Positions 1 through 64,000 of a stretch of 64,000 nucleotides of DNA are shown here, in pieces. The stretch is from Spirochaetota bacterium (GTDB lineage: Bacteria > Spirochaetota > UBA4802 > UB4802): positions 1 to 64,000 of the forward strand of contig JBFLZD010000008.1 of assembly GCA_040756435.1 (NCBI GenBank). The letters are read 5' to 3'. Numbering within the stretch: position 1 is the first letter of the stretch; every line of letters starts with the position of its first letter. Both the position numbers and the translations under genes were made by a program. The notes beneath the pieces were generated by a model. It made no database searches and had not been told where the DNA came from. It was given only the letters and a program-made list of their open reading frames with translations.

Positions 1-790
1 ACGGCGTGTCACTCCGTTAGGTGGTTACAATAATGTCACCCCCGCTGGGGGTTGGATAGTGTGTTACTCAGCTGGTGGTTACAGTAATGTCATCCCCTCC
101 GGGGATTGGTGGTGTGTCAACCCGCTGGGGGTTGATTAGGTGGTTGTATGGTGCTGTTACAGTAATGTCACCCCTCCGGGGATCGATGAGTTGGTTGTAT
201 GGTGCTGTTACAGTAATGTCACCCACTCCGTAGGTTGGATGGTGTGTTACTCCGTTAGGTGGTTACAATAATGTCACCCCCGCTGGGGGTTGGATAGTGT
301 GTTACTCAGCTGGTGGTTACAGTAATGTCATCCCCTCCGGGGATTGGTGAGGTGGTTGTATGGTGCTGTTACAAAAATGTCATCCCCTCCGGGGTTTTAT
401 GGCATTTCACTCCGTTAGGTGGTTACAATAATGTCACCCCCGCTGGGGGTTGGCGAGGTGGTTGTATAGCGCTGTTACAGTAATGCCACCCACTCCGTGG
501 GTTTGATGATGTGTTACTCAGCCTGAGATTACAGTAATGTCATCCCCTCTGGGGATTGATGTGGTGGTTGTATATCGCTGTTACAGTAATGTCCCCCCTC
601 CGGGGTTTGGCGAGGTGGTTGTATGGCGCTGTTACAGTAATGCCACCCACTCCGTGGGTTGGATAGTGTGGTACTCAGCTGGGAGTTACAATAATGTCAT
701 CCCCTCCGTAGGTTTGATGATGTGTTACTCAGTTGGGTGTTTACAGTAATATCATCCCCTCCGGGGATTGGTGGGTAGTAATGTTGGGGT
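1..790. repeat. Tandem array of ~14 imperfect 51-55 bp units, cut by the left window edge
   Basis: A conserved core, GTTACARTAATGTCA, recurs at about 24, 78, 156, 207, 262, 316, 368, 422, 474, 528, 580, 631, 685 and 739. Spacing is 51-55 bp except for one gap of 78. Each core is followed by a short G/C palindrome such as CCCCTCCGGGG, CCCCCGCTGGGGG or CCACTCCGTGG. Two kinds of lead-in alternate before the core: a TTACTCAGCTGGTG type and a GGTTGTATGGTGCT type. A degenerate last copy fades out near 790-830. Spacers are themselves homologous, so this is not a CRISPR array. Unit lengths are not consistently multiples of three and stops interrupt the frames, so it is unlikely to code. The array continues to the left of the window. 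Confidence 0.9.
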
Positions 791-829
791 TTAGTGCAGT
801 AATGTTACCAATACTGGAGGTTAGTGGGA

Positions 830-1209
830 GTGTTGTTATGAAAGGAAAATAATTTCACATACACCGCATTGCTATATATTGTAAGCTGTGTTGATTACTT
901 CAAAAAACATAGGGATAGGGAAATATATAAATAGTAAAATGTATAATAGAGCAGTAGTTTGATAACGCATAATATTTTGAAGAATGAGCGACTGTGGTGA
1001 AAGTACCATGAAAAATGGAGTTATTAGGGCAATCATAAAAAATAATATCAAAAGAGGGAAATTAAGCTTGAAAACGCACGTATGAAAAAATACACATCCA
1101 CGAAAGTCTAAAGGATGGAAATCTTAATATGAGGTTTTACAAGAACAACTAAATATTGCACTTACAATTTGAAATTACATTTGGAATGAATCGTATACAC
1201 ATAAATATA
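830..1209. other. AT-rich non-coding stretch
   Basis: Between the tandem array and the Nudix promoter I see no open frame of useful length with a ribosome binding site, no tRNA-like fold and no strong hairpin. It is A-rich and probably serves only as a spacer. Confidence 0.5.
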
Positions 1210-1239
1210 TTGACAATTTAATTGTTATTAAGGTATGTT
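1210..1239 (+). promoter_or_regulatory. Sigma-70-type promoter of the Nudix gene
   Basis: TTGACA at 1210-1215 and TATGTT at 1234-1239 are separated by 18 bp. They lie about 20 bp before the Nudix start codon, so the 5' leader would be short. Confidence 0.5.
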
Positions 1240-1258
1240 ATGGGCAGGATAATAGCAT

Positions 1259-1828
1259 ATGGATAAGTGGCACATAGAAAAACGCGACACGGTTAATAAA
1301 CAAAGGATTTTTTCGATTGAGAAACTTTTGTGCTATCACCCAGCCAAAAAAGTTAATCATGATTTTTACATTCTCAATAATCCTGATTGGGTGAATATTG
1401 TTACTGTAGATACCAGTGGCAATTTAGTAATGGTAAAGCAGCATCGATTGGGTACTGATGAATATACCATAGAAACAGTAGCTGGTCTTATTGACCCTGG
1501 CGAAGAGCCAGCCAAATCTGCACATCGCGAATTATTGGAAGAAACAGGCTACCAGGCACAGGAAATAGTACTACTCAAAAAGCTGGCAGCCAATCCTGCT
1601 ATTATGAATAATTATATCCATTTTTACTGTGCGTTGAATGCTCAAAAGGTTCAGGAACAATCATTGGATCTGGCAGAAGATATAGAAATTTTAACATTAA
1701 CACCACAGCAAGTATTAGAGTATATCCAGAATGGGGTTATTAATCATTCTATTATAATCACAGCATTGCTACTTTACTTTTTGTCACCCTATTCAACAAT
1801 TCCAAAAGACAAACTATTACTTTTTTGA
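1259..1828 (+). CDS. Nudix hydrolase, ADP-ribose pyrophosphatase-like
   Basis: The 189-residue protein has a complete Nudix box at residues 76-98: G76, five residues, E82, then RELLEETGY with the metal-binding glutamates. Members with this architecture hydrolyse ADP-ribose or related nucleoside diphosphate derivatives in the cytoplasm. Substrate cannot be fixed from the motif alone, but the fold around the box (an N-terminal beta strand region with a VKQHR segment just before it) is like NudF/ADP-ribose pyrophosphatases. A consensus-like promoter lies just upstream. The next gene starts 9 bp after its stop, so the two are probably cotranscribed. Confidence 0.88.
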   Translation: MDKWHIEKRDTVNKQRIFSIEKLLCYHPAKKVNHDFYILNNPDWVNIVTVDTSGNLVMVKQHRLGTDEYTIETVAGLIDPGEEPAKSAHRELLEETGYQAQEIVLLKKLAANPAIMNNYIHFYCALNAQKVQEQSLDLAEDIEILTLTPQQVLEYIQNGVINHSIIITALLLYFLSPYSTIPKDKLLLF

Positions 1829-1837
1829 TACACTATA

Positions 1838-2254
1838 ATGATAACTGGTAAATCAATTATAGCATCATTATTCTTATTACTGCAAAGTACTGTACCGGAT
1901 TTTTCTATTACTCTTTCATATCACCCGGCACCATTTTACTATGAGGAGTGGCATATTATCATATCCAGGATTGGACAACAAGCATACATTGAGACCACAA
2001 GCCCTTTGTATGTTAGGAAAAAACGTTCAATCCCGGTGGATGAATATTCATCGCTTGTGGAAAAGATTGTTTCATCAGGAATATGGAATTGCAAAGACTG
2101 CTATTCATATGGAAATTACTATATGCTGAAGGTTACTAAGGGTAACTATCGCCACCAGTGCAAAATTGAGTATACACCAGAAAAAAACTTTTGCAACAAT
2201 GTCCCTCAGATTATTCGGTTAATAATTAATACAGCCAATACTTATTTACAGTAA
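1838..2254 (+). CDS. Small exported protein of unknown function
   Basis: I do not recognise a family for this 138-residue protein. The N-terminus is hydrophobic (residues about 5-18) and reads as a signal peptide or membrane anchor. The rest is rich in tyrosine and has a C-x2-C pair (WNCKDC) and two more cysteines near the C-terminus, consistent with a small disulfide-stabilised exported protein. It begins 9 bp after the Nudix stop, which suggests an operon. An overlapping 62-residue frame at 1941-2129 is treated as a shadow. Confidence 0.6.
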   Translation: MITGKSIIASLFLLLQSTVPDFSITLSYHPAPFYYEEWHIIISRIGQQAYIETTSPLYVRKKRSIPVDEYSSLVEKIVSSGIWNCKDCYSYGNYYMLKVTKGNYRHQCKIEYTPEKNFCNNVPQIIRLIINTANTYLQ

Positions 2255-2396
2255 AAGACAGAATTACTATACTATCTAATACTGAAAAAATAAAAATTTC
2301 ATTTGACAAAGATAAGCATAAAATAATAAACTTTTTTTATACTATTCAATAGCATTTACTCTCAAAAAATAAGAATAATAATCTAAAGGAGGTTAT

Positions 2397-3434
2397 ATGA
2401 AAACAAAGTATGTAATATGGTTATTACCCATAGTATTAGTATTTTCTTCTTTAACGTTTTCACAGCAAACCACACAGGAAAATGTGGTTCAGCCTGATGT
2501 CCAGAGTCCTGCTTCACCTGAAGTAAAAAAAGAAGAGATTGCAACAGCAGCACTCAAGGCTACATCATTCAGCAACGGCGTGAGCACTTTTGTAAATTCA
2601 AAGGTTAAATTTGAACTGGTTTCTAAAGACAATGTTGCAACAGATAAAATACTGTATAAACTTGATGCAGGTAATGAACTGGAATACAAAGAGCCTTTTG
2701 CTATCTATGAAGAAGGCAAACATGTAATAAGCTACTATGGTGTTGATAAAGTTGGAAATAAAGAAGACCCAAAAGCTTTCAAGGTGGTAGTTGATAACAC
2801 CCCACCTGTGGTCAATGTTTCTGTATCTGCACCAGTTATAAAATCAGGTACAAAATTATATGCTTCAAAAAATTTTACTTTTGTTGTTGAAGCAAAAGAT
2901 GCATTGTCAGGAGTTCAGTCAGTAGAATACAGTATAGATAAAAACAATTATCAGCCCTATCTAACACCTTTTACTATACCAGTTGAAGGGGATATAAGTT
3001 TAAGCATTAAAGCTATGGATAATGTAACCAATTATACTGAGAAATACACCATGGTTGCAAAAGATGAAAATGGCAACCCCATTAACTTAACTGATGGTAA
3101 TGTATCTATATTTGTTGACAACAAAGCACCTATTGTTGAAATTAAGCCCGATAAAGAACTGCTTGATAAAAATGGCAGAAAAGTTGCAACATCTGATTAC
3201 AGCTATACCATTTCAGCAAGCGATGCTGAATCAGGATTATCCTCTATTCTTTACCGATTGGATGGCAAAGGCGAATTTAAAGCATACACCGGAGCCATAA
3301 AGTTTGATACCAATGGTGAACACCTGATTGAAGCAAAAGCAGTAGATAAAGTTGGTAATGTATCACCTGTTGCTGTATTATCAGTATTTGTTGACATCAT
3401 TGCACCTGACACAACCATTAAAGCTATTGAATAA
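2397..3434 (+). CDS. Exported Ig-like repeat protein, OmpL47 type
   Basis: A signal peptide (about residues 1-22, ending before QQTTQ) is followed by three Ig-like repeats. Each carries a phrase of the type Y..DKVGN or MDNVTN and closes with a VDN.PP or VDN.AP strand, near residues 128, 240 and 332. This is the pattern of the OmpL47-type beta-sandwich domain known from Leptospira surface proteins and other spirochaetes, in which the repeats recur with phrases such as YSIDG and A.D..GN. The protein is likely periplasmic or surface exposed and may bind host or matrix components or polysaccharide. A TTGACA (2303-2308) with an AT-rich -10 region lies upstream, and an AGGAGG-like ribosome site lies just before the ATG. 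A strong hairpin follows the stop. Confidence 0.8.
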   Translation: MKTKYVIWLLPIVLVFSSLTFSQQTTQENVVQPDVQSPASPEVKKEEIATAALKATSFSNGVSTFVNSKVKFELVSKDNVATDKILYKLDAGNELEYKEPFAIYEEGKHVISYYGVDKVGNKEDPKAFKVVVDNTPPVVNVSVSAPVIKSGTKLYASKNFTFVVEAKDALSGVQSVEYSIDKNNYQPYLTPFTIPVEGDISLSIKAMDNVTNYTEKYTMVAKDENGNPINLTDGNVSIFVDNKAPIVEIKPDKELLDKNGRKVATSDYSYTISASDAESGLSSILYRLDGKGEFKAYTGAIKFDTNGEHLIEAKAVDKVGNVSPVAVLSVFVDIIAPDTTIKAIE

Positions 3435-3445
3435 ATCATGACACT

Positions 3446-3490
3446 TTACCAGCACTGTAATAATTACTTACAGTGCTGGTAATATTATTA
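3446..3490 (+). terminator. Intrinsic terminator after the Ig-repeat gene
   Basis: A perfect 15-bp inverted repeat (arms 3446-3460 and 3468-3482, loop of 7) is followed by a T/A-rich tail. It sits 12 bp after the stop and 28 bp before the STAS gene, so the two genes are probably separate units or joined only by read-through. Confidence 0.75.
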
Positions 3491-3509
3491 TAATCAAATA
3501 ATATTCATT

Positions 3510-3842
3510 ATGTTTATTGAAACAACAAAATTAGATTCAATTCTTGTAGTAACCCCACACGAAGATATAATCAGAGAAAATTCTGAGGATGTGGAAAGGG
3601 CTATCTTTACCAATGTCAACAAATCAACTACTGATGTTATACTGGACTGCAAACATGTGCAGTATATTAATAGTTTTTCATTGGGCACGCTTGTTAAAAT
3701 TCACCAGAAACTTGAAGAAAATTCCCGTAAATTACATTTCCTTAATGTTGCACCATCAATAAAAACATTGTTTAAAATAACACGTGTACTGGATTACTTT
3801 TCACTTATTGACTCAATGGATGATGTAAAAAATAAAAAATAG
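3510..3842 (+). CDS. STAS-domain anti-sigma factor antagonist
   Basis: A 110-residue single STAS domain. The phosphorylation loop reads INSFSLGTLV, and Ser55 aligns with the serine that RsbW/SpoIIAB-type kinases phosphorylate in SpoIIAA-like proteins. In that family the unphosphorylated antagonist binds the kinase/anti-sigma factor and releases its target. Likely partners in this window are the RsbW-like kinase at 17361 and the SpoIIE-type phosphatase at 42296, although they are not adjacent. A second STAS protein lies at 62626. The loop departs from the common DSSGL form, so phosphorylation is inferred. Confidence 0.82.
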   Translation: MFIETTKLDSILVVTPHEDIIRENSEDVERAIFTNVNKSTTDVILDCKHVQYINSFSLGTLVKIHQKLEENSRKLHFLNVAPSIKTLFKITRVLDYFSLIDSMDDVKNKK

Positions 3843-3883
3843 CTTTTTATAACAAAACAAATTTTTCACCATACTTGTAACTT

Positions 3884-4372
3884 TCAGAACAGAAGACCTG
3901 TATCCTTTTTATTTTTCTCAAAAAAATATTTATCATAATAAACTTTTGATTTATATGTATCACCAGTAATTTCATAAATAACGGCAACATTATAGAGCGA
4001 TTCAACCAATCCCGTATCTAATCTGTATGCTTCTTTAAAACAATAATTTGCTTTGACATAGTTCTTTGCAAAAAAGTGTGCAAAACCCAAATAAAACCAC
4101 CCACGTGCAGACGTTGCATCTAAACTTACAGCAATATTTAAATGCTTGATAGCATTATTAATATCTCCAGAATACAGACATGCTTTTCCATATCCATAAT
4201 GGGCACAGTAGTAATAAGGATTGAGATTGATAGCTTTAAAAAATAAATCCTTTGCTTTTGAATATTCTTTAGCTTTTGCAAGTGCAGTTGCTTCATTGCA
4301 TACTGATGAAGCAAACTGACTTTGAAGAGGAACCAAACATAATAACGCAATAAGTATTGATTTACTGAGCAT
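3884..4372 (-). CDS. Exported TPR protein
   Basis: A signal peptide (about residues 1-21) precedes three to four tetratricopeptide repeats, recognisable by the A...G.A....G....A pattern (for example YGYGKACLYSGDINNAIKHL and LGFAHFFAKNYVKANYCF). It is a protein-interaction scaffold, probably periplasmic. The start overlaps the end of the upstream membrane-protein gene by 11 bp. That makes it the last gene of a minus-strand run with bactofilin, pdxA and the membrane protein. Confidence 0.75.
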   Translation of the reverse strand: MLSKSILIALLCLVPLQSQFASSVCNEATALAKAKEYSKAKDLFFKAINLNPYYYCAHYGYGKACLYSGDINNAIKHLNIAVSLDATSARGWFYLGFAHFFAKNYVKANYCFKEAYRLDTGLVESLYNVAVIYEITGDTYKSKVYYDKYFFEKNKKDTGLLF

Positions 4373-4805
4373 TGGGGATCATTTCGCGAAGTGTGTGAAA
4401 TAAAAATGTATCAATTTGTTTACTGTAAAATGTGTATAATGTAAAAACAAGCCATACAACCAGGGTAAATATGCACATAAATTTCAGCAACCGCTCTGCA
4501 CCAATGTCATCTGCCTTGTAAAAGATAATTATTAATGCTAATGGCCATAAGAAAAACATATTTGCAAAAATTAGGGCACTGAATTCTTTTATAAAAGCGA
4601 TAGTTACCAGATACCAGTCTTTTTCCAATTGGCTATATCCTTTTACAAGATCTTTATAAAAAAACCACACATAAAACCCAAATATAGCAGAAGTTGCAAT
4701 TTTCCATAGTATTTCAATTCTGGGACGCATCCAGAGTAGCAACACTGACAACCCCCAGATTGTTGTAAATATCAATAATGAAGTGGATAGCATTGTTGTA
4801 TTCAT
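4362..4805 (-). CDS. Small integral membrane protein of unknown function
   Basis: This 147-residue protein has four predicted membrane segments, at about residues 8-25, 37-50, 75-97 and 108-125. I recognise no family. It starts 6 bp after the pdxA stop and overlaps the TPR gene, so it is cotranscribed and perhaps translationally coupled. The octamer GCGATAGT occurs within it at 4597. Confidence 0.65.
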   Translation of the reverse strand: MNTTMLSTSLLIFTTIWGLSVLLLWMRPRIEILWKIATSAIFGFYVWFFYKDLVKGYSQLEKDWYLVTIAFIKEFSALIFANMFFLWPLALIIIFYKADDIGAERLLKFMCIFTLVVWLVFTLYTFYSKQIDTFLFHTLREMIPNAQ

Positions 4806-4811
4806 TGGGTA

Positions 4812-5801
4812 TTATCCCTCTTTTAAAGCTAAATAGCATGCCAATTCTATGGCTTTCTTCATACTGCTATAGTCAGCACAATCTTTGCCAGCAATATCAA
4901 ATGCAGTCCCATGATCAACTGAAGTCCGTATAACTGATAATCCAACAGTAATATTTACACCTTCATCAAACGCCAGCATCTTAAAAGGTATTAAACCCTG
5001 GTCATGATAATGAGCTATAACACAATCATAGTGTGCCCAGCGCTGTGGTATAAATATAGTATCGGCAGAAAATGGCCCTTCAATTATTACTCCTTGTGCT
5101 TGTGCATCCTTTACCACCTTTGCTGTTACATCTTTATCAAAATTGCCTATTGCACCATCATCTCCACAATGTGGATCAAGCCCACATAGAGCAATCTTTG
5201 GCTTTTTTTTCATTATTCTGGTTAAGCTGCTTTCACAAATCTGAATAGTATGCAGCAATACATTATAATCAATAACATCTTTTAGTTTAAAAACAGGTAC
5301 ATGTGTTGATACAAGCATAACATTGTATTTTCCTGAATACATGAGCATCCGTGGATTATCTTCATGTATCTGTTTTGCAATATATTCAGTGTGTCCCATA
5401 AATGGCACCCATTTTTCAATAAGGGATTTATTTACAGGGCCAGTAACAATTGCATCAATTAATCTGAGCTTCCATAATGTAATGACTGCATCAATATATG
5501 CTAAGCTTTCTTTGCCTGTAAGTTCAGTGCCACAGGAAGGTTTTGGGATTGGTGCATCACTAGGGATATTTATAAAATAAGGTTTCTGTATAACAGTATC
5601 AGGTTGTATTTGATTAAAATCCAGAATATCCCACGGAGGCATGAGATGATTATAGTATTGTTGCAGTACACCAACCCTGCATATCACCAGAGGAAGGCAC
5701 GGCAGTGTTTCAAAATCACATAATGCTTTTAATGTAACTTCCGGTCCAATGCCAGCTGGATCGCCAATAGTAATAGCTACTCTGGGCTTCCTAATCTGCA
5801 A
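4812..5801 (-). CDS. pdxA: 4-hydroxythreonine-4-phosphate dehydrogenase PdxA
   Basis: PdxA oxidises 4-phosphohydroxy-L-threonine with NAD in the DXP-dependent route to pyridoxal 5'-phosphate. The N-terminal TIGDPAGIGPEV signature, the VTGPVNK motif, the metal-binding histidines (GHTEY and HYHDQGLIP) and the terminal DHGTAFDIAGK motif are all present. The 329-residue length is normal. The first in-frame start is a TTG inside the bactofilin gene (11-bp overlap), with a GAGGAG ribosome site only 4 bp before it. This tight coupling to a cytoskeletal gene is a recurring arrangement in some bacteria but is not a functional link I can prove. Confidence 0.95.
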   Translation of the reverse strand: MQIRKPRVAITIGDPAGIGPEVTLKALCDFETLPCLPLVICRVGVLQQYYNHLMPPWDILDFNQIQPDTVIQKPYFINIPSDAPIPKPSCGTELTGKESLAYIDAVITLWKLRLIDAIVTGPVNKSLIEKWVPFMGHTEYIAKQIHEDNPRMLMYSGKYNVMLVSTHVPVFKLKDVIDYNVLLHTIQICESSLTRIMKKKPKIALCGLDPHCGDDGAIGNFDKDVTAKVVKDAQAQGVIIEGPFSADTIFIPQRWAHYDCVIAHYHDQGLIPFKMLAFDEGVNITVGLSVIRTSVDHGTAFDIAGKDCADYSSMKKAIELACYLALKEG

Positions 5802-6213
5802 GAAACTCCTCGGGTATTATTTTATTTTTTTCATATTCGTTTTCAATCAGGTCCTTGGCCGAGATCTTAAGATCATTTGCTATAGTGCAACGTCCTTCTA
5901 ATATTACACCATTCTGGATTATAAGTTCAGGTGTTTTTATATCACCTAAAATTTTTGCTGTGGGCATTAACAACACCCTGTTGGTAGCATTAATATTACC
6001 TATCACCAAACCTTCAATTATAACTGATACAGCATTAATATTGGTTTTAACTTTTCCGTTTGGACCAATATATAATTGGTCAGCCTGCAAATATTTTCCT
6101 TCAAAACGACCATCTATTCGCAATGAGCCATTAATAAGAAATTTGCCACTGAAATAAGAATTTTCACCAATAACATTATTTGCAACATCACCACCAGATT
6201 TTGCTAAAGCCAT
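5791..6213 (-). CDS. Bactofilin family cytoskeletal protein
   Basis: A 140-residue protein with the bactofilin beta-helix: repeated short strands with the G.F.G......L.I...G.V pattern (GRFEGKY, LYIGPNGKVKTNI, VIIEGLVIGNI, ILGDIKTPEL, GVILEGRCTI). The N-terminal and C-terminal tails are short and polar. Bactofilins polymerise without nucleotide and organise cell shape, peptidoglycan enzymes or motility at the membrane. An M23 peptidase is encoded nearby at 7429 on the other strand, a common bactofilin partner, but it is not in the same operon here. Confidence 0.88.
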   Translation of the reverse strand: MALAKSGGDVANNVIGENSYFSGKFLINGSLRIDGRFEGKYLQADQLYIGPNGKVKTNINAVSVIIEGLVIGNINATNRVLLMPTAKILGDIKTPELIIQNGVILEGRCTIANDLKISAKDLIENEYEKNKIIPEEFLAD

Positions 6214-6298
6214 AAAAACACCTGCCCTTCATTTTTTTTCATAGCTAAATAATGAATATATTAATGTCAACATGAAAATTATATTTACTGTATGAATT

Positions 6299-6334
6299 GT
6301 ATACATTACCGCCACCGGCAGTATGAATATATAC
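6299..6334. repeat. 36-bp interspersed palindromic element, copy 1
   Basis: This copy begins GTATACA, carries CCGCCACCG in the middle and ends in a TATATAC-like arm. It resembles the 36-bp palindrome at 47264-47299 in length, ends and centre. It lies in the 141-bp gap after the 6355 gene and before bactofilin and may end transcription of the former. Confidence 0.5.
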
Positions 6335-6354
6335 AGTTATGAAATTTTTCAAAA

Positions 6355-7128
6355 CTAAAACTTTGTTTTATCTGGTACTTTAATTATTTGTAAAACTTCC
6401 TGAACAAACCCTTTAAGATATCGCAAGGCTTCTTTTACTGTTAATCCCTCAAATGTTTTGTACACATCATATTTGGCATAAGTGATTTTGTCATCAGCAT
6501 TCAAAACCATTGTGCCGCCAAATTCCGTATCAGCAAGTATTTTTGTTACAAAATCATTAACATCTTTAAAAAAAGAAAATAATTCCATTAAAAACAATCT
6601 GCCCTGGCGCATCCGCATAAGATTCAATTGTGAAATATGAGCGCTTGTATTTGCCTTTTCAATATCATCCACTGTCTGCTGAAATATCTTTAATGCCCGC
6701 TGGCATTCATCTAATTTTCTGTATAGAGCATCCCGTTCCAGCGAATTGGAATAATCCAACTTGGTATATTGATCAGCTATCACGCCCCATATTTTCTCTG
6801 AAAAATGCTTTAAAATTGAGGCAGCGATATTGATTTCATTATCGTCCTTGAAATTTGATATTTTTTCAATTTCAACATTTTTTAAATATTCCAGAGATTC
6901 CAGTTCCGATTTTCCGGTTGGGTTTACTATTAAATCATCTGTTAGTATTGCTTCAATAAGTTCATCAAGATCAACATCAGGATACAACTCCTGAAGTTTA
7001 TCCCTCAGCGATTTCAAATCTTTTTTTACCCGCTCACGCTGTTTTGCATCAGGTGTAGTCTTTAATACACCTTCTAACGCCCGTAAAGATCTAACTATCT
7101 GTTTAGCTTTTTCTTCTCTCTCGTCCAT
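6355..7128 (-). CDS. Conserved coiled cytoplasmic protein of unknown function
   Basis: The 257-residue protein is highly charged and mainly helical. The N-terminal 45 residues (EEKAKQIVRSLRALEG then KQRERVKKDLKSLRDKL) look like a coiled coil. A second long helical region spans about 120-200. There is no signal peptide, membrane segment or catalytic motif that I recognise. It has its own upstream intergenic region shared with the divergent M23 peptidase, and bactofilin follows 141 bp downstream. A role near the cell envelope is only a guess from neighbours. Confidence 0.7.
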   Translation of the reverse strand: MDEREEKAKQIVRSLRALEGVLKTTPDAKQRERVKKDLKSLRDKLQELYPDVDLDELIEAILTDDLIVNPTGKSELESLEYLKNVEIEKISNFKDDNEINIAASILKHFSEKIWGVIADQYTKLDYSNSLERDALYRKLDECQRALKIFQQTVDDIEKANTSAHISQLNLMRMRQGRLFLMELFSFFKDVNDFVTKILADTEFGGTMVLNADDKITYAKYDVYKTFEGLTVKEALRYLKGFVQEVLQIIKVPDKTKF

Positions 7129-7289
7129 AAGTATACATTACGTTATTTTCTACAACATTTTAAACTATAATAACAAACTTGATATTTTTTTGCAACATAA
7201 ATTCCATATACATGATTAAGCTATGCGGTTATAATGAAAATTTAATCATCAAGAATACCCTGTAACTACCGATAGTATATATAAAATAA

Positions 7290-7402
7290 GGGAACTTCTA
7301 AAATCTGTCTTTTTGGATGTTCCCTTGTGGACACTATATATAGGATAAAATCGCTTGCATTATATGAATAATTTCAGAAGAAATCAGTTTTTTCAAGGTG
7401 CC
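7290..7402 (+). repeat. Two-hairpin MITE-like element, copy A
   Basis: The left end is GGGAACTTCTAAAA and closes on itself with GTTCCC about 30 bp later. The right half begins near a GGACAC arm, contains an AAATCGCTT / CAGTTTT inner stem and ends GGTGCC. It ends about 26 bp before the M23 peptidase ATG, so it forms most of that gene's leader. Four other copies lie at 12750, 13652, 27777 and 44409. Confidence 0.85.
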
Positions 7403-7428
7403 TATAAAACACTGTGATAATACCATAT

Positions 7429-8352
7429 ATGAAATTTGTAAAAAAATATTATTTATTACATCTTTTTATATTATTATGTCTTATTTCCCTCGCATCAGGA
7501 AGTGCTTTTGCTGCTATAATACCTGTAATCAATGATCTTTCCCGAAACAATGATACTATTGCACTATTACGTAAGGATATACGCAAAACACTGTACACTA
7601 TAAAAAGCAATAGATCAGTTGAAGAATTACCAGAGCTTGTTATGTATAAATATAAAGTTAAGAATAATGAAACATTCTGGGAAATAGTATCAGTTACAAA
7701 TCTAGATCTTGATACGATAGTTTCTGTAAATTCGCTTTCAGCTCCATCAGATATAAAGAAAGGGCTTATTCTTTATATACCAAATATGCGAGGAATAATA
7801 CATGAAAAATCTCAAAATGAAAGTTATGATGCTATTGCTCTGAGTTATCAAATACCGGTACAATATATTTTGAAAGTTAACAGAATAGTTTCAAACGAAC
7901 ATAAACAATATATATTTATTCCGTGCGGAACCCTTTCTGATTTAGACCGATCCCTTTTTCTAGGAACAGCTTTTGTTTCACCACTTACCGTTGGCAAACT
8001 CAGTTCTTATTTTGGCGTGCGTAAAGACCCAATTGACCATGCACACAAATTTCATGCGGGTGTGGATATTGCATGCCCCATAAACTCACCTGTATATGCA
8101 TCGCGAGATGGTGTTGTTTTGTATTCCGGGTTTTTGGGCGGTTATGGAAATCTTGTGATCATAAAACACAGCAGGGACTATTTTACTTTATATGGCCATT
8201 TAAATAAAATATTAGTTCAAAAGGGGGCGATAGTTACTGCAGGGCAGCTTATTGCAAAATCAGGAAACACAGGAAGGACTACGGGCCCTCACCTCCACTT
8301 TGAAATAAGAAAAAACAGTAAGCCAATAAATCCATTATTGTTACTGCGATAA
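7429..8352 (+). CDS. LysM-M23 family metallopeptidase
   Basis: A signal peptide (MKFVKKYYLL onward, hydrophobic to the ASGSAFA cleavage region) is followed by a LysM domain and then a C-terminal peptidase M23 domain. The M23 domain has the zinc ligands HAGVD and HLHFE plus YGHL. M23 enzymes are DD- or LD-endopeptidases that cut peptidoglycan cross-bridges, and LysM anchors them to the wall. A degenerate second LysM-like segment lies between the two domains. An upstream in-frame GTG at 7414 would add five residues before the signal peptide, so I prefer the ATG at 7429. The gene is convergent with the GAF protein gene (1-bp gap). Confidence 0.9.
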   Translation: MKFVKKYYLLHLFILLCLISLASGSAFAAIIPVINDLSRNNDTIALLRKDIRKTLYTIKSNRSVEELPELVMYKYKVKNNETFWEIVSVTNLDLDTIVSVNSLSAPSDIKKGLILYIPNMRGIIHEKSQNESYDAIALSYQIPVQYILKVNRIVSNEHKQYIFIPCGTLSDLDRSLFLGTAFVSPLTVGKLSSYFGVRKDPIDHAHKFHAGVDIACPINSPVYASRDGVVLYSGFLGGYGNLVIIKHSRDYFTLYGHLNKILVQKGAIVTAGQLIAKSGNTGRTTGPHLHFEIRKNSKPINPLLLLR

Positions 8353-8353
8353 A

Positions 8354-10171
8354 CTAATCAATTGCATCAAGCAGCGAATATACATCCGTACCGTCTTCAG
8401 GATATTCCGCCATAAGAAAAGTTACCAGTAATTGCAATTCTTTATCACTGAATTGCTGTACCATCTCATTTTTAAGTGCATTTGCAAAGGGTACTGCAAA
8501 TTTCTTGTTCTTGCCAGGTAACACAATTAAAAATTTATTTCTATCAATCCTTGCAGTAAAATCACCTTCAGAAAGTCGGCTGATTATTATTGCTTCAATT
8601 TTATTCATAAGTTCCTGGGTTTTTTCCAACCCTTGAATTGTGTAATATCGTTTTAAATTTTTAATTGTAAAAAGTATTATAGTAAGAGGAATTGTTAATC
8701 GGGTAACATTAGCCAATTCTTTATCAATTCGGTTAAAAACAGGTAATATGATATCACTATAATTGACATATTGAGATTCAATCAATTGCAATGTCAGATA
8801 ATGACTCAACAAAAAATCTGTCATTACTTTAAACCGTTCAAACTGAATTTCCCTTCGCTGATAATCACGCAGCCTGAAGACACAGAAAAAACCCAGCAGT
8901 TCATCAGCCACTTTAAATGGGTTGATCCAGAACAATGTCATCTTTCGTATACTACTTTCTGAAAAAACCTCTCGTATAGCCCTATTTCTGTCAAAATCTT
9001 CTAAGTCTGCAGCTGAATTGAATGATACTATATAGTCAATAAACGCTGTATCACCATGTATAGTATTTGCTGCTTCTTTAAGAAGCAGTACATCTTCCTC
9101 ATCTGTCAACAATAAAGAATAACTTCCATCCTTATTATTTTTAATATACGCTGCATAGCTCAAAAAACCATTAGCCTTCATTATACTTTGAGCACTTATA
9201 TTGAAATGATCTTTTTGTGGGTACTTTCGTAAACTTTGTTTATATTCATCTAAGTCGTTCCAGAATTTTCTATCGTCTACTGATTTGCGTATATCATTTT
9301 CAAGTTGTTCCATTTTATGCACTTTCTCATAGGTTATGGCAGCAAATTCACTTATCCGTTCAATAAAATCAATTTCCTCTTCACTGTAATCCCCAATTGT
9401 TATTTTATCACCCAGAACCAGAGCACCAAAGACTTTGGAATCATATCGTAAGGGAATAAATAAACGAGCATCAATTGCAATTAACTGATAATACTCATCC
9501 CTGTATTGAGTTTCCTGTTTAAACTGTTCTATATCTACAACCCCTTTTGATTGCATAAGTATATTAAAAAGGCCCTTTCGTATATCAAAATGGATATTTT
9601 TATTTTTTATTGTTATACCCCTGGAATCAGCCACAATTAAAGAATTTTCATCATCAACGCTTAATACCAGTAAAGTAGCAGATGCTGAACCAATCTGCCC
9701 CATAACTGAAAAGAGTATGGCATCATACAATTCATTCAGCGAATGAGCTTTAACTATTTCTTTACCAATTTCATATAAAACAACAAAGTCCTGAAACTTC
9801 TTATCAGGCTTTATGGAATACTCAGTGGAAAGAGATTGTTTTGTGGTATCATCTTCCTGCATAGCATGAACACTATCCTTGTTTTCTTCCGGGGATTCAA
9901 TAATTCTAAAATTTGGGCTACCATTTTGCCTATTATCAAAATTTTTACCCTTAAATTCGTTTGTTTCCTGAATACTGCTTTTCTGCAATGATTCTAAATC
10001 CGGTTCATCTTCAGGCCCCAAATAATCGGGCTCACTATTCAACATAAGTTCCTGTTCTTGCATTATTACGGTATCATACTTAGTGGTATCTGTTGCAACT
10101 TTATCTTTTGCTGGAGTATTATCATCAGGTAAAATAAATAACTCATCTTCTATTGGCTCAATACTTTTCAA
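8354..10171 (-). CDS. GAF protein with a degenerate C-terminal GGDEF-like domain (5' end frameshifted)
   Basis: After an acidic N-terminal linker of about 120 residues, a GAF domain spans about residues 125-280 (FVVLYEIGKEIVKA to YEKVHKM). A second, poorly conserved sensory region follows. The last 130 residues have the helix-sheet pattern of a GGDEF domain, but the signature is DRNKF instead of GGDEF, so cyclase activity is unlikely. The protein probably senses a ligand and signals by contact. The only in-frame start is a TTG with no proper ribosome site. The natural start is most likely the ATG at 10349, separated by a one-base shift (see the next entry). It follows the 772-aa acidic protein gene in the same operon. 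Confidence 0.82.
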   Translation of the reverse strand: MKSIEPIEDELFILPDDNTPAKDKVATDTTKYDTVIMQEQELMLNSEPDYLGPEDEPDLESLQKSSIQETNEFKGKNFDNRQNGSPNFRIIESPEENKDSVHAMQEDDTTKQSLSTEYSIKPDKKFQDFVVLYEIGKEIVKAHSLNELYDAILFSVMGQIGSASATLLVLSVDDENSLIVADSRGITIKNKNIHFDIRKGLFNILMQSKGVVDIEQFKQETQYRDEYYQLIAIDARLFIPLRYDSKVFGALVLGDKITIGDYSEEEIDFIERISEFAAITYEKVHKMEQLENDIRKSVDDRKFWNDLDEYKQSLRKYPQKDHFNISAQSIMKANGFLSYAAYIKNNKDGSYSLLLTDEEDVLLLKEAANTIHGDTAFIDYIVSFNSAADLEDFDRNRAIREVFSESSIRKMTLFWINPFKVADELLGFFCVFRLRDYQRREIQFERFKVMTDFLLSHYLTLQLIESQYVNYSDIILPVFNRIDKELANVTRLTIPLTIILFTIKNLKRYYTIQGLEKTQELMNKIEAIIISRLSEGDFTARIDRNKFLIVLPGKNKKFAVPFANALKNEMVQQFSDKELQLLVTFLMAEYPEDGTDVYSLLDAID

Positions 10172-10349
10172 GTCCCCATTACTTAATTCAATAGTATTTC
10201 CATCATCCTGTAAAGCCGTAGATTCGTCATCTTTTCTGTCATTGATAAATTCAGTTTCTGCTGGTCCAATAATTGTATCTATGAGTGTTTCTTTACCTTT
10301 TTTATTTATTTCCTGTTTATATTGTAATGCTTTTTTCCAATAACCCCAT
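10172..10349 (-). other. Missing 5' end of the GAF gene, out of frame by one base at an A6 tract
   Basis: A GGAG ribosome site at the end of the upstream gene precedes ATG at 10349-10347. That frame reads MGLLEK and then stops after ten codons. The A6 run (T6 on the plus strand, 10331-10336) is where the frame is lost. With one A fewer it continues as MGLLEKALQYKQEINKKG and joins the 605-residue frame without any stop. In the deposited sequence the downstream frame is open from 10354 to 8354 and contains no ATG or GTG before 10171. It is either a true frameshift, phase variation or slippage, or a sequencing error. Confidence 0.8.
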
Positions 10350-10354
10350 ACAGG

Positions 10355-12673
10355 CTAAACTCCTAATTCATTTAATACCTTAACGTACAAGTCAAAATAT
10401 TCAGAATTGGCAAAATTCTTTATAACATCTTCTGGTAATTTATCAAACAATGAATCCAGATATTTAAGCAACCTTCGGATATTTTCTTGCTTCTCAACCG
10501 GTAATGTATCAACAAATCTATTTACATCCTCTTTGCTATCAAGAATAATGACCTGATCAGTAATATTAGTAATTTCTTCCTGTTTTGCAGGTTTTTCTTC
10601 AATAATGATATCTGATTTACTATCATCAATATCATAGAGCTTTGAAGGTTGTTGTGGCATTTGAGCCAATAATTTTGTAATATCAACCTGTGGTTTAATC
10701 TTTTTTAACCGCTCAACTATATCATCAATATTTTCTTCTATGACAACAGCTACTGGTGATTCTATATTTTCCTCAATGCTTTTCTTTTCTTTATCAGACA
10801 GGCTTTGCGGTTTTGCCTGTATATATTTAAATTGCTTTACTAGTGTGGCATCCTTTTCGGGGTGGTCTCTCCCAACTGTAATATCTTTAAATGCTTTTGA
10901 AGCTTTGATTGTTTCGTACTCTTTTTCAAAAAGAATGTCATAAAAAAACTCAAATTCATCTTTGGTTAAACCAAAAAGTTCTACAGTAGATGAACTCTTT
11001 TTAACTGCTTTTGTTTCATAATAATCATCAATAACCTTTAAATATTTATCATATTCATCTACAAGAACAGCATTGTCTATAAAAACTATATCATCATCTT
11101 TAAACTTATACTCTTCTTCAAACTCTATCATTTTGTCCTGGAATGTTGGCAGTGTTCCTGTCAGGATTGGAGCTATATATTCATCCTCTTCTTTTGAACT
11201 GGCTTCTTTTAATATCTTAGCCTCGCCTTCTGTAATTTCTATCATACCACTAACTAATTTATCAATATCATCTATAGGGTTTTCTTCCATTGACACGTGA
11301 TCTTTAACTTCAACACCTGTATCATCTATGATCATGATTTTTTGATTAGCAGCCACGGCCAGTTCATCAGGAATAGTTTCAATTTTAAATTGTGCATAAT
11401 CTCTTATTAAATTTTTTGTATCAAATGAGTCACCAGTTTCTTTCGTAGTTACTGATGCAGGTACAAATTCTTTTTCTTCTTCTAACGTTATTATGTCTAT
11501 ATTCGTTTCATGGGAAGGTGGCTGTAGCTGGTCTTGAGGCTTTTCTTTTATTTCTGTATCTATTTTAGGTACTTCTTTTATTATTTCTTCGGTTACAGAA
11601 ATTTCTTCCTGCTTCAAATCTATACTTTCTTCTTTTTGTATTATTTCCTCTTGTATGACTTTTGCGGGCTCAGCTTTTTTCTTTTCTTTATCAGGTTTAA
11701 TGATAACCTCTTCTGAACGATCTCCATCAAGCGGCTTAACGTCAACTACTTCCTTTTTTTCTGGCTCATGTTTCTTTGGTGAAACTTTTACATCTGAAGT
11801 TACTTTTTCTTTCTTCTTTTCTTTTGACTTTTTTTCTTCTCCAGTAGTTTCAATTGGGATAAGATCATATTCATCAAGTTCTTCAATTAAATCTTCTTCT
11901 GAAAGAATTAAAATATCTTCACTTGCTATCTGTTCAGCTTCATCAAGATTAATAAATTGGAAATCTTCAATATCCTTTTCCTCTATTTTATTTCTAACTT
12001 CTGGAGGTATCTCAATAGTTAAAATATCTACTTCTGGTCGGTTAATTTTACCTTCATCACTAATTACATTATCTTCATCAACATATAAAGGTTTACTCGT
12101 TGCTTTTTCTGCTTCAAATTCATATCCGGAGGCTACTTCTTTTGATTCTTCCTTTTCTTTTTGTGCTAATTCTTCATCTTCAGAAAAATCTTCTATTACC
12201 AGTGCATCAATATTTTTATCATAATATATCTTGCCTTTTATTTCTCTGTTTTCTTCATCAAGGGTAGTATCAATATAACTATCTTTAACTAAGGATTCTT
12301 CTTTTTGGGATGTAGAGGAATGTAACGGTTCAGGGATGTCCTCAAACAACCTATCTTCCTTCTGAAGCTTGCTATGAACTTTAGTATGCTTGACTACTTT
12401 AATAGTATTAATAGCATCAACATGAGCAGTTATATCGATTATATCATCATCACCCTTCAGTATTTGCAAAGGTGGATTTTCATCTTCTATAATAAGCGTC
12501 GAAGTAGTAATATCCTGTAAGCCTGTAATCTCCTCCAGCTCACCCGAAACCTTTTCCTCTACAGGCATATCAATAACAACATCTTCCTCTGTTAAATCAA
12601 TGACAGGTTCAGGTATGTCGGTAATTTCTTCCAGCTCACGTACTTTATGTTCTAATTCCTGACTCATATCCAT
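10355..12673 (-). CDS. Long acidic, largely disordered protein
   Basis: The 772 residues are dominated by Glu, Asp, Lys, Ile and Val with no signal peptide and few aromatics, which indicates an extended and mostly disordered chain. Short motifs such as LEEIT, DIID and EEIIKE recur without a clean repeat period. A compact C-terminal region of about 40 residues (LLKYLDSLFDKLPEDVI then FANSEYFDLYVKVLNELG) looks folded and is the likely conserved part. I recall similar tails in spirochaete proteins but cannot name a family. It is the first gene of a pair with the GAF protein, which also has an acidic N-terminus, so the two may form one signalling scaffold. Confidence 0.75.
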   Translation of the reverse strand: MDMSQELEHKVRELEEITDIPEPVIDLTEEDVVIDMPVEEKVSGELEEITGLQDITTSTLIIEDENPPLQILKGDDDIIDITAHVDAINTIKVVKHTKVHSKLQKEDRLFEDIPEPLHSSTSQKEESLVKDSYIDTTLDEENREIKGKIYYDKNIDALVIEDFSEDEELAQKEKEESKEVASGYEFEAEKATSKPLYVDEDNVISDEGKINRPEVDILTIEIPPEVRNKIEEKDIEDFQFINLDEAEQIASEDILILSEEDLIEELDEYDLIPIETTGEEKKSKEKKKEKVTSDVKVSPKKHEPEKKEVVDVKPLDGDRSEEVIIKPDKEKKKAEPAKVIQEEIIQKEESIDLKQEEISVTEEIIKEVPKIDTEIKEKPQDQLQPPSHETNIDIITLEEEKEFVPASVTTKETGDSFDTKNLIRDYAQFKIETIPDELAVAANQKIMIIDDTGVEVKDHVSMEENPIDDIDKLVSGMIEITEGEAKILKEASSKEEDEYIAPILTGTLPTFQDKMIEFEEEYKFKDDDIVFIDNAVLVDEYDKYLKVIDDYYETKAVKKSSSTVELFGLTKDEFEFFYDILFEKEYETIKASKAFKDITVGRDHPEKDATLVKQFKYIQAKPQSLSDKEKKSIEENIESPVAVVIEENIDDIVERLKKIKPQVDITKLLAQMPQQPSKLYDIDDSKSDIIIEEKPAKQEEITNITDQVIILDSKEDVNRFVDTLPVEKQENIRRLLKYLDSLFDKLPEDVIKNFANSEYFDLYVKVLNELGV

Positions 12674-12749
12674 TATGTTTTTTATAAACTATCTCATATT
12701 AATAATATATAATAATATTCATAAAAAATCTAATTGTGACAATAAATAA

Positions 12750-12863
12750 GGGAACTTTTAAAAACTGTTTTTGGGATGTTCCCTTATGAGCACCATATAT
12801 AAGGCAAAACCGCTTTCTATTTTACAAATAATTTTGGAAGAAAGCAGTTTTTTCACAGGGCCC
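12750..12863 (+). repeat. Two-hairpin MITE-like element, copy B
   Basis: It begins GGGAACTTTTAAAAACTG, closes the first hairpin with GTTCCC, then has AAAACCGCTTTC pairing with GAAAGCAGTTTT and ends GGGCCC before ATAA. It lies between the acidic protein gene and the outer-membrane barrel gene. Together with copy C it flanks the barrel gene in the same orientation. The rest of the 12674-13078 gap is AT-rich with nothing else I can support. Confidence 0.88.
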
Positions 12864-13078
12864 ATAACCGCTGACATATTAATTAATCTGTAATAATTAA
12901 TACTATTTTGTCAATAGTTATATACAACCCTTACTGTACAATATCGGTTAATTTTGTATTATTATTGAGTAGCCATGCAATCACTATATTTTTTCAAAAA
13001 ATCGTTGCACTTTAATGTTATTAACTGGTACTATCTCACAATACACTATGTAAAAATAATTAAGGAGGAAATACTTTT

Positions 13079-13651
13079 ATGAAGTTAACACACAAATTAA
13101 TATGCATGGCGATAGCTCTGGTGATGTTGCCAACAGCATCATTTGCCATAGTTGATTTTGGCATGTATGGTGGCTATACCTTTGCAGGTAAGATAGACAG
13201 CCCTGATATCAGCAATGCCGACACAAATGGCTGGCAATATGGTTTTATTGGCCACCTCAATGGTTCAGTAATTCCGATGGTATTGAGCATGGGAATTGGT
13301 GGATTTTATCAAAAATCACCACTATCATATACAGTAGCTGGTAAGGATTTTGATCTTACAAAAACCATGTACGGAATTGATGCGATAGTCATGTTAGAAC
13401 TGCCAATCCTTATCCATCCCTATGCCAGGGCTGGTATAGCAATCAATGAAAAAGTTGAAATTAAAACACCACTTGGAACATGGTCAGATGAAAAGAAATT
13501 TAATTCATACTACGGTGGTATAGGGGCTGCGTTTACTGTGTTTCCATTTGTCCAAATTTTTGGTGAGTATTTATATAATTACTCCAAGTTAGAAGATGAT
13601 GGTAAGCTAAAAAGCAATTCCATAAACATTGGAGCACGATTAAATATATAA
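13079..13651 (+). CDS. Outer-membrane beta-barrel protein
   Basis: A clear signal peptide (to about residue 23, ending TASFA) precedes a 165-residue mature chain of alternating hydrophobic strands: FGMYGGYTFAG, WQYGFIGHL, YYGGIGAAFTVFPFVQIFGEYLYNY and a final SINIGARLNI. This fits a small eight-stranded OmpA/OmpW-like barrel. An AAGGAGG ribosome site lies ahead of the ATG. The gene stands alone between two same-orientation copies of the MITE-like element; copy C begins directly at its stop codon and could form its 3' end. Confidence 0.82.
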   Translation: MKLTHKLICMAIALVMLPTASFAIVDFGMYGGYTFAGKIDSPDISNADTNGWQYGFIGHLNGSVIPMVLSMGIGGFYQKSPLSYTVAGKDFDLTKTMYGIDAIVMLELPILIHPYARAGIAINEKVEIKTPLGTWSDEKKFNSYYGGIGAAFTVFPFVQIFGEYLYNYSKLEDDGKLKSNSINIGARLNI

Positions 13652-13769
13652 GAAAACTTCTAAAAACTTTTCTTTAGGGTGCTCTCTTGTGGGCACAATA
13701 TATTCATATAAAACCGCTTTCATTGTATTGCATTCGCAATGATGAAATAGGTTTTTTAAAAGGTGTCCA
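13652..13769 (+). repeat. Two-hairpin MITE-like element, copy C (more diverged)
   Basis: It begins AAACTTCTAAAAAC immediately after the barrel stop codon, contains GGGCACAATATAT and AAAACCGCTTTCA, and ends AGGTGTCCATAA. The first hairpin is weakened by substitutions, while the second is preserved. Confidence 0.78.
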
Positions 13770-13837
13770 TAAAATGCATCAAGATATAAAGGGGGTGTGC
13801 CAAAAGGCATCCCCTTTGTAATGACTTTTGCCTTCCT

Positions 13838-13994
13838 GTCATTGCGAGGAACGAAGTAACGAAGCAATCCCATAGTTGCGAGCGCTGCAGGCGCGTGGCA
13901 ACCTCATCTTCTGCGGCATTGAGGTTGCTTCCCTTCGACAGGCGGTTACTGAGCTTGTCAAAACATTCATGACAAGCGCTACGCTCGCAATGAC
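13838..13994. repeat. 157-bp GC-rich compound inverted-repeat element
   Basis: The outer inverted repeat is GTCATTGCGAG (13838-13848) and CTCGCAATGAC (13984-13994). Inside are GCAACCTCA / TGAGGTTGC (13898-13906, 13920-13928) and GCTTGTCA / TGACAAGC (13953-13960, 13970-13977). It is much richer in GC than the flanks. It resembles the common family of intergenic repeats containing CATTGCGAG and GAAGCAATC that I have seen in many bacteria, though I cannot verify the match. Open frames across it are shadows. Confidence 0.8.
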
Positions 13995-14050
13995 TTTGCA
14001 CCCGCGTCATTGAACCTACAAGATTTGTTTTTAAGACATTCTCATTTTTT

Positions 14051-16669
14051 TTATGCTCGTATTCCATCCAGATATATCTTTATCTTTTCAAAAAGTGTTT
14101 CCACTGTTTCCTGATTAATTAATTCCATGATTACATTTTTCCTGCCAACCTGCTTTTCAGATAATGCTTTCTCTGAGCGCAATAAACTCAATGCATTAGT
14201 ATAATTGGGAAGCGATAGTGATTCTGAAAGCATTATTTCACCTGTATGATACATTTTCACACCATTCTTGCGTATTTCAGTGAGCAGGTCTTTTTTCTGT
14301 ATCTGAACTCTTTTCTTTGGCAATAATGTTGAACAAACAATATAATATGATTCCAGGTATTCCTGTAAAATTCTTCCAAAAAAACGCAACTGGGCATCCT
14401 TTTCTCGGTCATCATTGATGGCAATGCTGTTTTTGGTTATTGTAGCATACCCTTTTTGCTGCATATACTTAATGGCGTCTTTTATAGAAAGCATAACATC
14501 TTCCAGCATATTCTCCGGATAAATAAATTCTTTCATGAAAAGATCCCGTATATATACATATTCACTTCTGAAAGAATCTAATGATGTTTCTCCTTTTTTA
14601 TTCATTATTCTGAGTGCAAGCGATGAAAACGTTAGTGGCAGGAAGTAATGGATGATTGAATTTTTATAAAAAATCATTCTTGGCCTGTTTTCTTCTGGAA
14701 GAACATACATGTCAGGCATAGTTTCCAGTTTTTTCCCTTCACCCACTACTTTCAATGACTCAAGTATTTTATCTTCTCTAAAAGATTGAATAACATAATC
14801 AATTATTTCATCAAAATTATTTCTATCTTTAAGAGTATCTGAAAGCTGATACCCTTTATATTCACAGAAATCATACAACGATTCAAAGTTATTCTTCACC
14901 ATTTCCCGTGAAAAGCCTTTCACTGAAGACATAAGGATAGCGGTAGTTGTCAGGGAAAACGGGGTGATGGTTACAACATCATTGATTCTCCTGACAATAT
15001 TCATGGCAACTGATTCTGGAACATTGACAGGATTAAGTGTAGATTTAATTTCTTTAAGAGTAAAAGTTTTATTAAAGTTGATATATACCATACCATATTT
15101 ACGGTTAAGCAACTTGCTACTTTGCATCATGCTTACAACAGATTCTTTTTCCTTTTCTTTTCCTTTGAGTTCCTGGACATAACTTGATTCTTCAAGAATA
15201 CGATCATAATTTATTGAAATTGGCACAAATACTATATCGGTGTTATATCCTTCTTCAATTGCTTCCGTGATATAGCTTAGAAAACCTAATTTTGGGAATG
15301 CCACCTTCCCTGTTCTTGAACGACCTCCTTCAATAAAAAACTCAATGGTATATCCTTCAGAAACAATTGTTTTGATATATTGCTTAAATACCGTAGGATA
15401 TAATTTCAATCCCCTGAAGGTACGACGCATAAAAAATGCACCCGAATGTCTGAAGATTGTACCCATAGGGAAAAATGATAGGTTTACCCCGGCAGCAATA
15501 TGCGGAGGTGCCATCTTATTTTTATAAAATACATACGATAATAACAAATAATCTAAATGGCTCTTGTGGCAGGGAGTTAACACTAAGGGCCCCCTGCTTG
15601 CTGCCTGACGTATTTCTTCAATGGCTTTGGGATCATACCGTATACCGTCAAATATTTTTCTGAACATCCAGTCCAGAGCCATTTCAAATACCCGTATGTA
15701 CAATATGGAAAAATTGGCTGCTATCTCTTTAAAGTATTTATACGCCTTTTTGCGCAACTTTGATTCCGGTATTCCATCTTCCTGAGCTATACGTTTAATC
15801 TCATTTTCAACATTGGGGTGATATAATACCCGTTCCATCATTTCCTGCTGTGATTTCAGCACTGGACCTAATATGGTACGTTTTTCATGATAATAATCTT
15901 CCAGCAATTTGTTGCGCACCATAACAGCTAACTGACGTGTATCATCAACTTTAGCTTTGCCTATTTCCTCTTTTAAATTAATTGGTTGTGAAATGCGTAC
16001 AAAAGGAGCAGTTGCACTTTTCATAATTGTAAGCCATGCAAACAGCAATGACTTATCCCCCGTTGCCTGAGAACTGATTATTGAATACAATGGACCTAAA
16101 GGTGAACCTGATCGTTCAGGATTTCGGTTCCAGAATATCATTTGGGGCAATAAATAAATTGGCTCATCTATTCGTTTCTGAACCTCTATTAAATAACGCA
16201 GGGAGTCATATTTTACTTCAGTATATCGTTTAAGGAAGTATCGTTTAGATAATAATGAAAAAAGGATGCTCTTATTATCTTTTATTAAACTTTCAACATA
16301 ATCGGTATCCAGAACGTATTCATACTGTTTCCCTAACACTGTAGATGAAAAAAATTGCCATAAACGCCTTGTTATAAACCCAATATCCTGAAACCAGAAG
16401 GGGTTGTACTCCAGTGCAAATACCGGAAGAGGATAGTTATGCCTGCGCAGTAGGTTATATAATATCAAAAGTGATAGGTTTGAACTCTGGAAGGATGCAT
16501 AGACAACATGACCTTTACCAATACATTCTTCTATCCGTGAACAGCTTTCCTCATCAAAATCAACGGTGTTAAAAAGTACCAGGGCCAGTTTTTCAAGTAA
16601 TGGATTGAGACGTTCATATATTATTCCATCATATATGCCTGATGTTATAACTCCATCATTTTTTTTCAT
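14051..16669 (-). CDS. plsB: Glycerol-3-phosphate 1-O-acyltransferase, PlsB type
   Basis: The enzyme makes lysophosphatidate from glycerol 3-phosphate and an acyl donor at the inner membrane, the first step of phospholipid synthesis. All four acyltransferase blocks are present: HKSHLD (the HX4D catalytic pair, near residue 370), GAFFMRR, FIEGGRSRTGK and VPISINYD. At about 870 residues it is somewhat longer than the E. coli enzyme. An in-frame GTG lies at 16678, but AAGGGG is spaced 8 bp before the ATG at 16669, which I prefer. A 20-bp palindrome lies 24 bp upstream of that ATG. GlpK at 27955 would supply its substrate. Confidence 0.93.
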   Translation of the reverse strand: MKKNDGVITSGIYDGIIYERLNPLLEKLALVLFNTVDFDEESCSRIEECIGKGHVVYASFQSSNLSLLILYNLLRRHNYPLPVFALEYNPFWFQDIGFITRRLWQFFSSTVLGKQYEYVLDTDYVESLIKDNKSILFSLLSKRYFLKRYTEVKYDSLRYLIEVQKRIDEPIYLLPQMIFWNRNPERSGSPLGPLYSIISSQATGDKSLLFAWLTIMKSATAPFVRISQPINLKEEIGKAKVDDTRQLAVMVRNKLLEDYYHEKRTILGPVLKSQQEMMERVLYHPNVENEIKRIAQEDGIPESKLRKKAYKYFKEIAANFSILYIRVFEMALDWMFRKIFDGIRYDPKAIEEIRQAASRGPLVLTPCHKSHLDYLLLSYVFYKNKMAPPHIAAGVNLSFFPMGTIFRHSGAFFMRRTFRGLKLYPTVFKQYIKTIVSEGYTIEFFIEGGRSRTGKVAFPKLGFLSYITEAIEEGYNTDIVFVPISINYDRILEESSYVQELKGKEKEKESVVSMMQSSKLLNRKYGMVYINFNKTFTLKEIKSTLNPVNVPESVAMNIVRRINDVVTITPFSLTTTAILMSSVKGFSREMVKNNFESLYDFCEYKGYQLSDTLKDRNNFDEIIDYVIQSFREDKILESLKVVGEGKKLETMPDMYVLPEENRPRMIFYKNSIIHYFLPLTFSSLALRIMNKKGETSLDSFRSEYVYIRDLFMKEFIYPENMLEDVMLSIKDAIKYMQQKGYATITKNSIAINDDREKDAQLRFFGRILQEYLESYYIVCSTLLPKKRVQIQKKDLLTEIRKNGVKMYHTGEIMLSESLSLPNYTNALSLLRSEKALSEKQVGRKNVIMELINQETVETLFEKIKIYLDGIRA

Positions 16670-16692
16670 AACAATCACCCCTTACAAATGAA

Positions 16693-16712
16693 GGCTATGA
16701 ATGTTCATAGCC
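16693..16712 (-). promoter_or_regulatory. Perfect 20-bp palindrome in the plsB leader
   Basis: Arms GGCTATGAA and TTCATAGCC flank a TG centre. On the plus strand it is followed by a T-rich tail, but no plus-strand gene precedes it. In the plsB direction it is a leader hairpin or an operator just before the start codon. Confidence 0.5.
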
Positions 16713-17259
16713 ATTTTTTTATTTTAAGATTTTTAATGCTTTATAAAATACTAATCTTCTTTTAGTTATTCCACAATTGTAAACGAAAATATCTAAATTT
16801 TAATCATTTTTTAACCATGTAATAAACTTTTGAGTATTGTAAATAATACGTTTTTCATTGCAAGTACTTTTTTAAGATAATTGGACTGAAACACTATACA
16901 TAATTATATATATATTTTTACTTTTATGATCACAATAGTTAAAAAAATCCAGTAATAATTTCTTAAAAATTTCATCCAATGACATACAGCATACTAAATG
17001 CTACAAATCAAAAGGATAAGAATTATTTCTTCTATATAAAAATATTGATTGAAATATTATAGGTTTTTGCCTAAAATTGTTATCTCTGATTAAAAAAATG
17101 TTTGCAATATATATGTCCTGTTTACAGTATATATTGCCAGAATGAATATAATGAAAGTTTTCATATAACCTGTAACCAGGATTAACAAAGAAAAATTTAT
17201 GTGTAACTAGTACAATTGTCATGATATAATATTATAAATAAAGCCTTTTAGATAAACAG
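16713..17259. other. AT-rich non-coding stretch before tRNA-Pro
   Basis: The 550-bp gap is very AT-rich. A 73-codon minus-strand frame at 17001-17222 has no ribosome site and biased, low-complexity composition, so I do not call it. I see no other structured element. The plsB promoter and the tRNA promoter should both lie here. Confidence 0.5.
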
Positions 17260-17334
17260 CGGGATGTAGCGCAGTCCGGTTAGCGCGCTTCGTTCGGGAC
17301 GAAGAGGCCGGGAGTTCAAATCTCCCCATCCCGA
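17260..17334 (+). tRNA. tRNA-Pro (anticodon CGG)
   Basis: The cloverleaf folds completely. The acceptor stem CGGGATG pairs with CATCCCG and has the C1-G72 pair typical of bacterial tRNA-Pro. The D arm is GCGC/GCGC with an AGTCCGGTTA loop. The anticodon stem is CTTCG/CGAAG with loop TTCGGGA, giving anticodon CGG. The T arm is GGGAG/CTCCC with loop TTCAAAT. The discriminator is A and CCA is not encoded. The RsbW-like gene starts 27 bp downstream. Confidence 0.95.
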
Positions 17335-17360
17335 AAGCGTTAGTATATACTGAGGAATTG

Positions 17361-17783
17361 ATGACTCATTCTAAAATGACTTTATTAAAAGCTAAATACC
17401 CTACAATTAAAGAAATACGGAAATCTATTGTAGACGATATTATAACCGAGCTTGCTAAAAATAAAATACAGGTAAGGCTGGACAATCTTGAACTGTACCT
17501 TATAATTGATGAAGCAATAACCAATGCCATGGAACATGGCAATAAATGGAATCAGAATAAATATCTCCATATTGAGGTTGCAAAGGATACCAACCAATTG
17601 TATATTACTATTACCGACGAGGGGAATGGCTTTAAGCATCCCGATTTACATTCAAATGTTCACCTGCAACCCCGGGGGCGAGGCATTTTTATAATTAAAC
17701 AATTTGCCAAAGTTTCATGGAACAAAAAAGGAAACAGCATAACCATGGCAATACCCATTACACACAATAGCAATCCTGTTTAA
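17361..17783 (+). CDS. RsbW-like serine kinase / anti-sigma factor
   Basis: A single GHKL ATPase domain of 140 residues. The N box DEAITNAMEHGN, the G1 box ITDEGNGF and the G2 box PRGRGIFIIKQFA are all present. Such proteins bind a sigma factor or other target and phosphorylate a STAS antagonist on serine. No sigma factor or STAS gene is adjacent, so its partners are likely the STAS proteins at 3510 or 62626, and the SpoIIE phosphatase at 42296 would reverse it. TTG at 17358 precedes the ATG at 17361, and an AGGA ribosome site fits either. Confidence 0.87.
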   Translation: MTHSKMTLLKAKYPTIKEIRKSIVDDIITELAKNKIQVRLDNLELYLIIDEAITNAMEHGNKWNQNKYLHIEVAKDTNQLYITITDEGNGFKHPDLHSNVHLQPRGRGIFIIKQFAKVSWNKKGNSITMAIPITHNSNPV

Positions 17784-17804
17784 AGAGCTATCCAGCATAG
17801 TGCT

Positions 17805-18134
17805 ATGAAACGATATAACAGTACCCCCAACCGGCTTTCATATACTTCTGGTAAATACGCTACACCTGCAAAACGATATACCAGTTATCACATCATACCA
17901 TGTATAATTCTGGCGATAGTTCTTGCAATTACTCTATTTATATATAAAAGCTGTAACAATGACCACATCCATCAAACCACAGCAACACAACATCTTAAAC
18001 AAACCAGTAATTCACCAAACAATGTTAAAACTCATAGAAAGATTTTACAAAAAAAACAAGAAATTCCCGTTGATACCACCCCAAAGGATTCATTGCCACC
18101 TGAAACCGATTTAAGAATATTAACCGACAAGTAA
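17805..18134 (+). CDS. Single-pass membrane protein of unknown function
   Basis: The 109-residue protein has a basic N-terminus of about 28 residues, one membrane helix (about 29-47) and a polar tail rich in Thr, Lys and Pro. It follows the RsbW-like gene by 21 bp and is probably cotranscribed. I do not recognise a family. The reverse-strand gene at 18147 converges on it. Confidence 0.6.
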   Translation: MKRYNSTPNRLSYTSGKYATPAKRYTSYHIIPCIILAIVLAITLFIYKSCNNDHIHQTTATQHLKQTSNSPNNVKTHRKILQKKQEIPVDTTPKDSLPPETDLRILTDK

Positions 18135-18146
18135 ACTTTGATTTCT

Positions 18147-20528
18147 CTAAAAAATCCGGAACATCCTGTACCACAGTGCATGGAAAGAAAAGGCTATGCG
18201 GGTACTCATGCCTATTGCCAGAACTATACATAGCAATCCTATACTGTAGATGATAGTTACTAACTGCCTGTCTTTAATCATTAGATTAAGATTTTCAGCA
18301 TAGTTCATTAATGGGGATGTATATGCTGATTTAACAACCAGCGTGGTATAGCTGGGTGCACTCCATTTATATACTGGTTTGCCATTCTGGTAGTATATAT
18401 ACCGCATGCGAGCTGTTATGGTGTAATTTCCAGGTTTAACATTTGTAAGCATTATCTCACTGGTTGGGTGTGTAACGATAAACGGTGGTACTACTTTCTG
18501 TGAAGAAACAACAACAGAATACCCCTGAACCTGCTTTTGCAAAATGTTTTTTGGCAATAACGAAAATTTGTAAAATGAAGACGCATAAATTTCTTTAAAC
18601 GGTATATTAAAAAGCACAATCGGATACTGTATCCGTACCTTTCCCGGGATTTTTCCCGGTAACTCTTCTGGTGGCAAAATACCTTTGGCTAATTGTTCAT
18701 AGTATGCTGCATCTGCCTTTCCAACATCTCCAATAACTATCTCATAGGTGGCCATCCGTCCTTTCATGTTGGTCATATCAACGGGACGAATACTGAAGAA
18801 ATATCTTCCTTTTGGCAGGCTTTCAAGAGTCACTGAATCAGCAGTTGTAAATGCTGATGGTTCAACAATGGCATCTTTAGCAATTGCATAGTAAAATCCT
18901 TTAAGCCTGTCCCGCTGTTCAACTGTCCATTGTAATACTGGAACCGGATTATTCACCTGTGTACCTTCAGGATGGGTTGGGGAACTCACTGTGGGCATGG
19001 GTAGTGGCGTACTGGAAACAAGCAATGGATAATGGATGGTACGGCTGTAGTTACCAGCTTTATCAATAGCTCGAATGTGAAAATAGGTTATGCCATCCTT
19101 TAAATCAGGTACAACATATTTTCGTATAGGCCCTTCCACGTTCTGTACTGTTGGGTCAAATGTTGGTAGGTCATTATAAATAACAGCATACCCAGCTATA
19201 CCAGATTCATCAACTGGTGGATCCCATTCAATAATGGCATTGGTTTGACGTGTCCAAATATTTTCAGGATGTGTCCGTGAATATACGTTTGGAGGAAGTA
19301 CCGAAATATCCGAAAACTTTGCCAGCAGGCGCTGGTTGCTATTCCAGAATAATAGAACCTGCTTTTTAACAATGACCGGGAACTGTTCATATGAGGTAAC
19401 ATTGGCATCGGATATCCTGAGTGCATTGGAAAGCGATCCATCAATCAAAGAATATTTCTTTCCAAACACTGCCTGATATCGCTCTCGCATATCATTCCAT
19501 ACAATAAGCATTTCATCATCCGAGGAAGCAACTAATTTAGGAGCATAACAATCAATCTCTGCTCTTGTTATAATAATAGGGTCAGGTTCCCATTGTTTCC
19601 CTTTATTGTATCCTCGCAATAATCTCACTTCCCAGTGTTTCTGTTCATTGTTCATATAGACACAGTAAAGAACATCTTTGTGTAAATAGAGATTCGGAGA
19701 AGAATCATTAGCCGGGCTCAGAGTAATGCGCTTTGGCGAGGAAAAACTTTTTCCATTATTACCTGAATATACAAAGAACAGATCATCGGATAACACTCCT
19801 CCGGATAATATCTTTGCCTGAAACACTAAGTATATTGAATCACCTTCAAATACTATAGCAGGAAAGAATAAACCCCGGTATTCCGTTGCAATATCTGCTA
19901 TTGTATCTATCCTGGTAAATTGCAATTCATCCGGAGAAAATGCATGATACAGAATTAGACGGCCACCTACTGAACCATGATAAAACAGGTGCAGCCCGCC
20001 AGTGGAATCATAAAACACCTGGGATAACATGGATTCATCAGTCTGAAGCGATAGTGCAACAGGTTTGCTCCATGTAGCACCCAAATCATTTGAAACGGTT
20101 AGAAATATTTTACTTTTGCTATCAACAAGGTTATGCCAGGTACAGGCAATGTGACCGTTGTTTGATATGGCAATATGAGGGCGCACAGCCACAGAAGGGT
20201 CAATACCTGATAATTTATAAGGCGGTAGAAAATCTTTTCCGCCATTGAGGGAAAGTATAACATAAATACCATTCTCATTTTTTTCCGTGCCCTCAAAAGC
20301 CACTGCAATAACATTGCCTTTGGACACTGCAAAGGGTGATTTCACTTTCAGTGTATATGGTGTTATAAGAGCACTTCGCTCCCATCCCACCGGATAGGTT
20401 ACCACCTCTTCGTAAAAGAGGTGGTAACCTGCATAGATACTTACACTAATAATAACAGCCCAGATAATATATCGCAGCCGCGGAAATGTAAATGCCAATT
20501 CAAAAATATATATAGAAAGTCTGTTCAT
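18147..20528 (-). CDS. Membrane-anchored BNR/sialidase-fold and fibronectin III protein
   Basis: A membrane helix lies near residues 17-35 and a second at about 755-778, which leaves a large periplasmic or surface portion. Residues about 60-400 form a sialidase-like beta-propeller. Its Asp-box-like turns are SLNGGKDF, SNDLGATW, SGNNGKSF and GYNKGKQW. Two fibronectin type III-like domains follow (about 420-620), and a further beta-rich region. No clear sialidase catalytic Arg triad or nucleophile pattern is apparent, so it is more likely a binding or surface structural protein than an enzyme. It lies 18 bp beyond the acyl-CoA ligase gene and may be read through from that operon. Confidence 0.75.
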   Translation of the reverse strand: MNRLSIYIFELAFTFPRLRYIIWAVIISVSIYAGYHLFYEEVVTYPVGWERSALITPYTLKVKSPFAVSKGNVIAVAFEGTEKNENGIYVILSLNGGKDFLPPYKLSGIDPSVAVRPHIAISNNGHIACTWHNLVDSKSKIFLTVSNDLGATWSKPVALSLQTDESMLSQVFYDSTGGLHLFYHGSVGGRLILYHAFSPDELQFTRIDTIADIATEYRGLFFPAIVFEGDSIYLVFQAKILSGGVLSDDLFFVYSGNNGKSFSSPKRITLSPANDSSPNLYLHKDVLYCVYMNNEQKHWEVRLLRGYNKGKQWEPDPIIITRAEIDCYAPKLVASSDDEMLIVWNDMRERYQAVFGKKYSLIDGSLSNALRISDANVTSYEQFPVIVKKQVLLFWNSNQRLLAKFSDISVLPPNVYSRTHPENIWTRQTNAIIEWDPPVDESGIAGYAVIYNDLPTFDPTVQNVEGPIRKYVVPDLKDGITYFHIRAIDKAGNYSRTIHYPLLVSSTPLPMPTVSSPTHPEGTQVNNPVPVLQWTVEQRDRLKGFYYAIAKDAIVEPSAFTTADSVTLESLPKGRYFFSIRPVDMTNMKGRMATYEIVIGDVGKADAAYYEQLAKGILPPEELPGKIPGKVRIQYPIVLFNIPFKEIYASSFYKFSLLPKNILQKQVQGYSVVVSSQKVVPPFIVTHPTSEIMLTNVKPGNYTITARMRYIYYQNGKPVYKWSAPSYTTLVVKSAYTSPLMNYAENLNLMIKDRQLVTIIYSIGLLCIVLAIGMSTRIAFSFHALWYRMFRIF

Positions 20529-20546
20529 ACTCCTATTATCGGAACT

Positions 20547-22265
20547 TTATCCAGCATATTCTCCACGGCTTCGTAATTTTTCCTTTTCCTCTTCTTCCAG
20601 CACATTAAAGGCAATTTTGCCAACTTTTGTTTTTGGCAATTCATCTCTAAACTCAATTTCCCGTGGGCAACTCCATTTTATCAGATGTTCCCTGCAATGT
20701 CCAATTAATTCTTCTGCCAATGTATTACCTGCTTTATCCTTATATTCCGGTTTCAATACAATAAATGCTTTTACCCTTTCCACCTGTGCCTTATCCGGTA
20801 CACCTATGACACAGGCCTGGTCAACTGCTGGATGTTTCCGCAATACATCTTCAACCTGAGATGGGTATACATTAAATCCAGAAGATTTAATCATTCTTTT
20901 CAAGCGCAATTTGAAATAGAAAAATCCATCCTCATCCATTGTCCCTATATCACCGGTATGCAACCACACCAGCCCATCATCATGCTTACGCAACGTTTTT
21001 GCGGTCTCTTCCGGCTGATTAAGGTAGCCAAGCATTACTGCAGGCCCGGAAACACATATTTCACCTTCCTGTCCACATGGGGCTTCCTCAGTTGTACCCT
21101 GTTTAACAATCTTTGCCAGCATATCAGGGAAAGGAACTCCAATACTACCTTCGCGATATTCATTCATTGGCATTGCCATAATTGCTGTTACTGCTTCAGT
21201 AAGCCCATACCCTTCACGCAATTTTACATTCCCACCCTGCCGTGCCACTACTCTTTCAAATTCTTCTTTCACTACACGTGGCAAAGTATCTGCACCACTG
21301 AAAGCTGCCTTAATGCATGACAAATCTGCAGAACAAAACACCTTATTTTTACTCAAAGCTTCAAATAACGTTGGAACGCCAATAAGAAAATTGGGTTTCT
21401 TTTGTTTAATAAGTTTTGCAACGATAACCGGATCAAATTGGGGTACCAGGATACTTTTGCCACCACCCATAAAAAATGCATTGGTACAAACACCCAGTCC
21501 AAATCCATGGAATATTGGTAATATTGCCAGTATTGAATCATCCTCAGACATTTTCCCCCATGAAGCAACCTGCATACCTTCACTGATAAAATTCATGTTT
21601 GAAAGCATAATGCCTTTGGGCATGCCTGTAGTGCCACCACTGTATAAAATAACTGCCATATCATCAGTTTTCATGCTGGATTTGGGAACACTGCTGCTCT
21701 TTTTCATCAAGTCATTCCACCACACCACGCGCGGATCTTTTGGCACTTTTGGGATTTTCCTCCCTTTGGTAAGATAAAACCCCAAAGCTTTAAGCCCTGG
21801 CAGAAAATCAGAGATTTTAGTAAGAATTAAGGTTTTACAGGGCGTTTTATCCATCACTTCCTTAAACGCACCATAAAAGGCATCAATGGTAAGAGCAAAT
21901 GTACTATTGCTAACATTAAGGTAAAATTCAATTTCTTTTGGGGGCGATAGTGGATGTATCATACTGGCCACAGCCCCAATTTTATTTACCGCATAAAAAC
22001 ATATTATTCCCTGGGGTGTTGTCGGCATGGAGATAGTTATGGTATGACCTTCTCTAAGCCCTAATGCATACAACCCTTCAGCACACCTATCAATGAGTTG
22101 TGCAAACTCCTTGTACGTGGCCGTATACCCCATAAAGTCCCAGGCAATTGCATTGGGTTTTCGCTCAACCGTACGCAACAGTGCTTCATACATGGTTACC
22201 TTAGGGTAATCCAGTGAATGTGGCACTTCTCCATAGTATTTAAGCCATGGCTTTGTTTCGTACAT
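20547..22265 (-). CDS. Acyl-CoA synthetase (AMP-forming)
   Basis: The 572-residue adenylate-forming enzyme has the P-loop motif ILYSGGTTGMPKG, the A5 motif REGYGLTE, the A7 motif WLHTGDIG and the A10 lysine in PKTKVGKI. It would activate a fatty or aromatic acid to its CoA thioester. As third gene of the dehydratase operon it probably makes the CoA ester that the two dehydratase subunits act on, but the acid cannot be read from the sequence. The 21-bp gap to the upstream gene indicates cotranscription. Confidence 0.9.
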   Translation of the reverse strand: MYETKPWLKYYGEVPHSLDYPKVTMYEALLRTVERKPNAIAWDFMGYTATYKEFAQLIDRCAEGLYALGLREGHTITISMPTTPQGIICFYAVNKIGAVASMIHPLSPPKEIEFYLNVSNSTFALTIDAFYGAFKEVMDKTPCKTLILTKISDFLPGLKALGFYLTKGRKIPKVPKDPRVVWWNDLMKKSSSVPKSSMKTDDMAVILYSGGTTGMPKGIMLSNMNFISEGMQVASWGKMSEDDSILAILPIFHGFGLGVCTNAFFMGGGKSILVPQFDPVIVAKLIKQKKPNFLIGVPTLFEALSKNKVFCSADLSCIKAAFSGADTLPRVVKEEFERVVARQGGNVKLREGYGLTEAVTAIMAMPMNEYREGSIGVPFPDMLAKIVKQGTTEEAPCGQEGEICVSGPAVMLGYLNQPEETAKTLRKHDDGLVWLHTGDIGTMDEDGFFYFKLRLKRMIKSSGFNVYPSQVEDVLRKHPAVDQACVIGVPDKAQVERVKAFIVLKPEYKDKAGNTLAEELIGHCREHLIKWSCPREIEFRDELPKTKVGKIAFNVLEEEEKEKLRSRGEYAG

Positions 22266-22285
22266 ATAAGGCCTCCAAAAACATA

Positions 22286-23515
22286 TTATTTTTTACTTTT
22301 AATAATTTCCATAAAAGCTTCAATGCGGGTTAACACCTGCGCTTCGCTGAAATTACGCTCATCCACCATATCTGCTTCAATAATAAGTGATGGGATCCCT
22401 CGCTCCTTCTGCACAATCCGTTGTATATCATACTGCCCCAATGAATACGGTTTGCAACTTCGGTTTGAATGCATCACAAGGCCATCAACATCGTATTTGT
22501 CTATCATACCAATTACAGCTTTAGCCATCTGATCCACCGAAATATTCAGATAGATAGCTGTATAGCCTTCCACCATACTCTTCAAAAAGTCATTTTCATC
22601 TAAATAGTCTAATTGCCTGCACCATGCTGTGGTATAGGTATCAGCCACAAGGCATGCATTATGTGCAGCAAATGTATCAGAAAGCCATTTAGTTTTATAC
22701 CACACAGGAAGGTTATCCCACAACAGGCGATACTGTTCATTGGGAATTGCACTGATACCATTTGCAATACGCTCCTTCATTTCGTTGAGTAATTCAGTAT
22801 AATAATCCACCACAATCTGGGTACCACGCAACGTAACAATAAGCGCCAAATGAAAAAATGCATCAAAAGCACTCATTGGTGCGGGCTTATGCATGGCAGT
22901 ATCAAGTACTGCCTGCCACAATCTTTGACCTGCAATGGAAAGCTTGCCCACTTCAATAGCTTTATCATAATCAAATTTTTTGCCACACTGCTCCTCTAAA
23001 AATGCAATATATTCAAGTATCTGTGCACCCACATAATCCTTTGCTTCCTGTGTCATTTCACTGTGACAAAATGGTGTATCAAAGATAAACAATGGTACAT
23101 TAAAATACCGCGCCTGCACCTCATACCATTTGAGCACAGTGCCACAAATGTTGTTGCAGCATACCAGAAAATCAGGCTTTGGCAATCCCCCAATAGGCCC
23201 ACCATTGATAGGCGCAGCAGCAATGTCCGAGCGCGCATATGAGCACAGATCACGACAGTAACCCATTTCCTCTGCCTTTTCGCAAAGCCCTACACCCATC
23301 TTTGAGGCACCAACCATTGCGCCATGATTTTCCGGATACACCGGAATAACGTCCATAACTAAAAGAGGCTCCACCGGTCCACCACTGGTGATCCACGCCA
23401 CCTTTTTATTGTTCTGTGCCGCAGTTTTTGCCTCTATATAATAATTGGTCATTATTTCTTTCATCCGTTTAACGGATTTTATTCTGTTGTCCTTTTTTTC
23501 CTGTGGTTCTGCCAT
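22286..23515 (-). CDS. 2-hydroxyacyl-CoA dehydratase family subunit
   Basis: This belongs to the HgdB/FldC/BcrC-like family. The N-terminal PVEPLLVMDVIPVYPENHG segment is typical, and conserved cysteines appear in the MGYCRDLCSYAR and VCCNNICG motifs and would ligate an iron-sulfur cluster. The family dehydrates 2-hydroxyacyl-CoA or reduces benzoyl-CoA by one-electron chemistry and needs an ATP-driven activator (HgdC type). No activator gene is in this window. A TTG at 23530 precedes the ATG at 23515, which has a GAGGTGA site. The gap to the first subunit gene is 18 bp. Confidence 0.88.
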   Translation of the reverse strand: MAEPQEKKDNRIKSVKRMKEIMTNYYIEAKTAAQNNKKVAWITSGGPVEPLLVMDVIPVYPENHGAMVGASKMGVGLCEKAEEMGYCRDLCSYARSDIAAAPINGGPIGGLPKPDFLVCCNNICGTVLKWYEVQARYFNVPLFIFDTPFCHSEMTQEAKDYVGAQILEYIAFLEEQCGKKFDYDKAIEVGKLSIAGQRLWQAVLDTAMHKPAPMSAFDAFFHLALIVTLRGTQIVVDYYTELLNEMKERIANGISAIPNEQYRLLWDNLPVWYKTKWLSDTFAAHNACLVADTYTTAWCRQLDYLDENDFLKSMVEGYTAIYLNISVDQMAKAVIGMIDKYDVDGLVMHSNRSCKPYSLGQYDIQRIVQKERGIPSLIIEADMVDERNFSEAQVLTRIEAFMEIIKSKK

Positions 23516-23533
23516 AGGTTCACCTCGCAAAAG

Positions 23534-24640
23534 TTAAATCATATCAATGAATGCTTCAAGTCGTGTTTTCATCTGCCCTTCCGATGGAAGTTGCTGTTCT
23601 AATTCCAGCAATATAGAAGGAACACCAACCTCATCCAGAGCCTCTTTCAGGTAAGGATAGTCAAACGAATGAGGGTCGCAAAACTTGAGGTACAGGAATA
23701 TTGCACCCTGTACATTATGTGTCTTAATCATTGTTTTAATCGTTTCAGCACGGGTATAATAATCACGGTATTTTGCCGGGCAGATATTTCTTTCATAGTA
23801 CCTGTCGGCTATTGCCCGCAATGGCTCCTTATCAGTTGCTATCGCCCCCTCAAAATACCGTGAGCCGGTACACAAATCATCCCATACTACCACACCGCCT
23901 GAAGTTTCAATATAATCATAAATATCGGGATGATTGCAAATACCGCCAATAAGCATTATGCGTTTTCGTTTTTCAGTTTGTGGCGGTAGTTGAATGGATG
24001 GGATCAATTCCTTTAAATTGGACACAACCTGGTCACGATCCAGTATCATGGCAGCCTTGATGACTGCATTCATCTGGCTACCAGTCAAAGCACTTTTGTT
24101 ATCACTTTTAAGCTGCCAGATAGTTTTTAAAAGTGAGCGGATTTCATTGTAGGTAGCAATAGCTTTTTGCAACGTATCGTCCGATAGCGTTATCCCAAAG
24201 CTTTGTTTCAGTTCCTTAGCAAAGCGCACCAGCACATCATACATATATTTGCGTGCACTATCAGTATGAAGCTTAACCGCCCATACTACATCAAAATGAT
24301 GCTTCATGCCAGCATTCAGGCGCCATATATCGGAAAGCCGCTGAATTGAATCACAGGTGTGCGGAAACACGGCACCATCCACAAATGACAGCCTGCCCTG
24401 CAGTGCATCCTCCAGCGCACCACGTACCAGTGAGCAGCTGTATGCCTGCAGATGTGCATCCGCCTTAGAGATAGCTTCTACCTGCCCAAATATCCTGAAT
24501 GGATGAATACCTGCGGCGTAGATGATTTCTTCCGGTGTGTATGAACACATGTAGGCAAGCACCCTTTTTCCTGTTGCCTTTTTTAAATGAGCAACATACT
24601 CATACGGATCACTAATCTCAAATTTTTTCAGTATATCCAT
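23534..24640 (-). CDS. 2-hydroxyacyl-CoA dehydratase family subunit (partner)
   Basis: The second, shorter subunit (368 residues) of the pair. Family marks are the start of the YMCSYTPEEIIYAAG motif, the SCSLVRGALEDAL motif and a CD pair near residue 96. C32, C69 and C96 are the likely cluster ligands. The two subunits usually form a heterodimer around iron-sulfur clusters. It is the first gene of the operon, with its start 57 bp downstream of the operator palindromes and under presumed IclR control. Confidence 0.86.
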   Translation of the reverse strand: MDILKKFEISDPYEYVAHLKKATGKRVLAYMCSYTPEEIIYAAGIHPFRIFGQVEAISKADAHLQAYSCSLVRGALEDALQGRLSFVDGAVFPHTCDSIQRLSDIWRLNAGMKHHFDVVWAVKLHTDSARKYMYDVLVRFAKELKQSFGITLSDDTLQKAIATYNEIRSLLKTIWQLKSDNKSALTGSQMNAVIKAAMILDRDQVVSNLKELIPSIQLPPQTEKRKRIMLIGGICNHPDIYDYIETSGGVVVWDDLCTGSRYFEGAIATDKEPLRAIADRYYERNICPAKYRDYYTRAETIKTMIKTHNVQGAIFLYLKFCDPHSFDYPYLKEALDEVGVPSILLELEQQLPSEGQMKTRLEAFIDMI

Positions 24641-24662
24641 TCTCCACTCCTACAAAAAGTAG

Positions 24663-24690
24663 TTGACAATGTACGACAATATCGTACATT
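24663..24690 (+). promoter_or_regulatory. Promoter of the iclR-type gene
   Basis: TTGACA (24663-24668) and TACATT (24685-24690) are 16 bp apart and read toward the regulator. The operator palindromes overlap the spacer and -10, so the regulator probably represses itself. Confidence 0.55.
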
Positions 24691-24700
24691 GTACGATATT
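24668..24700. promoter_or_regulatory. Nested palindromic operator between the dehydratase operon and the IclR gene
   Basis: Two perfect inverted repeats overlap. Arms AATGTACGA and TCGTACATT are separated by CAATA (24668-24690). Arms AATATCGTAC and GTACGATATT are separated by ATT (24678-24700). The element lies in the overlap of two divergent promoters, the expected position for an IclR-type site. Confidence 0.8.
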
Positions 24701-24706
24701 ATATTC

Positions 24707-24735
24707 AATATAAATTTGAATATGTAAACTGTCAA
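24707..24735 (-). promoter_or_regulatory. Promoter of the dehydratase operon
   Basis: On the minus strand TTGACA (24735-24730) and TATATT (24712-24707) are 17 bp apart. The operator lies just downstream, over the expected transcription start. Confidence 0.6.
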
Positions 24736-24763
24736 TAACTTTTTGTTATATAGTATGACAATT

Positions 24764-25546
24764 ATGAAAACAAAAAAGATTAAACGCATTCAATCAATTG
24801 AACGGGCACATGCCATTTTATCGCTGTTTATCAATGACAAAAAACCACTGGGCATAAGCGATTTTGCAAAAAAGATTGCATTGCCTAAAACTACCGTACA
24901 GGGAATAGTTCAAACGCTCTGTCATTTAGGCTATCTAGAAAAAGATCATGAAACAGGTAAATACAGGCTTGGCCCGTATGTATTCCAGTTAGGCATGAAA
25001 TATGCCACTAACCTTGACCTGGTAAGCATTGCACGGGTATGGGCTGAACGTCTATGCTTTCAATTCAGGCAACCGGTTAATATTGGCATGCTTGTAGGGG
25101 ATAAAGTTATCATAGTACTCCGCGTTGAGCCTGAAAACAGATTTATGTCTTATCCTCAAGCTGGTTCAGTAATTCCCACACATACTACCTGTATTGGCAA
25201 GTTGCTCTGTGCCTATATGGAAAAGCAACGACTAGAAGAAATTCTAAAAGATTACACCTTTCAAATGCTGACTCCAAATTCAATTACCTCAAAAGAAGAC
25301 TTTTTGAAAGAATTAAAAAAGGTACGGCAGGCTGGTATTAGTTTTGACAATCAGGAATCAGTGATGGGTTTGGCCGGGATTGGCGGGCCTATCTTTAACT
25401 ATAGTGGAATTATAGCAGCTTTTGCCATTACCGGCAATGCTGATTTTATACTTAAACACAAACAGGACATTATTCATGCTGTAAAGGATACTTCTCTTCA
25501 ATTATCTGTGCAGTTAGGGTATAACCCTGACAGCAAAACACTTTAA
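24764..25546 (+). CDS. IclR-family transcriptional regulator
   Basis: The N-terminal winged helix (RIQSIERAHAILSLF through PKTTVQGIVQTLCHLGYLE) is followed by the IclR effector domain, with the typical IPTHTTCIGKLLCAY and AGIGGPIF segments. About 260 residues is the family norm. It faces the dehydratase operon across shared operators and most likely responds to the acid or CoA ester that the operon degrades. The open frame extends back to a TTG at 24743 and an ATG at 24755. No ribosome site discriminates between them; I take the ATG that gives the usual short N-terminus. Confidence 0.9.
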   Translation: MKTKKIKRIQSIERAHAILSLFINDKKPLGISDFAKKIALPKTTVQGIVQTLCHLGYLEKDHETGKYRLGPYVFQLGMKYATNLDLVSIARVWAERLCFQFRQPVNIGMLVGDKVIIVLRVEPENRFMSYPQAGSVIPTHTTCIGKLLCAYMEKQRLEEILKDYTFQMLTPNSITSKEDFLKELKKVRQAGISFDNQESVMGLAGIGGPIFNYSGIIAAFAITGNADFILKHKQDIIHAVKDTSLQLSVQLGYNPDSKTL

Positions 25547-25563
25547 AAATATGACAAAAATAC

Positions 25564-25592
25564 TTGACGACATAATGAATTTTATGTATATT
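25564..25592 (+). promoter_or_regulatory. Sigma-70 promoter driving the orphan CIRCE transcript
   Basis: TTGACG (25564-25569) and TATATT (25587-25592) are 17 bp apart, with the expected start point a few bases inside the CIRCE element. Confidence 0.75.
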
Positions 25593-25596
25593 ATTG

Positions 25597-25623
25597 TTAG
25601 CACTCATTATAGAAGAGTGCTAA
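25597..25623. promoter_or_regulatory. CIRCE heat-shock operator (HrcA binding site), perfect consensus
   Basis: TTAGCACTC, nine bases, GAGTGCTAA: all 18 arm positions match the CIRCE consensus bound by the HrcA repressor upstream of groESL and dnaK operons. It lies directly at the start point of the promoter above. No chaperone gene follows. Confidence 0.95.
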
Positions 25624-25667
25624 TGCAACCTATAACAAAGCTTTTGCCCCTCAGGGGCTTTTTTTTT
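25599..25667 (+). ncRNA. Predicted ~69-nt RNA from the CIRCE promoter
   Basis: Initiation at the promoter and termination at the GCCCC/GGGGC hairpin give an RNA of about 69 nt. The CIRCE arms would form its 5' hairpin and the terminator its 3' hairpin, with a linker of only about 20 nt. No credible open frame fits between them. It may be a heat-regulated small RNA, an HrcA titration site or the remnant of a lost chaperone operon. Confidence 0.5.
25646..25667 (+). terminator. Intrinsic terminator
   Basis: GCCCC, TCA, GGGGC followed by nine T. It is 100 bp after the IclR stop and would end both that transcript and the CIRCE transcript. Confidence 0.88.
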
Positions 25668-26196
25668 AAAAACCTCCTCCATACAATGCATCCCTGTATC
25701 TAACAATGTCAGTTGCATAGCTTTTTATTCTTTCATCTTTATTATTTATTTTTTCCGCAATAGAAGGATCTGCTTTGATCATGGCCTGTTTTAAAGTATC
25801 ACAAAAAAGCTTAGTTCCCGGCAATAAGGTATCCCAATAGTAGTAATAAAACTTCCATTTCTTATTTGTCTTAGCCTTTTCAGCCATGTATTCAATCATA
25901 TAAACTGACTGCAACAACCGTTCATATATAAAAATAACATCATTGGAGTTGGTTTTATATTGCTGAGTTATATACATAGTGAATGTATCAATTTTTTTTG
26001 CATCAGAAGGCTCTTTGCTCCAGAACGTTATGTATACTAATTCACTGATATCATCATATCCTAATGAAGCGCCAATCATGTCGGTAGCAAGATTTAACAT
26101 TAAACGCTGGTTATCATTGAATATATAATCAATGGTTGATGCATATACTGGATGGACTAAAATAAAAAAAAGAAATACAATGGCTATCTTTTTCAT
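25666..26196 (-). CDS. Exported protein of unknown function
   Basis: A signal peptide (MKKIAIVFLFFILVHPVYAS) precedes about 156 residues that look all-helical, with a YYYYWDT segment. I recognise no family. It is a single gene with its own AT-rich upstream region; the stop lies within the T run of the terminator on the other strand. The 245-bp gap upstream (26197-26441) holds nothing else I can support. Confidence 0.65.
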   Translation of the reverse strand: MKKIAIVFLFFILVHPVYASTIDYIFNDNQRLMLNLATDMIGASLGYDDISELVYITFWSKEPSDAKKIDTFTMYITQQYKTNSNDVIFIYERLLQSVYMIEYMAEKAKTNKKWKFYYYYWDTLLPGTKLFCDTLKQAMIKADPSIAEKINNKDERIKSYATDIVRYRDALYGGGF

Positions 26197-26441
26197 TCTG
26201 TGATTCCCTCACCTTTCAGTTTTATAGTATATAGAAAACAATAACAACACAATGTTTCTTTTATAACTCGTTTTATTCAACAATTTTATAGTTTTATGAT
26301 GATTCACCTATACAATTTTGACAGTTTTCACTCAAATTTTTCAATCCACATTCATTTGCTATTTCTATAGTTTAAAAAAAGTACGCTTACTTGGTATATA
26401 AATTGTTACCATCATTGTAAAAACGTGCTTGTAATAATCAC

Positions 26442-27485
26442 TCATTCAACATCCTCTCCCAATATGGGCATATCTTTTTGTATTGTATGTTTTACTTTTT
26501 TCCCTATAACGGCATCACAATGTAGCGGCGATAGGCCCACGCCTGGTCGCTTGATAATGATATCACTGTAGTTAAGGATTGTCCCTGCTGGTATATCCCG
26601 TGCTGCAAAAATGCTTCGCCGTGCCGATCGCGCAACGGCTGCCTCATCCTCTTTATAATCAATTGAGCCATCACCTAACATTGCCAGTGCTGTATTAACA
26701 TCTTCAATATATGCTGCAAACTCTTGAGGTGTCAGCGATACATCCTTATCTGCACAATCATGATTATGCGATAATTTAAAATGTTTTTCAAATACCCGTG
26801 CACCCAATGCAACAGCCATCATAGAAGCTCTGTTGTCTTTAGCATGATCTGAAAATCCAACAGGCAGGCCATATAATTGTTGTAAACTTTTTATTCTAAA
26901 CAGATTAAGTGCACTAGGAGGTACTGGATACAGTGATACACAGTGCAGGAGCACTACATTACACTGTTCATTTTGCAAAAGTTTTACTGCATGCGCTATT
27001 TCATGCTGCAATGAAATGCCTGTGGAAACAATCACAGGCTTATGAGTGGATGCAATGCTCTGCAATAATGGCACATTGGCAATCTCTGACGAAGCTATTT
27101 TGTACAATGGCACATTAAGGTTTTCCATCATTGCAAAGGAATCATCATCAAAACAAGATGCAAAAAATACAACTCCATGTTCATACGCAACCTGTTGCAG
27201 CGTTTTGTAATCGTTATATGAAAGTTCAAACGTTTTAAAAAACTGTATGGTGCTATCATCATACTGGGGCTTTTCATTGTTAAGGAGCGATTTTGTATAC
27301 ACTGAATAAAATTTTTCTGCATTAAAAACTTGAAACTTAACTAAATCTGTACCTGCTTGTGCTGCTTTTTCAATTAAGGCAATGGCTTCATCCAATTTAC
27401 CATTATGGTTAAGCCCAATTTCTGCAATAAAGACTGGTAGGTTATTTTGCAGTTTGTTCAGATACTTTGTTTCAAATAAATCCAT
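26442..27485 (-). CDS. NeuB-family sialic-acid-type synthase
   Basis: The protein condenses an N-acetylated hexose derivative with phosphoenolpyruvate to form a nine-carbon sugar acid. The NeuB barrel (about 1-270) has FIAEIGLNHNG, VKFQVFNAEKFY, STGIS, VLLHCVSLYP and VGFSDHA. The C-terminal SAF (antifreeze-like) domain (about 283-345) begins ARRSIFAARDIPAGTI. It could make neuraminic, legionaminic or pseudaminic acid; sequence alone does not decide. No other genes of the pathway (NeuA, NeuC or PseB-type) are adjacent, so the gene is orphaned here. Confidence 0.9.
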   Translation of the reverse strand: MDLFETKYLNKLQNNLPVFIAEIGLNHNGKLDEAIALIEKAAQAGTDLVKFQVFNAEKFYSVYTKSLLNNEKPQYDDSTIQFFKTFELSYNDYKTLQQVAYEHGVVFFASCFDDDSFAMMENLNVPLYKIASSEIANVPLLQSIASTHKPVIVSTGISLQHEIAHAVKLLQNEQCNVVLLHCVSLYPVPPSALNLFRIKSLQQLYGLPVGFSDHAKDNRASMMAVALGARVFEKHFKLSHNHDCADKDVSLTPQEFAAYIEDVNTALAMLGDGSIDYKEDEAAVARSARRSIFAARDIPAGTILNYSDIIIKRPGVGLSPLHCDAVIGKKVKHTIQKDMPILGEDVE

Positions 27486-27776
27486 ATAAATAAATATTCC
27501 CTTACAATAAAAATACTATTCTTAACTACTAAAAGAATTCCTTATCCTGTAATAGTGCTTTTTTTCACATTTTTAAAAAATGTAATAAACGTTAAGCAGT
27601 GTTTCAAAAAAGCTATACCTTTGCAAGATATTTTTATATATAGCTCATTTTCTCCCTTAAAATTTAATTGACAAATTATTAATTAAAACAGTAGGATAAG
27701 CGCTCAACGGTATTAATTATCTACATACTACACTGTGTAGCTTTATACTTACTTTACTATATTGTTATAAAATTAT

Positions 27777-27892
27777 GGGCACCTCTAAAAACCGCTTTCA
27801 TCATTACCAATGCAATTATAAAGAAAGCAGTTTTATCCTATATAGTGTGCCCACAAGGGAATATCCCTAAAAAACAGTTTTTAGAAGTTTCC
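27777..27892 (-). repeat. Two-hairpin MITE-like element, copy D (inverted)
   Basis: Read on the plus strand it runs GGGCACCTCTAAAAACCGCTTTC, through GAAAGCAGTTTT and GTGTGCCC, to CAGTTTTTAGAAG. It ends about 60 bp before glpK. The remaining parts of the 27486-27954 gap are AT-rich; an octamer ACTATCGC lies at 27919. Confidence 0.88.
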
Positions 27893-27954
27893 TTACTATG
27901 TAGTTTTACTGTACAGTAACTATCGCATACAAAAATAATGAAGGGGTTAACAGT

Positions 27955-29439
27955 ATGGGTAAAAAGTTCCTCATTGCTATTGATTTAGGTACTACCGGTA
28001 ACCGGGTATTTTGTTTTGACGAACATGGATTGCCAATTTCAAGTAGTTACGCCGAATTTACACAGCATTTCCCAAAACCTGGCTGGGTTGAACATGATGC
28101 TAATGAAATCTGGGAATCAGTTGTAAAACTGTTACCTGAAGCTATACAAAAAGGTAATCTGGATCCAAAGGATGCGATAGCAATTGGAATTACCAATCAG
28201 CGAGAAACATCAGTGCTCTGGAACGAAGAAACTGGTAAGCCAATTTATCACGCCATTGTATGGCAATGCCGAAGAACCACTGACATATGCAATCAACTGA
28301 AAGAAGCTGGCCACGAACAATTATTCCGTGAAAAGACTGGCCTTGTGATTGATGCATATTTTTCGGGCACAAAAGTTAAATGGATGCTTGATAATGTGCC
28401 CGGTGCTCGCGACTTAGCCAAAAGCGGCAAGCTATTATTTGGAACTATTGACACCTGGATTTTGTGGAAATTAACTGGCGGCAAATCGCATAAAACTGAT
28501 TACACCAACGCTTCCCGTACGCTCATGTTCAATATAAAAGAAAAAATATGGGATTTAGATATTTTAGAAATACTGGATATACCGCGTACTATACTGCCAG
28601 AAGTGAGAGAATCAGCATCATATTTTGGCGAAACAAGTGGCGTACCGGGTCTACCTGATGGCATAACCATAGGTGGTATTGCCGGCGACCAGCAGGCAGC
28701 AATGGTTGGTCAGAACTGCGTTTTTGAAGGAACATCAAAAAATACGTACGGTACCGGTTGTTTTATGCTGCTTAACATGGGCAACGAATGGATGCTTTCA
28801 AAGCATGGTCTGCTCACCACACTGACATGCGATAATAAGGGTCAGCCGGTGTATGCGTTTGAGGGTTCGGTATTTATTGGTGGGGCTGTAGTCCAGTGGC
28901 TTCGTGACTATATGAAATTTATTGAAAAAAGTTCTGATGCTGAAAAAGTATCGCTTTCAGTTAAAAAAGAGGATGAAGTGGTGGTAGTGCCGGCATTTGT
29001 TGGACTGGGTGCACCATACTGGAAGATGGATGCACGGGGCGCTATTTTTGGGCTTACACGAGATACTACCCCCCAGCAGATTGTGCGTGCTGCAGTAAAA
29101 TCAATTGCATTGCAATCATACGAGGTTTTAGAAGCAATGCAACAAGACTCGGGCAAAAACATTCACGAACTCAGGGTTGATGGCGGAGCAACACGCGATA
29201 CCTATTTAATGCAATATCAGGCTGATATATTGGGTATACCAGTTCTACTGCCTGAGGTTACCGAATCAACAGCGTTAGGTGCAGCATATTTAGCCGGTAT
29301 AACGGGAAAAGTATATAATACCATTGATGAGGTTGCAAAATTCAACAAGATAGCAAGACGTTTCAATCCATCTATGAATGAAACTGCACGAAAACGTGAA
29401 ATAGCTCTATGGAAAGATGCAGTAAAACGATTGTTATAG
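27955..29439 (+). CDS. glpK: Glycerol kinase
   Basis: GlpK phosphorylates glycerol with ATP to glycerol 3-phosphate in the cytoplasm. FGGY-kinase signatures are present: the phosphate-1 loop AIDLGTTGNR, the substrate segment PGWVEHDANEIW, GITNQRETSVLWN and WQCRRT, the GGIAGDQQAA motif and TESTALGAAYLAG near the end. The 494-residue length is normal. An AAGGGG site precedes the ATG. No glycerol facilitator or GlpD gene is adjacent. The product also feeds PlsB. Confidence 0.96.
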   Translation: MGKKFLIAIDLGTTGNRVFCFDEHGLPISSSYAEFTQHFPKPGWVEHDANEIWESVVKLLPEAIQKGNLDPKDAIAIGITNQRETSVLWNEETGKPIYHAIVWQCRRTTDICNQLKEAGHEQLFREKTGLVIDAYFSGTKVKWMLDNVPGARDLAKSGKLLFGTIDTWILWKLTGGKSHKTDYTNASRTLMFNIKEKIWDLDILEILDIPRTILPEVRESASYFGETSGVPGLPDGITIGGIAGDQQAAMVGQNCVFEGTSKNTYGTGCFMLLNMGNEWMLSKHGLLTTLTCDNKGQPVYAFEGSVFIGGAVVQWLRDYMKFIEKSSDAEKVSLSVKKEDEVVVVPAFVGLGAPYWKMDARGAIFGLTRDTTPQQIVRAAVKSIALQSYEVLEAMQQDSGKNIHELRVDGGATRDTYLMQYQADILGIPVLLPEVTESTALGAAYLAGITGKVYNTIDEVAKFNKIARRFNPSMNETARKREIALWKDAVKRLL

Positions 29440-29495
29440 AGACAAACATACGATGGACGTATATATTTTAATTAATTCGATAGCAAGGAGGCATT

Positions 29496-29693
29496 ATGGC
29501 CAAGCCATTATTAGGTGAATTGTTAGTTGAAGATGGAGTGATAACCCAGGACCAATTGAATCAAGCGTTGTCCATCCAGAAAAAGGAAGGCGGGCTTATT
29601 GGCATAATACTTATGAATTTAGGATTTATTGATGAACCAACACTGGTAAAATATTTAGCTCTTCAGGCTGAACGGGTGATAAAATCTGAGTAA
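29496..29693 (+). CDS. Stand-alone MshEN-type domain protein
   Basis: The 65 residues carry two tandem motifs of the kind LGELLVEDGVIT..QL..AL (residues about 6-25) and IGIILMNLGFID..TLV.YLA (about 35-57). This is the two-motif pattern of the N-terminal domain of PilB/GspE secretion ATPases, the MshEN domain that binds cyclic di-GMP in some members. The arginine that usually opens each motif is missing, so ligand binding is doubtful. It has an AAGGAGG ribosome site, lies 56 bp after glpK and stands apart from any secretion gene. Confidence 0.72.
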   Translation: MAKPLLGELLVEDGVITQDQLNQALSIQKKEGGLIGIILMNLGFIDEPTLVKYLALQAERVIKSE

Positions 29694-29698
29694 GTCTT

Positions 29699-31303
29699 TT
29701 AATCCTGTAGTGTATTGTATCTTCGTGCCATTATTTCATTGGTTAATTTGATGATTGTTTCTATTTTGAAGGGTTTTCTAAGAACACCTTCCAGTCCCAT
29801 CATTAATAGCTTATCTATATCAGGTATTGAATCTACCCCTGTGATAAACACTACATCAGTTTTGGGGCTTACTTCATGTATTGACTTAAAAACAGCATCA
29901 CCTTTATGTCCGGGCATCAAATAATCTAAAAACACAATATCAATATCTTCAAATGTGCATATATCAATGGCTTCCTGCCCATTATCTGTAGTTAACACCT
30001 GATAGCCCATCCGTTCAAAAGCAGAAGACAAAAACTGGCGTATTGGTTCTTCATCATCCACTATTAAAATTCTCACTTCCCCTAAATAGAGCATCTCTTT
30101 TTCTTCTTTTTTTTCTAAAGCATCAAACGCAGGATTAAAACGCTTAAAATAGAGTGTTACTTCATTACACCTGGCAGGGTCATGGCATAGTGTCATATCA
30201 CCACCATGGCTTTGCATTATGCCATACGCAATTGCTAAATTAATGCCATTTCCTACACTATCCACACCATTACTGCCTTTTGCTTTCTGTTCCTCACCAT
30301 TTCCCCAGTTTCCGGGAACACCATCATTAACCAGTTTAAGCATGACTGCATCGCGGTTAAAAGATGTTTCAATGGTGATAGTCCCCTTTTTATTGGGTTT
30401 TATTGCCGAACGAGCATGTGAAAGTAAGTTTAAAAGCACCTCTTTTATCTGGCGTGAGTCTACAAATATCTCGGGGACCTTACCTAATTTTAATTTACAC
30501 TCAATGGATTCTTTTTCTAACGTAAACCTTTGCACATCAACTATCTCTTTAATCAAATCATTAAGAGAACAATATTCAAATGAGATATCTTTACCCGTTA
30601 CAAATACACTCAGCCTGTCGATGAGAGATGAACCTCGGGTTGTTTGCTTGTCAATAATGGATACTGCTTCCTTGACTGATTCATCCACAGCTTCATTCAT
30701 AAGTAAAAGCTCAGCATACCCTTTTATAACCGCTAAAATGTTGTTAAATTCATGCGCCACCCCCTGAGCAAGCACCCGTAAACTGGCGATAGTTTTTTCA
30801 AATTCTTCTTCAGCAATATCAGATTTGCTAACTTTAAGACCTGTTTGATAATACCGAATTGTGCCTATAATTTTACCAATGAGCGTGAAAAATGGTGCAT
30901 TGTTCTGTAAATATTGAAGTTCCTCTAATGGAAAAACCAGACATACCATGCCAACGACTATATCTGCATGCAATAGAGGAATAATTACTACAGAGATATC
31001 GGTTTCATCATGTTGAAAAGGTTTGGCCGTGGGTAAAAACAAAACACTTTTCTTTTTAATTGCCTTGCGTACAATCAACGAAAAATTATAAATTTTCACT
31101 ACCAGTTCATCAAAGTTTTTACCTGCTTCATGGTGCAGTACCAGCCGTTCATCCCCAACCAGAGTATAGACTGAAACAGCTACCGATTTCATTTCATGAT
31201 GCAGTAAATCCACAACATTGGATAAAAATGCATCGCTATTTGTTGCGTTCTGAGCCGTTTTAAAAATATCAAGCAATAGGGCATATTGCTGTTTGCTTAG
31301 CAT
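29699..31303 (-). CDS. Hybrid sensor histidine kinase with GAF and receiver domains
   Basis: Domain order is an N-terminal GAF-like region (about 10-160), HisKA with the phospho-acceptor histidine in GVAHEFNNILAVIKG, a HATPase domain (N box LLNLLSHARSAI, GNGINLAIAYGIMQ) and a C-terminal receiver (about 408-525) with the phospho-acceptor aspartate in VFLDYLMPGHKG and the terminal lysine in LRKPF. There is no membrane segment, so it is a cytoplasmic sensor. Its output partner is not adjacent. The gene converges on the MshEN-like gene (5-bp gap). Confidence 0.92.
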   Translation of the reverse strand: MLSKQQYALLLDIFKTAQNATNSDAFLSNVVDLLHHEMKSVAVSVYTLVGDERLVLHHEAGKNFDELVVKIYNFSLIVRKAIKKKSVLFLPTAKPFQHDETDISVVIIPLLHADIVVGMVCLVFPLEELQYLQNNAPFFTLIGKIIGTIRYYQTGLKVSKSDIAEEEFEKTIASLRVLAQGVAHEFNNILAVIKGYAELLLMNEAVDESVKEAVSIIDKQTTRGSSLIDRLSVFVTGKDISFEYCSLNDLIKEIVDVQRFTLEKESIECKLKLGKVPEIFVDSRQIKEVLLNLLSHARSAIKPNKKGTITIETSFNRDAVMLKLVNDGVPGNWGNGEEQKAKGSNGVDSVGNGINLAIAYGIMQSHGGDMTLCHDPARCNEVTLYFKRFNPAFDALEKKEEKEMLYLGEVRILIVDDEEPIRQFLSSAFERMGYQVLTTDNGQEAIDICTFEDIDIVFLDYLMPGHKGDAVFKSIHEVSPKTDVVFITGVDSIPDIDKLLMMGLEGVLRKPFKIETIIKLTNEIMARRYNTLQD

Positions 31304-31386
31304 ATATATAATTCCGTAGTAGTTTATTTCTACTACAGACTATAGCACGAATGAATATTAATTCAACAAATGTAGGAAGGATTATT

Positions 31387-31516
31387 CTACTTTTGATAAA
31401 AAACCAGTCCAACACGATGTATGTGGTCTATTACATCAGGGTCATGTATATATTTAAATAATGAAATATCGAATGTATATGGTAACAATAAATCATTCTG
31501 ACAAACCAAATTTCAT
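31387..31516 (-). pseudogene. Remnant of MNT-type nucleotidyltransferase (toxin-antitoxin partner)
   Basis: The start ATGA overlaps the stop of the HepT/HI0074-like gene and opens with MKFGLSE, a typical MNT N-terminus, then meets TGA. In the shifted frame the sequence continues directly with NDLLLPYTFDISLFKYIHDP and ends HIHRVGLVFYQK, the typical MNT C-terminus. The central region with the catalytic GS-x10-DxD motif is deleted and the remaining ends are out of frame. The ATGA overlap shows that the intact gene was once coupled to its partner. Confidence 0.83.
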
Positions 31517-31938
31517 ATTTCTTTCATATCTTTTAGTGCAGTAAAATGTTTAGCCATTTTTTCAAATTCTTTGCTATACACATTGACAATTTTTTTTATG
31601 ATTTCTTGTGCTAATGCATCATCGTAGGTATGGGGAGTCAGATTACGACTTGTAATCATATCCATCCAGATTTCGCCATTATCAATAAGTCCTGTTTTAA
31701 AAGCCTGTCGGGTAGTGTCTTTAGAACCATATAAATTTGATAGTCCCTGTTCTTCAAGGAAATCTTTAAAAACATTCCATGCCAACTCATGTGTATACTC
31801 AAATGCCTGTATCAAACCCTGCTTTTCTAGATCAGACAACTCACGCTCATGATATATATTAACTGCATTCATTAATTGCCTGAAGGCATTCATATAATGG
31901 ATAAAACGCTGTATCCATCGTATATCCTTATGTGCCAT
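31513..31938 (-). CDS. HI0074/HepT-like nucleotidyltransferase substrate-binding protein
   Basis: An all-helical protein of 141 residues with the family motifs QAFEYTHELAWNVFKDFL, STRNLTPHTYDD-like SRNLTPHTYDDA and KDTTRQAFK. Members pair with an MNT nucleotidyltransferase as a toxin-antitoxin module. The partner gene immediately downstream is a deletion remnant, so this copy is probably an orphan that has lost its normal function or works with an unlinked partner. Confidence 0.88.
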   Translation of the reverse strand: MAHKDIRWIQRFIHYMNAFRQLMNAVNIYHERELSDLEKQGLIQAFEYTHELAWNVFKDFLEEQGLSNLYGSKDTTRQAFKTGLIDNGEIWMDMITSRNLTPHTYDDALAQEIIKKIVNVYSKEFEKMAKHFTALKDMKEI

Positions 31939-31964
31939 AAAAGTAATGTTCAGAGGTATTTTCG

Positions 31965-33002
31965 TTATGCTATTTTAATCTCATGTAACCAGCCAAAAGA
32001 ATCTTTTATTTCACCTGTCTGCAATTTTGTAAGATACTCATATAATTTAGTAATAGTTGGTCCTGCTTTTTCCTCATCGCAGAATGTAAATACTTTGTCA
32101 CGATAGTGGATGCTGCATACTGGTGTAATAACCGCTGCAGTACCAACAGCTCCCACCTCATCAAAATGCTCAACTTCATCTATTGCTATTGGGCGTTTGT
32201 CAACATTCATTCCCAAAAGCGTAGCTATATCCATAAGGCTTTTGTTAGTTATGCTGGGCAAAATAGAATTTGATTCAGGGGTAAGATAGGTATTACCCTT
32301 GATTGCTATAAAATTAGACGTCCCAAATTCATCAACATATTTCTTTTCTTTTGGATCCAGATACAGCGGTATAGGGAAACCTTTCTTTTTAGCATATTCC
32401 CCACCACGTAATCCAGCAGCATAATTACCCCCAACCTTGCAGTCCCCCACACCATTGGGAGCTGCTCTATCATATTGTTCTACAACTAGAGCCTTAACTG
32501 GCTTAAATCCGCCTTTGTAGTAAGGTCCCACAGGGGTTACAAACACAATAAATACATATTCATCCGCTGGTCCCAACCCAACTCTTGCACCAGCACCATA
32601 GATAACAGGCCGTACATACAGGCTTGCACCCGTACCAAATGGTGGTACAAATTTTGCATTTGCTGCAACCACTTTATCCACAGCTTCAATGAACATATCC
32701 ACAGGCACTTCAGGAATGAAAATCCTTTCACAACTGCGCTGCATACGCTTTGCATTCTCATCGGGTCTGAATGCTACAATACGCCCATCCACAGTTTCAA
32801 AGACTTTAAGTCCCTCAAAAGCTTGCTGTCCATAATGGAGGCCTGGTGCAGCAATATGAATAGGGATGGTTTCTTCGGTTGAAAGCTCTCCTCCAGACCA
32901 CTTCCCATCTTTATAAAAATATCTAATATTATAATCTGTCTTTATGTATCCAAACGGTAGATTTTGCCAGTCTAACTTAGATTTTTCTCGTTGTGTTTGC
33001 AT
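31965..33002 (-). CDS. ilvE: Branched-chain amino acid aminotransferase
   Basis: A fold-type IV, PLP-dependent enzyme that makes leucine, isoleucine and valine from their keto acids. The 345-residue length, the GLHYGQQAFEGLK motif, the PLP-lysine segment CKVGGNYAAGL, the EFGTSNF segment and the VGAVGTAAVITPV phosphate-binding segment match the IlvE/BCAT long form. It is a single gene; no other branched-chain genes lie nearby. Confidence 0.95.
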   Translation of the reverse strand: MQTQREKSKLDWQNLPFGYIKTDYNIRYFYKDGKWSGGELSTEETIPIHIAAPGLHYGQQAFEGLKVFETVDGRIVAFRPDENAKRMQRSCERIFIPEVPVDMFIEAVDKVVAANAKFVPPFGTGASLYVRPVIYGAGARVGLGPADEYVFIVFVTPVGPYYKGGFKPVKALVVEQYDRAAPNGVGDCKVGGNYAAGLRGGEYAKKKGFPIPLYLDPKEKKYVDEFGTSNFIAIKGNTYLTPESNSILPSITNKSLMDIATLLGMNVDKRPIAIDEVEHFDEVGAVGTAAVITPVCSIHYRDKVFTFCDEEKAGPTITKLYEYLTKLQTGEIKDSFGWLHEIKIA

Positions 33003-33019
33003 AGCTCATAAACCCTCAT

Positions 33020-33053
33020 AAAAAATAAAAAACCATAGCCTTTGATATGGTTT
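33020..33053 (-). terminator. Intrinsic terminator of the rsgA-ABC ATPase pair
   Basis: On the minus strand AAACCATA, eight bases and TATGGTTT form a stem followed by TTTTATTTTT. It is about 100 bp past the ATPase stop and just before ilvE. Confidence 0.75.
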
Positions 33054-33149
33054 AATTTATAAAGCATATTTATATCATTTTACCAACATAATAGTACAGT
33101 GTCAAATATATTTTAATTAATATATTATTTAAGGGTGTGTTACGTTTTT

Positions 33150-33902
33150 TTACATACTATCGATTGGCCCTTCACTATCGCCATCAATGAACTGCTTTGC
33201 ATACGGATTATTTTTTGAAAAAAATTCATGTGATTCCATATCTACAACAATCATACCATTCAGTAACAAACCAACCTGGTTAGCAGTTTTACGGGCTACA
33301 GCTAAATCCTGCGTTACCAGTAAAGATGTCATCTTGTATTTTTCCTGAGTTGCCAAAATAAGATCAGAAATTGAATCAGCAAGCACCGGGTCAAGCCCTG
33401 CAGTGGGATCATCATACAGAATGATTGATGGTGAAAGGCATAATGCACGAGCAAGCCCAACTCTTTTTTGCATGCCACCACTTAACTGGGAAGGTAATTT
33501 TTGTTCTGATCCTGACAGGCCAACCCATTCTAAAGCCTCCATTACTTTTTCAGTAACTATCGCCTCATCTACTTTACGACGCCGTAACCCAAAAGCCACA
33601 TTATCAAACACATTCATGGAATCAAAAAGCCCGCCTTTCTGGAACACATACGCCATGGTTATATTGCGTTTCATTTTTTCTTCTATAGAGAGCGTAAGGT
33701 ATTGTTGTAACGGAATTCCAGCTAACGCGATAGTTCCTGTAAAATGAGGAAATAGCCCTGCAATTGTTTTTAACAGAACTGTCTTGCCACTTCCATTTTT
33801 TCCAAGAATGACATAGATTAAGCCCTGTGGTACAGAAAGGCTCACATCTTGCAACACTGAATGATGATTAAATGTTAACCCAACATGATTTACAGTTATC
33901 AT
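33150..33902 (-). CDS. ABC transporter ATPase, MlaF-like
   Basis: The 250-residue ATPase has Walker A GKNGSGKT, the signature LSGGMQKRVGLARAL with Walker B SIILYDDPTAGLDP, and FQKGGLFDSMNVFDNV, which matches the MlaF/lipid-transport subfamily (importer of phospholipids with an MCE protein). No permease (MlaE) or MCE (MlaD) gene is adjacent, so its partners must be unlinked. The 5' end overlaps rsgA by 4 bp, which suggests translational coupling. Confidence 0.85.
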   Translation of the reverse strand: MITVNHVGLTFNHHSVLQDVSLSVPQGLIYVILGKNGSGKTVLLKTIAGLFPHFTGTIALAGIPLQQYLTLSIEEKMKRNITMAYVFQKGGLFDSMNVFDNVAFGLRRRKVDEAIVTEKVMEALEWVGLSGSEQKLPSQLSGGMQKRVGLARALCLSPSIILYDDPTAGLDPVLADSISDLILATQEKYKMTSLLVTQDLAVARKTANQVGLLLNGMIVVDMESHEFFSKNNPYAKQFIDGDSEGPIDSM

Positions 33903-34831
33903 GAATACATCGTTGCATAATAATCTTTTAATGAATAGAGAATATTAATATATGAAATATACCGTTCCTGGTATATTACACCTTTTTCCACCAACCGCTT
34001 CACTTCGCAATCTGGTTCATGGTCATGGGTGCAGGGCTTAAATGCACATCTGGCAGCATATTTTTCAAATTCATAAAAATATGTACTCACCAGATGAGGC
34101 TCAATATCCATAATCCCAAATTCACGAAGGCCAGGAGTGTCAATAATTCGCGTGTGCTCTTCCACGATTATCATGGAAACATTGGTTGTAGTGTGTTTAC
34201 CTTTACCAGTGCTTGCAGAAACCTCCCCCACCCTAAGATCCAGATGTGGATACATGGTATTCAATATGCTCGTTTTGCCAACTCCTGAATAGCCAACAAC
34301 GACTGAAGTTTTATTGTATAAGAGTTCTTTAAACTCGTCAATATTGTGACCCGTTTTAGCACTGGTCATTATGATACTGATATTAGTATTTTTGTAATAA
34401 TCGTGTACATATTCAATATCTTTTTTCAAAGCTAAATCATATTTATTAACACACAGAATAAGTGGAATATGTTGCTGTCCACACCTGACTGCTATTCTAT
34501 CAGCAAATCGCAAATTCAGCTTTGGCAGTGCAAATGACTGCATGACAACAACACAATCGCAATTTGCGGCAATGATATCTATTTTTCTGTGTTTACCTTT
34601 TTCTTTGCGTGAAAAATAATTTTTCCGGGGAATTATATCTTCAATAACACCTGTACCATCATCGGCTATCGTTATTTCAACCTCATCGCCAACAGCAACC
34701 GGATTAGAAAACTTTTCATTATCAGATTCAAATTTCTGACGTAATTTACCTCTCAACACACAGTTTGTATATGAGGCATCATGATATACGGTATAATAAA
34801 GCCCCATTACTTTAGAAACTACACCACGCAT
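33899..34831 (-). CDS. rsgA: Ribosome small-subunit GTPase RsgA
   Basis: RsgA hydrolyses GTP during late 30S assembly. The circularly permuted order is visible: G4 CVNKYD comes before G1 VGYSGVGKTS and G3 IDTPGLREFG. An OB-like N-terminal domain precedes it and a C-terminal zinc site (CAFKPCTHDHEPDC) follows. Length of 310 residues is normal. It is translationally coupled to the ABC ATPase gene. Confidence 0.96.
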   Translation of the reverse strand: MRGVVSKVMGLYYTVYHDASYTNCVLRGKLRQKFESDNEKFSNPVAVGDEVEITIADDGTGVIEDIIPRKNYFSRKEKGKHRKIDIIAANCDCVVVMQSFALPKLNLRFADRIAVRCGQQHIPLILCVNKYDLALKKDIEYVHDYYKNTNISIIMTSAKTGHNIDEFKELLYNKTSVVVGYSGVGKTSILNTMYPHLDLRVGEVSASTGKGKHTTTNVSMIIVEEHTRIIDTPGLREFGIMDIEPHLVSTYFYEFEKYAARCAFKPCTHDHEPDCEVKRLVEKGVIYQERYISYINILYSLKDYYATMYS

Positions 34832-34857
34832 ATCAGGTAAACCTTTATTACAATAAC

Positions 34858-34885
34858 GTAGAGCCAGTTGTAAAACTGGCTCTAC
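34858..34885. terminator. Strong 12-bp hairpin between the OmpA lipoprotein and rsgA
   Basis: GTAGAGCCAGTT, four bases and AACTGGCTCTAC. No clear T tract follows on either strand, but the place, directly after the lipoprotein stop, suggests it ends or protects that transcript. Confidence 0.55.
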
Positions 34886-34923
34886 ACGTGTGCATCAATA
34901 TCAACATTAAATTATTGTTTATG

Positions 34924-35424
34924 CTACTTCTTTGGAACAACTTTAAAAGTAACGCGTCGGTTTGCAGCATCCCTGGGATCCACCCCTGGCAGAAGTTCAG
35001 ATGAACCAACGCCCTTATAAGTCATTTTGGGGGAATCTATTCCTTTAGCCTTCAGAGCATTATAAACCGCTTTTGCTCTTTCAGTGGAAATTTTAATATT
35101 GCCAGGTTTGTTGCCAACCGGTTCTTCAGGTCCTGAACCATCGGTGTGACCGGTTACCTGTAATACATAGCCTTCGGGCAATTTGTTCAATACTTCTTTT
35201 ACAACAGGAGCAGCCATTGTAGCCCATTTATCCCAATCCTGTTTTGGTACAACTGCACTTTTATAGGCAAAGCCGGTTACTGGTATTTTTTCAAGCTGCT
35301 GATTTTGAGCATTTACCAAAGCAATATTTGGATCACCTGCTGGCTGCTGAACTTCCGGAGTGCTGCTGCAAGCAACCATCATCATTATCATTATTACCGC
35401 AAAAACTAAAGACATTTTTTTCAT
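34924..35424 (-). CDS. OmpA-family lipoprotein
   Basis: A lipoprotein signal (hydrophobic MIMMMVAC lipobox) precedes a 110-residue OmpA-C peptidoglycan-binding domain: VLQVTGHTDGSG, IKISTERAKAVYNALKAKGI, YKGVGSSELLPG and DAANRRVTFKV, the last containing the conserved NRRV. It is tethered to a membrane (most likely outer) and clamps the peptidoglycan. A GAAAGGAG ribosome site precedes the start. It is monocistronic, with a hairpin downstream. Confidence 0.9.
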   Translation of the reverse strand: MKKMSLVFAVIMIMMMVACSSTPEVQQPAGDPNIALVNAQNQQLEKIPVTGFAYKSAVVPKQDWDKWATMAAPVVKEVLNKLPEGYVLQVTGHTDGSGPEEPVGNKPGNIKISTERAKAVYNALKAKGIDSPKMTYKGVGSSELLPGVDPRDAANRRVTFKVVPKK

Positions 35425-35569
35425 ACAAATACTCCTTTCTTATAATATTTTTGTTAAGTATTGAGAAGCAAACTTATTATATATTGTATATATTGTTACG
35501 TTATAGAGTATTCGTTTTTAGTATTATTTGTCAAGAAGTTTTTTTTATGTTTATTGTATAATTTTTTTC

Positions 35570-35728
35570 TAAAGGAAATAAGCTTTTCTTCCGACAATAA
35601 TAACTGACATGAGCACATAAGTAAATCCCTCCCGATCATTACTTTTTGTGCTCAAGGCACTGCGCATACGTTTACCCATTTAGGGGAAGGCAGGATAGCC
35701 GCCCAGCTATCTTGCCTTTCGTTTTTTT
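35570..35728 (+). ncRNA. Candidate small RNA with a C-rich loop and own terminator
   Basis: A TATAAT lies at 35557-35562. About 50 bp further on, a hairpin forms from arms GAGCACA-AAGTAA (35611-35624) and TTACTT-TGTGCTC (35639-35653), with loop ATCCCTCCCGATCA. A CCCATTTAGGGG hairpin follows at about 35675, and then a strong terminator. There is no convincing open frame. A C-rich single-stranded loop that could pair with a Shine-Dalgarno sequence is typical of regulatory RNAs. It matches no family that I can name (not 6S, SRP RNA or tmRNA). Confidence 0.6.
35689..35728 (+). terminator. Intrinsic terminator of the candidate small RNA
   Basis: GGCAGGATAGC, six bases and GCTATCTTGCC are followed by TTTCG and seven T. 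It has no T tract on the minus strand, so it serves plus-strand transcription even though both flanking genes are on the minus strand. Confidence 0.9.
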
Positions 35729-35741
35729 ACACGATGCTTTT

Positions 35742-36104
35742 TTATGGAAGCTTTTGTAGAATTACCGGTTCAAAATAATTCAGTTGTGCAATTACTTCCT
35801 TTAGATTACCCACACCTTTCACAGTGAATGTGACAGTATATTCCATTCCAGGATGCAGATTTAATTTTTGCTGCATAAACCAGGGGGCTTTTTGCAAATC
35901 AAGGCAGTCAAAGGTAATATCATGGTTTTTTTTATCATAAAACGTTATAACCTGAAATACTGTATCATACCGTTTTAGCTTTAATATCATTGTGACTTGC
36001 TTATTTTTATAATTTTCAATGGTGTCCGATAGTTCATAAAGATAAGCTTGTGGATATGCTATTGTTGTAAATAATACTATCAGTATTGATAACAACTTTT
36101 TCAT
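35742..36104 (-). CDS. Exported protein of unknown function
   Basis: The signal peptide (MKKLLSILIVLFTTIAYPQ) precedes about 100 residues that look like a small OB- or beta-rich domain (TMILKLKRYDTVFQVITFY and MEYTVTFTVKGVGNL). The frame runs up to 36164, but the AGGAGGG site lies just ahead of the ATG at 36104. Function is not recognised; the beta pattern resembles NirD/OB periplasmic proteins only loosely. Confidence 0.7.
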   Translation of the reverse strand: MKKLLSILIVLFTTIAYPQAYLYELSDTIENYKNKQVTMILKLKRYDTVFQVITFYDKKNHDITFDCLDLQKAPWFMQQKLNLHPGMEYTVTFTVKGVGNLKEVIAQLNYFEPVILQKLP

Positions 36105-36360
36105 AAACCCCTCCTGCAAATAGAATATGATTGTAATGACATAGCAACGCAGTATATTGTTCAAAGAATCTATGTTTGTAATAAAGACTCCTCTTGTAGC
36201 TCAGAATTACATTTTTTAAAATTGCATCGATGTACTTGCAGCAATGGCGTTTGGTAATCATTGCTATCACATTGGATATTTTCATGGGTTCACTATGTGA
36301 AAAATTCAAGATAGTATCACTGTGAATTTACTACATACCATTTGCAATCATTATTAATAA

Positions 36361-36498
36361 CTATCGCCACAACAAAAAAACTGCAGCTATAAAAGCTGCA
36401 GCAAAATAAAAAAACTGGGATTGATTGTTATGAATAAACGGATTGTATCCTGCCGGATATGCTACATTAATGACCTCTTTTCTGACTTCTATACACAA
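36361..36498 (-). CDS. Possible second small membrane protein (start uncertain)
   Basis: A 45-codon frame overlaps the end of the upstream small gene and ends in a strongly hydrophobic stretch (FFYFAAAFIAAVFLLWR). No ATG or GTG is in frame; TTG at about 36498 or an ATT preceded by AAGAGG are the options. The terminator-like hairpin CTGCAGCT/AGCTGCAG falls inside it, so it may instead be only the end of the operon. Confidence 0.3.
   Translation of the reverse strand: MCIEVRKEVINVAYPAGYNPFIHNNQSQFFYFAAAFIAAVFLLWR
36374..36401 (-). terminator. Terminator-like hairpin after the metal efflux operon
   Basis: On the minus strand CTGCAGCT, five bases and AGCTGCAG are followed by seven T. It would end the efflux operon, although it also falls within the doubtful small frame at 36361-36498. 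Confidence 0.65.
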
Positions 36499-36574
36499 TA
36501 TATTCAATTATGACCCAAAGAAGCACACATACCCAGAAAAGCACGAAAACCTGTATTATTGGTATATTCATCAT
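36467..36574 (-). CDS. Small single-pass membrane protein (35 aa)
   Basis: The frame begins ATGATG with an AAGGAG site 9-10 bp before, contains a strongly hydrophobic segment (about residues 6-28, with VFVLFWVCVLLWVI) and ends with basic YRSQKRGH. This is the layout of small membrane subunits that stabilise larger complexes. It lies about 180 bp downstream of the CzcA-type gene on the same strand and may be part of its transcript. Confidence 0.6.
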   Translation of the reverse strand: MMNIPIIQVFVLFWVCVLLWVIIEYIVYRSQKRGH

Positions 36575-36702
36575 GGTTATGCTCCTTAGCTTTTCTAATA
36601 ATATTATTTAGCAATATTTATGCCAACTTTTCTTTTTTGGCAAACATGTGAAAGTGCTGGATTTTCGAGGGTTTTCTATATATATATTTTTCAGGAGTTG
36701 CC

Positions 36703-36757
36703 ATGAAGATTACTATTTATGCCACACCGTGTCATTTTTGCAACACAACAAAGCTTA
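36703..36757 (+). pseudogene. N-terminal fragment of a glutaredoxin-like gene
   Basis: After an AGGAG ribosome site the frame reads MKITIYATPCHFCNTTK, the beginning of a glutaredoxin-like protein with a C-x2-C redox motif. Soon after, it runs into sequence that is antisense to the end of the CzcA gene and no longer resembles glutaredoxin. The gene looks truncated at the border of the efflux operon. No matching remainder is found at the operon's other end. Confidence 0.5.
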
Positions 36758-39700
36758 CTATTCCTTACCAAACAGCTTCTCAACCCACAAATACAACGTT
36801 GGCAGCAACAGCAATGTCAGAATCGTTGAAGAAATCAATCCCCCTATTACCACTGTTGCCAGAGGTCGCTGAACTTCTGCTCCTATGCCTGTATTAAAGG
36901 CCATGGGAATAAAACCAAAACTTGCTACAAGGGCTGTCATTAATACAGGTTTTAAGCGAATTAATGTGCCTTCATATACTGCTTTTTCTAACTTCATACC
37001 CTGACTTCGTAATTGGTTAAAAAAATTAACCAGAACCATACCATTGAGAATTGCAATACCTATAAGAGCAATGAATCCAATTCCTGCAGAAACACTGAGC
37101 GGGATAGAACGCATATATATAAATATAATTCCGCCAGTAAGTGCAAATGGGATGCTATTAAATACAAGTAATGTTTGTGTTAAACTTTTAAATGTCCTTA
37201 TCAATATAAAAAATATAACAGCAAGTACTATAGGAATTATTATAAGTAATCGTAAACGAGCTGACTCTAAATTTTTAAATTGTCCTCCCCATTGCAACTG
37301 ATAGCCTTCAGGGATATTCAATGCTTTTATTTTTTCCTTTGCTTCGTTTACAAAACTTTGCGTATCTCTATTCTTAATATTTATTGAAACTGCTGCATAT
37401 CGTTGCGCTCGCGTTCGCGCTATTGTTGTTATCTGCTGGTGTCTTTGAACAGAAGCTACAGTACCAATTGGTATAGCACCTCCATCAGCCAGACCAACTG
37501 GTATTTTTGCTATATTTGCAATGTTGTTGCGGTAAACGTCGCTTATTCTTATCATAATTGGGAAACGCTTATCTTCATCATAAAGATAACCTACCTGTTT
37601 ACCACTCATTGCAATTGAAAAAGCATTGTTAACATCATTGATATTGACACCATATTTTGATATAGCATCATAATTCAGAACAACATCAATAATTTCGCTT
37701 TTTTTCAATGCAGTTAATGGATCAAGATCAACTGTGGAAGCTCCTTGAATGCTTTCAAGAATTGGAATGGATTTGTTCGATAGTTCATATAAAGTGTTGA
37801 GATTTGGGCCAATGATCCGCAAGGTTATATCAGCCCTGTTGCCTTCCAATATTTCGTTAAAGCGCATTTCGATGGGTTGCGTGAGTGAAATCTCTTGACC
37901 AGGTTCATGTTCATTAATCTTTTGGGCTATTGCCTCAAAAAGCTCTAACTTAGATAGGCGTTTACCATTGTATAATCCCCATTTTGATTTATCTTTTTCT
38001 AAAATAACAAATGTATCTGCAAAATTAACTCCCATTGGATCAGTAGCGGATTCTGGCGTACCCATTCGGGAAAATACAGTTTTAACTTCCTTAAATTGGC
38101 TTATTACCTTATCACTCTTTTTCTGAATATCAAGGGAAGCATCAAGCCCAATCGTCTGATCACGAACAAGGCCAATTACCATATCACCTTCATCAAGCCT
38201 GGGTATAAAATCAGAACCCAAATTTAAAAACATAATAATAGCAATAAGAGCAATTAATAAAGGTGGAAGAATAACCTTTACAGGATGTTTTAAAGAAAAC
38301 ACCAAAAAAGGATTATATACCTTTTCTAAAAGTCTGAAAACCAATGTCTCTTTTTCTTTCCTTGTTGGGTTTATACCATAATATGCAAGAACAGGCATAA
38401 GAAACAAAGCAATAATAATACTTCCACCAAGTGCATATAATACTGTTTCTGCCATTGGCCTGAACATCTTGCCTTCTATTCCTGTAAGGCTAAGAACAGG
38501 TACATATACTATCATGATAATTAAAACTCCAAGGAAAACAGGCTGACTTACCTCTTTGGCAGCATCACTAATTATTGTAATTTTTTCTTTTTTTGTTAAA
38601 GAAGTAGTTTTTACTTCATTAAAATGGCGAACTATATTTTCAATCATCACCACCGAGCCATCAACAATAAGTCCAAAGTCAATGGCCCCCAAACTCATCA
38701 GACTTGCTGCAATACCTGATACCACCATACCACCAGTAGCAAAAAGCATTGATAATGGTATTGCAAGGGCAACTAAGAATGCAGCTTTTATATTACCTAA
38801 AATAAAAAACAGAATTGCTATTACCAGCAAACCTCCCTCAGTTAAATTACGAGCAACGGTTTTAATTGTTGCATTTACAAGAAAACTTCGCGTGTATAAA
38901 ACTTTAATTTCAACATCAGCTGGTAATGGTATTTCCTGTATAAATTTTTCAACAGCTAATGATACTTCCCTACTATTTGCATTAATACGCATTAATACAG
39001 TGCCTAAAACTGTTTCATTACCGTTGAGTGTAGCCGCCCCTAAACGCTGTTGATGGCCTACAATAACATCTGCTACCTGCCACAATCGCACAGGTGCTCC
39101 ATATACATTTAATTTTACTGGTACATTTTTAATCTGTTGTAGTGAATCTATTTTTCCATACGTTCTAACAATAATCTGCTTGCCCTCAACTTGAATATAA
39201 CCTCCGCCATAATTTTCGCCAATATTTTCAAGGGCAGATACAAGATGATGACACGTAATGCCATAATTTTGCATTTTAACAGGATCTACATTGATATGAA
39301 TTTCTTTTTTATAACCACCATTTGATTCCACTTCTGCTACACCGGGGACACTTTTTAATGCTGGCTTTATGACAAAATCCTGAAGTGTCCTAAGATAGGT
39401 TAATTGTTCTTTTTGTGGTAATTTAGAAAGATTGCTACCTGGCTTAGCTAACACTGCATACATGAATATTTCGCCCAGACCAGTTGAAACGGGTCCTAAC
39501 TCTGGCGATAAACCTTCTGGCAGCTTATCTCGAATGGACTGTATTCGTTCATTAACCAACTGCCGTGCAAAATATATATCTGTATCATCCGAAAAAACTA
39601 CTATAACCTGTGATAAACCATATTTTGAAAGGGAACGTATATCCTGTACATCAGGAAGACCTGCCAGTTCTGATTCAATGGGGAATGTTACTGTTCTTTC

Positions 39701-39883
39701 AACCTCTTCTGGAGCTAAAGCACCTGTTTTTGTATTTACCATGACCGAAACATTGGTAATATCAGGAACAGCATCAATGGGTAATTTTTTAATTGAATAC
39801 AAGCCAGCAATTATCATCCCTATAGTAAAGAGTATAATCCACAACCTTCCCGTTAGTGCTTTTTCTATCCAGGCCGATATCAT
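36758..39883 (-). CDS. CzcA/CusA-family heavy-metal RND efflux pump
   Basis: The 1041-residue protein has the RND layout: an N-terminal helix, two large periplasmic loops and twelve membrane helices in two sets. Heavy-metal RND marks are KKLPIDAVPDITNVSV near the N-terminus and DFGLIVDGSVVMIEN in TM4, which carries the acidic residues for proton coupling. It would drive divalent or monovalent metal export across the envelope with a TolC-type partner. The specific metal cannot be read. It overlaps the TolC-like gene by 4 bp. No membrane-fusion (CzcB/CusB) gene lies in the operon. Confidence 0.95.
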   Translation of the reverse strand: MISAWIEKALTGRLWIILFTIGMIIAGLYSIKKLPIDAVPDITNVSVMVNTKTGALAPEEVERTVTFPIESELAGLPDVQDIRSLSKYGLSQVIVVFSDDTDIYFARQLVNERIQSIRDKLPEGLSPELGPVSTGLGEIFMYAVLAKPGSNLSKLPQKEQLTYLRTLQDFVIKPALKSVPGVAEVESNGGYKKEIHINVDPVKMQNYGITCHHLVSALENIGENYGGGYIQVEGKQIIVRTYGKIDSLQQIKNVPVKLNVYGAPVRLWQVADVIVGHQQRLGAATLNGNETVLGTVLMRINANSREVSLAVEKFIQEIPLPADVEIKVLYTRSFLVNATIKTVARNLTEGGLLVIAILFFILGNIKAAFLVALAIPLSMLFATGGMVVSGIAASLMSLGAIDFGLIVDGSVVMIENIVRHFNEVKTTSLTKKEKITIISDAAKEVSQPVFLGVLIIMIVYVPVLSLTGIEGKMFRPMAETVLYALGGSIIIALFLMPVLAYYGINPTRKEKETLVFRLLEKVYNPFLVFSLKHPVKVILPPLLIALIAIIMFLNLGSDFIPRLDEGDMVIGLVRDQTIGLDASLDIQKKSDKVISQFKEVKTVFSRMGTPESATDPMGVNFADTFVILEKDKSKWGLYNGKRLSKLELFEAIAQKINEHEPGQEISLTQPIEMRFNEILEGNRADITLRIIGPNLNTLYELSNKSIPILESIQGASTVDLDPLTALKKSEIIDVVLNYDAISKYGVNINDVNNAFSIAMSGKQVGYLYDEDKRFPIMIRISDVYRNNIANIAKIPVGLADGGAIPIGTVASVQRHQQITTIARTRAQRYAAVSINIKNRDTQSFVNEAKEKIKALNIPEGYQLQWGGQFKNLESARLRLLIIIPIVLAVIFFILIRTFKSLTQTLLVFNSIPFALTGGIIFIYMRSIPLSVSAGIGFIALIGIAILNGMVLVNFFNQLRSQGMKLEKAVYEGTLIRLKPVLMTALVASFGFIPMAFNTGIGAEVQRPLATVVIGGLISSTILTLLLLPTLYLWVEKLFGKE

Positions 39884-41133
39884 TTGGCGATCTCCATTAA
39901 TAGATTATAATCATTCATAAGAGTTGCAATGGTTGCCATAGCATGCACAAGTTCTTTTTGCGTTGTATAGATGTTCTCTAATGTTTCGTGAACCTGTACA
40001 TCAAGCTCTAAATACGATTGCAATGTTATAGTCCCTTTCTGAAACTGGTCATCAGCATAATACATTGATTTTTCCAGTTCTTCTTCTATTGAAGGAGGGA
40101 ATAATTGCAGCAAATTGCGATAATAATCATATTGCGCTACTGTGGTACGGATGTCACTTTCAATCATCTTTTCTATATACTGTAAGTATAATTCTTCCTG
40201 TTGTGTTTTTGACTGTAAGGCATCAACAACATTCTGATTTTGATTATATAGTGGAATAGGAATACTAATACCACCAGATATAGACTTCTCCTTTTCTATA
40301 ACTTTTTCATAATCATAACTAAAAAGCACATTGAAATCAGGATAAATATTCTTTTTTGCCAATGAAATTTCTTTTAATGAAGCCATCAGTATTTCTTTTT
40401 GCTTTTTTACCATAATACTTTCATTTTTTGCCCTTGCAACCACATCGTTTACATCAAAAACTGGAGGATTTTCAATCCATTTGATAGTAACATTCAATTC
40501 AGGTAAATTTAATTGTGTATATAATACCAATCGTGCAAAGGTAACCGCCTGATCAGCTTTTATACGGTGAATTTCTGATTGAAGCATCCGTATATTATTT
40601 TTTACAATTGCTATCTCAACCTTTTTTTGGGGGGAAACTAATGGTCTTGCAGTCATATATGTATTTAACAAATTCAAACGTTTTATTCTAGAATTAATAT
40701 GAGAAGACTTAAGTTTGCTTATTGCGTAGTCATAGCTTAGATTAATAACATTTGTTGCTATAAAGTATTTCATCTCTTCATATGATAGTACTTCATAATT
40801 TTTTTTATAACGATATATTTCATCTATTAGCGAAAGCTTGCCAGGAAAATAAAGAGGTTGTGTAACAGTGATACCTGAAACTTGACCCTTCTGAGAATCA
40901 ATAGATTTATTGCCATAATAAGCAGCAATTTCAGGGTTTTTCCATTGTGTGTTATACTTCTTTAAAGCCTCAAGTTCATCAATTTTAACCTGCTGGGCTT
41001 TCAGCAATTCAAAAGTTCGTAATGCATTATCAATAAGTTGTTGAATTGAAAAATGTGCTTGTGTATGTGATGAAGTAATAAATATAAAATTATTTGTAAT
41101 GACTACAATAATTACAATGAGTATTTTTTTCAT
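39880..41133 (-). CDS. TolC-family outer-membrane efflux protein (CzcC-like)
   Basis: A signal peptide (to about residue 25) is followed by the two long coiled-helix repeats typical of outer-membrane efflux proteins. The LSYDYAISKLK and YDYYRNLLQLFPPSIEEELEKS helices alternate with SGGISIPIPLYNQNQN strand segments. It forms the trimeric outer-membrane channel for the RND pump whose start it overlaps by 4 bp. About 100 bp separates it from the next upstream gene. Confidence 0.92.
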   Translation of the reverse strand: MKKILIVIIVVITNNFIFITSSHTQAHFSIQQLIDNALRTFELLKAQQVKIDELEALKKYNTQWKNPEIAAYYGNKSIDSQKGQVSGITVTQPLYFPGKLSLIDEIYRYKKNYEVLSYEEMKYFIATNVINLSYDYAISKLKSSHINSRIKRLNLLNTYMTARPLVSPQKKVEIAIVKNNIRMLQSEIHRIKADQAVTFARLVLYTQLNLPELNVTIKWIENPPVFDVNDVVARAKNESIMVKKQKEILMASLKEISLAKKNIYPDFNVLFSYDYEKVIEKEKSISGGISIPIPLYNQNQNVVDALQSKTQQEELYLQYIEKMIESDIRTTVAQYDYYRNLLQLFPPSIEEELEKSMYYADDQFQKGTITLQSYLELDVQVHETLENIYTTQKELVHAMATIATLMNDYNLLMEIAK

Positions 41134-41231
41134 AAAAGGATTTCCTCACTTATTCACTAAAAAAACTACAATAATAGATAAATGATTTAGTATAGGAAAT
41201 CAAGCTTAATATTTTTTATAAAATTTTTTTC

Positions 41232-41909
41232 TTAAAATACAAAAGATATTCCAGCTACACTAACATATTCTTTATAATTATTATGATTGTTTGCATAACA
41301 ATATCCTGCTGCAATATCTAAAGTTGCTACATTATTAATGCTATATACTATACCAGTTAAAATTCTATGATACATAGTATCAACTTCATATTCTGAAAAA
41401 TTATCAATTATTACACTGAAATGCTGTACTATTTGATAATCAAAACCTAATCCAAATAAAACAATAGTATCATTAAAATGTCTTTTTAAGCCTATTTGTG
41501 AATGTATTACTAATGTACCAAATTTTTTTGTTACTATTGCACTCACACCATAACAATCATCAGGTAATTCATAACCAACTTTAGCTGCCAACATCCCTGT
41601 ATCCTCATCAATTCCTAAAATGTTAATTTTGGCAGCCAGTATAACCCCATCTAATCCCCTTGCATCTTCATTTATACAATATGGTGTTTCAACAAGTATT
41701 TCTGCTTTCCCCAAACCAATTCCATACAAAAAAGCTATATAATTGTACCAGTATTCATTTTGCTTGCTACCGGTAAAACCCATCTCAATTTTTTGCTCAC
41801 CCAATTCACCAACACCTGCATCTTCTGTTGTGAAAGGTCTATATGGATATACATCTGTATGGGATAAGCATACAATTAATAACATAAGACATGATATGTT
41901 TCTTACCAT
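41232..41909 (-). CDS. Outer-membrane barrel of the phenol/metal transporter type
   Basis: A signal peptide (to about residue 22) precedes YRPFTTEDAGVGELGEQ. This matches the opening motif (RPF.TDDA.....G) of a family of putative outer-membrane transporters that often occurs in metal-resistance operons. The remaining 200 residues are alternating beta strands ending in phenylalanine. It is likely the first gene of the efflux operon; no fusion protein is present between it and the pump genes. Confidence 0.72.
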   Translation of the reverse strand: MVRNISCLMLLIVCLSHTDVYPYRPFTTEDAGVGELGEQKIEMGFTGSKQNEYWYNYIAFLYGIGLGKAEILVETPYCINEDARGLDGVILAAKINILGIDEDTGMLAAKVGYELPDDCYGVSAIVTKKFGTLVIHSQIGLKRHFNDTIVLFGLGFDYQIVQHFSVIIDNFSEYEVDTMYHRILTGIVYSINNVATLDIAAGYCYANNHNNYKEYVSVAGISFVF

Positions 41910-42295
<386 letters not shown>

Positions 42296-44269
42296 TTAGT
42301 CAATCTTTACCATAATCAGCGTCATATCATCTTCAAGTGCAGAAGTATCCCCAACAAAGTGTATGAGTTCAGAATAGATGGCATCAATAGATTCAGCACA
42401 TGAAGCTTCTTTTGTTTGTTTTATAAGTTGCAGTAACCGCTCAATGCCAAACATATTTTTATTTTTATCTATTGCTTCCACTATACCATCAGTGTATATT
42501 AAAACCTTATCACCGGGAGATACTGCCTGATTTAACGTTTCGTATTTATTATCTGTTCTTAAACCCAAAGCCTTACCCTGTGGCATATATTCTACAATGT
42601 TACCATCAGCTTTCTGAATAATAATTGATGGATGACCTGCACGACCAATGCGCACAAATTTTTCATAGCGATTGATATACAAACATGCTGCGGTAACGAA
42701 TGTTTGTGGTAGCATGTTGCAAATATTAATATTTAAGCTACGCAAAAGTAAACCTGGATCAACCGACAACATCTGGAACATCTTAAAAAGAATATTCACC
42801 ATAGAAGCTACCATAGCTGCCGGTATACCATGACCCACCACATCAGCAAGGAAGATAACAACACCATCTTTTAGCTGAAATATATTATAAATGTCACCAC
42901 CAATACGTAATGCCGGTTGAAACCGTATAGCAATATCCATCCCTTTAACATGGGGAATTTCAGGAGGAAGCAACTGATTTTGTATAGTACGGGCAATTTC
43001 AAGCTCCTTTTCCAGATATGCTAATTTTCTTGCATCCTGCAACAATTGCTGCAGTTGGATATTCAGTTCCTTTGTTTGTTTTAATGCTGCAATAAAAATA
43101 TTTACAAGGTACACCGCAATGATAAATAATAAAAAGGGCAAGCCATACACATACAACACTACATTTGAAGGAATTATCTTGAAACCAAAAGCAAGGACAT
43201 CATGCAACCCTAACAACACCATGGGAGCAATACCAATAAAGATAAGTAAACCGGCTTTTTTATGTTGAATCAATTGCAATCCTGAAGTAACAAATATATC
43301 AATCATAAATAAAATTGATATGATAATGGAAAAATTTCGTATAAATAAAATATCACTGCGTGTCTTCTGAGAAAACAACACCACTGTTAGTACTATTGGA
43401 ATTAAAAGATAGAATGAAGTAATCCAGAGTTTATTCCTTCCTACATGATACCGGTAAAATAGATTTAATAATGCCGGAAAAAATATCAATCCTGGTTGTG
43501 AAACCTTCAAGACTGTATTGGATGAATAGGGTAGATCAGTATATAAATTTTCAAAAAAATGAAGAATCTGTGGAAACGCAACCGATAAACATGCAAGCCC
43601 AAAGAAAAGATATTCTATCGAATCTCTTTGATAATAAAACATCACAATAAAGAAGATAGCTAATGTAAGCAATATAAAAAACAGTGCTTGCATCAGATGG
43701 ATGCGCAAAAAGTTAATAGATTGATAAGCCACTTTACCCCTACTATCGCTTACCAGACGAATGGGAGCATTTATCCAGAATTCAGCATCATAGTATATTT
43801 GTATAGATAAAAGGTTTTTACCTTTGTGTAGTATCGTTTTAGGTATTGTATAATGTCTGAACTGATTCCAGGCTGATTTAAAGTGTGGCGGAAACCTACC
43901 GCTTGAACCTATAAAAACTCCATTGCAATAAGCCCTATCAGCATTCATTATCTCACCAATCTGGATTGCCAGGTCGTGCGTGGGAACATTATCCAGAACA
44001 AACTCTTTCTGAATCCACACATAACCACTTTTAGCTAATGTGATGGTATTTTGTGTCTTTTTGTCTTTCAGTGTATGGGGAAGGCTTATAACAAATGGCA
44101 CTGTAATCGGAATGCTATTGGTAGATACTGTATTAAAGCATGTATCGTTATTGGTTGTTGTCAACTGCCAGGTGCCTTCAAGTGATTGTACAACCTCCAC
44201 TGAACCAGTACAGGCGGTTAAAGCTATTGCAGTATATAGCAAAATTATTATAGTAACTATCGGTTTCAT
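42296..44269 (-). CDS. SpoIIE-type PP2C phosphatase with a periplasmic sensor and seven-TM domain
   Basis: From the ATG at 44269, a lipobox-like signal (TAIALTAC) precedes a beta-rich periplasmic sensory domain (7TMR-DISM extracellular type, about 25-190). Seven membrane helices follow (about 190-400), then a linker helix and a C-terminal SpoIIE phosphatase. Metal-binding acidic motifs of the phosphatase are GGDIYN, LADVVGHG, YTDGIVEA and EDDMTLIMV. It would dephosphorylate a STAS antagonist in response to an outside cue, opposing the RsbW-like kinase at 17361. An earlier ATG at 44299 is in frame; the later one gives the cleaner signal. Confidence 0.92.
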   Translation of the reverse strand: MKPIVTIIILLYTAIALTACTGSVEVVQSLEGTWQLTTTNNDTCFNTVSTNSIPITVPFVISLPHTLKDKKTQNTITLAKSGYVWIQKEFVLDNVPTHDLAIQIGEIMNADRAYCNGVFIGSSGRFPPHFKSAWNQFRHYTIPKTILHKGKNLLSIQIYYDAEFWINAPIRLVSDSRGKVAYQSINFLRIHLMQALFFILLTLAIFFIVMFYYQRDSIEYLFFGLACLSVAFPQILHFFENLYTDLPYSSNTVLKVSQPGLIFFPALLNLFYRYHVGRNKLWITSFYLLIPIVLTVVLFSQKTRSDILFIRNFSIIISILFMIDIFVTSGLQLIQHKKAGLLIFIGIAPMVLLGLHDVLAFGFKIIPSNVVLYVYGLPFLLFIIAVYLVNIFIAALKQTKELNIQLQQLLQDARKLAYLEKELEIARTIQNQLLPPEIPHVKGMDIAIRFQPALRIGGDIYNIFQLKDGVVIFLADVVGHGIPAAMVASMVNILFKMFQMLSVDPGLLLRSLNINICNMLPQTFVTAACLYINRYEKFVRIGRAGHPSIIIQKADGNIVEYMPQGKALGLRTDNKYETLNQAVSPGDKVLIYTDGIVEAIDKNKNMFGIERLLQLIKQTKEASCAESIDAIYSELIHFVGDTSALEDDMTLIMVKID

Positions 44270-44408
44270 AAAGCACACTATTGTGGTAAACATAAACAAT
44301 ATAAACTACAAAAAGTCAAAAACTTTATTTTTAAACATCAACAATTAGGCTTGACGTAGTATATGTATATACCGTACAATTAGTAAGTACTATCTATGCA
44401 ATAATTAT

Positions 44409-44522
44409 GGGCATCTGTAAAAACCGCTTTCATCATTATGGATGCATTAAAAATAAAGCGGTTTTACCCTAAATATATTGTGTTACACGGGAACATCCAA
44501 ATAACAGTTTTTAGAAGTTCCC
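44409..44522 (-). repeat. Two-hairpin MITE-like element, copy E (inverted)
   Basis: On the plus strand it begins GGGCATCTGTAAAAACCGC, has AAAGCGGTTTTACCC and GGGAACATCC, and ends TTTTTAGAAGTTCCC. It finishes about 60 bp before the glycosidase start. Confidence 0.88.
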
Positions 44523-44531
44523 TTATTTTGT

Positions 44532-44562
44532 GGCGATAGTTTCTTAATAATGAACTATCGCC
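44532..44562. repeat. Inverted pair of the GCGATAGT octamer
   Basis: GGCGATAGTT (44532-44541) and AACTATCGCC (44553-44562) are perfect 10-bp arms with 11 bases between, so the octamer occurs once in each orientation. They surround a weakly supported in-frame ATG at 44550 and lie just before the preferred start of the next gene. Confidence 0.85.
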
Positions 44563-44582
44563 CATATAAAAAAGAGTTTGCT

Positions 44583-45548
44583 ATGAAAATTAAAGATTTT
44601 TTGCAACTGACGTTTCAAGAATACGAAGGCAATCCCATTATAGCCCCACCCTTCCCTTCGCCGATAATTGCCGACCCAACGTTTGTACCATCCCAAGAGT
44701 CGCCTGATGGTAAATGGCATTTATTTGCACATTCTTTGATGGGAATTCATCATTTTGTTTCAGAAGATGGAATCCATTATACCAAGATGCCAAAGCATAC
44801 TATTCGCAATGCAATGCGTGCTTTTCTTTATTATGAAAACAACACCTACTATTTATACTACGAAAAAATTAAACCGTACATCTTATGGTATTCATGGCTA
44901 CCCCATACATGGTATTCATATATTGCAATGCGTTCTTCACAGGATTTATATTCCTGGAGTGATGAACAAACAATCTTAACACCTTCACTGCCCTGGCATA
45001 GCAATGAATATGGGGAATCTGTCAGCAATCCATGCCTGATTAAACACAAGCAATCATATTTTCTTTATTACAGCGCTGCATTAACTCACATTCAAGATTG
45101 TGGTTTCAATGAACCGCTGTATATTGGTCTGGCAAAAGCTTTAAATCCTGCAGGACCTTTTCAAAGTATTGCTCAACCAATCATGGAACCATCACGCTAT
45201 AACCGATGGTGCAATATTGGGTGCGGTTCATTTAAAGCTGTGAAAATGGATGATGGTTTTATTGGATTGCAGAACGGGATTTACTGGGATTATACTATAA
45301 ATCAGTCTGGATCAGCTATTTTAGTATATTCATCAAAAGATGGCATACATTACACTCTGTTAATGAAAAACCCGTTGTTGAAACCAGATATCAAAGAAGG
45401 TTCATATAAACGAAGCCATGTCTATGCATTTGATTTAAAACAGGTTGATAAAAAACAATGGTATCTGTATTTCAATGCCCGCAATAACTGGCACTGGTCA
45501 AAAGGGAAAGAACACATAGGGTTGCTGATAGGCAGCAAAAAGCGTTAA
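44583..45548 (+). CDS. Five-bladed beta-propeller glycoside hydrolase-like protein
   Basis: The protein has the repeated blade motifs of the GH32/43/130 beta-fructosidase-arabinanase superfamily: FEGNPII-like YEGNPIIAP, ADPTFVP, SEDGIHYTKMP, YYENNTYYLYYEK, SSQDLYSW and SSKDGIHYTLL. The early DP pair is the likely catalytic-type acid position, but the other two acids cannot be assigned safely, so substrate and activity are open. No signal peptide is visible. The start at 44583 has an AAGAG site; an ATG at 44550 lies inside the inverted octamer pair. The gene ends on the last bases of the serine acetyltransferase gene. Confidence 0.72.
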   Translation: MKIKDFLQLTFQEYEGNPIIAPPFPSPIIADPTFVPSQESPDGKWHLFAHSLMGIHHFVSEDGIHYTKMPKHTIRNAMRAFLYYENNTYYLYYEKIKPYILWYSWLPHTWYSYIAMRSSQDLYSWSDEQTILTPSLPWHSNEYGESVSNPCLIKHKQSYFLYYSAALTHIQDCGFNEPLYIGLAKALNPAGPFQSIAQPIMEPSRYNRWCNIGCGSFKAVKMDDGFIGLQNGIYWDYTINQSGSAILVYSSKDGIHYTLLMKNPLLKPDIKEGSYKRSHVYAFDLKQVDKKQWYLYFNARNNWHWSKGKEHIGLLIGSKKR

Positions 45549-46486
45549 ATACCGCCACCATTTTCAAAAAGCATCTCCATTGGCTTTTGCTGTAGCACAT
45601 GAGTCCCTGGTGGAACGCTTTCAGTTAACCATACATTACCACCTATAACTGATCCCTTGCCAATGGTCACTCTGCCTAAGATTGTTGCTCCTGAATATAT
45701 TATGACATCGTCTTCAACAATTGGGTGACGCGGTATTCCTTTAATGGGATTGCCGTTTTCATCAAGCGGGAAGCTTTTTGCACCCAAGGTAACACCCTGA
45801 TAGATACGAACATTGTTGCCAATAATTGTGGTTTCACCTATAACAACACCCGTTCCATGGTCTATGAAAAATTTTTCACCAATGGTAGCTCCGGGATGGA
45901 TATCAATCCCTGTCTGGGAATGAGCCATTTCGGTAATGATACGCGGAATGAGCGGCACATCCTGAACATACAGAGCATGAGCAATCCTATAATTAATCAT
46001 TGCCATTATGCTTGGATAGCAAAATATGGTTTCCCCATGGCTTTTGGCAGCGGGGTCACCTTCATAGGCTGCCTGTACATCTAAGGCAAGCATACGCCTA
46101 ATTTCTGGCAGCATATCCAAAAACTGAAACATAATCTTCCGTGAACGATGCTCACACTCAATGCAATCTATGGTTTCACCTTCGGCACATGAAAAACAAT
46201 ACCCCCGTTTTATCTGCTCTGTGAGCTTTCGCGCAATACTATCTATAGCTGAACCAATGTAATATTGCATGTTTTGTGGAGTGATTTCAGAATTGCCAAA
46301 ATAACCAGGAAACAGTACCAGCTTACATTCTTCTACAATGTCTGCCAGTTGAGGTATGGATGGCATGGGAATATCATGATTGGTACGGTGATATACCTTT
46401 TTATATGATTCAGGCTGGCATAGTGTCTTTACCACATGCTCTAAATGCTTTTGATAATCGCCGTTTTCAGATATGTCTTTAAACAT
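45545..46486 (-). CDS. Serine O-acetyltransferase (EpsC/CysE type)
   Basis: The enzyme makes O-acetylserine for cysteine synthesis. The left-handed beta-helix with hexapeptide repeats is in the C-terminal half, with DIHPGATIG, FIDHGTGVVIGETTIIG and VTLGAKSFP, including the catalytic histidines near HSQTGID. The N-terminal half is longer than in E. coli CysE, as in the EpsC form. Uniquely, a four-cysteine segment (CFSCAEGETIDCIECEH) sits near residue 100 and could bind zinc or an iron-sulfur cluster. A TTG at 46498 precedes the ATG at 46486 that I use. Confidence 0.9.
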   Translation of the reverse strand: MFKDISENGDYQKHLEHVVKTLCQPESYKKVYHRTNHDIPMPSIPQLADIVEECKLVLFPGYFGNSEITPQNMQYYIGSAIDSIARKLTEQIKRGYCFSCAEGETIDCIECEHRSRKIMFQFLDMLPEIRRMLALDVQAAYEGDPAAKSHGETIFCYPSIMAMINYRIAHALYVQDVPLIPRIITEMAHSQTGIDIHPGATIGEKFFIDHGTGVVIGETTIIGNNVRIYQGVTLGAKSFPLDENGNPIKGIPRHPIVEDDVIIYSGATILGRVTIGKGSVIGGNVWLTESVPPGTHVLQQKPMEMLFENGGGI

Positions 46487-46575
46487 AGCATGTAACAAAA
46501 TTATTGATTAATATAATACCACTCAGGTAGTAATTATATCACATTCAATAAACTTATCCAGAATATTACAATATA

Positions 46576-47175
46576 CTATCGCACAAGATTTTCAATTATC
46601 TGCTCTTTTATTTTTTTATTATATTCAGCATAATCAAATGCATCAGGATCAATAATATACTGAATGATAAGCCCCTGTACAAACGCCACTATCATTGTTG
46701 CGGTATATTCTACATCGACATCTTTAAATACTTTTTTTTCAATTCCTTCCTTTATTATTTTGGAACACTCGGCACGATAACTTTGATATAGTTTAACGTT
46801 GGCTTTACGCATTCGTTCATTATGATTGAGCTGCGTCCAGAAATCAATTAATACATGAAAATATTCCTTTTCACGCTCAACCAGATGAAAAGCTTCATCC
46901 ATAAAAATAATTAATTTTTCTTTTGGGTCATCTGTTTGTTCCAATGCTTTTGCTAAATAGAAGCTTAAATTTTCATTCATGACACGCAACACTGATACCA
47001 GCAGGTCATCTTTGTTTTTAAAATAGTAATGGACTAAACCAGTGGACAACCCTGCTTCTTTTGCAATATCACGAACGGTAAAATTATAATAACCTTTTCT
47101 GCTGACAACCTTATAGGCAGCTTTGGTCAACTGATTCCTGCGTACTTCAATGATATTAACATTTTTCTTTTTCAT
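46576..47175 (-). CDS. TetR-family transcriptional regulator 1
   Basis: An N-terminal TetR helix-turn-helix (TKAAYKVVSRKGYYNFTVRDIAKEAGLSTGLVHYYFKNKDDLL) is followed by a helical ligand domain of about 130 residues. The domain is BetI-like in size, but its target is unknown. The first ATG at 47175 follows an AAGG site better than the GTG at 47181. An octamer ACTATCGC lies across its stop codon. A second TetR gene lies immediately upstream in the same direction. Confidence 0.88.
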   Translation of the reverse strand: MKKKNVNIIEVRRNQLTKAAYKVVSRKGYYNFTVRDIAKEAGLSTGLVHYYFKNKDDLLVSVLRVMNENLSFYLAKALEQTDDPKEKLIIFMDEAFHLVEREKEYFHVLIDFWTQLNHNERMRKANVKLYQSYRAECSKIIKEGIEKKVFKDVDVEYTATMIVAFVQGLIIQYIIDPDAFDYAEYNKKIKEQIIENLVR

Positions 47176-47263
47176 TGGCACTTAACCTTTCAACAATGTA
47201 TTAATAATTAATTCTTGCCATTAATTATTCCTAAATGTGGAAATTTGAACAAAATATAAAATA

Positions 47264-47299
47264 GTATACACCCCCGCCACCGAAGGTGGGGGTGTATAC
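47264..47299. repeat. 36-bp interspersed palindromic element, copy 2
   Basis: Arms GTATACACCCCC and GGGGGTGTATAC, with inner CACC/GGTG, form a strong hairpin. It lies after the upstream TetR gene and has a T-rich tail on the minus strand, so it may terminate that transcript. A similar 36-bp copy lies at 6299. Confidence 0.82.
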
Positions 47300-47354
47300 T
47301 AGTATTCATTACGAAATTTTTTAAGGAATTATTATTGAATTCTTGCATATTTTT

Positions 47355-48020
47355 TTATTTTGGCATCAAAGCATTTTTAATAAAATCCATAACACCTTTC
47401 ACAATTCGTTCATCATCACTCAAAGCATCCTGACCAATAAAAAGTTTGAGGCGTTCTTTGAAATATTCAGAAGTATAAGAAAATTGGGTCAACACCAGAA
47501 TATTATCAATACATAATGAAACAACATTAATATCTATATCCTGTCGCACAATGCCCTCTCGTTTGGCTGCTTCTAATTCATGGCGATAAAATTCAATGGT
47601 AATATATTCAATGGTTTTTGAAAGACGTGGAGTCAGATGCGAAAGTCCTTCTGATGTTATATCAAGGTAAACCTGATGTATTTCAGGGTATTCCCGAGCA
47701 AACTTTTGAGCAGCCCTTACCAGTTCTTCTATTTTTTCATAGAAATTTTTATTTTTAAGGCTAACTGATCCCAAAACTTTTTCAAGCAGCTTATACGCCT
47801 CATTGACTACAGTAAGTAAAAGATCTTCTTTGCTTTCAAAATAATTATACATTGAACCAATACTGATGCCTGCCTTTCTGGCAATAATATTGATATTAGC
47901 CCCTTTAAATCCATTTTTTGCAAATTCCTGTGTGGCAATTGTTATAATACGTTCACGTTTTTCGGCAGAAATTTTTTCAAAAGTATCTTTATGATGTTTT
48001 TTTGTAGTTGTTGCTACCAT
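47355..48020 (-). CDS. TetR-family transcriptional regulator 2
   Basis: The N-terminal winged helix reads ITIATQEFAKNGFKGANINIIARKAGISIGSMYNYFESKEDLL, followed by a helical effector domain. It probably controls a target elsewhere. The frame extends upstream to 48083, but a GGAG site precedes the ATG at 48020 (MVATTTKKHH). The two TetR genes are separated by 180 bp with a strong palindrome, so each likely has its own promoter or they are separated by the hairpin. Confidence 0.88.
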   Translation of the reverse strand: MVATTTKKHHKDTFEKISAEKRERIITIATQEFAKNGFKGANINIIARKAGISIGSMYNYFESKEDLLLTVVNEAYKLLEKVLGSVSLKNKNFYEKIEELVRAAQKFAREYPEIHQVYLDITSEGLSHLTPRLSKTIEYITIEFYRHELEAAKREGIVRQDIDINVVSLCIDNILVLTQFSYTSEYFKERLKLFIGQDALSDDERIVKGVMDFIKNALMPK

Positions 48021-48238
48021 TGTTATACTCCATTGCCAGCTTTTGTTTATAGCACAATGCTTAATAATTAATTTATTCGTCAACCAATTTTACAAAGTAA
48101 ATTATTTTATCCATTTTGGCAAGAAAATTATTATAATCAAAATAATCTATTTATACAATATGAGGTGACAATCTATAACACAGATGATTACAGTAAAAAA
48201 GCAATTATTTCATGGTAAGATATTATTTTATACCGTAT

Positions 48239-49444
48239 CTACAATGATCCCCAATACGATATATTAGTACCCTTCATATGGATATATTCTTTCCTGTTAC
48301 ATATGAGATAGTTACTGTCATCAAGACCGTGCAATACATTGCGCAGCAGCTTAAAATTCTTCATATGGTTTTCAGTAATGGTTGCTGAAAGTTTAATTTC
48401 CACAGGTACCATTTTCATGTTACGCTCTATAAGAAGATCTACTTCCCATATATTTTTGTTATTAATAAACGATAGTTCTGGCCTTTCACCATGATGGTAA
48501 AAACTTTTAACAAATTCAGAAACAACAAACGTTTCAAATATCTGGCCTGATAGTGGACCCCTCATCAGCGCTTCCCTATCCCGTATTCCAGTTAAATGTA
48601 CAGCAAGTCCCGTATCAAGAAAATATATTTTTGCGGACTTAATAAGCCTTTTTCCTATATTAGCATAATATGGTTTTAGCAGGTATATTATAAAACTGGA
48701 TTCCAGCACTGATATCCACCGCTTCACTGTGGGTACTGATACTCCTAAATCGCTGGCTAATGATGACAAATTAAGGATTGTTCCTGTTCTTGCTGCAAGA
48801 AGCATAAGCATTTTCGTAAAAGTATTAATATCTCCAATATTATAAACCAGTGATAAATCTCTTTCTATATATGTCTGTATATATGAATTATACCATATTC
48901 TGCGGTTTATAGTAGGATTGCATACAAGCTCAGGATATGTTCCCCTGAGCAAAACATTGCCTAAATCTTCATCACAGGGAATATTATGTGTAATTGACGT
49001 AAACCACTCATCCCAAGTGGGATAAATCCTGCCATGTATTTCTGAATGTGAAAACGGGAGTAGATGGAAAACAGCAGTTCTACCAGCTAATGATTCTGAA
49101 ACATTCTTCATCAGTGTGAATTGACTGGAACCGGTTAAAAACCACTGTCCAGGGGATCGGTCATCATCAATTCTGCGTTTTATATAAGTAAGCAAATGGG
49201 GGGCATATTGAATTTCATCAATGATTATTGGTGGCATATTATTTTGAATAAAATCGCGGGGATCTTCAAGTGCCCATAAACGTATGTCGGCTTCATCTAA
49301 TGATATAAATTTTGCTTTGTCCGAAAATAAATTTTTAAGTAATGTAGTTTTGCCTGATTGTCGTGGTCCTGTAAGGAGTAATGCAGGAAACGTGGTACTT
49401 GCCTCTTTTAGTAGGTATTCCAGCTGACGATTTTTATATATCAT
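48239..49444 (-). CDS. AAA-type ATPase with a DUF4143 domain
   Basis: Walker A LLTGPRQSGKTTLLKNLF and Walker B IIIDEIQYAPHLL are followed by the C-terminal DUF4143 region, with VSVPTVKRWISVLESSFIIYLLKPYY and a late nuclease-like EVDLLIERNMKMVPVEIK segment. Such proteins are common, strain-variable ATPases of unknown target. The ORF begins with TTG at 49480, but that TTGACA is itself a good -35 (49480-49475). I therefore place the start at the ATG at 49444. Confidence 0.88.
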   Translation of the reverse strand: MIYKNRQLEYLLKEASTTFPALLLTGPRQSGKTTLLKNLFSDKAKFISLDEADIRLWALEDPRDFIQNNMPPIIIDEIQYAPHLLTYIKRRIDDDRSPGQWFLTGSSQFTLMKNVSESLAGRTAVFHLLPFSHSEIHGRIYPTWDEWFTSITHNIPCDEDLGNVLLRGTYPELVCNPTINRRIWYNSYIQTYIERDLSLVYNIGDINTFTKMLMLLAARTGTILNLSSLASDLGVSVPTVKRWISVLESSFIIYLLKPYYANIGKRLIKSAKIYFLDTGLAVHLTGIRDREALMRGPLSGQIFETFVVSEFVKSFYHHGERPELSFINNKNIWEVDLLIERNMKMVPVEIKLSATITENHMKNFKLLRNVLHGLDDSNYLICNRKEYIHMKGTNISYWGSL

Positions 49445-49503
49445 ATGGACTAATTTAACATGATTAATTAAATTTGTCAATTATTTTTAGTATTGTAAAT
49501 GGT

Positions 49504-50568
49504 TTATTGAAATAAGCTTTCAATAAAATCCATCAAGCAATGCTTCATGGAAAGGTCACACTGTAACTGTGGTATGATTTCTTTAGCATTGTTAACATGC
49601 TGGAAAATAAGCTGCTTGACGTGTTCTGTTGCACCACTTTTCTGTATATATTCTTTAATGGACTGTATATCCTCTTTACTTTTTTGCTTCTTTTTAAACA
49701 TGGTCATAAACTGCTCTTTAACGGTATTATCCGGCAAAAGTTGTAAGGTCTTTTGCACCAGTACGGTATACTTACCTTCTTCAATATCCGAAATTGCTGA
49801 TTTACCACTATCCTCTTCACTACCAAATACACCAATAATATCGTCACGCATCTGAAATGCAAAGCCTGCTGCATATCCGGCAATCTCCAATTTTTGCATT
49901 TCATCATTGTTGCTGCCACCAGCAAGAATGTATCCTAACCTAAGTGGCCCTGACACTGTATAATGTGCTGTTTTCATTGAGGCAATTGTGTGCGGTATAT
50001 CATCATCCATGCGTATTGGATTAGACCATATAATATCAAGCATCTGTCCCAGCGCTGTTCGTTCATATATCACCGCAAACTCACGTAAAAATGAAGACAT
50101 ACACGCAGCGTTTAATCCTGAAATCATCTCCACTGCATTGCTCATGAGTACATCAGCCAGAACTATTGCCACCCATGAGCCAATATGTTCGTTATACGTA
50201 TTAAAAGAACTATCGCACACTTTATGAAATGCTGGTTTGCCACGGCGCATTATGGCTCCATCAATGATGTCATCCTGAATTAATAAAAATGCATGCATGC
50301 ACTCAAGGGAGGCTGCCACCGGAATTACTGATTGAATGTCCAGGCTATCCCCACCGTAACCCAAGTATGACAAAAGTAACAAAAGGGGGCGTATGCGCTT
50401 GCCATCACGAGTACAATATTCTTTAAGAAGGCTGTAAGCCAGCATTATATCGGGATTATGCGCCGATAGTTCCTTAGAAGAGTAAAACGTATATATGTAC
50501 TCATTGATGATAGGTACATAGGTGCGTGAGAAGTCAGCAAATGACATGTATTCATTTTTTTTTGACAT
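49504..50568 (-). CDS. Polyprenyl (geranylgeranyl-type) diphosphate synthase
   Basis: An all-helical trans-prenyltransferase that condenses isopentenyl diphosphate with allylic diphosphates for quinone tails or carrier lipids. The first aspartate-rich motif is complete in IQDDIIDGAIMRRG. The second reads QMRDDIIGVFG, ending in glycine, as seen in several GGPP synthases. KTAHYTVSGPLRLG is the typical mid segment. At 354 residues it is long for the family. Product chain length cannot be fixed here. Confidence 0.92.
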   Translation of the reverse strand: MSKKNEYMSFADFSRTYVPIINEYIYTFYSSKELSAHNPDIMLAYSLLKEYCTRDGKRIRPLLLLLSYLGYGGDSLDIQSVIPVAASLECMHAFLLIQDDIIDGAIMRRGKPAFHKVCDSSFNTYNEHIGSWVAIVLADVLMSNAVEMISGLNAACMSSFLREFAVIYERTALGQMLDIIWSNPIRMDDDIPHTIASMKTAHYTVSGPLRLGYILAGGSNNDEMQKLEIAGYAAGFAFQMRDDIIGVFGSEEDSGKSAISDIEEGKYTVLVQKTLQLLPDNTVKEQFMTMFKKKQKSKEDIQSIKEYIQKSGATEHVKQLIFQHVNNAKEIIPQLQCDLSMKHCLMDFIESLFQ

Positions 50569-50620
50569 AACAATTCCATTTGATAGATTGGGTTGTGATT
50601 GTCAAACCAGTTTTAACTAT

Positions 50621-50649
50621 TTGACATAGAGCAATTGCATCTATACTAT
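50621..50649 (+). promoter_or_regulatory. Promoter of hisF
   Basis: TTGACA at 50621-50626, with TATACT at 50642 or TACTAT at 50644-50649 (spacing 15 or 17), ahead of the hisF ATG. Confidence 0.5.
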
Positions 50650-50684
50650 TTAATTATACAATTTATTATTCAGGATAACACAGT

Positions 50685-51443
50685 ATGTTAGCCAAACGAA
50701 TTATCCCCTGCCTGGACGTCAAAGATGGGCGTGTAGTTAAAGGCGTAAATTTTGTTAATCTACAAGATGCAGGTGATCCTGTTCATAACGGCATGTTTTA
50801 TGACCAGGAAGGAGCTGATGAACTGGTATTCCTTGACATTACCGCTTCAAGCGACAGGCGTGCCATTATATTAAAGATGGTAAAGGATGTTGCTGAAACG
50901 GTGAATATCCCTTTTACCGTTGGTGGTGGCATCAGAACTGTTGATGACGTCAGAATGATTTTGGAAAATGGTGCTGATAAGGTGTCTATCAACACACAGG
51001 CAGTACAACAACCAGAATTAATCACTGAATGTGCACAGCGTTTTGGTTCACAATGTATAGTGGTTGCAATTGATGCAAAACGAAACAATGGCGGATGGAA
51101 CGTATACCTTCATGGGGGAAGAACTAAAACCGATATTGATGCTATACAATGGGCTAAACAGGTTGAAGACTTAGGAGCAGGCGAAATTTTGCTTACCAGT
51201 ATGGACCGCGATGGAACCAGGCTTGGCTATGATTTGGAACTTACACAAAAAGTTGCCGAATCAGTTACCATTCCTGTGATAGCCTCTGGCGGTGTTGGTA
51301 CGCTTGAACATTTATATGAGGGATTTGCAATTGGAAAGGCTGATGCTGTGTTAGCGGCCTCAATATTTCACTATAGAGAATATAGCATTAAACAGGCAAA
51401 AGATTATCTGGCCAGGCGTGGCATTCCCGTACGACCAGTGTAA
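50685..51443 (+). CDS. hisF: Imidazole glycerol phosphate synthase subunit HisF
   Basis: HisF is the cyclase subunit in histidine synthesis; it joins PRFAR with ammonia to form IGP and AICAR. The (beta-alpha)8 barrel carries [12 protein letters not shown] with the first catalytic aspartate, [10 protein letters not shown] with the second, [13 protein letters not shown], and [11 protein letters not shown]. The length (252) is normal. No other his genes are adjacent, so it is isolated from the operon found in many bacteria. Confidence 0.97.
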
Positions 51444-51444
51444 A

Positions 51445-52527
51445 CTATTTTGCCCACAGCAGTAGATACAGAATACCCATTAAAATGCCAAATGCCAGTA
51501 AAAGAATGGCTATGAGCACATAATTGGGTTTTACTTCTTCTTCTGCAGGCTGGACAGTAGCAGCATAAGCAGGGTCAAGTGCCACCTTAATATTTTCTTC
51601 TTCCTCATCAATATCAACAACAATACCCTTAGCAATTAAACCGTACACTTTATAGCCCTTTTGAGGAATGGATTTAACATACGTTATACGGGCAGGAATT
51701 GGTTTAAATGTTTCATTTTCATATGCTTTCAAAGCCTGTGCTACTTTTACTGCCTGAGGATTGGTATCAATAATGGATATCATGACTCTATCGCCAGGTG
51801 CCAGTTTAGAGATATGCTTTCCTTTTATGGGCGATAATATCAAAGCTGATTTAATAATAAGCTTAACCCCATCTACACCCACCTGCGGTGCATACTCAGT
51901 TTCGGCAGTTGCAGCTGGCTGTGTTTCTGGCTTTTTGACTTGCTCACCATCAACTATGTCACTTTTTAATTTAGGAATTGTAGCTGAATGTAACTCCATA
52001 GCAAGAGATGAAGTTGGCTGATATACAACAAGTGAATCAACCCTTTTCAATGCCAGTGTTTCCTGTATGAGCTTTCTGAAAAGGTTATCAATGGCTATCT
52101 CATTTTTTAATTCAATATTGCGGGCTAATTCATTTAATAGTACAATATCAAGGCTTTTGATTATTTTGTCACGAAAGGTTTTTGCTAAAATCTGGTCGTA
52201 GTCACCTTTCTGCATTAGCTCTGCTATCTCTTTTTCAAAAACTATCCAGTCCCATTCGGGGTTAATGTTTTGTAAAGTATATGACGGCGATAGAATAAGT
52301 GTTAAACCTGAAATAATTTTATATATATGATTAAAAAAAAGTAAAAATGCACCAAACATGGTGGAAGATGCAAATCGTACTTTAATGGCATACAGATCAT
52401 TATAGTTGCCCGCTACCATCTGGCGAGCTTTATCCATATCCCCATGAGTATAATGGAGTGCTATATTTATCTTTTTTGTTTGTTCTGAAAGATGCTGATA
52501 TGCTTTCTCATTTTCTCCCATGAGCAT
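51445..52527 (-). CDS. Membrane-anchored protein of unknown function
   Basis: The 360-residue protein has helical N-terminal regions, a linker with acidic and glutamine-rich stretches (PAATAETEYAP, QPAEEE) and one C-terminal membrane helix (PNYVLIAILLLAFGILMGILYLLLW). A beta-rich middle region (about 215-310) resembles a flagellar or secretion-related fold only loosely. I recognise no named family. It is followed by the receiver gene upstream in the same direction, with a 20-bp gap. Confidence 0.68.
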   Translation of the reverse strand: MLMGENEKAYQHLSEQTKKINIALHYTHGDMDKARQMVAGNYNDLYAIKVRFASSTMFGAFLLFFNHIYKIISGLTLILSPSYTLQNINPEWDWIVFEKEIAELMQKGDYDQILAKTFRDKIIKSLDIVLLNELARNIELKNEIAIDNLFRKLIQETLALKRVDSLVVYQPTSSLAMELHSATIPKLKSDIVDGEQVKKPETQPAATAETEYAPQVGVDGVKLIIKSALILSPIKGKHISKLAPGDRVMISIIDTNPQAVKVAQALKAYENETFKPIPARITYVKSIPQKGYKVYGLIAKGIVVDIDEEEENIKVALDPAYAATVQPAEEEVKPNYVLIAILLLAFGILMGILYLLLWAK

Positions 52528-52547
52528 AAACCCTTATGGATATTATA

Positions 52548-52988
52548 TTATTTTTTTTGCAACGCTGCCTTAACACGTTCCAGAATAGTTCCCCTCTGGA
52601 TTGGCTTCAATATAAAATCAGCAGCACCCATTTTCAATAAATCAGCAAGAACACCTTTTGTGGTTTCATCACTGATAAATACAATTTTTGCCTTGGGTTT
52701 CTTCTGGCTCAACTCATACATTAAAGCATACCCATCTAACTTTGGCATATCAAGATCGGTTGTAATAAGGTCAAGGTCAGCAGCAAGTGAATCATACAAT
52801 TTTAATGCTTCTGCACCATTAGTGGCAGCAGCTATAACCTCATACCCTTCCGATTCTAAAATCTGAATTATTTGCTTACGATGAAATTCTTTATCTTCAA
52901 CTACCATCACCTTATATGGTATACCATTAGGCTTTATACCATCAGGTTTTTTTGGATTAATTGCCGGAAAATCATGTGGACTTTTCAT
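52548..52988 (-). CDS. Single-domain response regulator (CheY-like)
   Basis: A stand-alone receiver domain of 146 residues with an N-terminal tail. Acidic pair and phospho-acceptor aspartate: VVEDKEF and ITTDLDMPKLDGYAL. The conserved threonine/serine position reads FISDE and the switch lysine is in FILKPIQ. It probably relays from an unlinked kinase, maybe the hybrid kinase at 29699, to the membrane protein gene just downstream. Confidence 0.9.
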   Translation of the reverse strand: MKSPHDFPAINPKKPDGIKPNGIPYKVMVVEDKEFHRKQIIQILESEGYEVIAAATNGAEALKLYDSLAADLDLITTDLDMPKLDGYALMYELSQKKPKAKIVFISDETTKGVLADLLKMGAADFILKPIQRGTILERVKAALQKK

Positions 52989-53036
52989 GTATCGTTACCT
53001 CTTCGTTACAAACTTAATACAAGCTATTAAAATTGT

Positions 53037-54137
53037 CTAAATTTCAATCAATTCATATTCCTCATCACCAGCACCAAGGGATGCTGCATAGGTAAAAAGA
53101 TATTTCCACTGCACCGGGTAAAGTGCTGTAATATTATCCTTTGATTCATCCTTACCAGATATACGGGAACCTGGCAATGGCATTGCCTTATTTATAAGGT
53201 CTACTGACGCCCTGTCAATAGCAATGGGATCAGTTGAAGCCAGAATACCAATATTTGGAACAATAGGAGTATCATTCCAGTAACAACAATCACATTCAGG
53301 AGACACATTCATAATAAAATTGAAAAATGCAATCTTATTTTTCTTTAGTTGCATAAATGCGTTTACATACTCTGCTGTACGTTCAAATAAAGCAGTTGCA
53401 TCTGTTTTCCACACTACCGGGATTGCATTATAAATACAGATAACCGTACATTCACCACACCCAAAACATTTATTACTGTCAATAAATGCTTTTTTATTAT
53501 CATCAAATGAAATAGCAAATGCAGGGCATCTCTTGATGCATGCTCCACAGGATGTGCATAAAGCCTGTTTAACCTTAGGTTTTAAATCCGAATGCAATGA
53601 CTGTTTCATGGAAGGTGGTGCACATCCCATGGCTATATTTTTTATTGCACCGCCAAAACCATACAATTCATGTCCTTTTACATGGCTTACCACTATCATA
53701 GCATCAGCATCATGAATAGCAGAGGCCACTTTGACACTTGAATACCATTTGCCGGAAGCGGGTATTTCCTTAAAATCGTTACCACGCAAACCATCGGCAA
53801 TGATAACAGGTGCCCCACAGGAAAATATAGAAAAACCGTTCATCTCGGCATTTTTCAGATGATCTATTGCATTGCTCCGTGAACCGCGATATAATGTATT
53901 GGCATCTGTAACAAAAGGATTTGCCTTTAAATCTTTAACGCAATCTACAAAAGCACGTATGATGGCAGGTGGCAAATATGCAATATTACCATATTCACCA
54001 AAATGGGTTTTTATTGCCACAAAATCTTTTTCATTAATAATTGAGTTAACTTCCAGTTTATAGAACAATTTTTTAATTTTGCTACTAATATTTTCGCGGC
54101 TACTCATATGCATATCAATAAAATATACTTTTGCCAT
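53037..54137 (-). CDS. DUF362 protein with two 4Fe-4S sites
   Basis: The N-terminal and C-terminal parts form the DUF362 domain (KTHFGEYGNIAYLPP, VVSHVKGHELYGFGGAIKNIAMGCAPPSMK). The middle holds a ferredoxin insertion: CTSCGACIKRCP and CFGCGECTVIC. Members are probably iron-sulfur proteins of electron transfer or repair; the exact role is unknown. A GGTAGG ribosome site precedes the ATG. Confidence 0.9.
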   Translation of the reverse strand: MAKVYFIDMHMSSRENISSKIKKLFYKLEVNSIINEKDFVAIKTHFGEYGNIAYLPPAIIRAFVDCVKDLKANPFVTDANTLYRGSRSNAIDHLKNAEMNGFSIFSCGAPVIIADGLRGNDFKEIPASGKWYSSVKVASAIHDADAMIVVSHVKGHELYGFGGAIKNIAMGCAPPSMKQSLHSDLKPKVKQALCTSCGACIKRCPAFAISFDDNKKAFIDSNKCFGCGECTVICIYNAIPVVWKTDATALFERTAEYVNAFMQLKKNKIAFFNFIMNVSPECDCCYWNDTPIVPNIGILASTDPIAIDRASVDLINKAMPLPGSRISGKDESKDNITALYPVQWKYLFTYAASLGAGDEEYELIEI

Positions 54138-54357
54138 ACCTACCTCTTTTTTTAATTCAGTTATTATTTATAGATTTAGCTAAATTGTCAATAATACTTT
54201 TTTATTACAATAATAGCTCTTTTAAATAATTACTCAAAAGATTACAATAGCCGATAGTAACTGAAGAATAAATTATTGACATGATGTATTAATTTTCTTG
54301 CAATATTACTGTAGATATGTATAGTTTTACCATATTGTTACCCTTGGGGGGAAAACA

Positions 54358-55881
54358 TTGGAAGGATTGCAACAAAAAGCTCAATATTTTTGTAAGCCCG
54401 CTAACTACAAAGAAGCTCTTAAAATGGGGCAGGATGTTTATATCCAATTTTCGCTTTTAACACCTGAAGTAGAATCTATTATCATACGTATGCTCAGTGT
54501 TTACCTTGCTCAGCTTGACCTTCTTTATTTAAAAGACATGTTTATTAATATTATTAAGGAATTAGTTAATAATGCAATCAAAGCAAATGCAAAAAGGCTT
54601 TATTTTAAACAAAAAAATTTGGATATAAACAAAACTGAAGACTATCGTACAGGTATGGAAACATTCAAGGAGGATGTCTTTGTTGAAAACCCTGAATTTC
54701 TTGAACAGTTAGGACAATCAAATTTTATAGTAAGAGTCTTTTTTTCAATTACTGGCGACACTCACAAAATTCATGTAATAAATAACGTTCCCATTATCAC
54801 CGAAGAAATGAATAAAATAAATGCACGTGTAAAAAAAGCTTACAGCTATTCAGATATTTCAGATGCTTTTGATGATATCCTGGATGATTCTGAAGGTGCA
54901 GGGCTTGGTTTAATTATTGCACTTATGCTTATGAAGAATGCAGGTTTTCCACCTGAGGCTTTTGCCATATCAACCAATGGCAAAGTTACCAGCGCCTCTA
55001 TAAATATCGATGAAAGCTTCCGGAATATGGACCTGAAAGTAAAGATGGCACAGGAAATAATCAACGAAGTTGAATCTTTGCCATCATTCCCTCAAAATAT
55101 TCTTGAAATACAAAGGTTATGTGCAAACCCGGAATCAACAATTAAAGCAATAGCAGATAGCATCAAACGTGACCCCGGGCTTGTAACTGCAATATTGAAA
55201 TTAGCCAATTCTGCAGGGTATATTACATCAAAGCGGGTAGAAACAATTGAAGAAGCAGTTAAAATTATAGGTACTAAAGGGATAAATACTCTTCTTGTTG
55301 CAAGTGGTGTACAAAAAATACTGGATTCGCGTTACAAGAAGTTTGAGACAATTTGGAACAATTCATATAAAACAGCTTTTTATGCACAATTCATAGCAAT
55401 GAAATATCGTAAGGAAAGGTTATCCGAATTTGCCTACCTGGCATCCTTATTGGCTGACATAGGCCTTATGGTACTTCTTTCCATTAAACCCGATGACATT
55501 CAGAAAATCCGTGATATAGTTGGTTTAAAACAACTGGAAAACATCTCATTGCTTGAGGAAATTTCTTTGGGAGTTAGCCATAGTACACTGGGAAGCATGA
55601 TATGTCAGAAATGGAAATTTAACGATGCATTAGTCAAAGCAATAGAATTTCACCACAGGCCTCATTTATCCCCACCTCAATACCGGGATTTAATCAATAT
55701 TGTTTATCTAGCATATGTTTTCAGCAGTATTGAATCCAAGAATTTCAGATTTGAAATTGCCGATGAAGACTGTCTTGACTATTTTAAGCTGAATAATAAA
55801 CATGACTTTGAACAGCTACATGAATTGACAAAAGCTAAATACGAAGAGTATATTAAAACAAATCAACAGATTACACAATAA
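54358..55881 (+). CDS. GHKL ATPase-like and HDOD fusion protein
   Basis: The N-terminal half has an N box ([12 protein letters not shown]) and a G2-like box ([19 protein letters not shown]) of a GHKL ATPase, with a long insertion (about 85-150) and no HisKA phospho-acceptor domain. Residues about 230-430 form an HDOD domain: [33 protein letters not shown] and the FHH segment. HDOD proteins act in signalling, often with cyclic di-GMP or redox control. The start is a TTG after a run of Gs that resembles a ribosome site. Confidence 0.85.
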
Positions 55882-55907
55882 CACTAATTATCTACAGGGA
55901 GTATATC

Positions 55908-56804
55908 ATGTATTTTCAGGATCTTATTGCTAATCTTAATAGCTATTGGGCAAAACAGGGATGTATAATTGCACAAGGATATGATCTGGAAGTTGGTGCA
56001 GGCACATTTAATCCTGCAACGTTTCTGCGTGTGTTGGGGCCCGAACCATGGAATGTTGCATATGTTGAACCATCACGACGACCAACTGATGGACGGTATG
56101 GCGATAATCCTAACAGATTGCAACATTATTATCAATATCAGGTAATTATGAAGCCTTCCCCACTAAACATCCAGGAACTGTATCTTGATTCATTGCGTAA
56201 TTTAGGAATTAAACTGGAAGAGCATGATGTACGTTTTGTTGAGGATGATTGGGAATCACCAACTCTGGGAGCTTCGGGATTAGGTTGGGAAGTATGGCTT
56301 GATGGTATGGAAATCACACAATTTACCTATTTTCAGCAATGTGGTAGCGTTGAATTAGACCCAATACCTGTGGAAATTACCTATGGCCTCGAACGCATTT
56401 GTATGTATATCCAGGGTGTTGAAAGCGTATTTGATATACAATGGAATGAAACATTAACATATCGTGATGTACATCATCGGAGTGAATTTGAATTTTCACA
56501 TTACAATTTCAATATAGCTGACATTGAATTACATTTTACACTATTTGACCTTTATGAAAAAGAGTGCTTGAAGATACTGGATTATGAACCAGTTCAGGTG
56601 GTATTGCCCGCATATGATTATGTATTAAAATGTTCCCATGTTTTTAATATCTTAGATGCACGTGGTGCCATTTCAGTAACTGAGCGTGTTGGCTATATTG
56701 CCCGCGTCAGGAATTTAGCACGCCGTTGTGCTGAGAGGTATATTGCAATTCGTGAATCAATGGGCTATCCACTTTGTAAATATGCTCAATCCGAGAAAGT
56801 TTGA
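55908..56804 (+). CDS. glyQ: Glycyl-tRNA synthetase alpha subunit
   Basis: GlyQ is the catalytic subunit of the alpha2-beta2 synthetase that charges tRNA-Gly. It has [69 protein letters not shown] and the terminal segment with RYIAIRE. The length (298) is normal. The usual glyS neighbour is absent. Instead a DHH phosphoesterase gene overlaps its stop codon. Confidence 0.97.
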
Positions 56805-57781
56805 TGGATTACTTTGCTAATCTTAAAAAATATCTCAATACCTATGACAATTTTATTATTTCCACTCATGAAAGTCCTGACCCTGATGGACTTGGCGCAG
56901 AAATTGCCTTTAAAGAACTATTGCTAAAAATTGGGAAGAAGGCAATAATTATAAATTCTGACCCAACCCCATCAAAATTCAGTTTCATAGATCCCAATAA
57001 TGAAATAATAATATTTAATGAAAACATGAAAATTGATGATATAAATAATTATGCAGTTTTTGTTCTGGATACAAATGACTTCGATAATATTGGGAAAGCA
57101 TATCATTATATCAAAGATTCTATACGCGATGTATTTATTATTGACCACCACGAAGGGGGAACGGATAAAATTAAATCAAACTTCATTAAAGTAGAAGCAT
57201 CATCAACATCAGAAATAATTGGCAACATTTTACAGCATTTTGGAGTAATCCCATCATTTAAAGCTGCACAGGCTCTTTATGCCGGAATAATTTTTGACAC
57301 CGGCTGTTTCAAGTACCCTAAAACCTCACCTATAACATTTGTATTAGCTGCACAATTAGTAACCCTGGGTGTAAAGCCATATGAAATATATCAGCAGATT
57401 TATGAAAATAATTCACTGGAAGTATTTAGATTGAGAGCACTGATGCTTTCCACAATGGAAGTCCATTTTGGTGGGAAACTCATACTGATGAAGCTAACCC
57501 CTGAAATGATACAAGAAACCAATGCGCCATTTTCCGAAGGTGAAGTTAATATCAATTTGCCGTTATCAATTCAGGGTGTTGTGGCAAGTGTTCTGATAAA
57601 ACAGGACATTGGTGGTCCTGTCAAAGTCAGCATGCGCACAAAAGGCGATTTGGATGTTGCAGAAATTGCTATTGCAAATGGTGGTGGAGGACATAAAAAT
57701 GCTGCAGGCTTTAAATCATTATATGATTTTGAAACCACACGATTAAAGGTATTAGACGAAATGTCACGTTTTTTTAAATAA
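56804..57781 (+). CDS. DHH/DHHA1 phosphoesterase (NrnA-like)
   Basis: The DHH catalytic part has ESPDPDGLGAEIAF, VLDTNDFDN, VFIIDHHEGG and GIIFDTGCFKY, and the DHHA1 part ends GGGGHKNAAGF. These residues bind manganese. NrnA enzymes degrade nanoRNA and hydrolyse pAp (3'-phosphoadenosine 5'-phosphate), the by-product of sulfur assimilation. The ATG overlaps the glyQ stop by one base (TGATG). A TTG upstream at 56801 is possible. Confidence 0.9.
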   Translation: MDYFANLKKYLNTYDNFIISTHESPDPDGLGAEIAFKELLLKIGKKAIIINSDPTPSKFSFIDPNNEIIIFNENMKIDDINNYAVFVLDTNDFDNIGKAYHYIKDSIRDVFIIDHHEGGTDKIKSNFIKVEASSTSEIIGNILQHFGVIPSFKAAQALYAGIIFDTGCFKYPKTSPITFVLAAQLVTLGVKPYEIYQQIYENNSLEVFRLRALMLSTMEVHFGGKLILMKLTPEMIQETNAPFSEGEVNINLPLSIQGVVASVLIKQDIGGPVKVSMRTKGDLDVAEIAIANGGGGHKNAAGFKSLYDFETTRLKVLDEMSRFFK

Positions 57782-57819
57782 ATTATGTATAGCAGTCTTC
57801 CATTAAAATACTTTCATAT

Positions 57820-58749
57820 TCATATCAACCCTATAAGTAACTCAATCAATCTTAAAACATCCTGATCTTTTTTGAGCAATGGATGCAAAGGCTTATTCTT
57901 TTTTACCTCAAAAATAATGTTAATACTATCCCCCTCTAAATATGCAGGTACGTCCACTTTAATACCACAGGCATTAAGTTTTTTCTTAATCTCATTAATA
58001 GAACCCATATATTCTGTATACTCCGGGTAGCGAATTGAATATATACAATTATGGATATCATCATCTATTATAGTTTCTTTTGTTAGCAGTAATTCTATAC
58101 TATCACCAAGAAGTTTATCCTTCCCCATTCTATAAATATCCTCAATCATAACTACTATGCTGTTAAAATAATTTACCCTGAGCTGACATTGAGAAATAAT
58201 TTTTTCCAGTATAATTATTGAACTTTTTGATAACCGCAACATAGGCATGACAAATTTTGGAGAAATTGATCTGGAATCAATATACTGAATGATGACCAGT
58301 GGTAATTCAAGTATTGATCTGACATTCATAAAGTCAGTTAACAAAGCAGGCAGCGATAGTTCCTGTGCTATTGCCATTATCTGTTTTTTATCAGCATTAA
58401 AATAATCATACAGTAAATATAAACTCTTAATTTTCCCAATAGTCCCTAATGCATTGTGAAACAATTTCACTCGTACTATCTGTAAAAAATCATCCATGCG
58501 TAATTCAGTGACAATCTTTGCCGGCACGTCTTTTATGCCTGCTTCCTGCGCTGCTGTAATCCTGTTATGCCCATATACAGGCATATACCCTCCCTGCCAG
58601 TTTAAGAGCAACACAGGCTCAATGATGCCATGGTGTAATACTGATTTGACCAGTTCCCTGGACAATGGTCTTGAAATTTTAAAATAATTGTTATTACATT
58701 GAATTGCATCTAAAGGTATTGATGCAACATGACTTTCAGGACAAATCAT
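57820..58749 (-). CDS. ParB/sulfiredoxin-like domain protein
   Basis: Residues about 10-85 form a ParB N-terminal-type domain: PLDAIQ, VKSVLHHGIIEPVLLL, MPVYGHNRITAAQEAGIKDVPAKIV. The GHNRITAAQEA segment is the ParB-like nucleotide-binding motif (usually GERR or GH.R). The rest, about 220 residues of helices, has no clear DNA-binding match. It is not next to parA, so it may be a regulator or nuclease-type protein and not a partition protein. It overlaps the upstream gene by one base. Confidence 0.78.
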   Translation of the reverse strand: MICPESHVASIPLDAIQCNNNYFKISRPLSRELVKSVLHHGIIEPVLLLNWQGGYMPVYGHNRITAAQEAGIKDVPAKIVTELRMDDFLQIVRVKLFHNALGTIGKIKSLYLLYDYFNADKKQIMAIAQELSLPALLTDFMNVRSILELPLVIIQYIDSRSISPKFVMPMLRLSKSSIIILEKIISQCQLRVNYFNSIVVMIEDIYRMGKDKLLGDSIELLLTKETIIDDDIHNCIYSIRYPEYTEYMGSINEIKKKLNACGIKVDVPAYLEGDSINIIFEVKKNKPLHPLLKKDQDVLRLIELLIGLI

Positions 58750-60293
58750 TATATAAGCCCTCGTAGTAATTTTGTAATCTCTTCTGGATATATAACAGTA
58801 ACTTTTGAGAGCTTCTTTAAGCTTTCTTTAGCTGCCTGAGTAAGATCAGCAGTTGTAATAAATATACCCTGTTGTGCTTTTATATCATTAATGGCCTGTG
58901 CAAAATTTCGTAACGTTATTTCACCTACATTTGTTTTATCCCACCGCCTGACCCAGACTAATACTTTATCCCTTGTTTCAGGATTAATTGCCAAAAAATC
59001 AACACCATCCGCTTCACGATATGTTTGTAATATCTGATCAACCTTAAAACCCATTTTTGACACCAATCTGTTGGAAATAATCCTGAAATTTTCAGTGTCT
59101 AATGAAATATACCTGTCCATGACATCATCTGAAGCACTGACTGTTTTTCCATCATCATAACTTATTTTAGTGGTAACAACGATATCTTTTAAATTATATT
59201 TTTTTGTACTTTTTAACCCACACATTTCCCATAATAAATTTTGTGGAAATGCATCATCCATCCATGTTGTGATAGTTTCTGTAACGGATACCGATTCTTC
59301 TTTGCTGAATTTATCAACCTCCATTTCCTTGCGCAATTGTGTTACGAGATATTGTATATTTCTATAGTTTCTATCTCTTCGGTAAAGCTCATTCCATGCT
59401 TCATATGCTAAAGAAGTCTGTTCATTTTTTAAATATGCATATCCCAGATCATATAATGCCAGAAGTTCTGCATCATCATTTGCATTCTTTCGTGCAACAT
59501 CCAGTAAATCCTGAAATAGCTTTATTCCTTCATCATGCTTTTTCAGGCGCATCAACATAAAGGCCTGAAATCTTTTTGCAAGATACAGCACATCAGGATC
59601 CTGGGCTGTATCTGCAATCCTGGAAATATATCCTAACGCCTGACGATAATCACGTTTGCGATTACACGCAAATGCAGCAGCTATCTGGGCAATCTCTGAT
59701 TGCGGTTTTATCTGCACTGCTAATTTAAAATTATCGATAGCATCCTGTATACGCATATTCTGGTAATAACATATACCCGCTCCAAAAAGAATTTCATAAT
59801 TGTCATTCTTAAGCTTTACCAGTCTATCAAAATAACGCTGTGCTATATCAAACTCTTCTTGACCAAGACAGATAAACGCAATATGGTAAAGGGATTCAAT
59901 ATCGGCAGGATAATTTTTAAGAATGTCCATATACGTTTGAAATGCTTTTTCAATCTCATCCCGCATATAGTATGATTTAGCCAATTTCTTTTGTACTGAA
60001 AGCTGGTCAACTTCATAATTGAATTTCCCTATTTCAAGTACCTTTTCAAAATGGATAACTGCCTGGTCAATCTCTCCTAAGGCTAAATACAGGTCAGCAA
60101 TGCGATAGTGGACAACAAAATCATCAGGATATTCATCAATTACTTTTTTGTACTCAACTATAGCATCATGTATTTGATTTTGCGCAACCAGCTGTTGGGC
60201 TTTATATAAAGGGCTAAACTTTGGTCGTATATAGACAAGGTAGTACAGGAAAGCACTTATAATAAACAAAGATACCAGAATATACGTAATCAT
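58749..60293 (-). CDS. TPR protein with a C-terminal Mrr-type restriction fold
   Basis: An N-terminal membrane helix (residues 3-20) is followed by about eight tetratricopeptide repeats (30-340). The last 115 residues are like the Mrr_cat restriction endonuclease domain (FRIISNRLVSKMGFKVDQILQ, ADGVDFLAINPE, QGIFITTADLTQAAKESL). The catalytic Q/E-x-K is replaced by VWVR, so nuclease activity is unlikely. It is anchored at the membrane with the TPRs in the cytoplasm or periplasm; orientation is not certain. Confidence 0.82.
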   Translation of the reverse strand: MITYILVSLFIISAFLYYLVYIRPKFSPLYKAQQLVAQNQIHDAIVEYKKVIDEYPDDFVVHYRIADLYLALGEIDQAVIHFEKVLEIGKFNYEVDQLSVQKKLAKSYYMRDEIEKAFQTYMDILKNYPADIESLYHIAFICLGQEEFDIAQRYFDRLVKLKNDNYEILFGAGICYYQNMRIQDAIDNFKLAVQIKPQSEIAQIAAAFACNRKRDYRQALGYISRIADTAQDPDVLYLAKRFQAFMLMRLKKHDEGIKLFQDLLDVARKNANDDAELLALYDLGYAYLKNEQTSLAYEAWNELYRRDRNYRNIQYLVTQLRKEMEVDKFSKEESVSVTETITTWMDDAFPQNLLWEMCGLKSTKKYNLKDIVVTTKISYDDGKTVSASDDVMDRYISLDTENFRIISNRLVSKMGFKVDQILQTYREADGVDFLAINPETRDKVLVWVRRWDKTNVGEITLRNFAQAINDIKAQQGIFITTADLTQAAKESLKKLSKVTVIYPEEITKLLRGLI

Positions 60294-60355
60294 CTTTTTT
60301 CCACTCTAAAAATTATTAAAAACCATCATCTACTCTATTATCGTTATAACTGGAA

Positions 60356-62626
60356 CTATCGTTTAAACCTGATTTCTGAAGGCCAGCCATTGATACACCA
60401 TGATTTTTCTGTTTCATATTTAATAATGAAGTCATCAGCTTTCTTTATTTTTGCTTTAAATGGAAGATTTATTAAAATATCATGAGGGATAAAACGGGGA
60501 ACATCAGTAAACTGTATAACAAACTCATTGGAAGTAGAAGTTGATACAAAACTTATATTGCCAAACCGTGAAGGTGCATTTGTAATTACAATTTGAGAAT
60601 CTAAAAACCATTCCTCAACAGGAACGGGGAATAATTCCAATCGTTCCGGATGATCAATAAAGCATAGATTGCGTATAGCCTGAAACAATAATGATACTGC
60701 AACGGTTGATATGGGTTCTTTTATAATTGCATGTCCAGATACAGGATCAAGAAAATCAGGCATAAATTTTCGTTTTTTGCATAGTGTGATAATAGCATGG
60801 ATTATATCAACAGCTCGTTTATCATGAGCATATAGCATGCTATTTGCAAGATTCAAAGAACTAATAACATCAATACCACTAATAATTGTATTATATAGTG
60901 GCAAACCTTTTCCTGCATTAATAATATGATCTATAATCCTTTGTGTTGTATATTTCCGTAAAATATGGACTATATGTGGGTATAAAAATGATGTATACAG
61001 TAGAATCCTGTTATTGGATGTATTAATACTATTTGCAAATTCCAGGCTTTCTTTAACTGATATTTTTTGCTTTCGCAATGGTTTGCCATGTTTCGGCAGC
61101 CATTCAATAAGCTTTTCTTCTTCTTTGCTCGTTTCCTGTGATACATGAAATAAAACATTTATCACAGACACCTCAAGTTTATTAGCTTCGGCTAAAAATT
61201 TTGTTTCATCCCCAAAAAGCCCTAATGATCTAGACATAAATGCTAAATTTTCCAGAGCTGAAATAATTATTGGAATATTCCAAACTTGGTGGATAGCATT
61301 TTTATCAGAATCATCAAGAAGAATATATTTTTTTACGTTTTTCAATTCTTTACAAAATTGTAAAATATTTTGTGCGTACTGCTTGCAAACTGGATAATTG
61401 TTCTGCAAAAAAGAGGTATCCTTAACAATCCTGTAATAATCCCCCAGCATATTACATATATATGCAGCAGACAGTATGCTTTCTAAATCATCTTTAATTT
61501 TTATATTTTTTACAATATAATTAATGATCGATAGTGACTGTTGAAAATGGCCCATTCTATTCAATGCCATTATTGTAAAATAATAACGAGCAATATCCTC
61601 TTTTTGATTTTTATTATTTATATCAATATTTGCAGCTTCTACCAGCGCAGAAAATTTGCAAAAATTTACCCATTCATTTATACTATTCTTCCCAACTGTT
61701 ATTCCAACCCCTTCCTTCATCCTGAGGTCAATATATTTGGCATATTCATTTTGTGTTGATTTTATAATTACTTTAGGAACTGAAATTTTAGATTCTTTAT
61801 TTACCGCAACCCGCACAGCTATTTCATATTCTTTATTACTTATATCATAAACAAAAGCCATTGTAGCCATGTGAGCATTACTGGTAACCTTATGTTTATT
61901 TTCTTTTCTTTTAATATCAATATCACCAGTAATTTCATTGCCCGTAAGTATATAATCAGGCTTCATCAGTAAAGCACAATGGTGTTCATTATTTATTCGT
62001 ACAAAATTATTTTTCACAAGTTCAATTGATTCCAGGCCCGATAATCTTTCAGTTGTATATGGCCGTACAGCTATAATAAAATACGCCTTATTTTTCTTTT
62101 TATAATGTACATTATTAACAACAACCGCTTCATCAATATTTGTATGAGTAATATAAACTAATTGTTTATAAGTAAAATCTGGGTGGATATAAGAAGTCTT
62201 TACCACACCATTTTCGATTTCCTGCTTAATATAGTTATCATTATGAAATTGTATTAAAGAATTATCGACATACATCCAGCACTCTATAGACCATGATGAC
62301 CATACAGGATGGACCATGCCCGAAGGGTCAATTCTTATAGATCCACTGCTTAAAAAGCTATTAATGGTATACCATGTCCGGCAATGATTATTGTAAAGAA
62401 AAAAGGGGAGAGATTGTATTCGCTCATTAACCGTATTAACGTATCGAGATATCCAGTAAGGCCATACAAAATAATTATATTTTTGATAAATTGTAAAATT
62501 CTTCATACCTTCGGATATCTCCGAAGGTATGGATAGAGGATTATTTTCTGTATTTCCAGATAATAAGTCTATAAGAGAATTTTTTTCAGGATCCTCAGTC
62601 TTAATCAAAGGAAACAACATAACCAT
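60356..62626 (-). CDS. Large six-hairpin glycosidase-like protein of unknown function
   Basis: The N-terminal 300 residues are beta-rich, and about 310-700 are mostly paired helices, with a glycoside-hydrolase-like (alpha/alpha)6 barrel appearance (VWNIPIIISALENLAFMSRSLG, PVSGHAIIKEPISTVAVSLLFQAI). I cannot identify catalytic acids or a named family, so the enzymatic role is open. There is no signal peptide. It shares its start with the stop of the STAS gene (1-bp overlap), which suggests translational coupling and perhaps regulation of the same process. Confidence 0.6.
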   Translation of the reverse strand: MVMLFPLIKTEDPEKNSLIDLLSGNTENNPLSIPSEISEGMKNFTIYQKYNYFVWPYWISRYVNTVNERIQSLPFFLYNNHCRTWYTINSFLSSGSIRIDPSGMVHPVWSSWSIECWMYVDNSLIQFHNDNYIKQEIENGVVKTSYIHPDFTYKQLVYITHTNIDEAVVVNNVHYKKKNKAYFIIAVRPYTTERLSGLESIELVKNNFVRINNEHHCALLMKPDYILTGNEITGDIDIKRKENKHKVTSNAHMATMAFVYDISNKEYEIAVRVAVNKESKISVPKVIIKSTQNEYAKYIDLRMKEGVGITVGKNSINEWVNFCKFSALVEAANIDINNKNQKEDIARYYFTIMALNRMGHFQQSLSIINYIVKNIKIKDDLESILSAAYICNMLGDYYRIVKDTSFLQNNYPVCKQYAQNILQFCKELKNVKKYILLDDSDKNAIHQVWNIPIIISALENLAFMSRSLGLFGDETKFLAEANKLEVSVINVLFHVSQETSKEEEKLIEWLPKHGKPLRKQKISVKESLEFANSINTSNNRILLYTSFLYPHIVHILRKYTTQRIIDHIINAGKGLPLYNTIISGIDVISSLNLANSMLYAHDKRAVDIIHAIITLCKKRKFMPDFLDPVSGHAIIKEPISTVAVSLLFQAIRNLCFIDHPERLELFPVPVEEWFLDSQIVITNAPSRFGNISFVSTSTSNEFVIQFTDVPRFIPHDILINLPFKAKIKKADDFIIKYETEKSWCINGWPSEIRFKR

Positions 62627-62967
62627 TATTTAAAAGAAGCTATGGCTTCTTCTTCAGTATCATATATTTCAAACATATCCATAAGCTCAACAACTTCAAA
62701 TATCTTCTTAACAGCACTATTCATATTACAAAGCTTTAATTTTCGATTTGATTCTTTCAATATCCGCATAGTGGAAACAAATATTCTCAATCCACTGCTG
62801 CTCATATATTCTACACCTGAAAGATTTAATAATAGATGAGTATTTGGCTCATCCTTAATTAATTTATTTATTTCTTTCTCAATATCAGCGGAAAGATGCA
62901 CATCTAAACGCCCCTGCAAATATACTACAACAACATTGCCAACTTTCTTCGTTTGAAGATTCATCAT
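62626..62967 (-). CDS. STAS-domain anti-sigma factor antagonist 2
   Basis: A 113-residue SpoIIAA-like protein with the phospho-acceptor region LNLSGVEYMSSSGLRIFV, close to the consensus DSSGL form, and the typical KLCNMNSAVKKIFEVVEL helix. The serine is phosphorylated by RsbW-type kinases and released by SpoIIE phosphatases; both types occur in this window but not in this operon. It is the first of a row of coupled genes. Confidence 0.9.
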   Translation of the reverse strand: MMNLQTKKVGNVVVVYLQGRLDVHLSADIEKEINKLIKDEPNTHLLLNLSGVEYMSSSGLRIFVSTMRILKESNRKLKLCNMNSAVKKIFEVVELMDMFEIYDTEEEAIASFK

Positions 62968-63293
62968 ACCCTCCTGATTATAAAATTAAGTACTGGTTTA
63001 ATTCTATTGTAAAATAAAAACGATTGTAATTTAAAAAACTACTCATTACCCTTAAAGCAAATTGTATAAAAATAGAATAAATTTCCTGCACCCCACCTGA
63101 AAGCTACAGTGATACATGCTCTTAGTAACAAAAATTTTTTAACGAACAATTACTGATAATAATATAATTTTAACATATACAACTGCAATCAGACTCCAAT
63201 ACAATAAGTTCTTATCATATAAAAGGTATTAATAAATTTATACAATATTATGTATTATAAATTGGAAAAAAGCAAGCAATTTATAATAAAATA
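62968..63293. other. AT-rich non-coding stretch
   Basis: The gap between two minus-strand runs should hold the promoter of the STAS operon. I find no hairpin with a T tract and no open frame. Confidence 0.45.
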
Positions 63294-63740
63294 CTATTCC
63301 TGCCCCATCTTAGCCTGTCTTCGTGTTATCATTAAACCAAAACCAACAAAGATCAGTAATACAAGCAATAATACTCCACATATTGTCAATATGAGATGCT
63401 CATAGACAAGACCATTGACAAGAAGAACTGGTGCTGATACTAAAGGAAAAAGAATACTATTATAGTATATCATCCCACGATATTTTAAGGGGTCAAACAA
63501 AGGAAGAATCATACTTAATCCAGCAACTGCCATCATTAATGCAAATACTCGTGAAAAATGATATAATGGCGAAGTAAAAGTATCATATTTAATTAAATTA
63601 TACCAATCAGGGTTAACTTCAATTCCAAAAATATTTGCAAACAAAATTGGACTGAATCCATACATTAGTCCAATAGCAATATATATAATTCCCGTTAATA
63701 AAACCCCAAACTGTAATATGTTTGTTGCTTTTGATCTCAT
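63294..63740 (-). CDS. Four-helix membrane protein of unknown function
   Basis: The 148 residues form four membrane helices (about 10-30, 62-85, 92-110 and 115-138), with a short DPLKYRG loop. I recognise no family. It starts on the base after the stop of the 74-residue gene, so the two are translationally coupled. Confidence 0.65.
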   Translation of the reverse strand: MRSKATNILQFGVLLTGIIYIAIGLMYGFSPILFANIFGIEVNPDWYNLIKYDTFTSPLYHFSRVFALMMAVAGLSMILPLFDPLKYRGMIYYNSILFPLVSAPVLLVNGLVYEHLILTICGVLLLVLLIFVGFGLMITRRQAKMGQE

Positions 63741-63965
63741 TTATCCCCCTACTATTTTTATCATGATATCATCAAATTTTTCTTTATTAGCAAATGTTTT
63801 TTCAATAAGATCATTAATTGATGTCACCTCCGGTATCTGTAAAGAAAACTCTTTATTACAAACCGCACCAGTATCGCAAGCATATAAATAGTAATAAGGA
63901 AGAAAATCAACAAATTTTCTAAAAATCCCTAAAACTTTACTTTTTAAGGAAAGTGGATTGAACAT
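63741..63965 (-). CDS. Small protein of unknown function
   Basis: This 74-residue protein has a basic N-terminus, a hydrophobic stretch with an aromatic core (LPYYYLYACDTGAVC) and a two-cysteine motif spaced by five residues. It is directly followed by the four-helix protein gene. Its promoter would lie at the right edge of the window, so it might be preceded by other genes. Confidence 0.5.
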   Translation of the reverse strand: MFNPLSLKSKVLGIFRKFVDFLPYYYLYACDTGAVCNKEFSLQIPEVTSINDLIEKTFANKEKFDDIMIKIVGG

Positions 63966-64000
63966 TGAATTGTTACCTATAAACGATATTTGCTGTATAT

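Follow-up and report, generated by a model that had tools for sequence, protein, structure and literature searches.

A gene-less CIRCE transcription unit in a spirochaete lineage: a probable HrcA-controlled small RNA with complementarity to the clpB leader

Introduction

HrcA and its operator CIRCE constitute a widely distributed heat-shock repressor system. In the papers that we found, the regulon comprises protein genes, for example groESL, hrcA-grpE-dnaKJ and rpoH (PMC545781). CIRCE can also be carried into RNA: where it is transcribed, in the leaders of groE and dnaK mRNAs, it affects mRNA stability (as cited in a passage of PMC3207917). Trans-encoded small RNAs (sRNAs) of the DsrA-rpoS type pair upstream in the 5' leader of their target, freeing the ribosome-binding site (PMC8468756). 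In the open-access literature we found no CIRCE- or HrcA-controlled sRNA, the CIRCE elements of the surveys consulted being those of groE leaders, and no sRNA acting on clpB.

Here we analyse a window of 64,000 nucleotides (contig JBFLZD010000008.1, positions 1 to 64,000) from a Spirochaetota genome assembly (GCA_040756435.1; 3.6 Mb, 126 contigs, 99.65% complete). A preliminary description of this DNA had noted a CIRCE operator with a promoter and a terminator but no gene, and had offered three explanations: a heat-regulated small RNA, a decoy that titrates HrcA, or the scar of a lost chaperone operon. Our analysis strongly supports a small RNA and speaks against the other two. The unit very probably specifies an HrcA-controlled small RNA that pairs with the leader of clpB, a target absent from the preliminary description and identified here by a complement search. 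An sRNA of the HrcA regulon with a chaperone mRNA as its partner would extend that regulon to post-transcriptional control.

Results

The transcription unit and its surroundings

The predicted unit occupies positions 25564-25667 of the forward strand. It begins with a sigma-70-type promoter, TTGACG-N17-TATATT (25564..25592; -35 box 25564-25569, -10 box 25587-25592), which matches the consensus at 10 of 12 positions and has the same architecture as the hrcA promoter of this genome (L002); a TTGAC or TTGCC -35 element and a TAT-type -10 element are retained at all 12 orthologous loci. Directly 3' of TATATT lies a CIRCE operator and putative HrcA site, TTAGCACTC-N9-GAGTGCTAA (25597..25623, forward strand, 0 mismatches), whose left arm coincides with, or closely follows, the expected start of transcription. 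The chance expectation of a CIRCE with up to three mismatches is 0.02 for the window, and a reversed-pattern control gave no match genome-wide. In 12 genomes the CIRCE arms are conserved while the loop is free to vary. An intrinsic terminator, GCCCCTCAGGGGC followed by T9 (25646..25667, forward strand; stem 25646-25658, nine T 25659-25667), stands 22 nt beyond CIRCE, and its stem is maintained through altered sequences in other genomes. The promoter with its 17-bp spacer, the all-match operator and a terminator some 20 bp further on had all been read correctly in the preliminary description, as had a predicted transcript of about 69 nt that contains no gene and is followed by a gene on the other strand.

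The predicted RNA is approximately 68-70 nt long (25599..25667, forward strand; 5' end deduced from the position of the -10 box) and is expected to fold into a 5' CIRCE hairpin, an unpaired linker and a terminator hairpin. Two adjoining forward-strand segments matter below: the right CIRCE arm plus TGC, GAGTGCTAATGC (25615..25626), and the linker AACCTATAACA (25627..25637). In f1, the family of the window's genus, the linker is unpaired in most predicted folds and would thus offer an accessible seed. The transcript holds no conserved open reading frame, since its sole in-frame ATG is followed by a stop after seven codons in G001 and is missing in G002; the locus therefore combines its own promoter and intrinsic terminator with the lack of a conserved reading frame, as an sRNA gene should. 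Rfam returned no family at gathering score for this RNA, only weak matches.

Upstream, a gene for an IclR-type regulator ends at 25546. Downstream, a convergent hypothetical gene on the other strand (26196-25666) ends on the RNA terminator; the idea that this terminator also serves the convergent gene was rejected because the opposite strand, inspected by eye, lacks a T-run. The convergent gene (25666-26196, minus strand) encodes a putative secreted protein, 176 aa long, that matches neither Pfam nor NCBIfam. A hypothetical gene is convergent with the RNA gene in both f1 and f5, a second family, though the proteins share only about 20% identity between the families. Further upstream, a perfect inverted repeat, AATATCGTAC-ATT-GTACGATATT (24678-24700), separates the IclR gene from a divergent operon with 2-hydroxyglutaryl-CoA-dehydratase-like and acyl-CoA-ligase genes (24640-20547, minus strand), and is probably an IclR operator.

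CIRCE sites and HrcA in the genome and order

A genome scan for CIRCE, allowing three mismatches and fixing the loop at 9 nt, found three sites, all perfect: the orphan unit, hrcA-grpE, and an operon encoding three small heat-shock proteins (hsp20). A true hrcA is present (L002; TIGR00331, 327.9 bits against a cut-off of 197.2), and groESL, too, is preceded by a perfect CIRCE, in this case with an 8-nt loop. The search for hrcA, groESL and their operators that the preliminary description had proposed thus places hrcA, hsp20 and groESL elsewhere in the genome, each with a CIRCE of its own. The groES promoter site of this genome lies at L169:1476-1501, with further loci at L182-L211; 39 genomes of the order carry exactly one perfect 8-nt-loop CIRCE, directly upstream of groES at 28 of the 30 loci read, while the loop is 9 nt at hrcA, hsp20 and the RNA gene.

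Across the order we sorted 122 nine-loop CIRCE sites from 46 genomes (three of the sites from one outgroup), leaving a few that had mismatches or stood at contig ends without assignment. Nearly all precede hrcA, hsp20, dnaK, clpB, groES or another chaperone gene; the exception is a class in which a strong terminator follows and no gene does. The clpB gene carries its own CIRCE in families f3 and f6 (L102, L104, L110, L113, L136), and none was seen at clpB in f2, f4 or f7 (up to two mismatches, 9-nt loop).

Conservation of the RNA unit

The gene-less unit was found in 12 of the 14 genomes of two families (all five members of the window's genus, in f1, and seven in f5), so that the site is conserved in relatives, a point that the preliminary description had proposed checking; the two genomes without it are represented by assemblies 71% and 80% complete. 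In an HrcA tree f1 and f5 group together with weak support (80/64). The position of the unit is constant in the 12 genomes, beside a NeuB-like gene; glycerol kinase, the IclR gene and the convergent hypothetical gene accompany it at the loci where they were read, except that the IclR gene was not seen next to it in G013 and G022.

The transcript itself appears constrained. In g6, a genus of f5, identity is 96% in the transcript after CIRCE, compared with 52% just upstream, 70% in adjacent coding DNA and 48% at the shuffled level; the corresponding values in f1 are 72%, 57% and 67% (transcript, upstream, adjacent coding). Retention in 12 genomes together with a constrained transcript argues strongly against both chance and a scar. 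A covariance model of the f1 RNA, built from the five genus members and matching them by construction with E of 1e-13 to 1e-17, found only weak matches outside f1 (E 4e-5 to 7e-4). CIRCE sites in other families were considered as further RNA genes and rejected, the matches of this model being chaperone or hrcA CIRCE sites and the f5 orphans. The f5 model, run on 393 genomes of the phylum, found nothing beyond f1 and f5; one weak match (G001 C88) is the hsp20 site.

The clpB leader as predicted pairing partner

Among the unpaired segments of the g6 RNA the best conserved is AUACUUCAAGCAC, and we sought its complement in four g6 genomes with up to two mismatches. Besides the RNA gene, a single string was common to all four, GTGCTTGCAGTATA. 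In each genome it is found some 85 nt ahead of clpB, within the 5' leader, and extends to a match at 23 of 26 positions (22 in G018); clpB was the sole target found by this search. We then located clpB across the order, identifying it by NCBIfam TIGR03346 on partial stretches that score below the full-length cut-off. In all 12 RNA-bearing genomes the clpB leader complements the RNA of its own lineage, although the sequences differ from lineage to lineage: the site reads TGTTATAGGTT(CC)TGCATTAGCACTC in f1, GTGCTTGCAGTATACCATCCGGCATC in g6 and TTATTGCATATGTGA...TCCGGCA in G028, and lies around GCCTGTATC in G013 and G022. It is situated 41-109 nt upstream of the clpB start codon, and in these lineages clpB lacks a complete CIRCE.

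With arm and linker taken together, pairing scores reach 44-56 in f1, 44-53 in g6, 42 in G013, 40 in G028 and 28 in G022, against shuffled-leader means of 17-29; G022 is thus the weakest, the other 11 lineages scoring 40-56. Folding the two RNAs together gains -14 to -30 kcal/mol over folding them apart, which corresponds to z scores of -3.8 to -9.9 relative to shuffled leaders. In G000, clpB scores 47 compared with 34 for the next-best site on either strand of the 64-kb window. In most comparisons a linker matches its own lineage's clpB leader much better than it matches the clpB leaders of the others, and among the leaders tested clpB is preferred to hrcA, hsp20 and groES. The predicted RNA-clpB pairing is thus both long and lineage-specific.

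In the window's genus the duplex would consist of the transcribed right operator arm and the linker: GAGTGCTAATGC complements GCATTAGCACTC of the clpB leader (12 contiguous pairs in G000), the linker complements TGTTATAGGTT, and the predicted single-stranded seed CTATAACA has its counterpart in TGTTATAG. Because nine to ten arm pairs are expected from any CIRCE half-site in a leader, only the linker part counts as independent in f1; linker-only scores are 25-34 against shuffled means of 15-18, with G000 and G001 barely above the best of 60 shuffles. The half-CIRCE of the f1 leaders was also considered as a decayed clpB operator, and rejected, being far downstream of the predicted start in G000 and absent from g6 leaders, where no CIRCE half-site was seen. 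Separately, the G032 assembly, 80% complete, yielded no RNA gene, yet its clpB leader (L278) still carries GTGCTTGCAGTATACCATCCGGTATC, the site for pairing in g6; our reading predicts that the gene would lie in the missing part.

Co-variation between the RNA and the clpB site

We joined RNA arm plus linker to the clpB site in an alignment (A5) of the five f1 sequences, in which 96% of cells pair. Four pairs carry changes in both partners, where shuffles give 0.8 +/- 0.8 and one in 500 attains four; this control ignores relatedness and uses the few sequences available, five. Sliding the partner gives zero to one such change. In G003, for example, the RNA reads CUAUACCA and clpB TGGTATAG, compared with CUAUAACA and TGTTATAG in the other f1 members, and G002 has GACA/TGTC where G004 has GAAA/TTTC. 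The CIRCE-arm half of the duplex is invariant as well as being expected from any half-site, so the linker carries the weight of the f1 co-variation. These compensatory changes accompany a conserved complementarity to an mRNA from another locus, a further hallmark by which sRNAs are recognised.

Discussion

The mechanism that we propose would begin with HrcA bound to CIRCE, holding the RNA gene off. Heat shock would inactivate HrcA, allowing the promoter to fire and to yield a transcript ending at about 70 nt, which would base-pair with the 5' leader of clpB mRNA, probably with the help of Hfq: an Hfq gene is present in 10 of 10 genomes tested and nine T follow the terminator stem, both features expected of an Hfq-dependent sRNA system. 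The linker would seed on the leader and the RNA then invade the adjoining stem, formed with the operator arm in f1 and as the middle hairpin in g6. The likely result would be more ClpB, through opening or stabilising of the leader, and ClpB would in this way join the HrcA regulon through RNA rather than directly.

That the RNA activates or stabilises clpB is the direction towards which we lean. A rather unlikely alternative keeps the same HrcA-controlled RNA and the same pairing but has clpB repressed or its mRNA decaying faster, for example as a brake during recovery; long duplexes are typical substrates of RNase III, and in dimer ensembles, where Shine-Dalgarno accessibility is mixed, it falls in several genomes, G009 and G026 among them. 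The pairing site, however, ends at least 41 nt before the AUG, beyond the ribosome footprint, which makes plain ribosome occlusion unlikely, and blocking it is predicted to open the ribosome-binding site in several genomes: Shine-Dalgarno accessibility then ranks among the top 8% of windows of equal length in G000, G001, G004, G018 and G026, though not in the other seven. Activation appears likelier than repression mainly because the sister families f3 and f6 have clpB directly under CIRCE, where co-induction is expected.

The remaining alternatives dispense with clpB. Since the stop codon of the convergent hypothetical gene lies on the RNA terminator, the RNA might regulate that gene in cis, as an antisense or at its 3' end, and the arrangement is indeed convergent at all loci where both genes were read, even those where the IclR gene was not seen beside them (G013, G022). 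We consider it improbable: such an RNA needs no conserved sequence, yet the g6 transcript is far more conserved than the adjacent gene, and the complementarity to clpB and its co-variation would go unexplained. The perfect operator would suit a CIRCE decoy that titrates HrcA, with the transcript a by-product, but a decoy requires neither promoter nor terminator nor conserved transcript, all three of which have been kept, and one more site among about four would presumably titrate little; this explanation we regard as very improbable. Hardly credible, finally, is the scar of a lost chaperone operon. It would account for an operator without an adjacent gene, but a scar should decay, whereas promoter, operator and terminator persist in two families, the g6 transcript is more constrained than neighbouring coding DNA, and the CIRCE operons hrcA-grpE, hsp20 and groESL sit elsewhere with their own sites. 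Neither scar nor decoy accounts for the conservation of the transcript or for the pairing, and these two suggestions of the preliminary description fall on that ground; its small-RNA suggestion is strongly supported by the fixed locus in 12 genomes, the conserved promoter, operator, terminator and transcript, and the co-varying clpB partner.

If the reading as an HrcA-controlled sRNA is true, it would show how a gene may pass between operator control and RNA control within one regulon. We are evenly balanced on a bolder formulation, in which the right half of CIRCE serves in the window's genus both as HrcA-binding DNA and as clpB antisense, and in which the order wires clpB either through a CIRCE of its own or through an RNA that activates ClpB synthesis on heat shock. 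It would give the order an HrcA-controlled sRNA and a single gene whose control has switched from direct to RNA-mediated or the reverse.

Set against known systems, the component parts are of familiar kinds, and what appears to be new is their combination and the recruitment of a transcribed operator arm to base pairing. The locus resembles the HrcA/CIRCE regulon in its identical operator, placed at a sigma-70-type promoter and overlapping the start region, and in the presence of hrcA in the genome; it differs in that its predicted product is a non-coding RNA, where the known regulon has protein genes (PMC545781). As in groE and dnaK leaders (as cited in PMC3207917), transcribed CIRCE would make a 5' hairpin in the RNA; in those leaders it acts in cis, on the very mRNA that carries it, whereas the present unit is predicted to use one arm for pairing in trans with another mRNA. 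With DsrA-rpoS the unit shares a short RNA with a terminator hairpin, an unpaired seed beside an invadable stem, a site well upstream of the Shine-Dalgarno sequence and the presence of Hfq. It differs in having clpB as predicted target and predicted control by HrcA, and in the prediction of ribosome-binding-site opening in only part of the genomes (5 of 12, by the window control).

Follow-up and report, generated by a model that had tools for sequence, protein, structure and literature searches.

A conserved candidate small RNA of uncultured spirochaetes carries a loop complementary to the Shine-Dalgarno sequence of one flagellin paralogue

Introduction

Among the closest described systems are CjNC1 and CjNC4 of Campylobacter jejuni (CJnc10 and CJnc170, the latter also FlmR), which are small RNAs (sRNAs) transcribed with sigma28 and, like the RNA described here, are predicted to pair with the 5' UTRs of flagellar mRNAs (PMC4626219, PMC11187230). 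According to the available parts of these reports, target reporters were repressed in E. coli independently of Hfq (PMC4626219, PMC11187230), and the two RNAs have 37 of 44 nucleotides in common (PMC4626219). They differ from the present RNA in that their predicted targets are sigma54-dependent genes (PMC4626219, PMC11187230) and in size, CJnc170 being 47 nt long (PMC11187230), unlike the two-hairpin spirochaete RNA of ca. 125 nt. The E. coli RNAs UhpU, MotR, FliX and FlgO are likewise controlled by sigma28 and affect flagellin levels and flagella number; in contrast to the present RNA, the sections of PMC10578931 at hand describe them as UTR-derived and Hfq-binding, with MotR and FliX pairing inside coding sequences, and as conserved among some Enterobacteriaceae. 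A similar seed is found in Xanthomonas sX13, which is strongly structured and directs C-rich loops at G-rich motifs near start codons (PMC3771888). However, sX13 has three stem-loops with 4C-type motifs and a large regulon that includes genes for virulence and type IV pili, and the accessible part of that source describes no sigma28 link (PMC3771888).

The filaments of spirochaetes combine several flagellins at a defined stoichiometry, and in T. denticola CsrA sites lie near the Shine-Dalgarno sequences of flaB1 and flaB2, as stated in the available text of PMC9481697. CsrA-FliW resembles the RNA proposed here in acting at flagellin Shine-Dalgarno sites, but it is a protein repressor and not a base-pairing RNA. 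To our knowledge, how the proportions of spirochaete flagellins are set is largely open.

An earlier note, made from the letters of a 64,000-nucleotide stretch of spirochaete DNA (hereafter the window), proposed a small RNA gene with a C-rich loop. In this study, the locus was compared with its relatives, and it appears to encode a genuine regulatory RNA, not catalogued before, that occurs across an order of uncultured spirochaetes, which we take to be GTDB UBA4802. A literature search of open-licence papers found no prior report of such an RNA. If the reading given below is true, an order-wide sRNA that recognises a single paralogue by its Shine-Dalgarno sequence would offer a direct, testable answer, for this lineage, to the question of flagellin proportions, and Spirochaetota would gain a flagellar sRNA under sigma28 control.

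Results and discussion

On the plus strand of the window, a promoter motif is followed by a hairpin presenting UCCCUCCC, the single-stranded stretch GGCACUGCG and an intrinsic terminator (Table 1). The fold of the 191-nt region was better than those of 200 of 200 dinucleotide shuffles (z -4.53), and the covariance model described below matched the locus at 35597-35728 with 69 bits. The CCCTCCC noticed earlier does lie in a hairpin loop, and the strong terminator is there as described. The remainder of the fold had to be redrawn: where an uninterrupted 13-bp stem had been seen, the prediction has 8 + 6 + 3 pairs with small bulges, and no support was found for the supposed second small hairpin, 35655-35684 being occupied by single-stranded, conserved GGCACTGCG and a linker that varies. 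As noted before, the genes on either side both lie on the minus strand, and with its own promoter motif and terminator the unit keeps its description as a free-standing small RNA gene. Agreement extended to the absence of a fitting frame and of a known family. Some copies of a single family keep an ATG frame open, which is closed in the others examined, and no coding frame was common to several families among the 12 of 36 copies examined; the Rfam search returned no family above the gathering threshold, its single weak match being mir-3204 (E 6.8).

Table 1. Features of the RNA locus and its neighbours in the window; counts over 43 loci include several contigs fetched twice.
Feature	Position	Strand	Basis or remark
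-35-like promoter element TAAAGGAA	35570..35577	+	TAAAG-N16/N15-CCGA in 34/36 distinct copies
-10-like promoter element TCCGACAA; relatives' consensus GCCGATA	35590..35597	+	Alignments of copies
Small RNA	35603..35728	+	Start inferred a few bases past the -10 element; end at the T-run
Hairpin 1, covarying stem	35610..35654	+	Predicted fold; 12/14 pairs (helices 1 and 2) changed on both sides
Loop UCCCUCCCG, proposed seed, complement CGGGAGGGA	35626..35634	+	CCCTCCC itself at 35627-35633
Conserved single-stranded linker GGCACTGCG	35656..35664	+	Alignments; variable linker then runs to the terminator
Intrinsic terminator	35685..35728	+	15-bp stem 35685-35699/35706-35720, T 35722-35728; loop CGCCCA
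Small secreted-looking protein gene, convergent	35742..36104	-	No Pfam family; homologue adjoins the RNA in 38/43 loci
OmpA-family gene, other side of the RNA	34924..35424	-	PF00691; homologue in 12/43 loci
rsgA, conserved upstream-side neighbour	33899..34831	-	PF03193; among the two nearest upstream ORFs in 33/43 loci

Absence of the stems from relatives had been set beforehand as the observation that would refute the RNA; it is kept across the order, and its stems covary. In alignment A4 (41 distinct rows), 94.7% of cells were paired and 19 of 30 pairs and 110 cells had changed on both sides, counts that lean towards the model since A4 was aligned with it. None of 500 shuffles reached these values by any measure, and controls in which the partner was slid gave 7-9 pairs and 11-30 cells. 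Alignment A2, made without structure, gave 97.8% pairing, with 6 pairs and 18 cells changed on both sides; of 500 shuffles, 0, 3 and 0, respectively, did as well. An unguided alignment (A1) was tried for RNAalifold and set aside, as it recovered the terminator alone because MAFFT had misplaced hairpin 1. The terminator stem and loop are nearly invariant in sequence; in helix 3, 97.3% of cells are paired and 7 of its 16 pairs show no change in any row.

Of the 42 aligned rows, 41 have CCCTCCC in the loop; 36 of the rows were gathered by a pattern that itself includes the motif. A fairer count, over loci brought in by the model search, is 29 of 30, with the motif again contained in the model. 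With so little variation in the loop, no covariation between it and the target is seen. The sole variant, CCCTCCT, occurs at L103 in genome G044, which also has GGGAGGGA before a class-3 flagellin gene; its class-4 gene was not among the flagellin matches listed.

RNAs of the CsrB/RsmZ type, which sponge CsrA, are defined by several GGA motifs in hairpin loops. Such an identity was considered for the present RNA and rejected, its loops being CCUCCC and CGCCCA and the GGA of its terminator stem being GAA in many copies.

A BLAST search (E up to 0.001) matched 41 of 59 genomes, the window's own included, with G050 matched through short spurious pieces only. The covariance model rested on 17 copies (subset A2) and a structure written by hand. 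It found the RNA in 41 of the 46 genomes of the order, among them all 30 that are at least 90% complete; the five genomes of the order lacking a match are 66-76% complete. When 392 genomes of the phylum were searched with the model, the same 41 were returned, and 0 of the 346 outside the order matched under stricter filters. Model matches on the opposite strand (24-40 bits) were discarded as the terminator palindrome. The RNA is single-copy in each genome except G016, which has two; the two matches in G019 are one copy split by two contig ends. A pattern search of public records yielded 29 stretches labelled Spirochaetes, Spirochaetae, Spirochaetia or Spirochaetota bacterium, one being an 'uncultured bacterium'.

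In 34 of 36 distinct copies, a promoter motif of TAAAG (or TCAAG, TTAAG), a spacer and CCGA (ACGA in one) lies upstream, the spacer being N16 in 30 and N15 in four, and CCGA stands 29-33 nt from CCCTCCC in these 34. The two copies that lack it are L018, which is cut by a contig end, and L043, the second copy in G016; contig C77 of G016 carries both L043 and its other copy, L046. In the own genome, TAAAGN{15,17}CCGAWA is not enriched as such (14 matches against 22 for the reversed control), and 11 of the 14 lie inside long open frames, one (L079) just before a possible gene start. The three intergenic matches precede flgB (PF00460), fliS (PF02561) and a flagellin gene. FliA passed the cut-off of its family both in the own genome and across the order (43 of 46 genomes), and all 46 have a flagellin match. 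A mapped sigma28 promoter of T. denticola flaB2 has the -10 element CCGATAA and the -35 element TTAA (PMC9481697), and sigma28 sites have been predicted upstream of fliS and flaB genes in Leptospira (PMC5243855), as given in the available portions of these reports. From these resemblances in sequence we infer that the RNA promoter is sigma28-like and that FliA would drive its transcription; the RNA would then apparently be switched on together with the flagellar genes.

The flagellin genes themselves count against this link, as a high-scoring (>=13) sigma28-like motif lay within 440 nt upstream of only one of 159 flagellin genes (among the matches listed). Within leaders of that length, no sigma28 site was found directly before a class-4 gene, and flgB, sought at the fliF loci of relatives for promoter comparison, was not seen there. 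Weaker sigma28-like sites occur at about -250 to -290 of many flagellin genes that stand first in a tandem.

To examine candidate targets, flagellin leaders were read from 113 stretches of 45 genomes, following 150 listed flagellin matches. One paralogue, here class 4 (MRINHNMSAIFANR..., N-terminus MRI[NSG]HN[ML][ST]A[IV]FA), most often stands second in a tandem of flagellin genes. It is a flagellin by PF00669 and PF00700 and matches solved flagellin structures, one entry being named FlaB1. All 33 class-4 genes among the matches listed, from as many genomes, have GGGAGGG as Shine-Dalgarno sequence 4-10 nt before the start codon; the next base is A in 24, T in 7 and G in 2, and the spacing and flanking sequence vary. 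For 13 of the 46 genomes no class-4 gene was among the matches listed, which we do not take as absence. Among the other listed flagellin genes the heptamer was seen in 1 of 136 (G044, class 3); these genes have class-specific ribosome-binding sites of their own, kept across the order, namely CAAGGAGGA in 43, AAAGGAGTG-type in 68 and TCATGGAGGAAT-type in 23, with 2 outside the classes. A C-rich loop motif with a G-rich partner at ribosome-binding sites is thus present in the sequence and the predicted fold. In the own genome, the loop-leader duplex was calculated at -18.3 kcal/mol for class 4, compared with -5.7 to -10.1 kcal/mol for its three sister flagellins. When the complete RNA was cofolded with the class-4 leader, the result was mixed and weighs against a flagellin target: shuffled leaders were clearly beaten in only three of five genomes run (shuffled leaders at least as good per 100: G000, 5; G009, 3; G015, 0; G012, 85; G010, 42); the calculation cannot keep hairpin 1 shut while the loop pairs and therefore tests a different geometry.

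Based on these observations, we consider it probable, though well short of certain, that the RNA is a sigma28-controlled, trans-acting sRNA that blocks translation of class-4 flagellin. The conserved motifs suggest that an RNA of ca. 125 nt would be transcribed by RNA polymerase with sigma28 (FliA), alongside the late flagellar genes, and that the UCCCUCCC loop of hairpin 1 would form 7-8 Watson-Crick base pairs with GGGAGGG(A) of the class-4 mRNA. To judge from its position over the Shine-Dalgarno sequence, the paired loop would keep ribosomes off and lower class-4 translation. One filament protein would in this way be held down while the late flagellar genes are on, which may set flagellin proportions or timing. 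The earlier note had suggested that the loop could pair with ribosome-binding sites in general; on the comparative data this is the best-supported reading, and it may now be sharpened to one flagellin paralogue. The RNA would represent a new family of a known kind, with the sigma28 dependence of the Campylobacter and E. coli sRNAs, a seed like that of sX13 and no catalogued Rfam family; it was set apart from CjNC1/CjNC4 and compared with sX13 by description, the sequence search in both cases being that of Rfam.

A broader role, in which the C-rich loop represses many G-rich sites as a general anti-Shine-Dalgarno regulator and flagellin is one of them, is rather unlikely. A precedent is sX13, which turns C-rich loops on G-rich motifs without Hfq, as far as the accessible part of PMC3771888 describes. 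In the own genome, GGGAGGGA-N2-9-ATG gave 10 matches against 2 in the control, including the flagellin and fliF, and one match that is the RNA's own antisense. The same pattern was searched in 27 genomes, of which 13, picked as mostly hit-poor, were annotated: 99 matches were obtained in the 13, 49 of them open for at least 50 codons. GGGAGGGA precedes many genome-specific genes and, in three genomes of family f3, a 207-residue protein, as a general regulator would lead one to expect. Yet the only protein cluster common to different families was class-4 flagellin, in 9 of the 13 annotated genomes. In the other four (G020, G036, G037 and G041), the class-4 gene has GGGAGGGT, which the scan pattern cannot match. 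The next clusters were fliF (four genomes, one genus), the 207-residue protein (three, one family) and a secreted-looking protein (two, one genus). GGGAGGG before fliF likewise favours breadth, as it is found at 9 of 30 loci (GGGAGGGA at five, all in genus g1), but it is missing at the other 21. Starts were chosen by Shine-Dalgarno sequence, and for L165 and L176, at least, among these 21 an internal start was taken. With these counts, fliF was rejected as a conserved target.

Proteins of 204-210 residues with GGGAGGGA as Shine-Dalgarno sequence were seen at L127, L214 and L372, in three genomes of one family; the one tested had no Pfam match. They are possibly another target of the RNA.

It is improbable that the RNA is a structured RNA of another function, protein-binding or housekeeping, whose match to flagellin is due to chance or merely to a strong Shine-Dalgarno sequence. 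GGGAGGG contains GGAGG and is hence also an ordinary Shine-Dalgarno sequence, and pairing by itself would not require the degree of conservation seen in the terminator stem-loop and in the GGCACTGCG linker. What speaks against this reading is that every listed gene of one paralogue has GGGAGGG, that its sister flagellins in these genomes keep other, likewise conserved ribosome-binding sites, and that Rfam gave no match. The near-invariance of terminator and linker exceeds what pairing or termination needs and suggests, for the proposed repressor of class-4 flagellin too, a further partner, either a protein or a second partner.

Reversed roles appear quite improbable; here the flagellin mRNA would titrate the RNA or else gain stability or activity from it, with its leader serving as a sponge or an activated target. 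In favour of this, the RNA and the flagellin would both belong to the late flagellar phase. In C. jejuni, a flagellin mRNA reportedly titrates CsrA. The available part of PMC4894983 provides the corresponding precedent of a flagellin mRNA interacting with a regulator of its own regulon. Against this, the complementary bases form the Shine-Dalgarno sequence, at 4-10 nt from the start codon, and pairing there most commonly leads to repression. That there is no RNA gene at all, just a conserved terminator with a chance hairpin between convergent genes, is barely credible: the element does lie just past the stop of a convergent gene, but hairpin 1 covaries, the promoter motif keeps its distance in 34 copies (29-33 nt from CCGA to CCCTCCC), and the RNA is in 30 of 30 near-complete genomes of the order.

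The leaders of the sister flagellins were compared with the CsrA site consensus. They are CsrA-site-like, with ACA-AAGGAG-TGT and stem-loops that carry GGA in the loop, e.g. GATTCATGGAGGAATC (L245-L357), unlike the class-4 leader, in which no CsrA-site-like sequence is present. This resemblance suggests CsrA control of the three sister classes, and class 4 may thus be under a different regulator. We tentatively raise, while leaning slightly against it, an order-wide control of the periplasmic filament's make-up, selective between paralogues, in which the three flagellin classes with CsrA-site-like sites would answer to CsrA and the fourth to the sigma28-driven RNA instead, two post-transcriptional regulators setting the flagellin ratio.

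Two further observations were made on the leaders and the RNA's surroundings. An element around CCAAAGGTGGCGA recurs ca. 250-290 nt before the tandem-first flagellin gene (L245, L259, L267 and others); Rfam gave no credible element at 11 flagellin loci, and the CCAAAGGTGGCGA element may act as promoter, as RNA element or as both. The convergent gene at 35742-36104 (minus strand) has its stop at the RNA terminator, where the hairpin lacks a trailing T-run when read on the gene's strand; its mRNA may therefore run antisense into the RNA.
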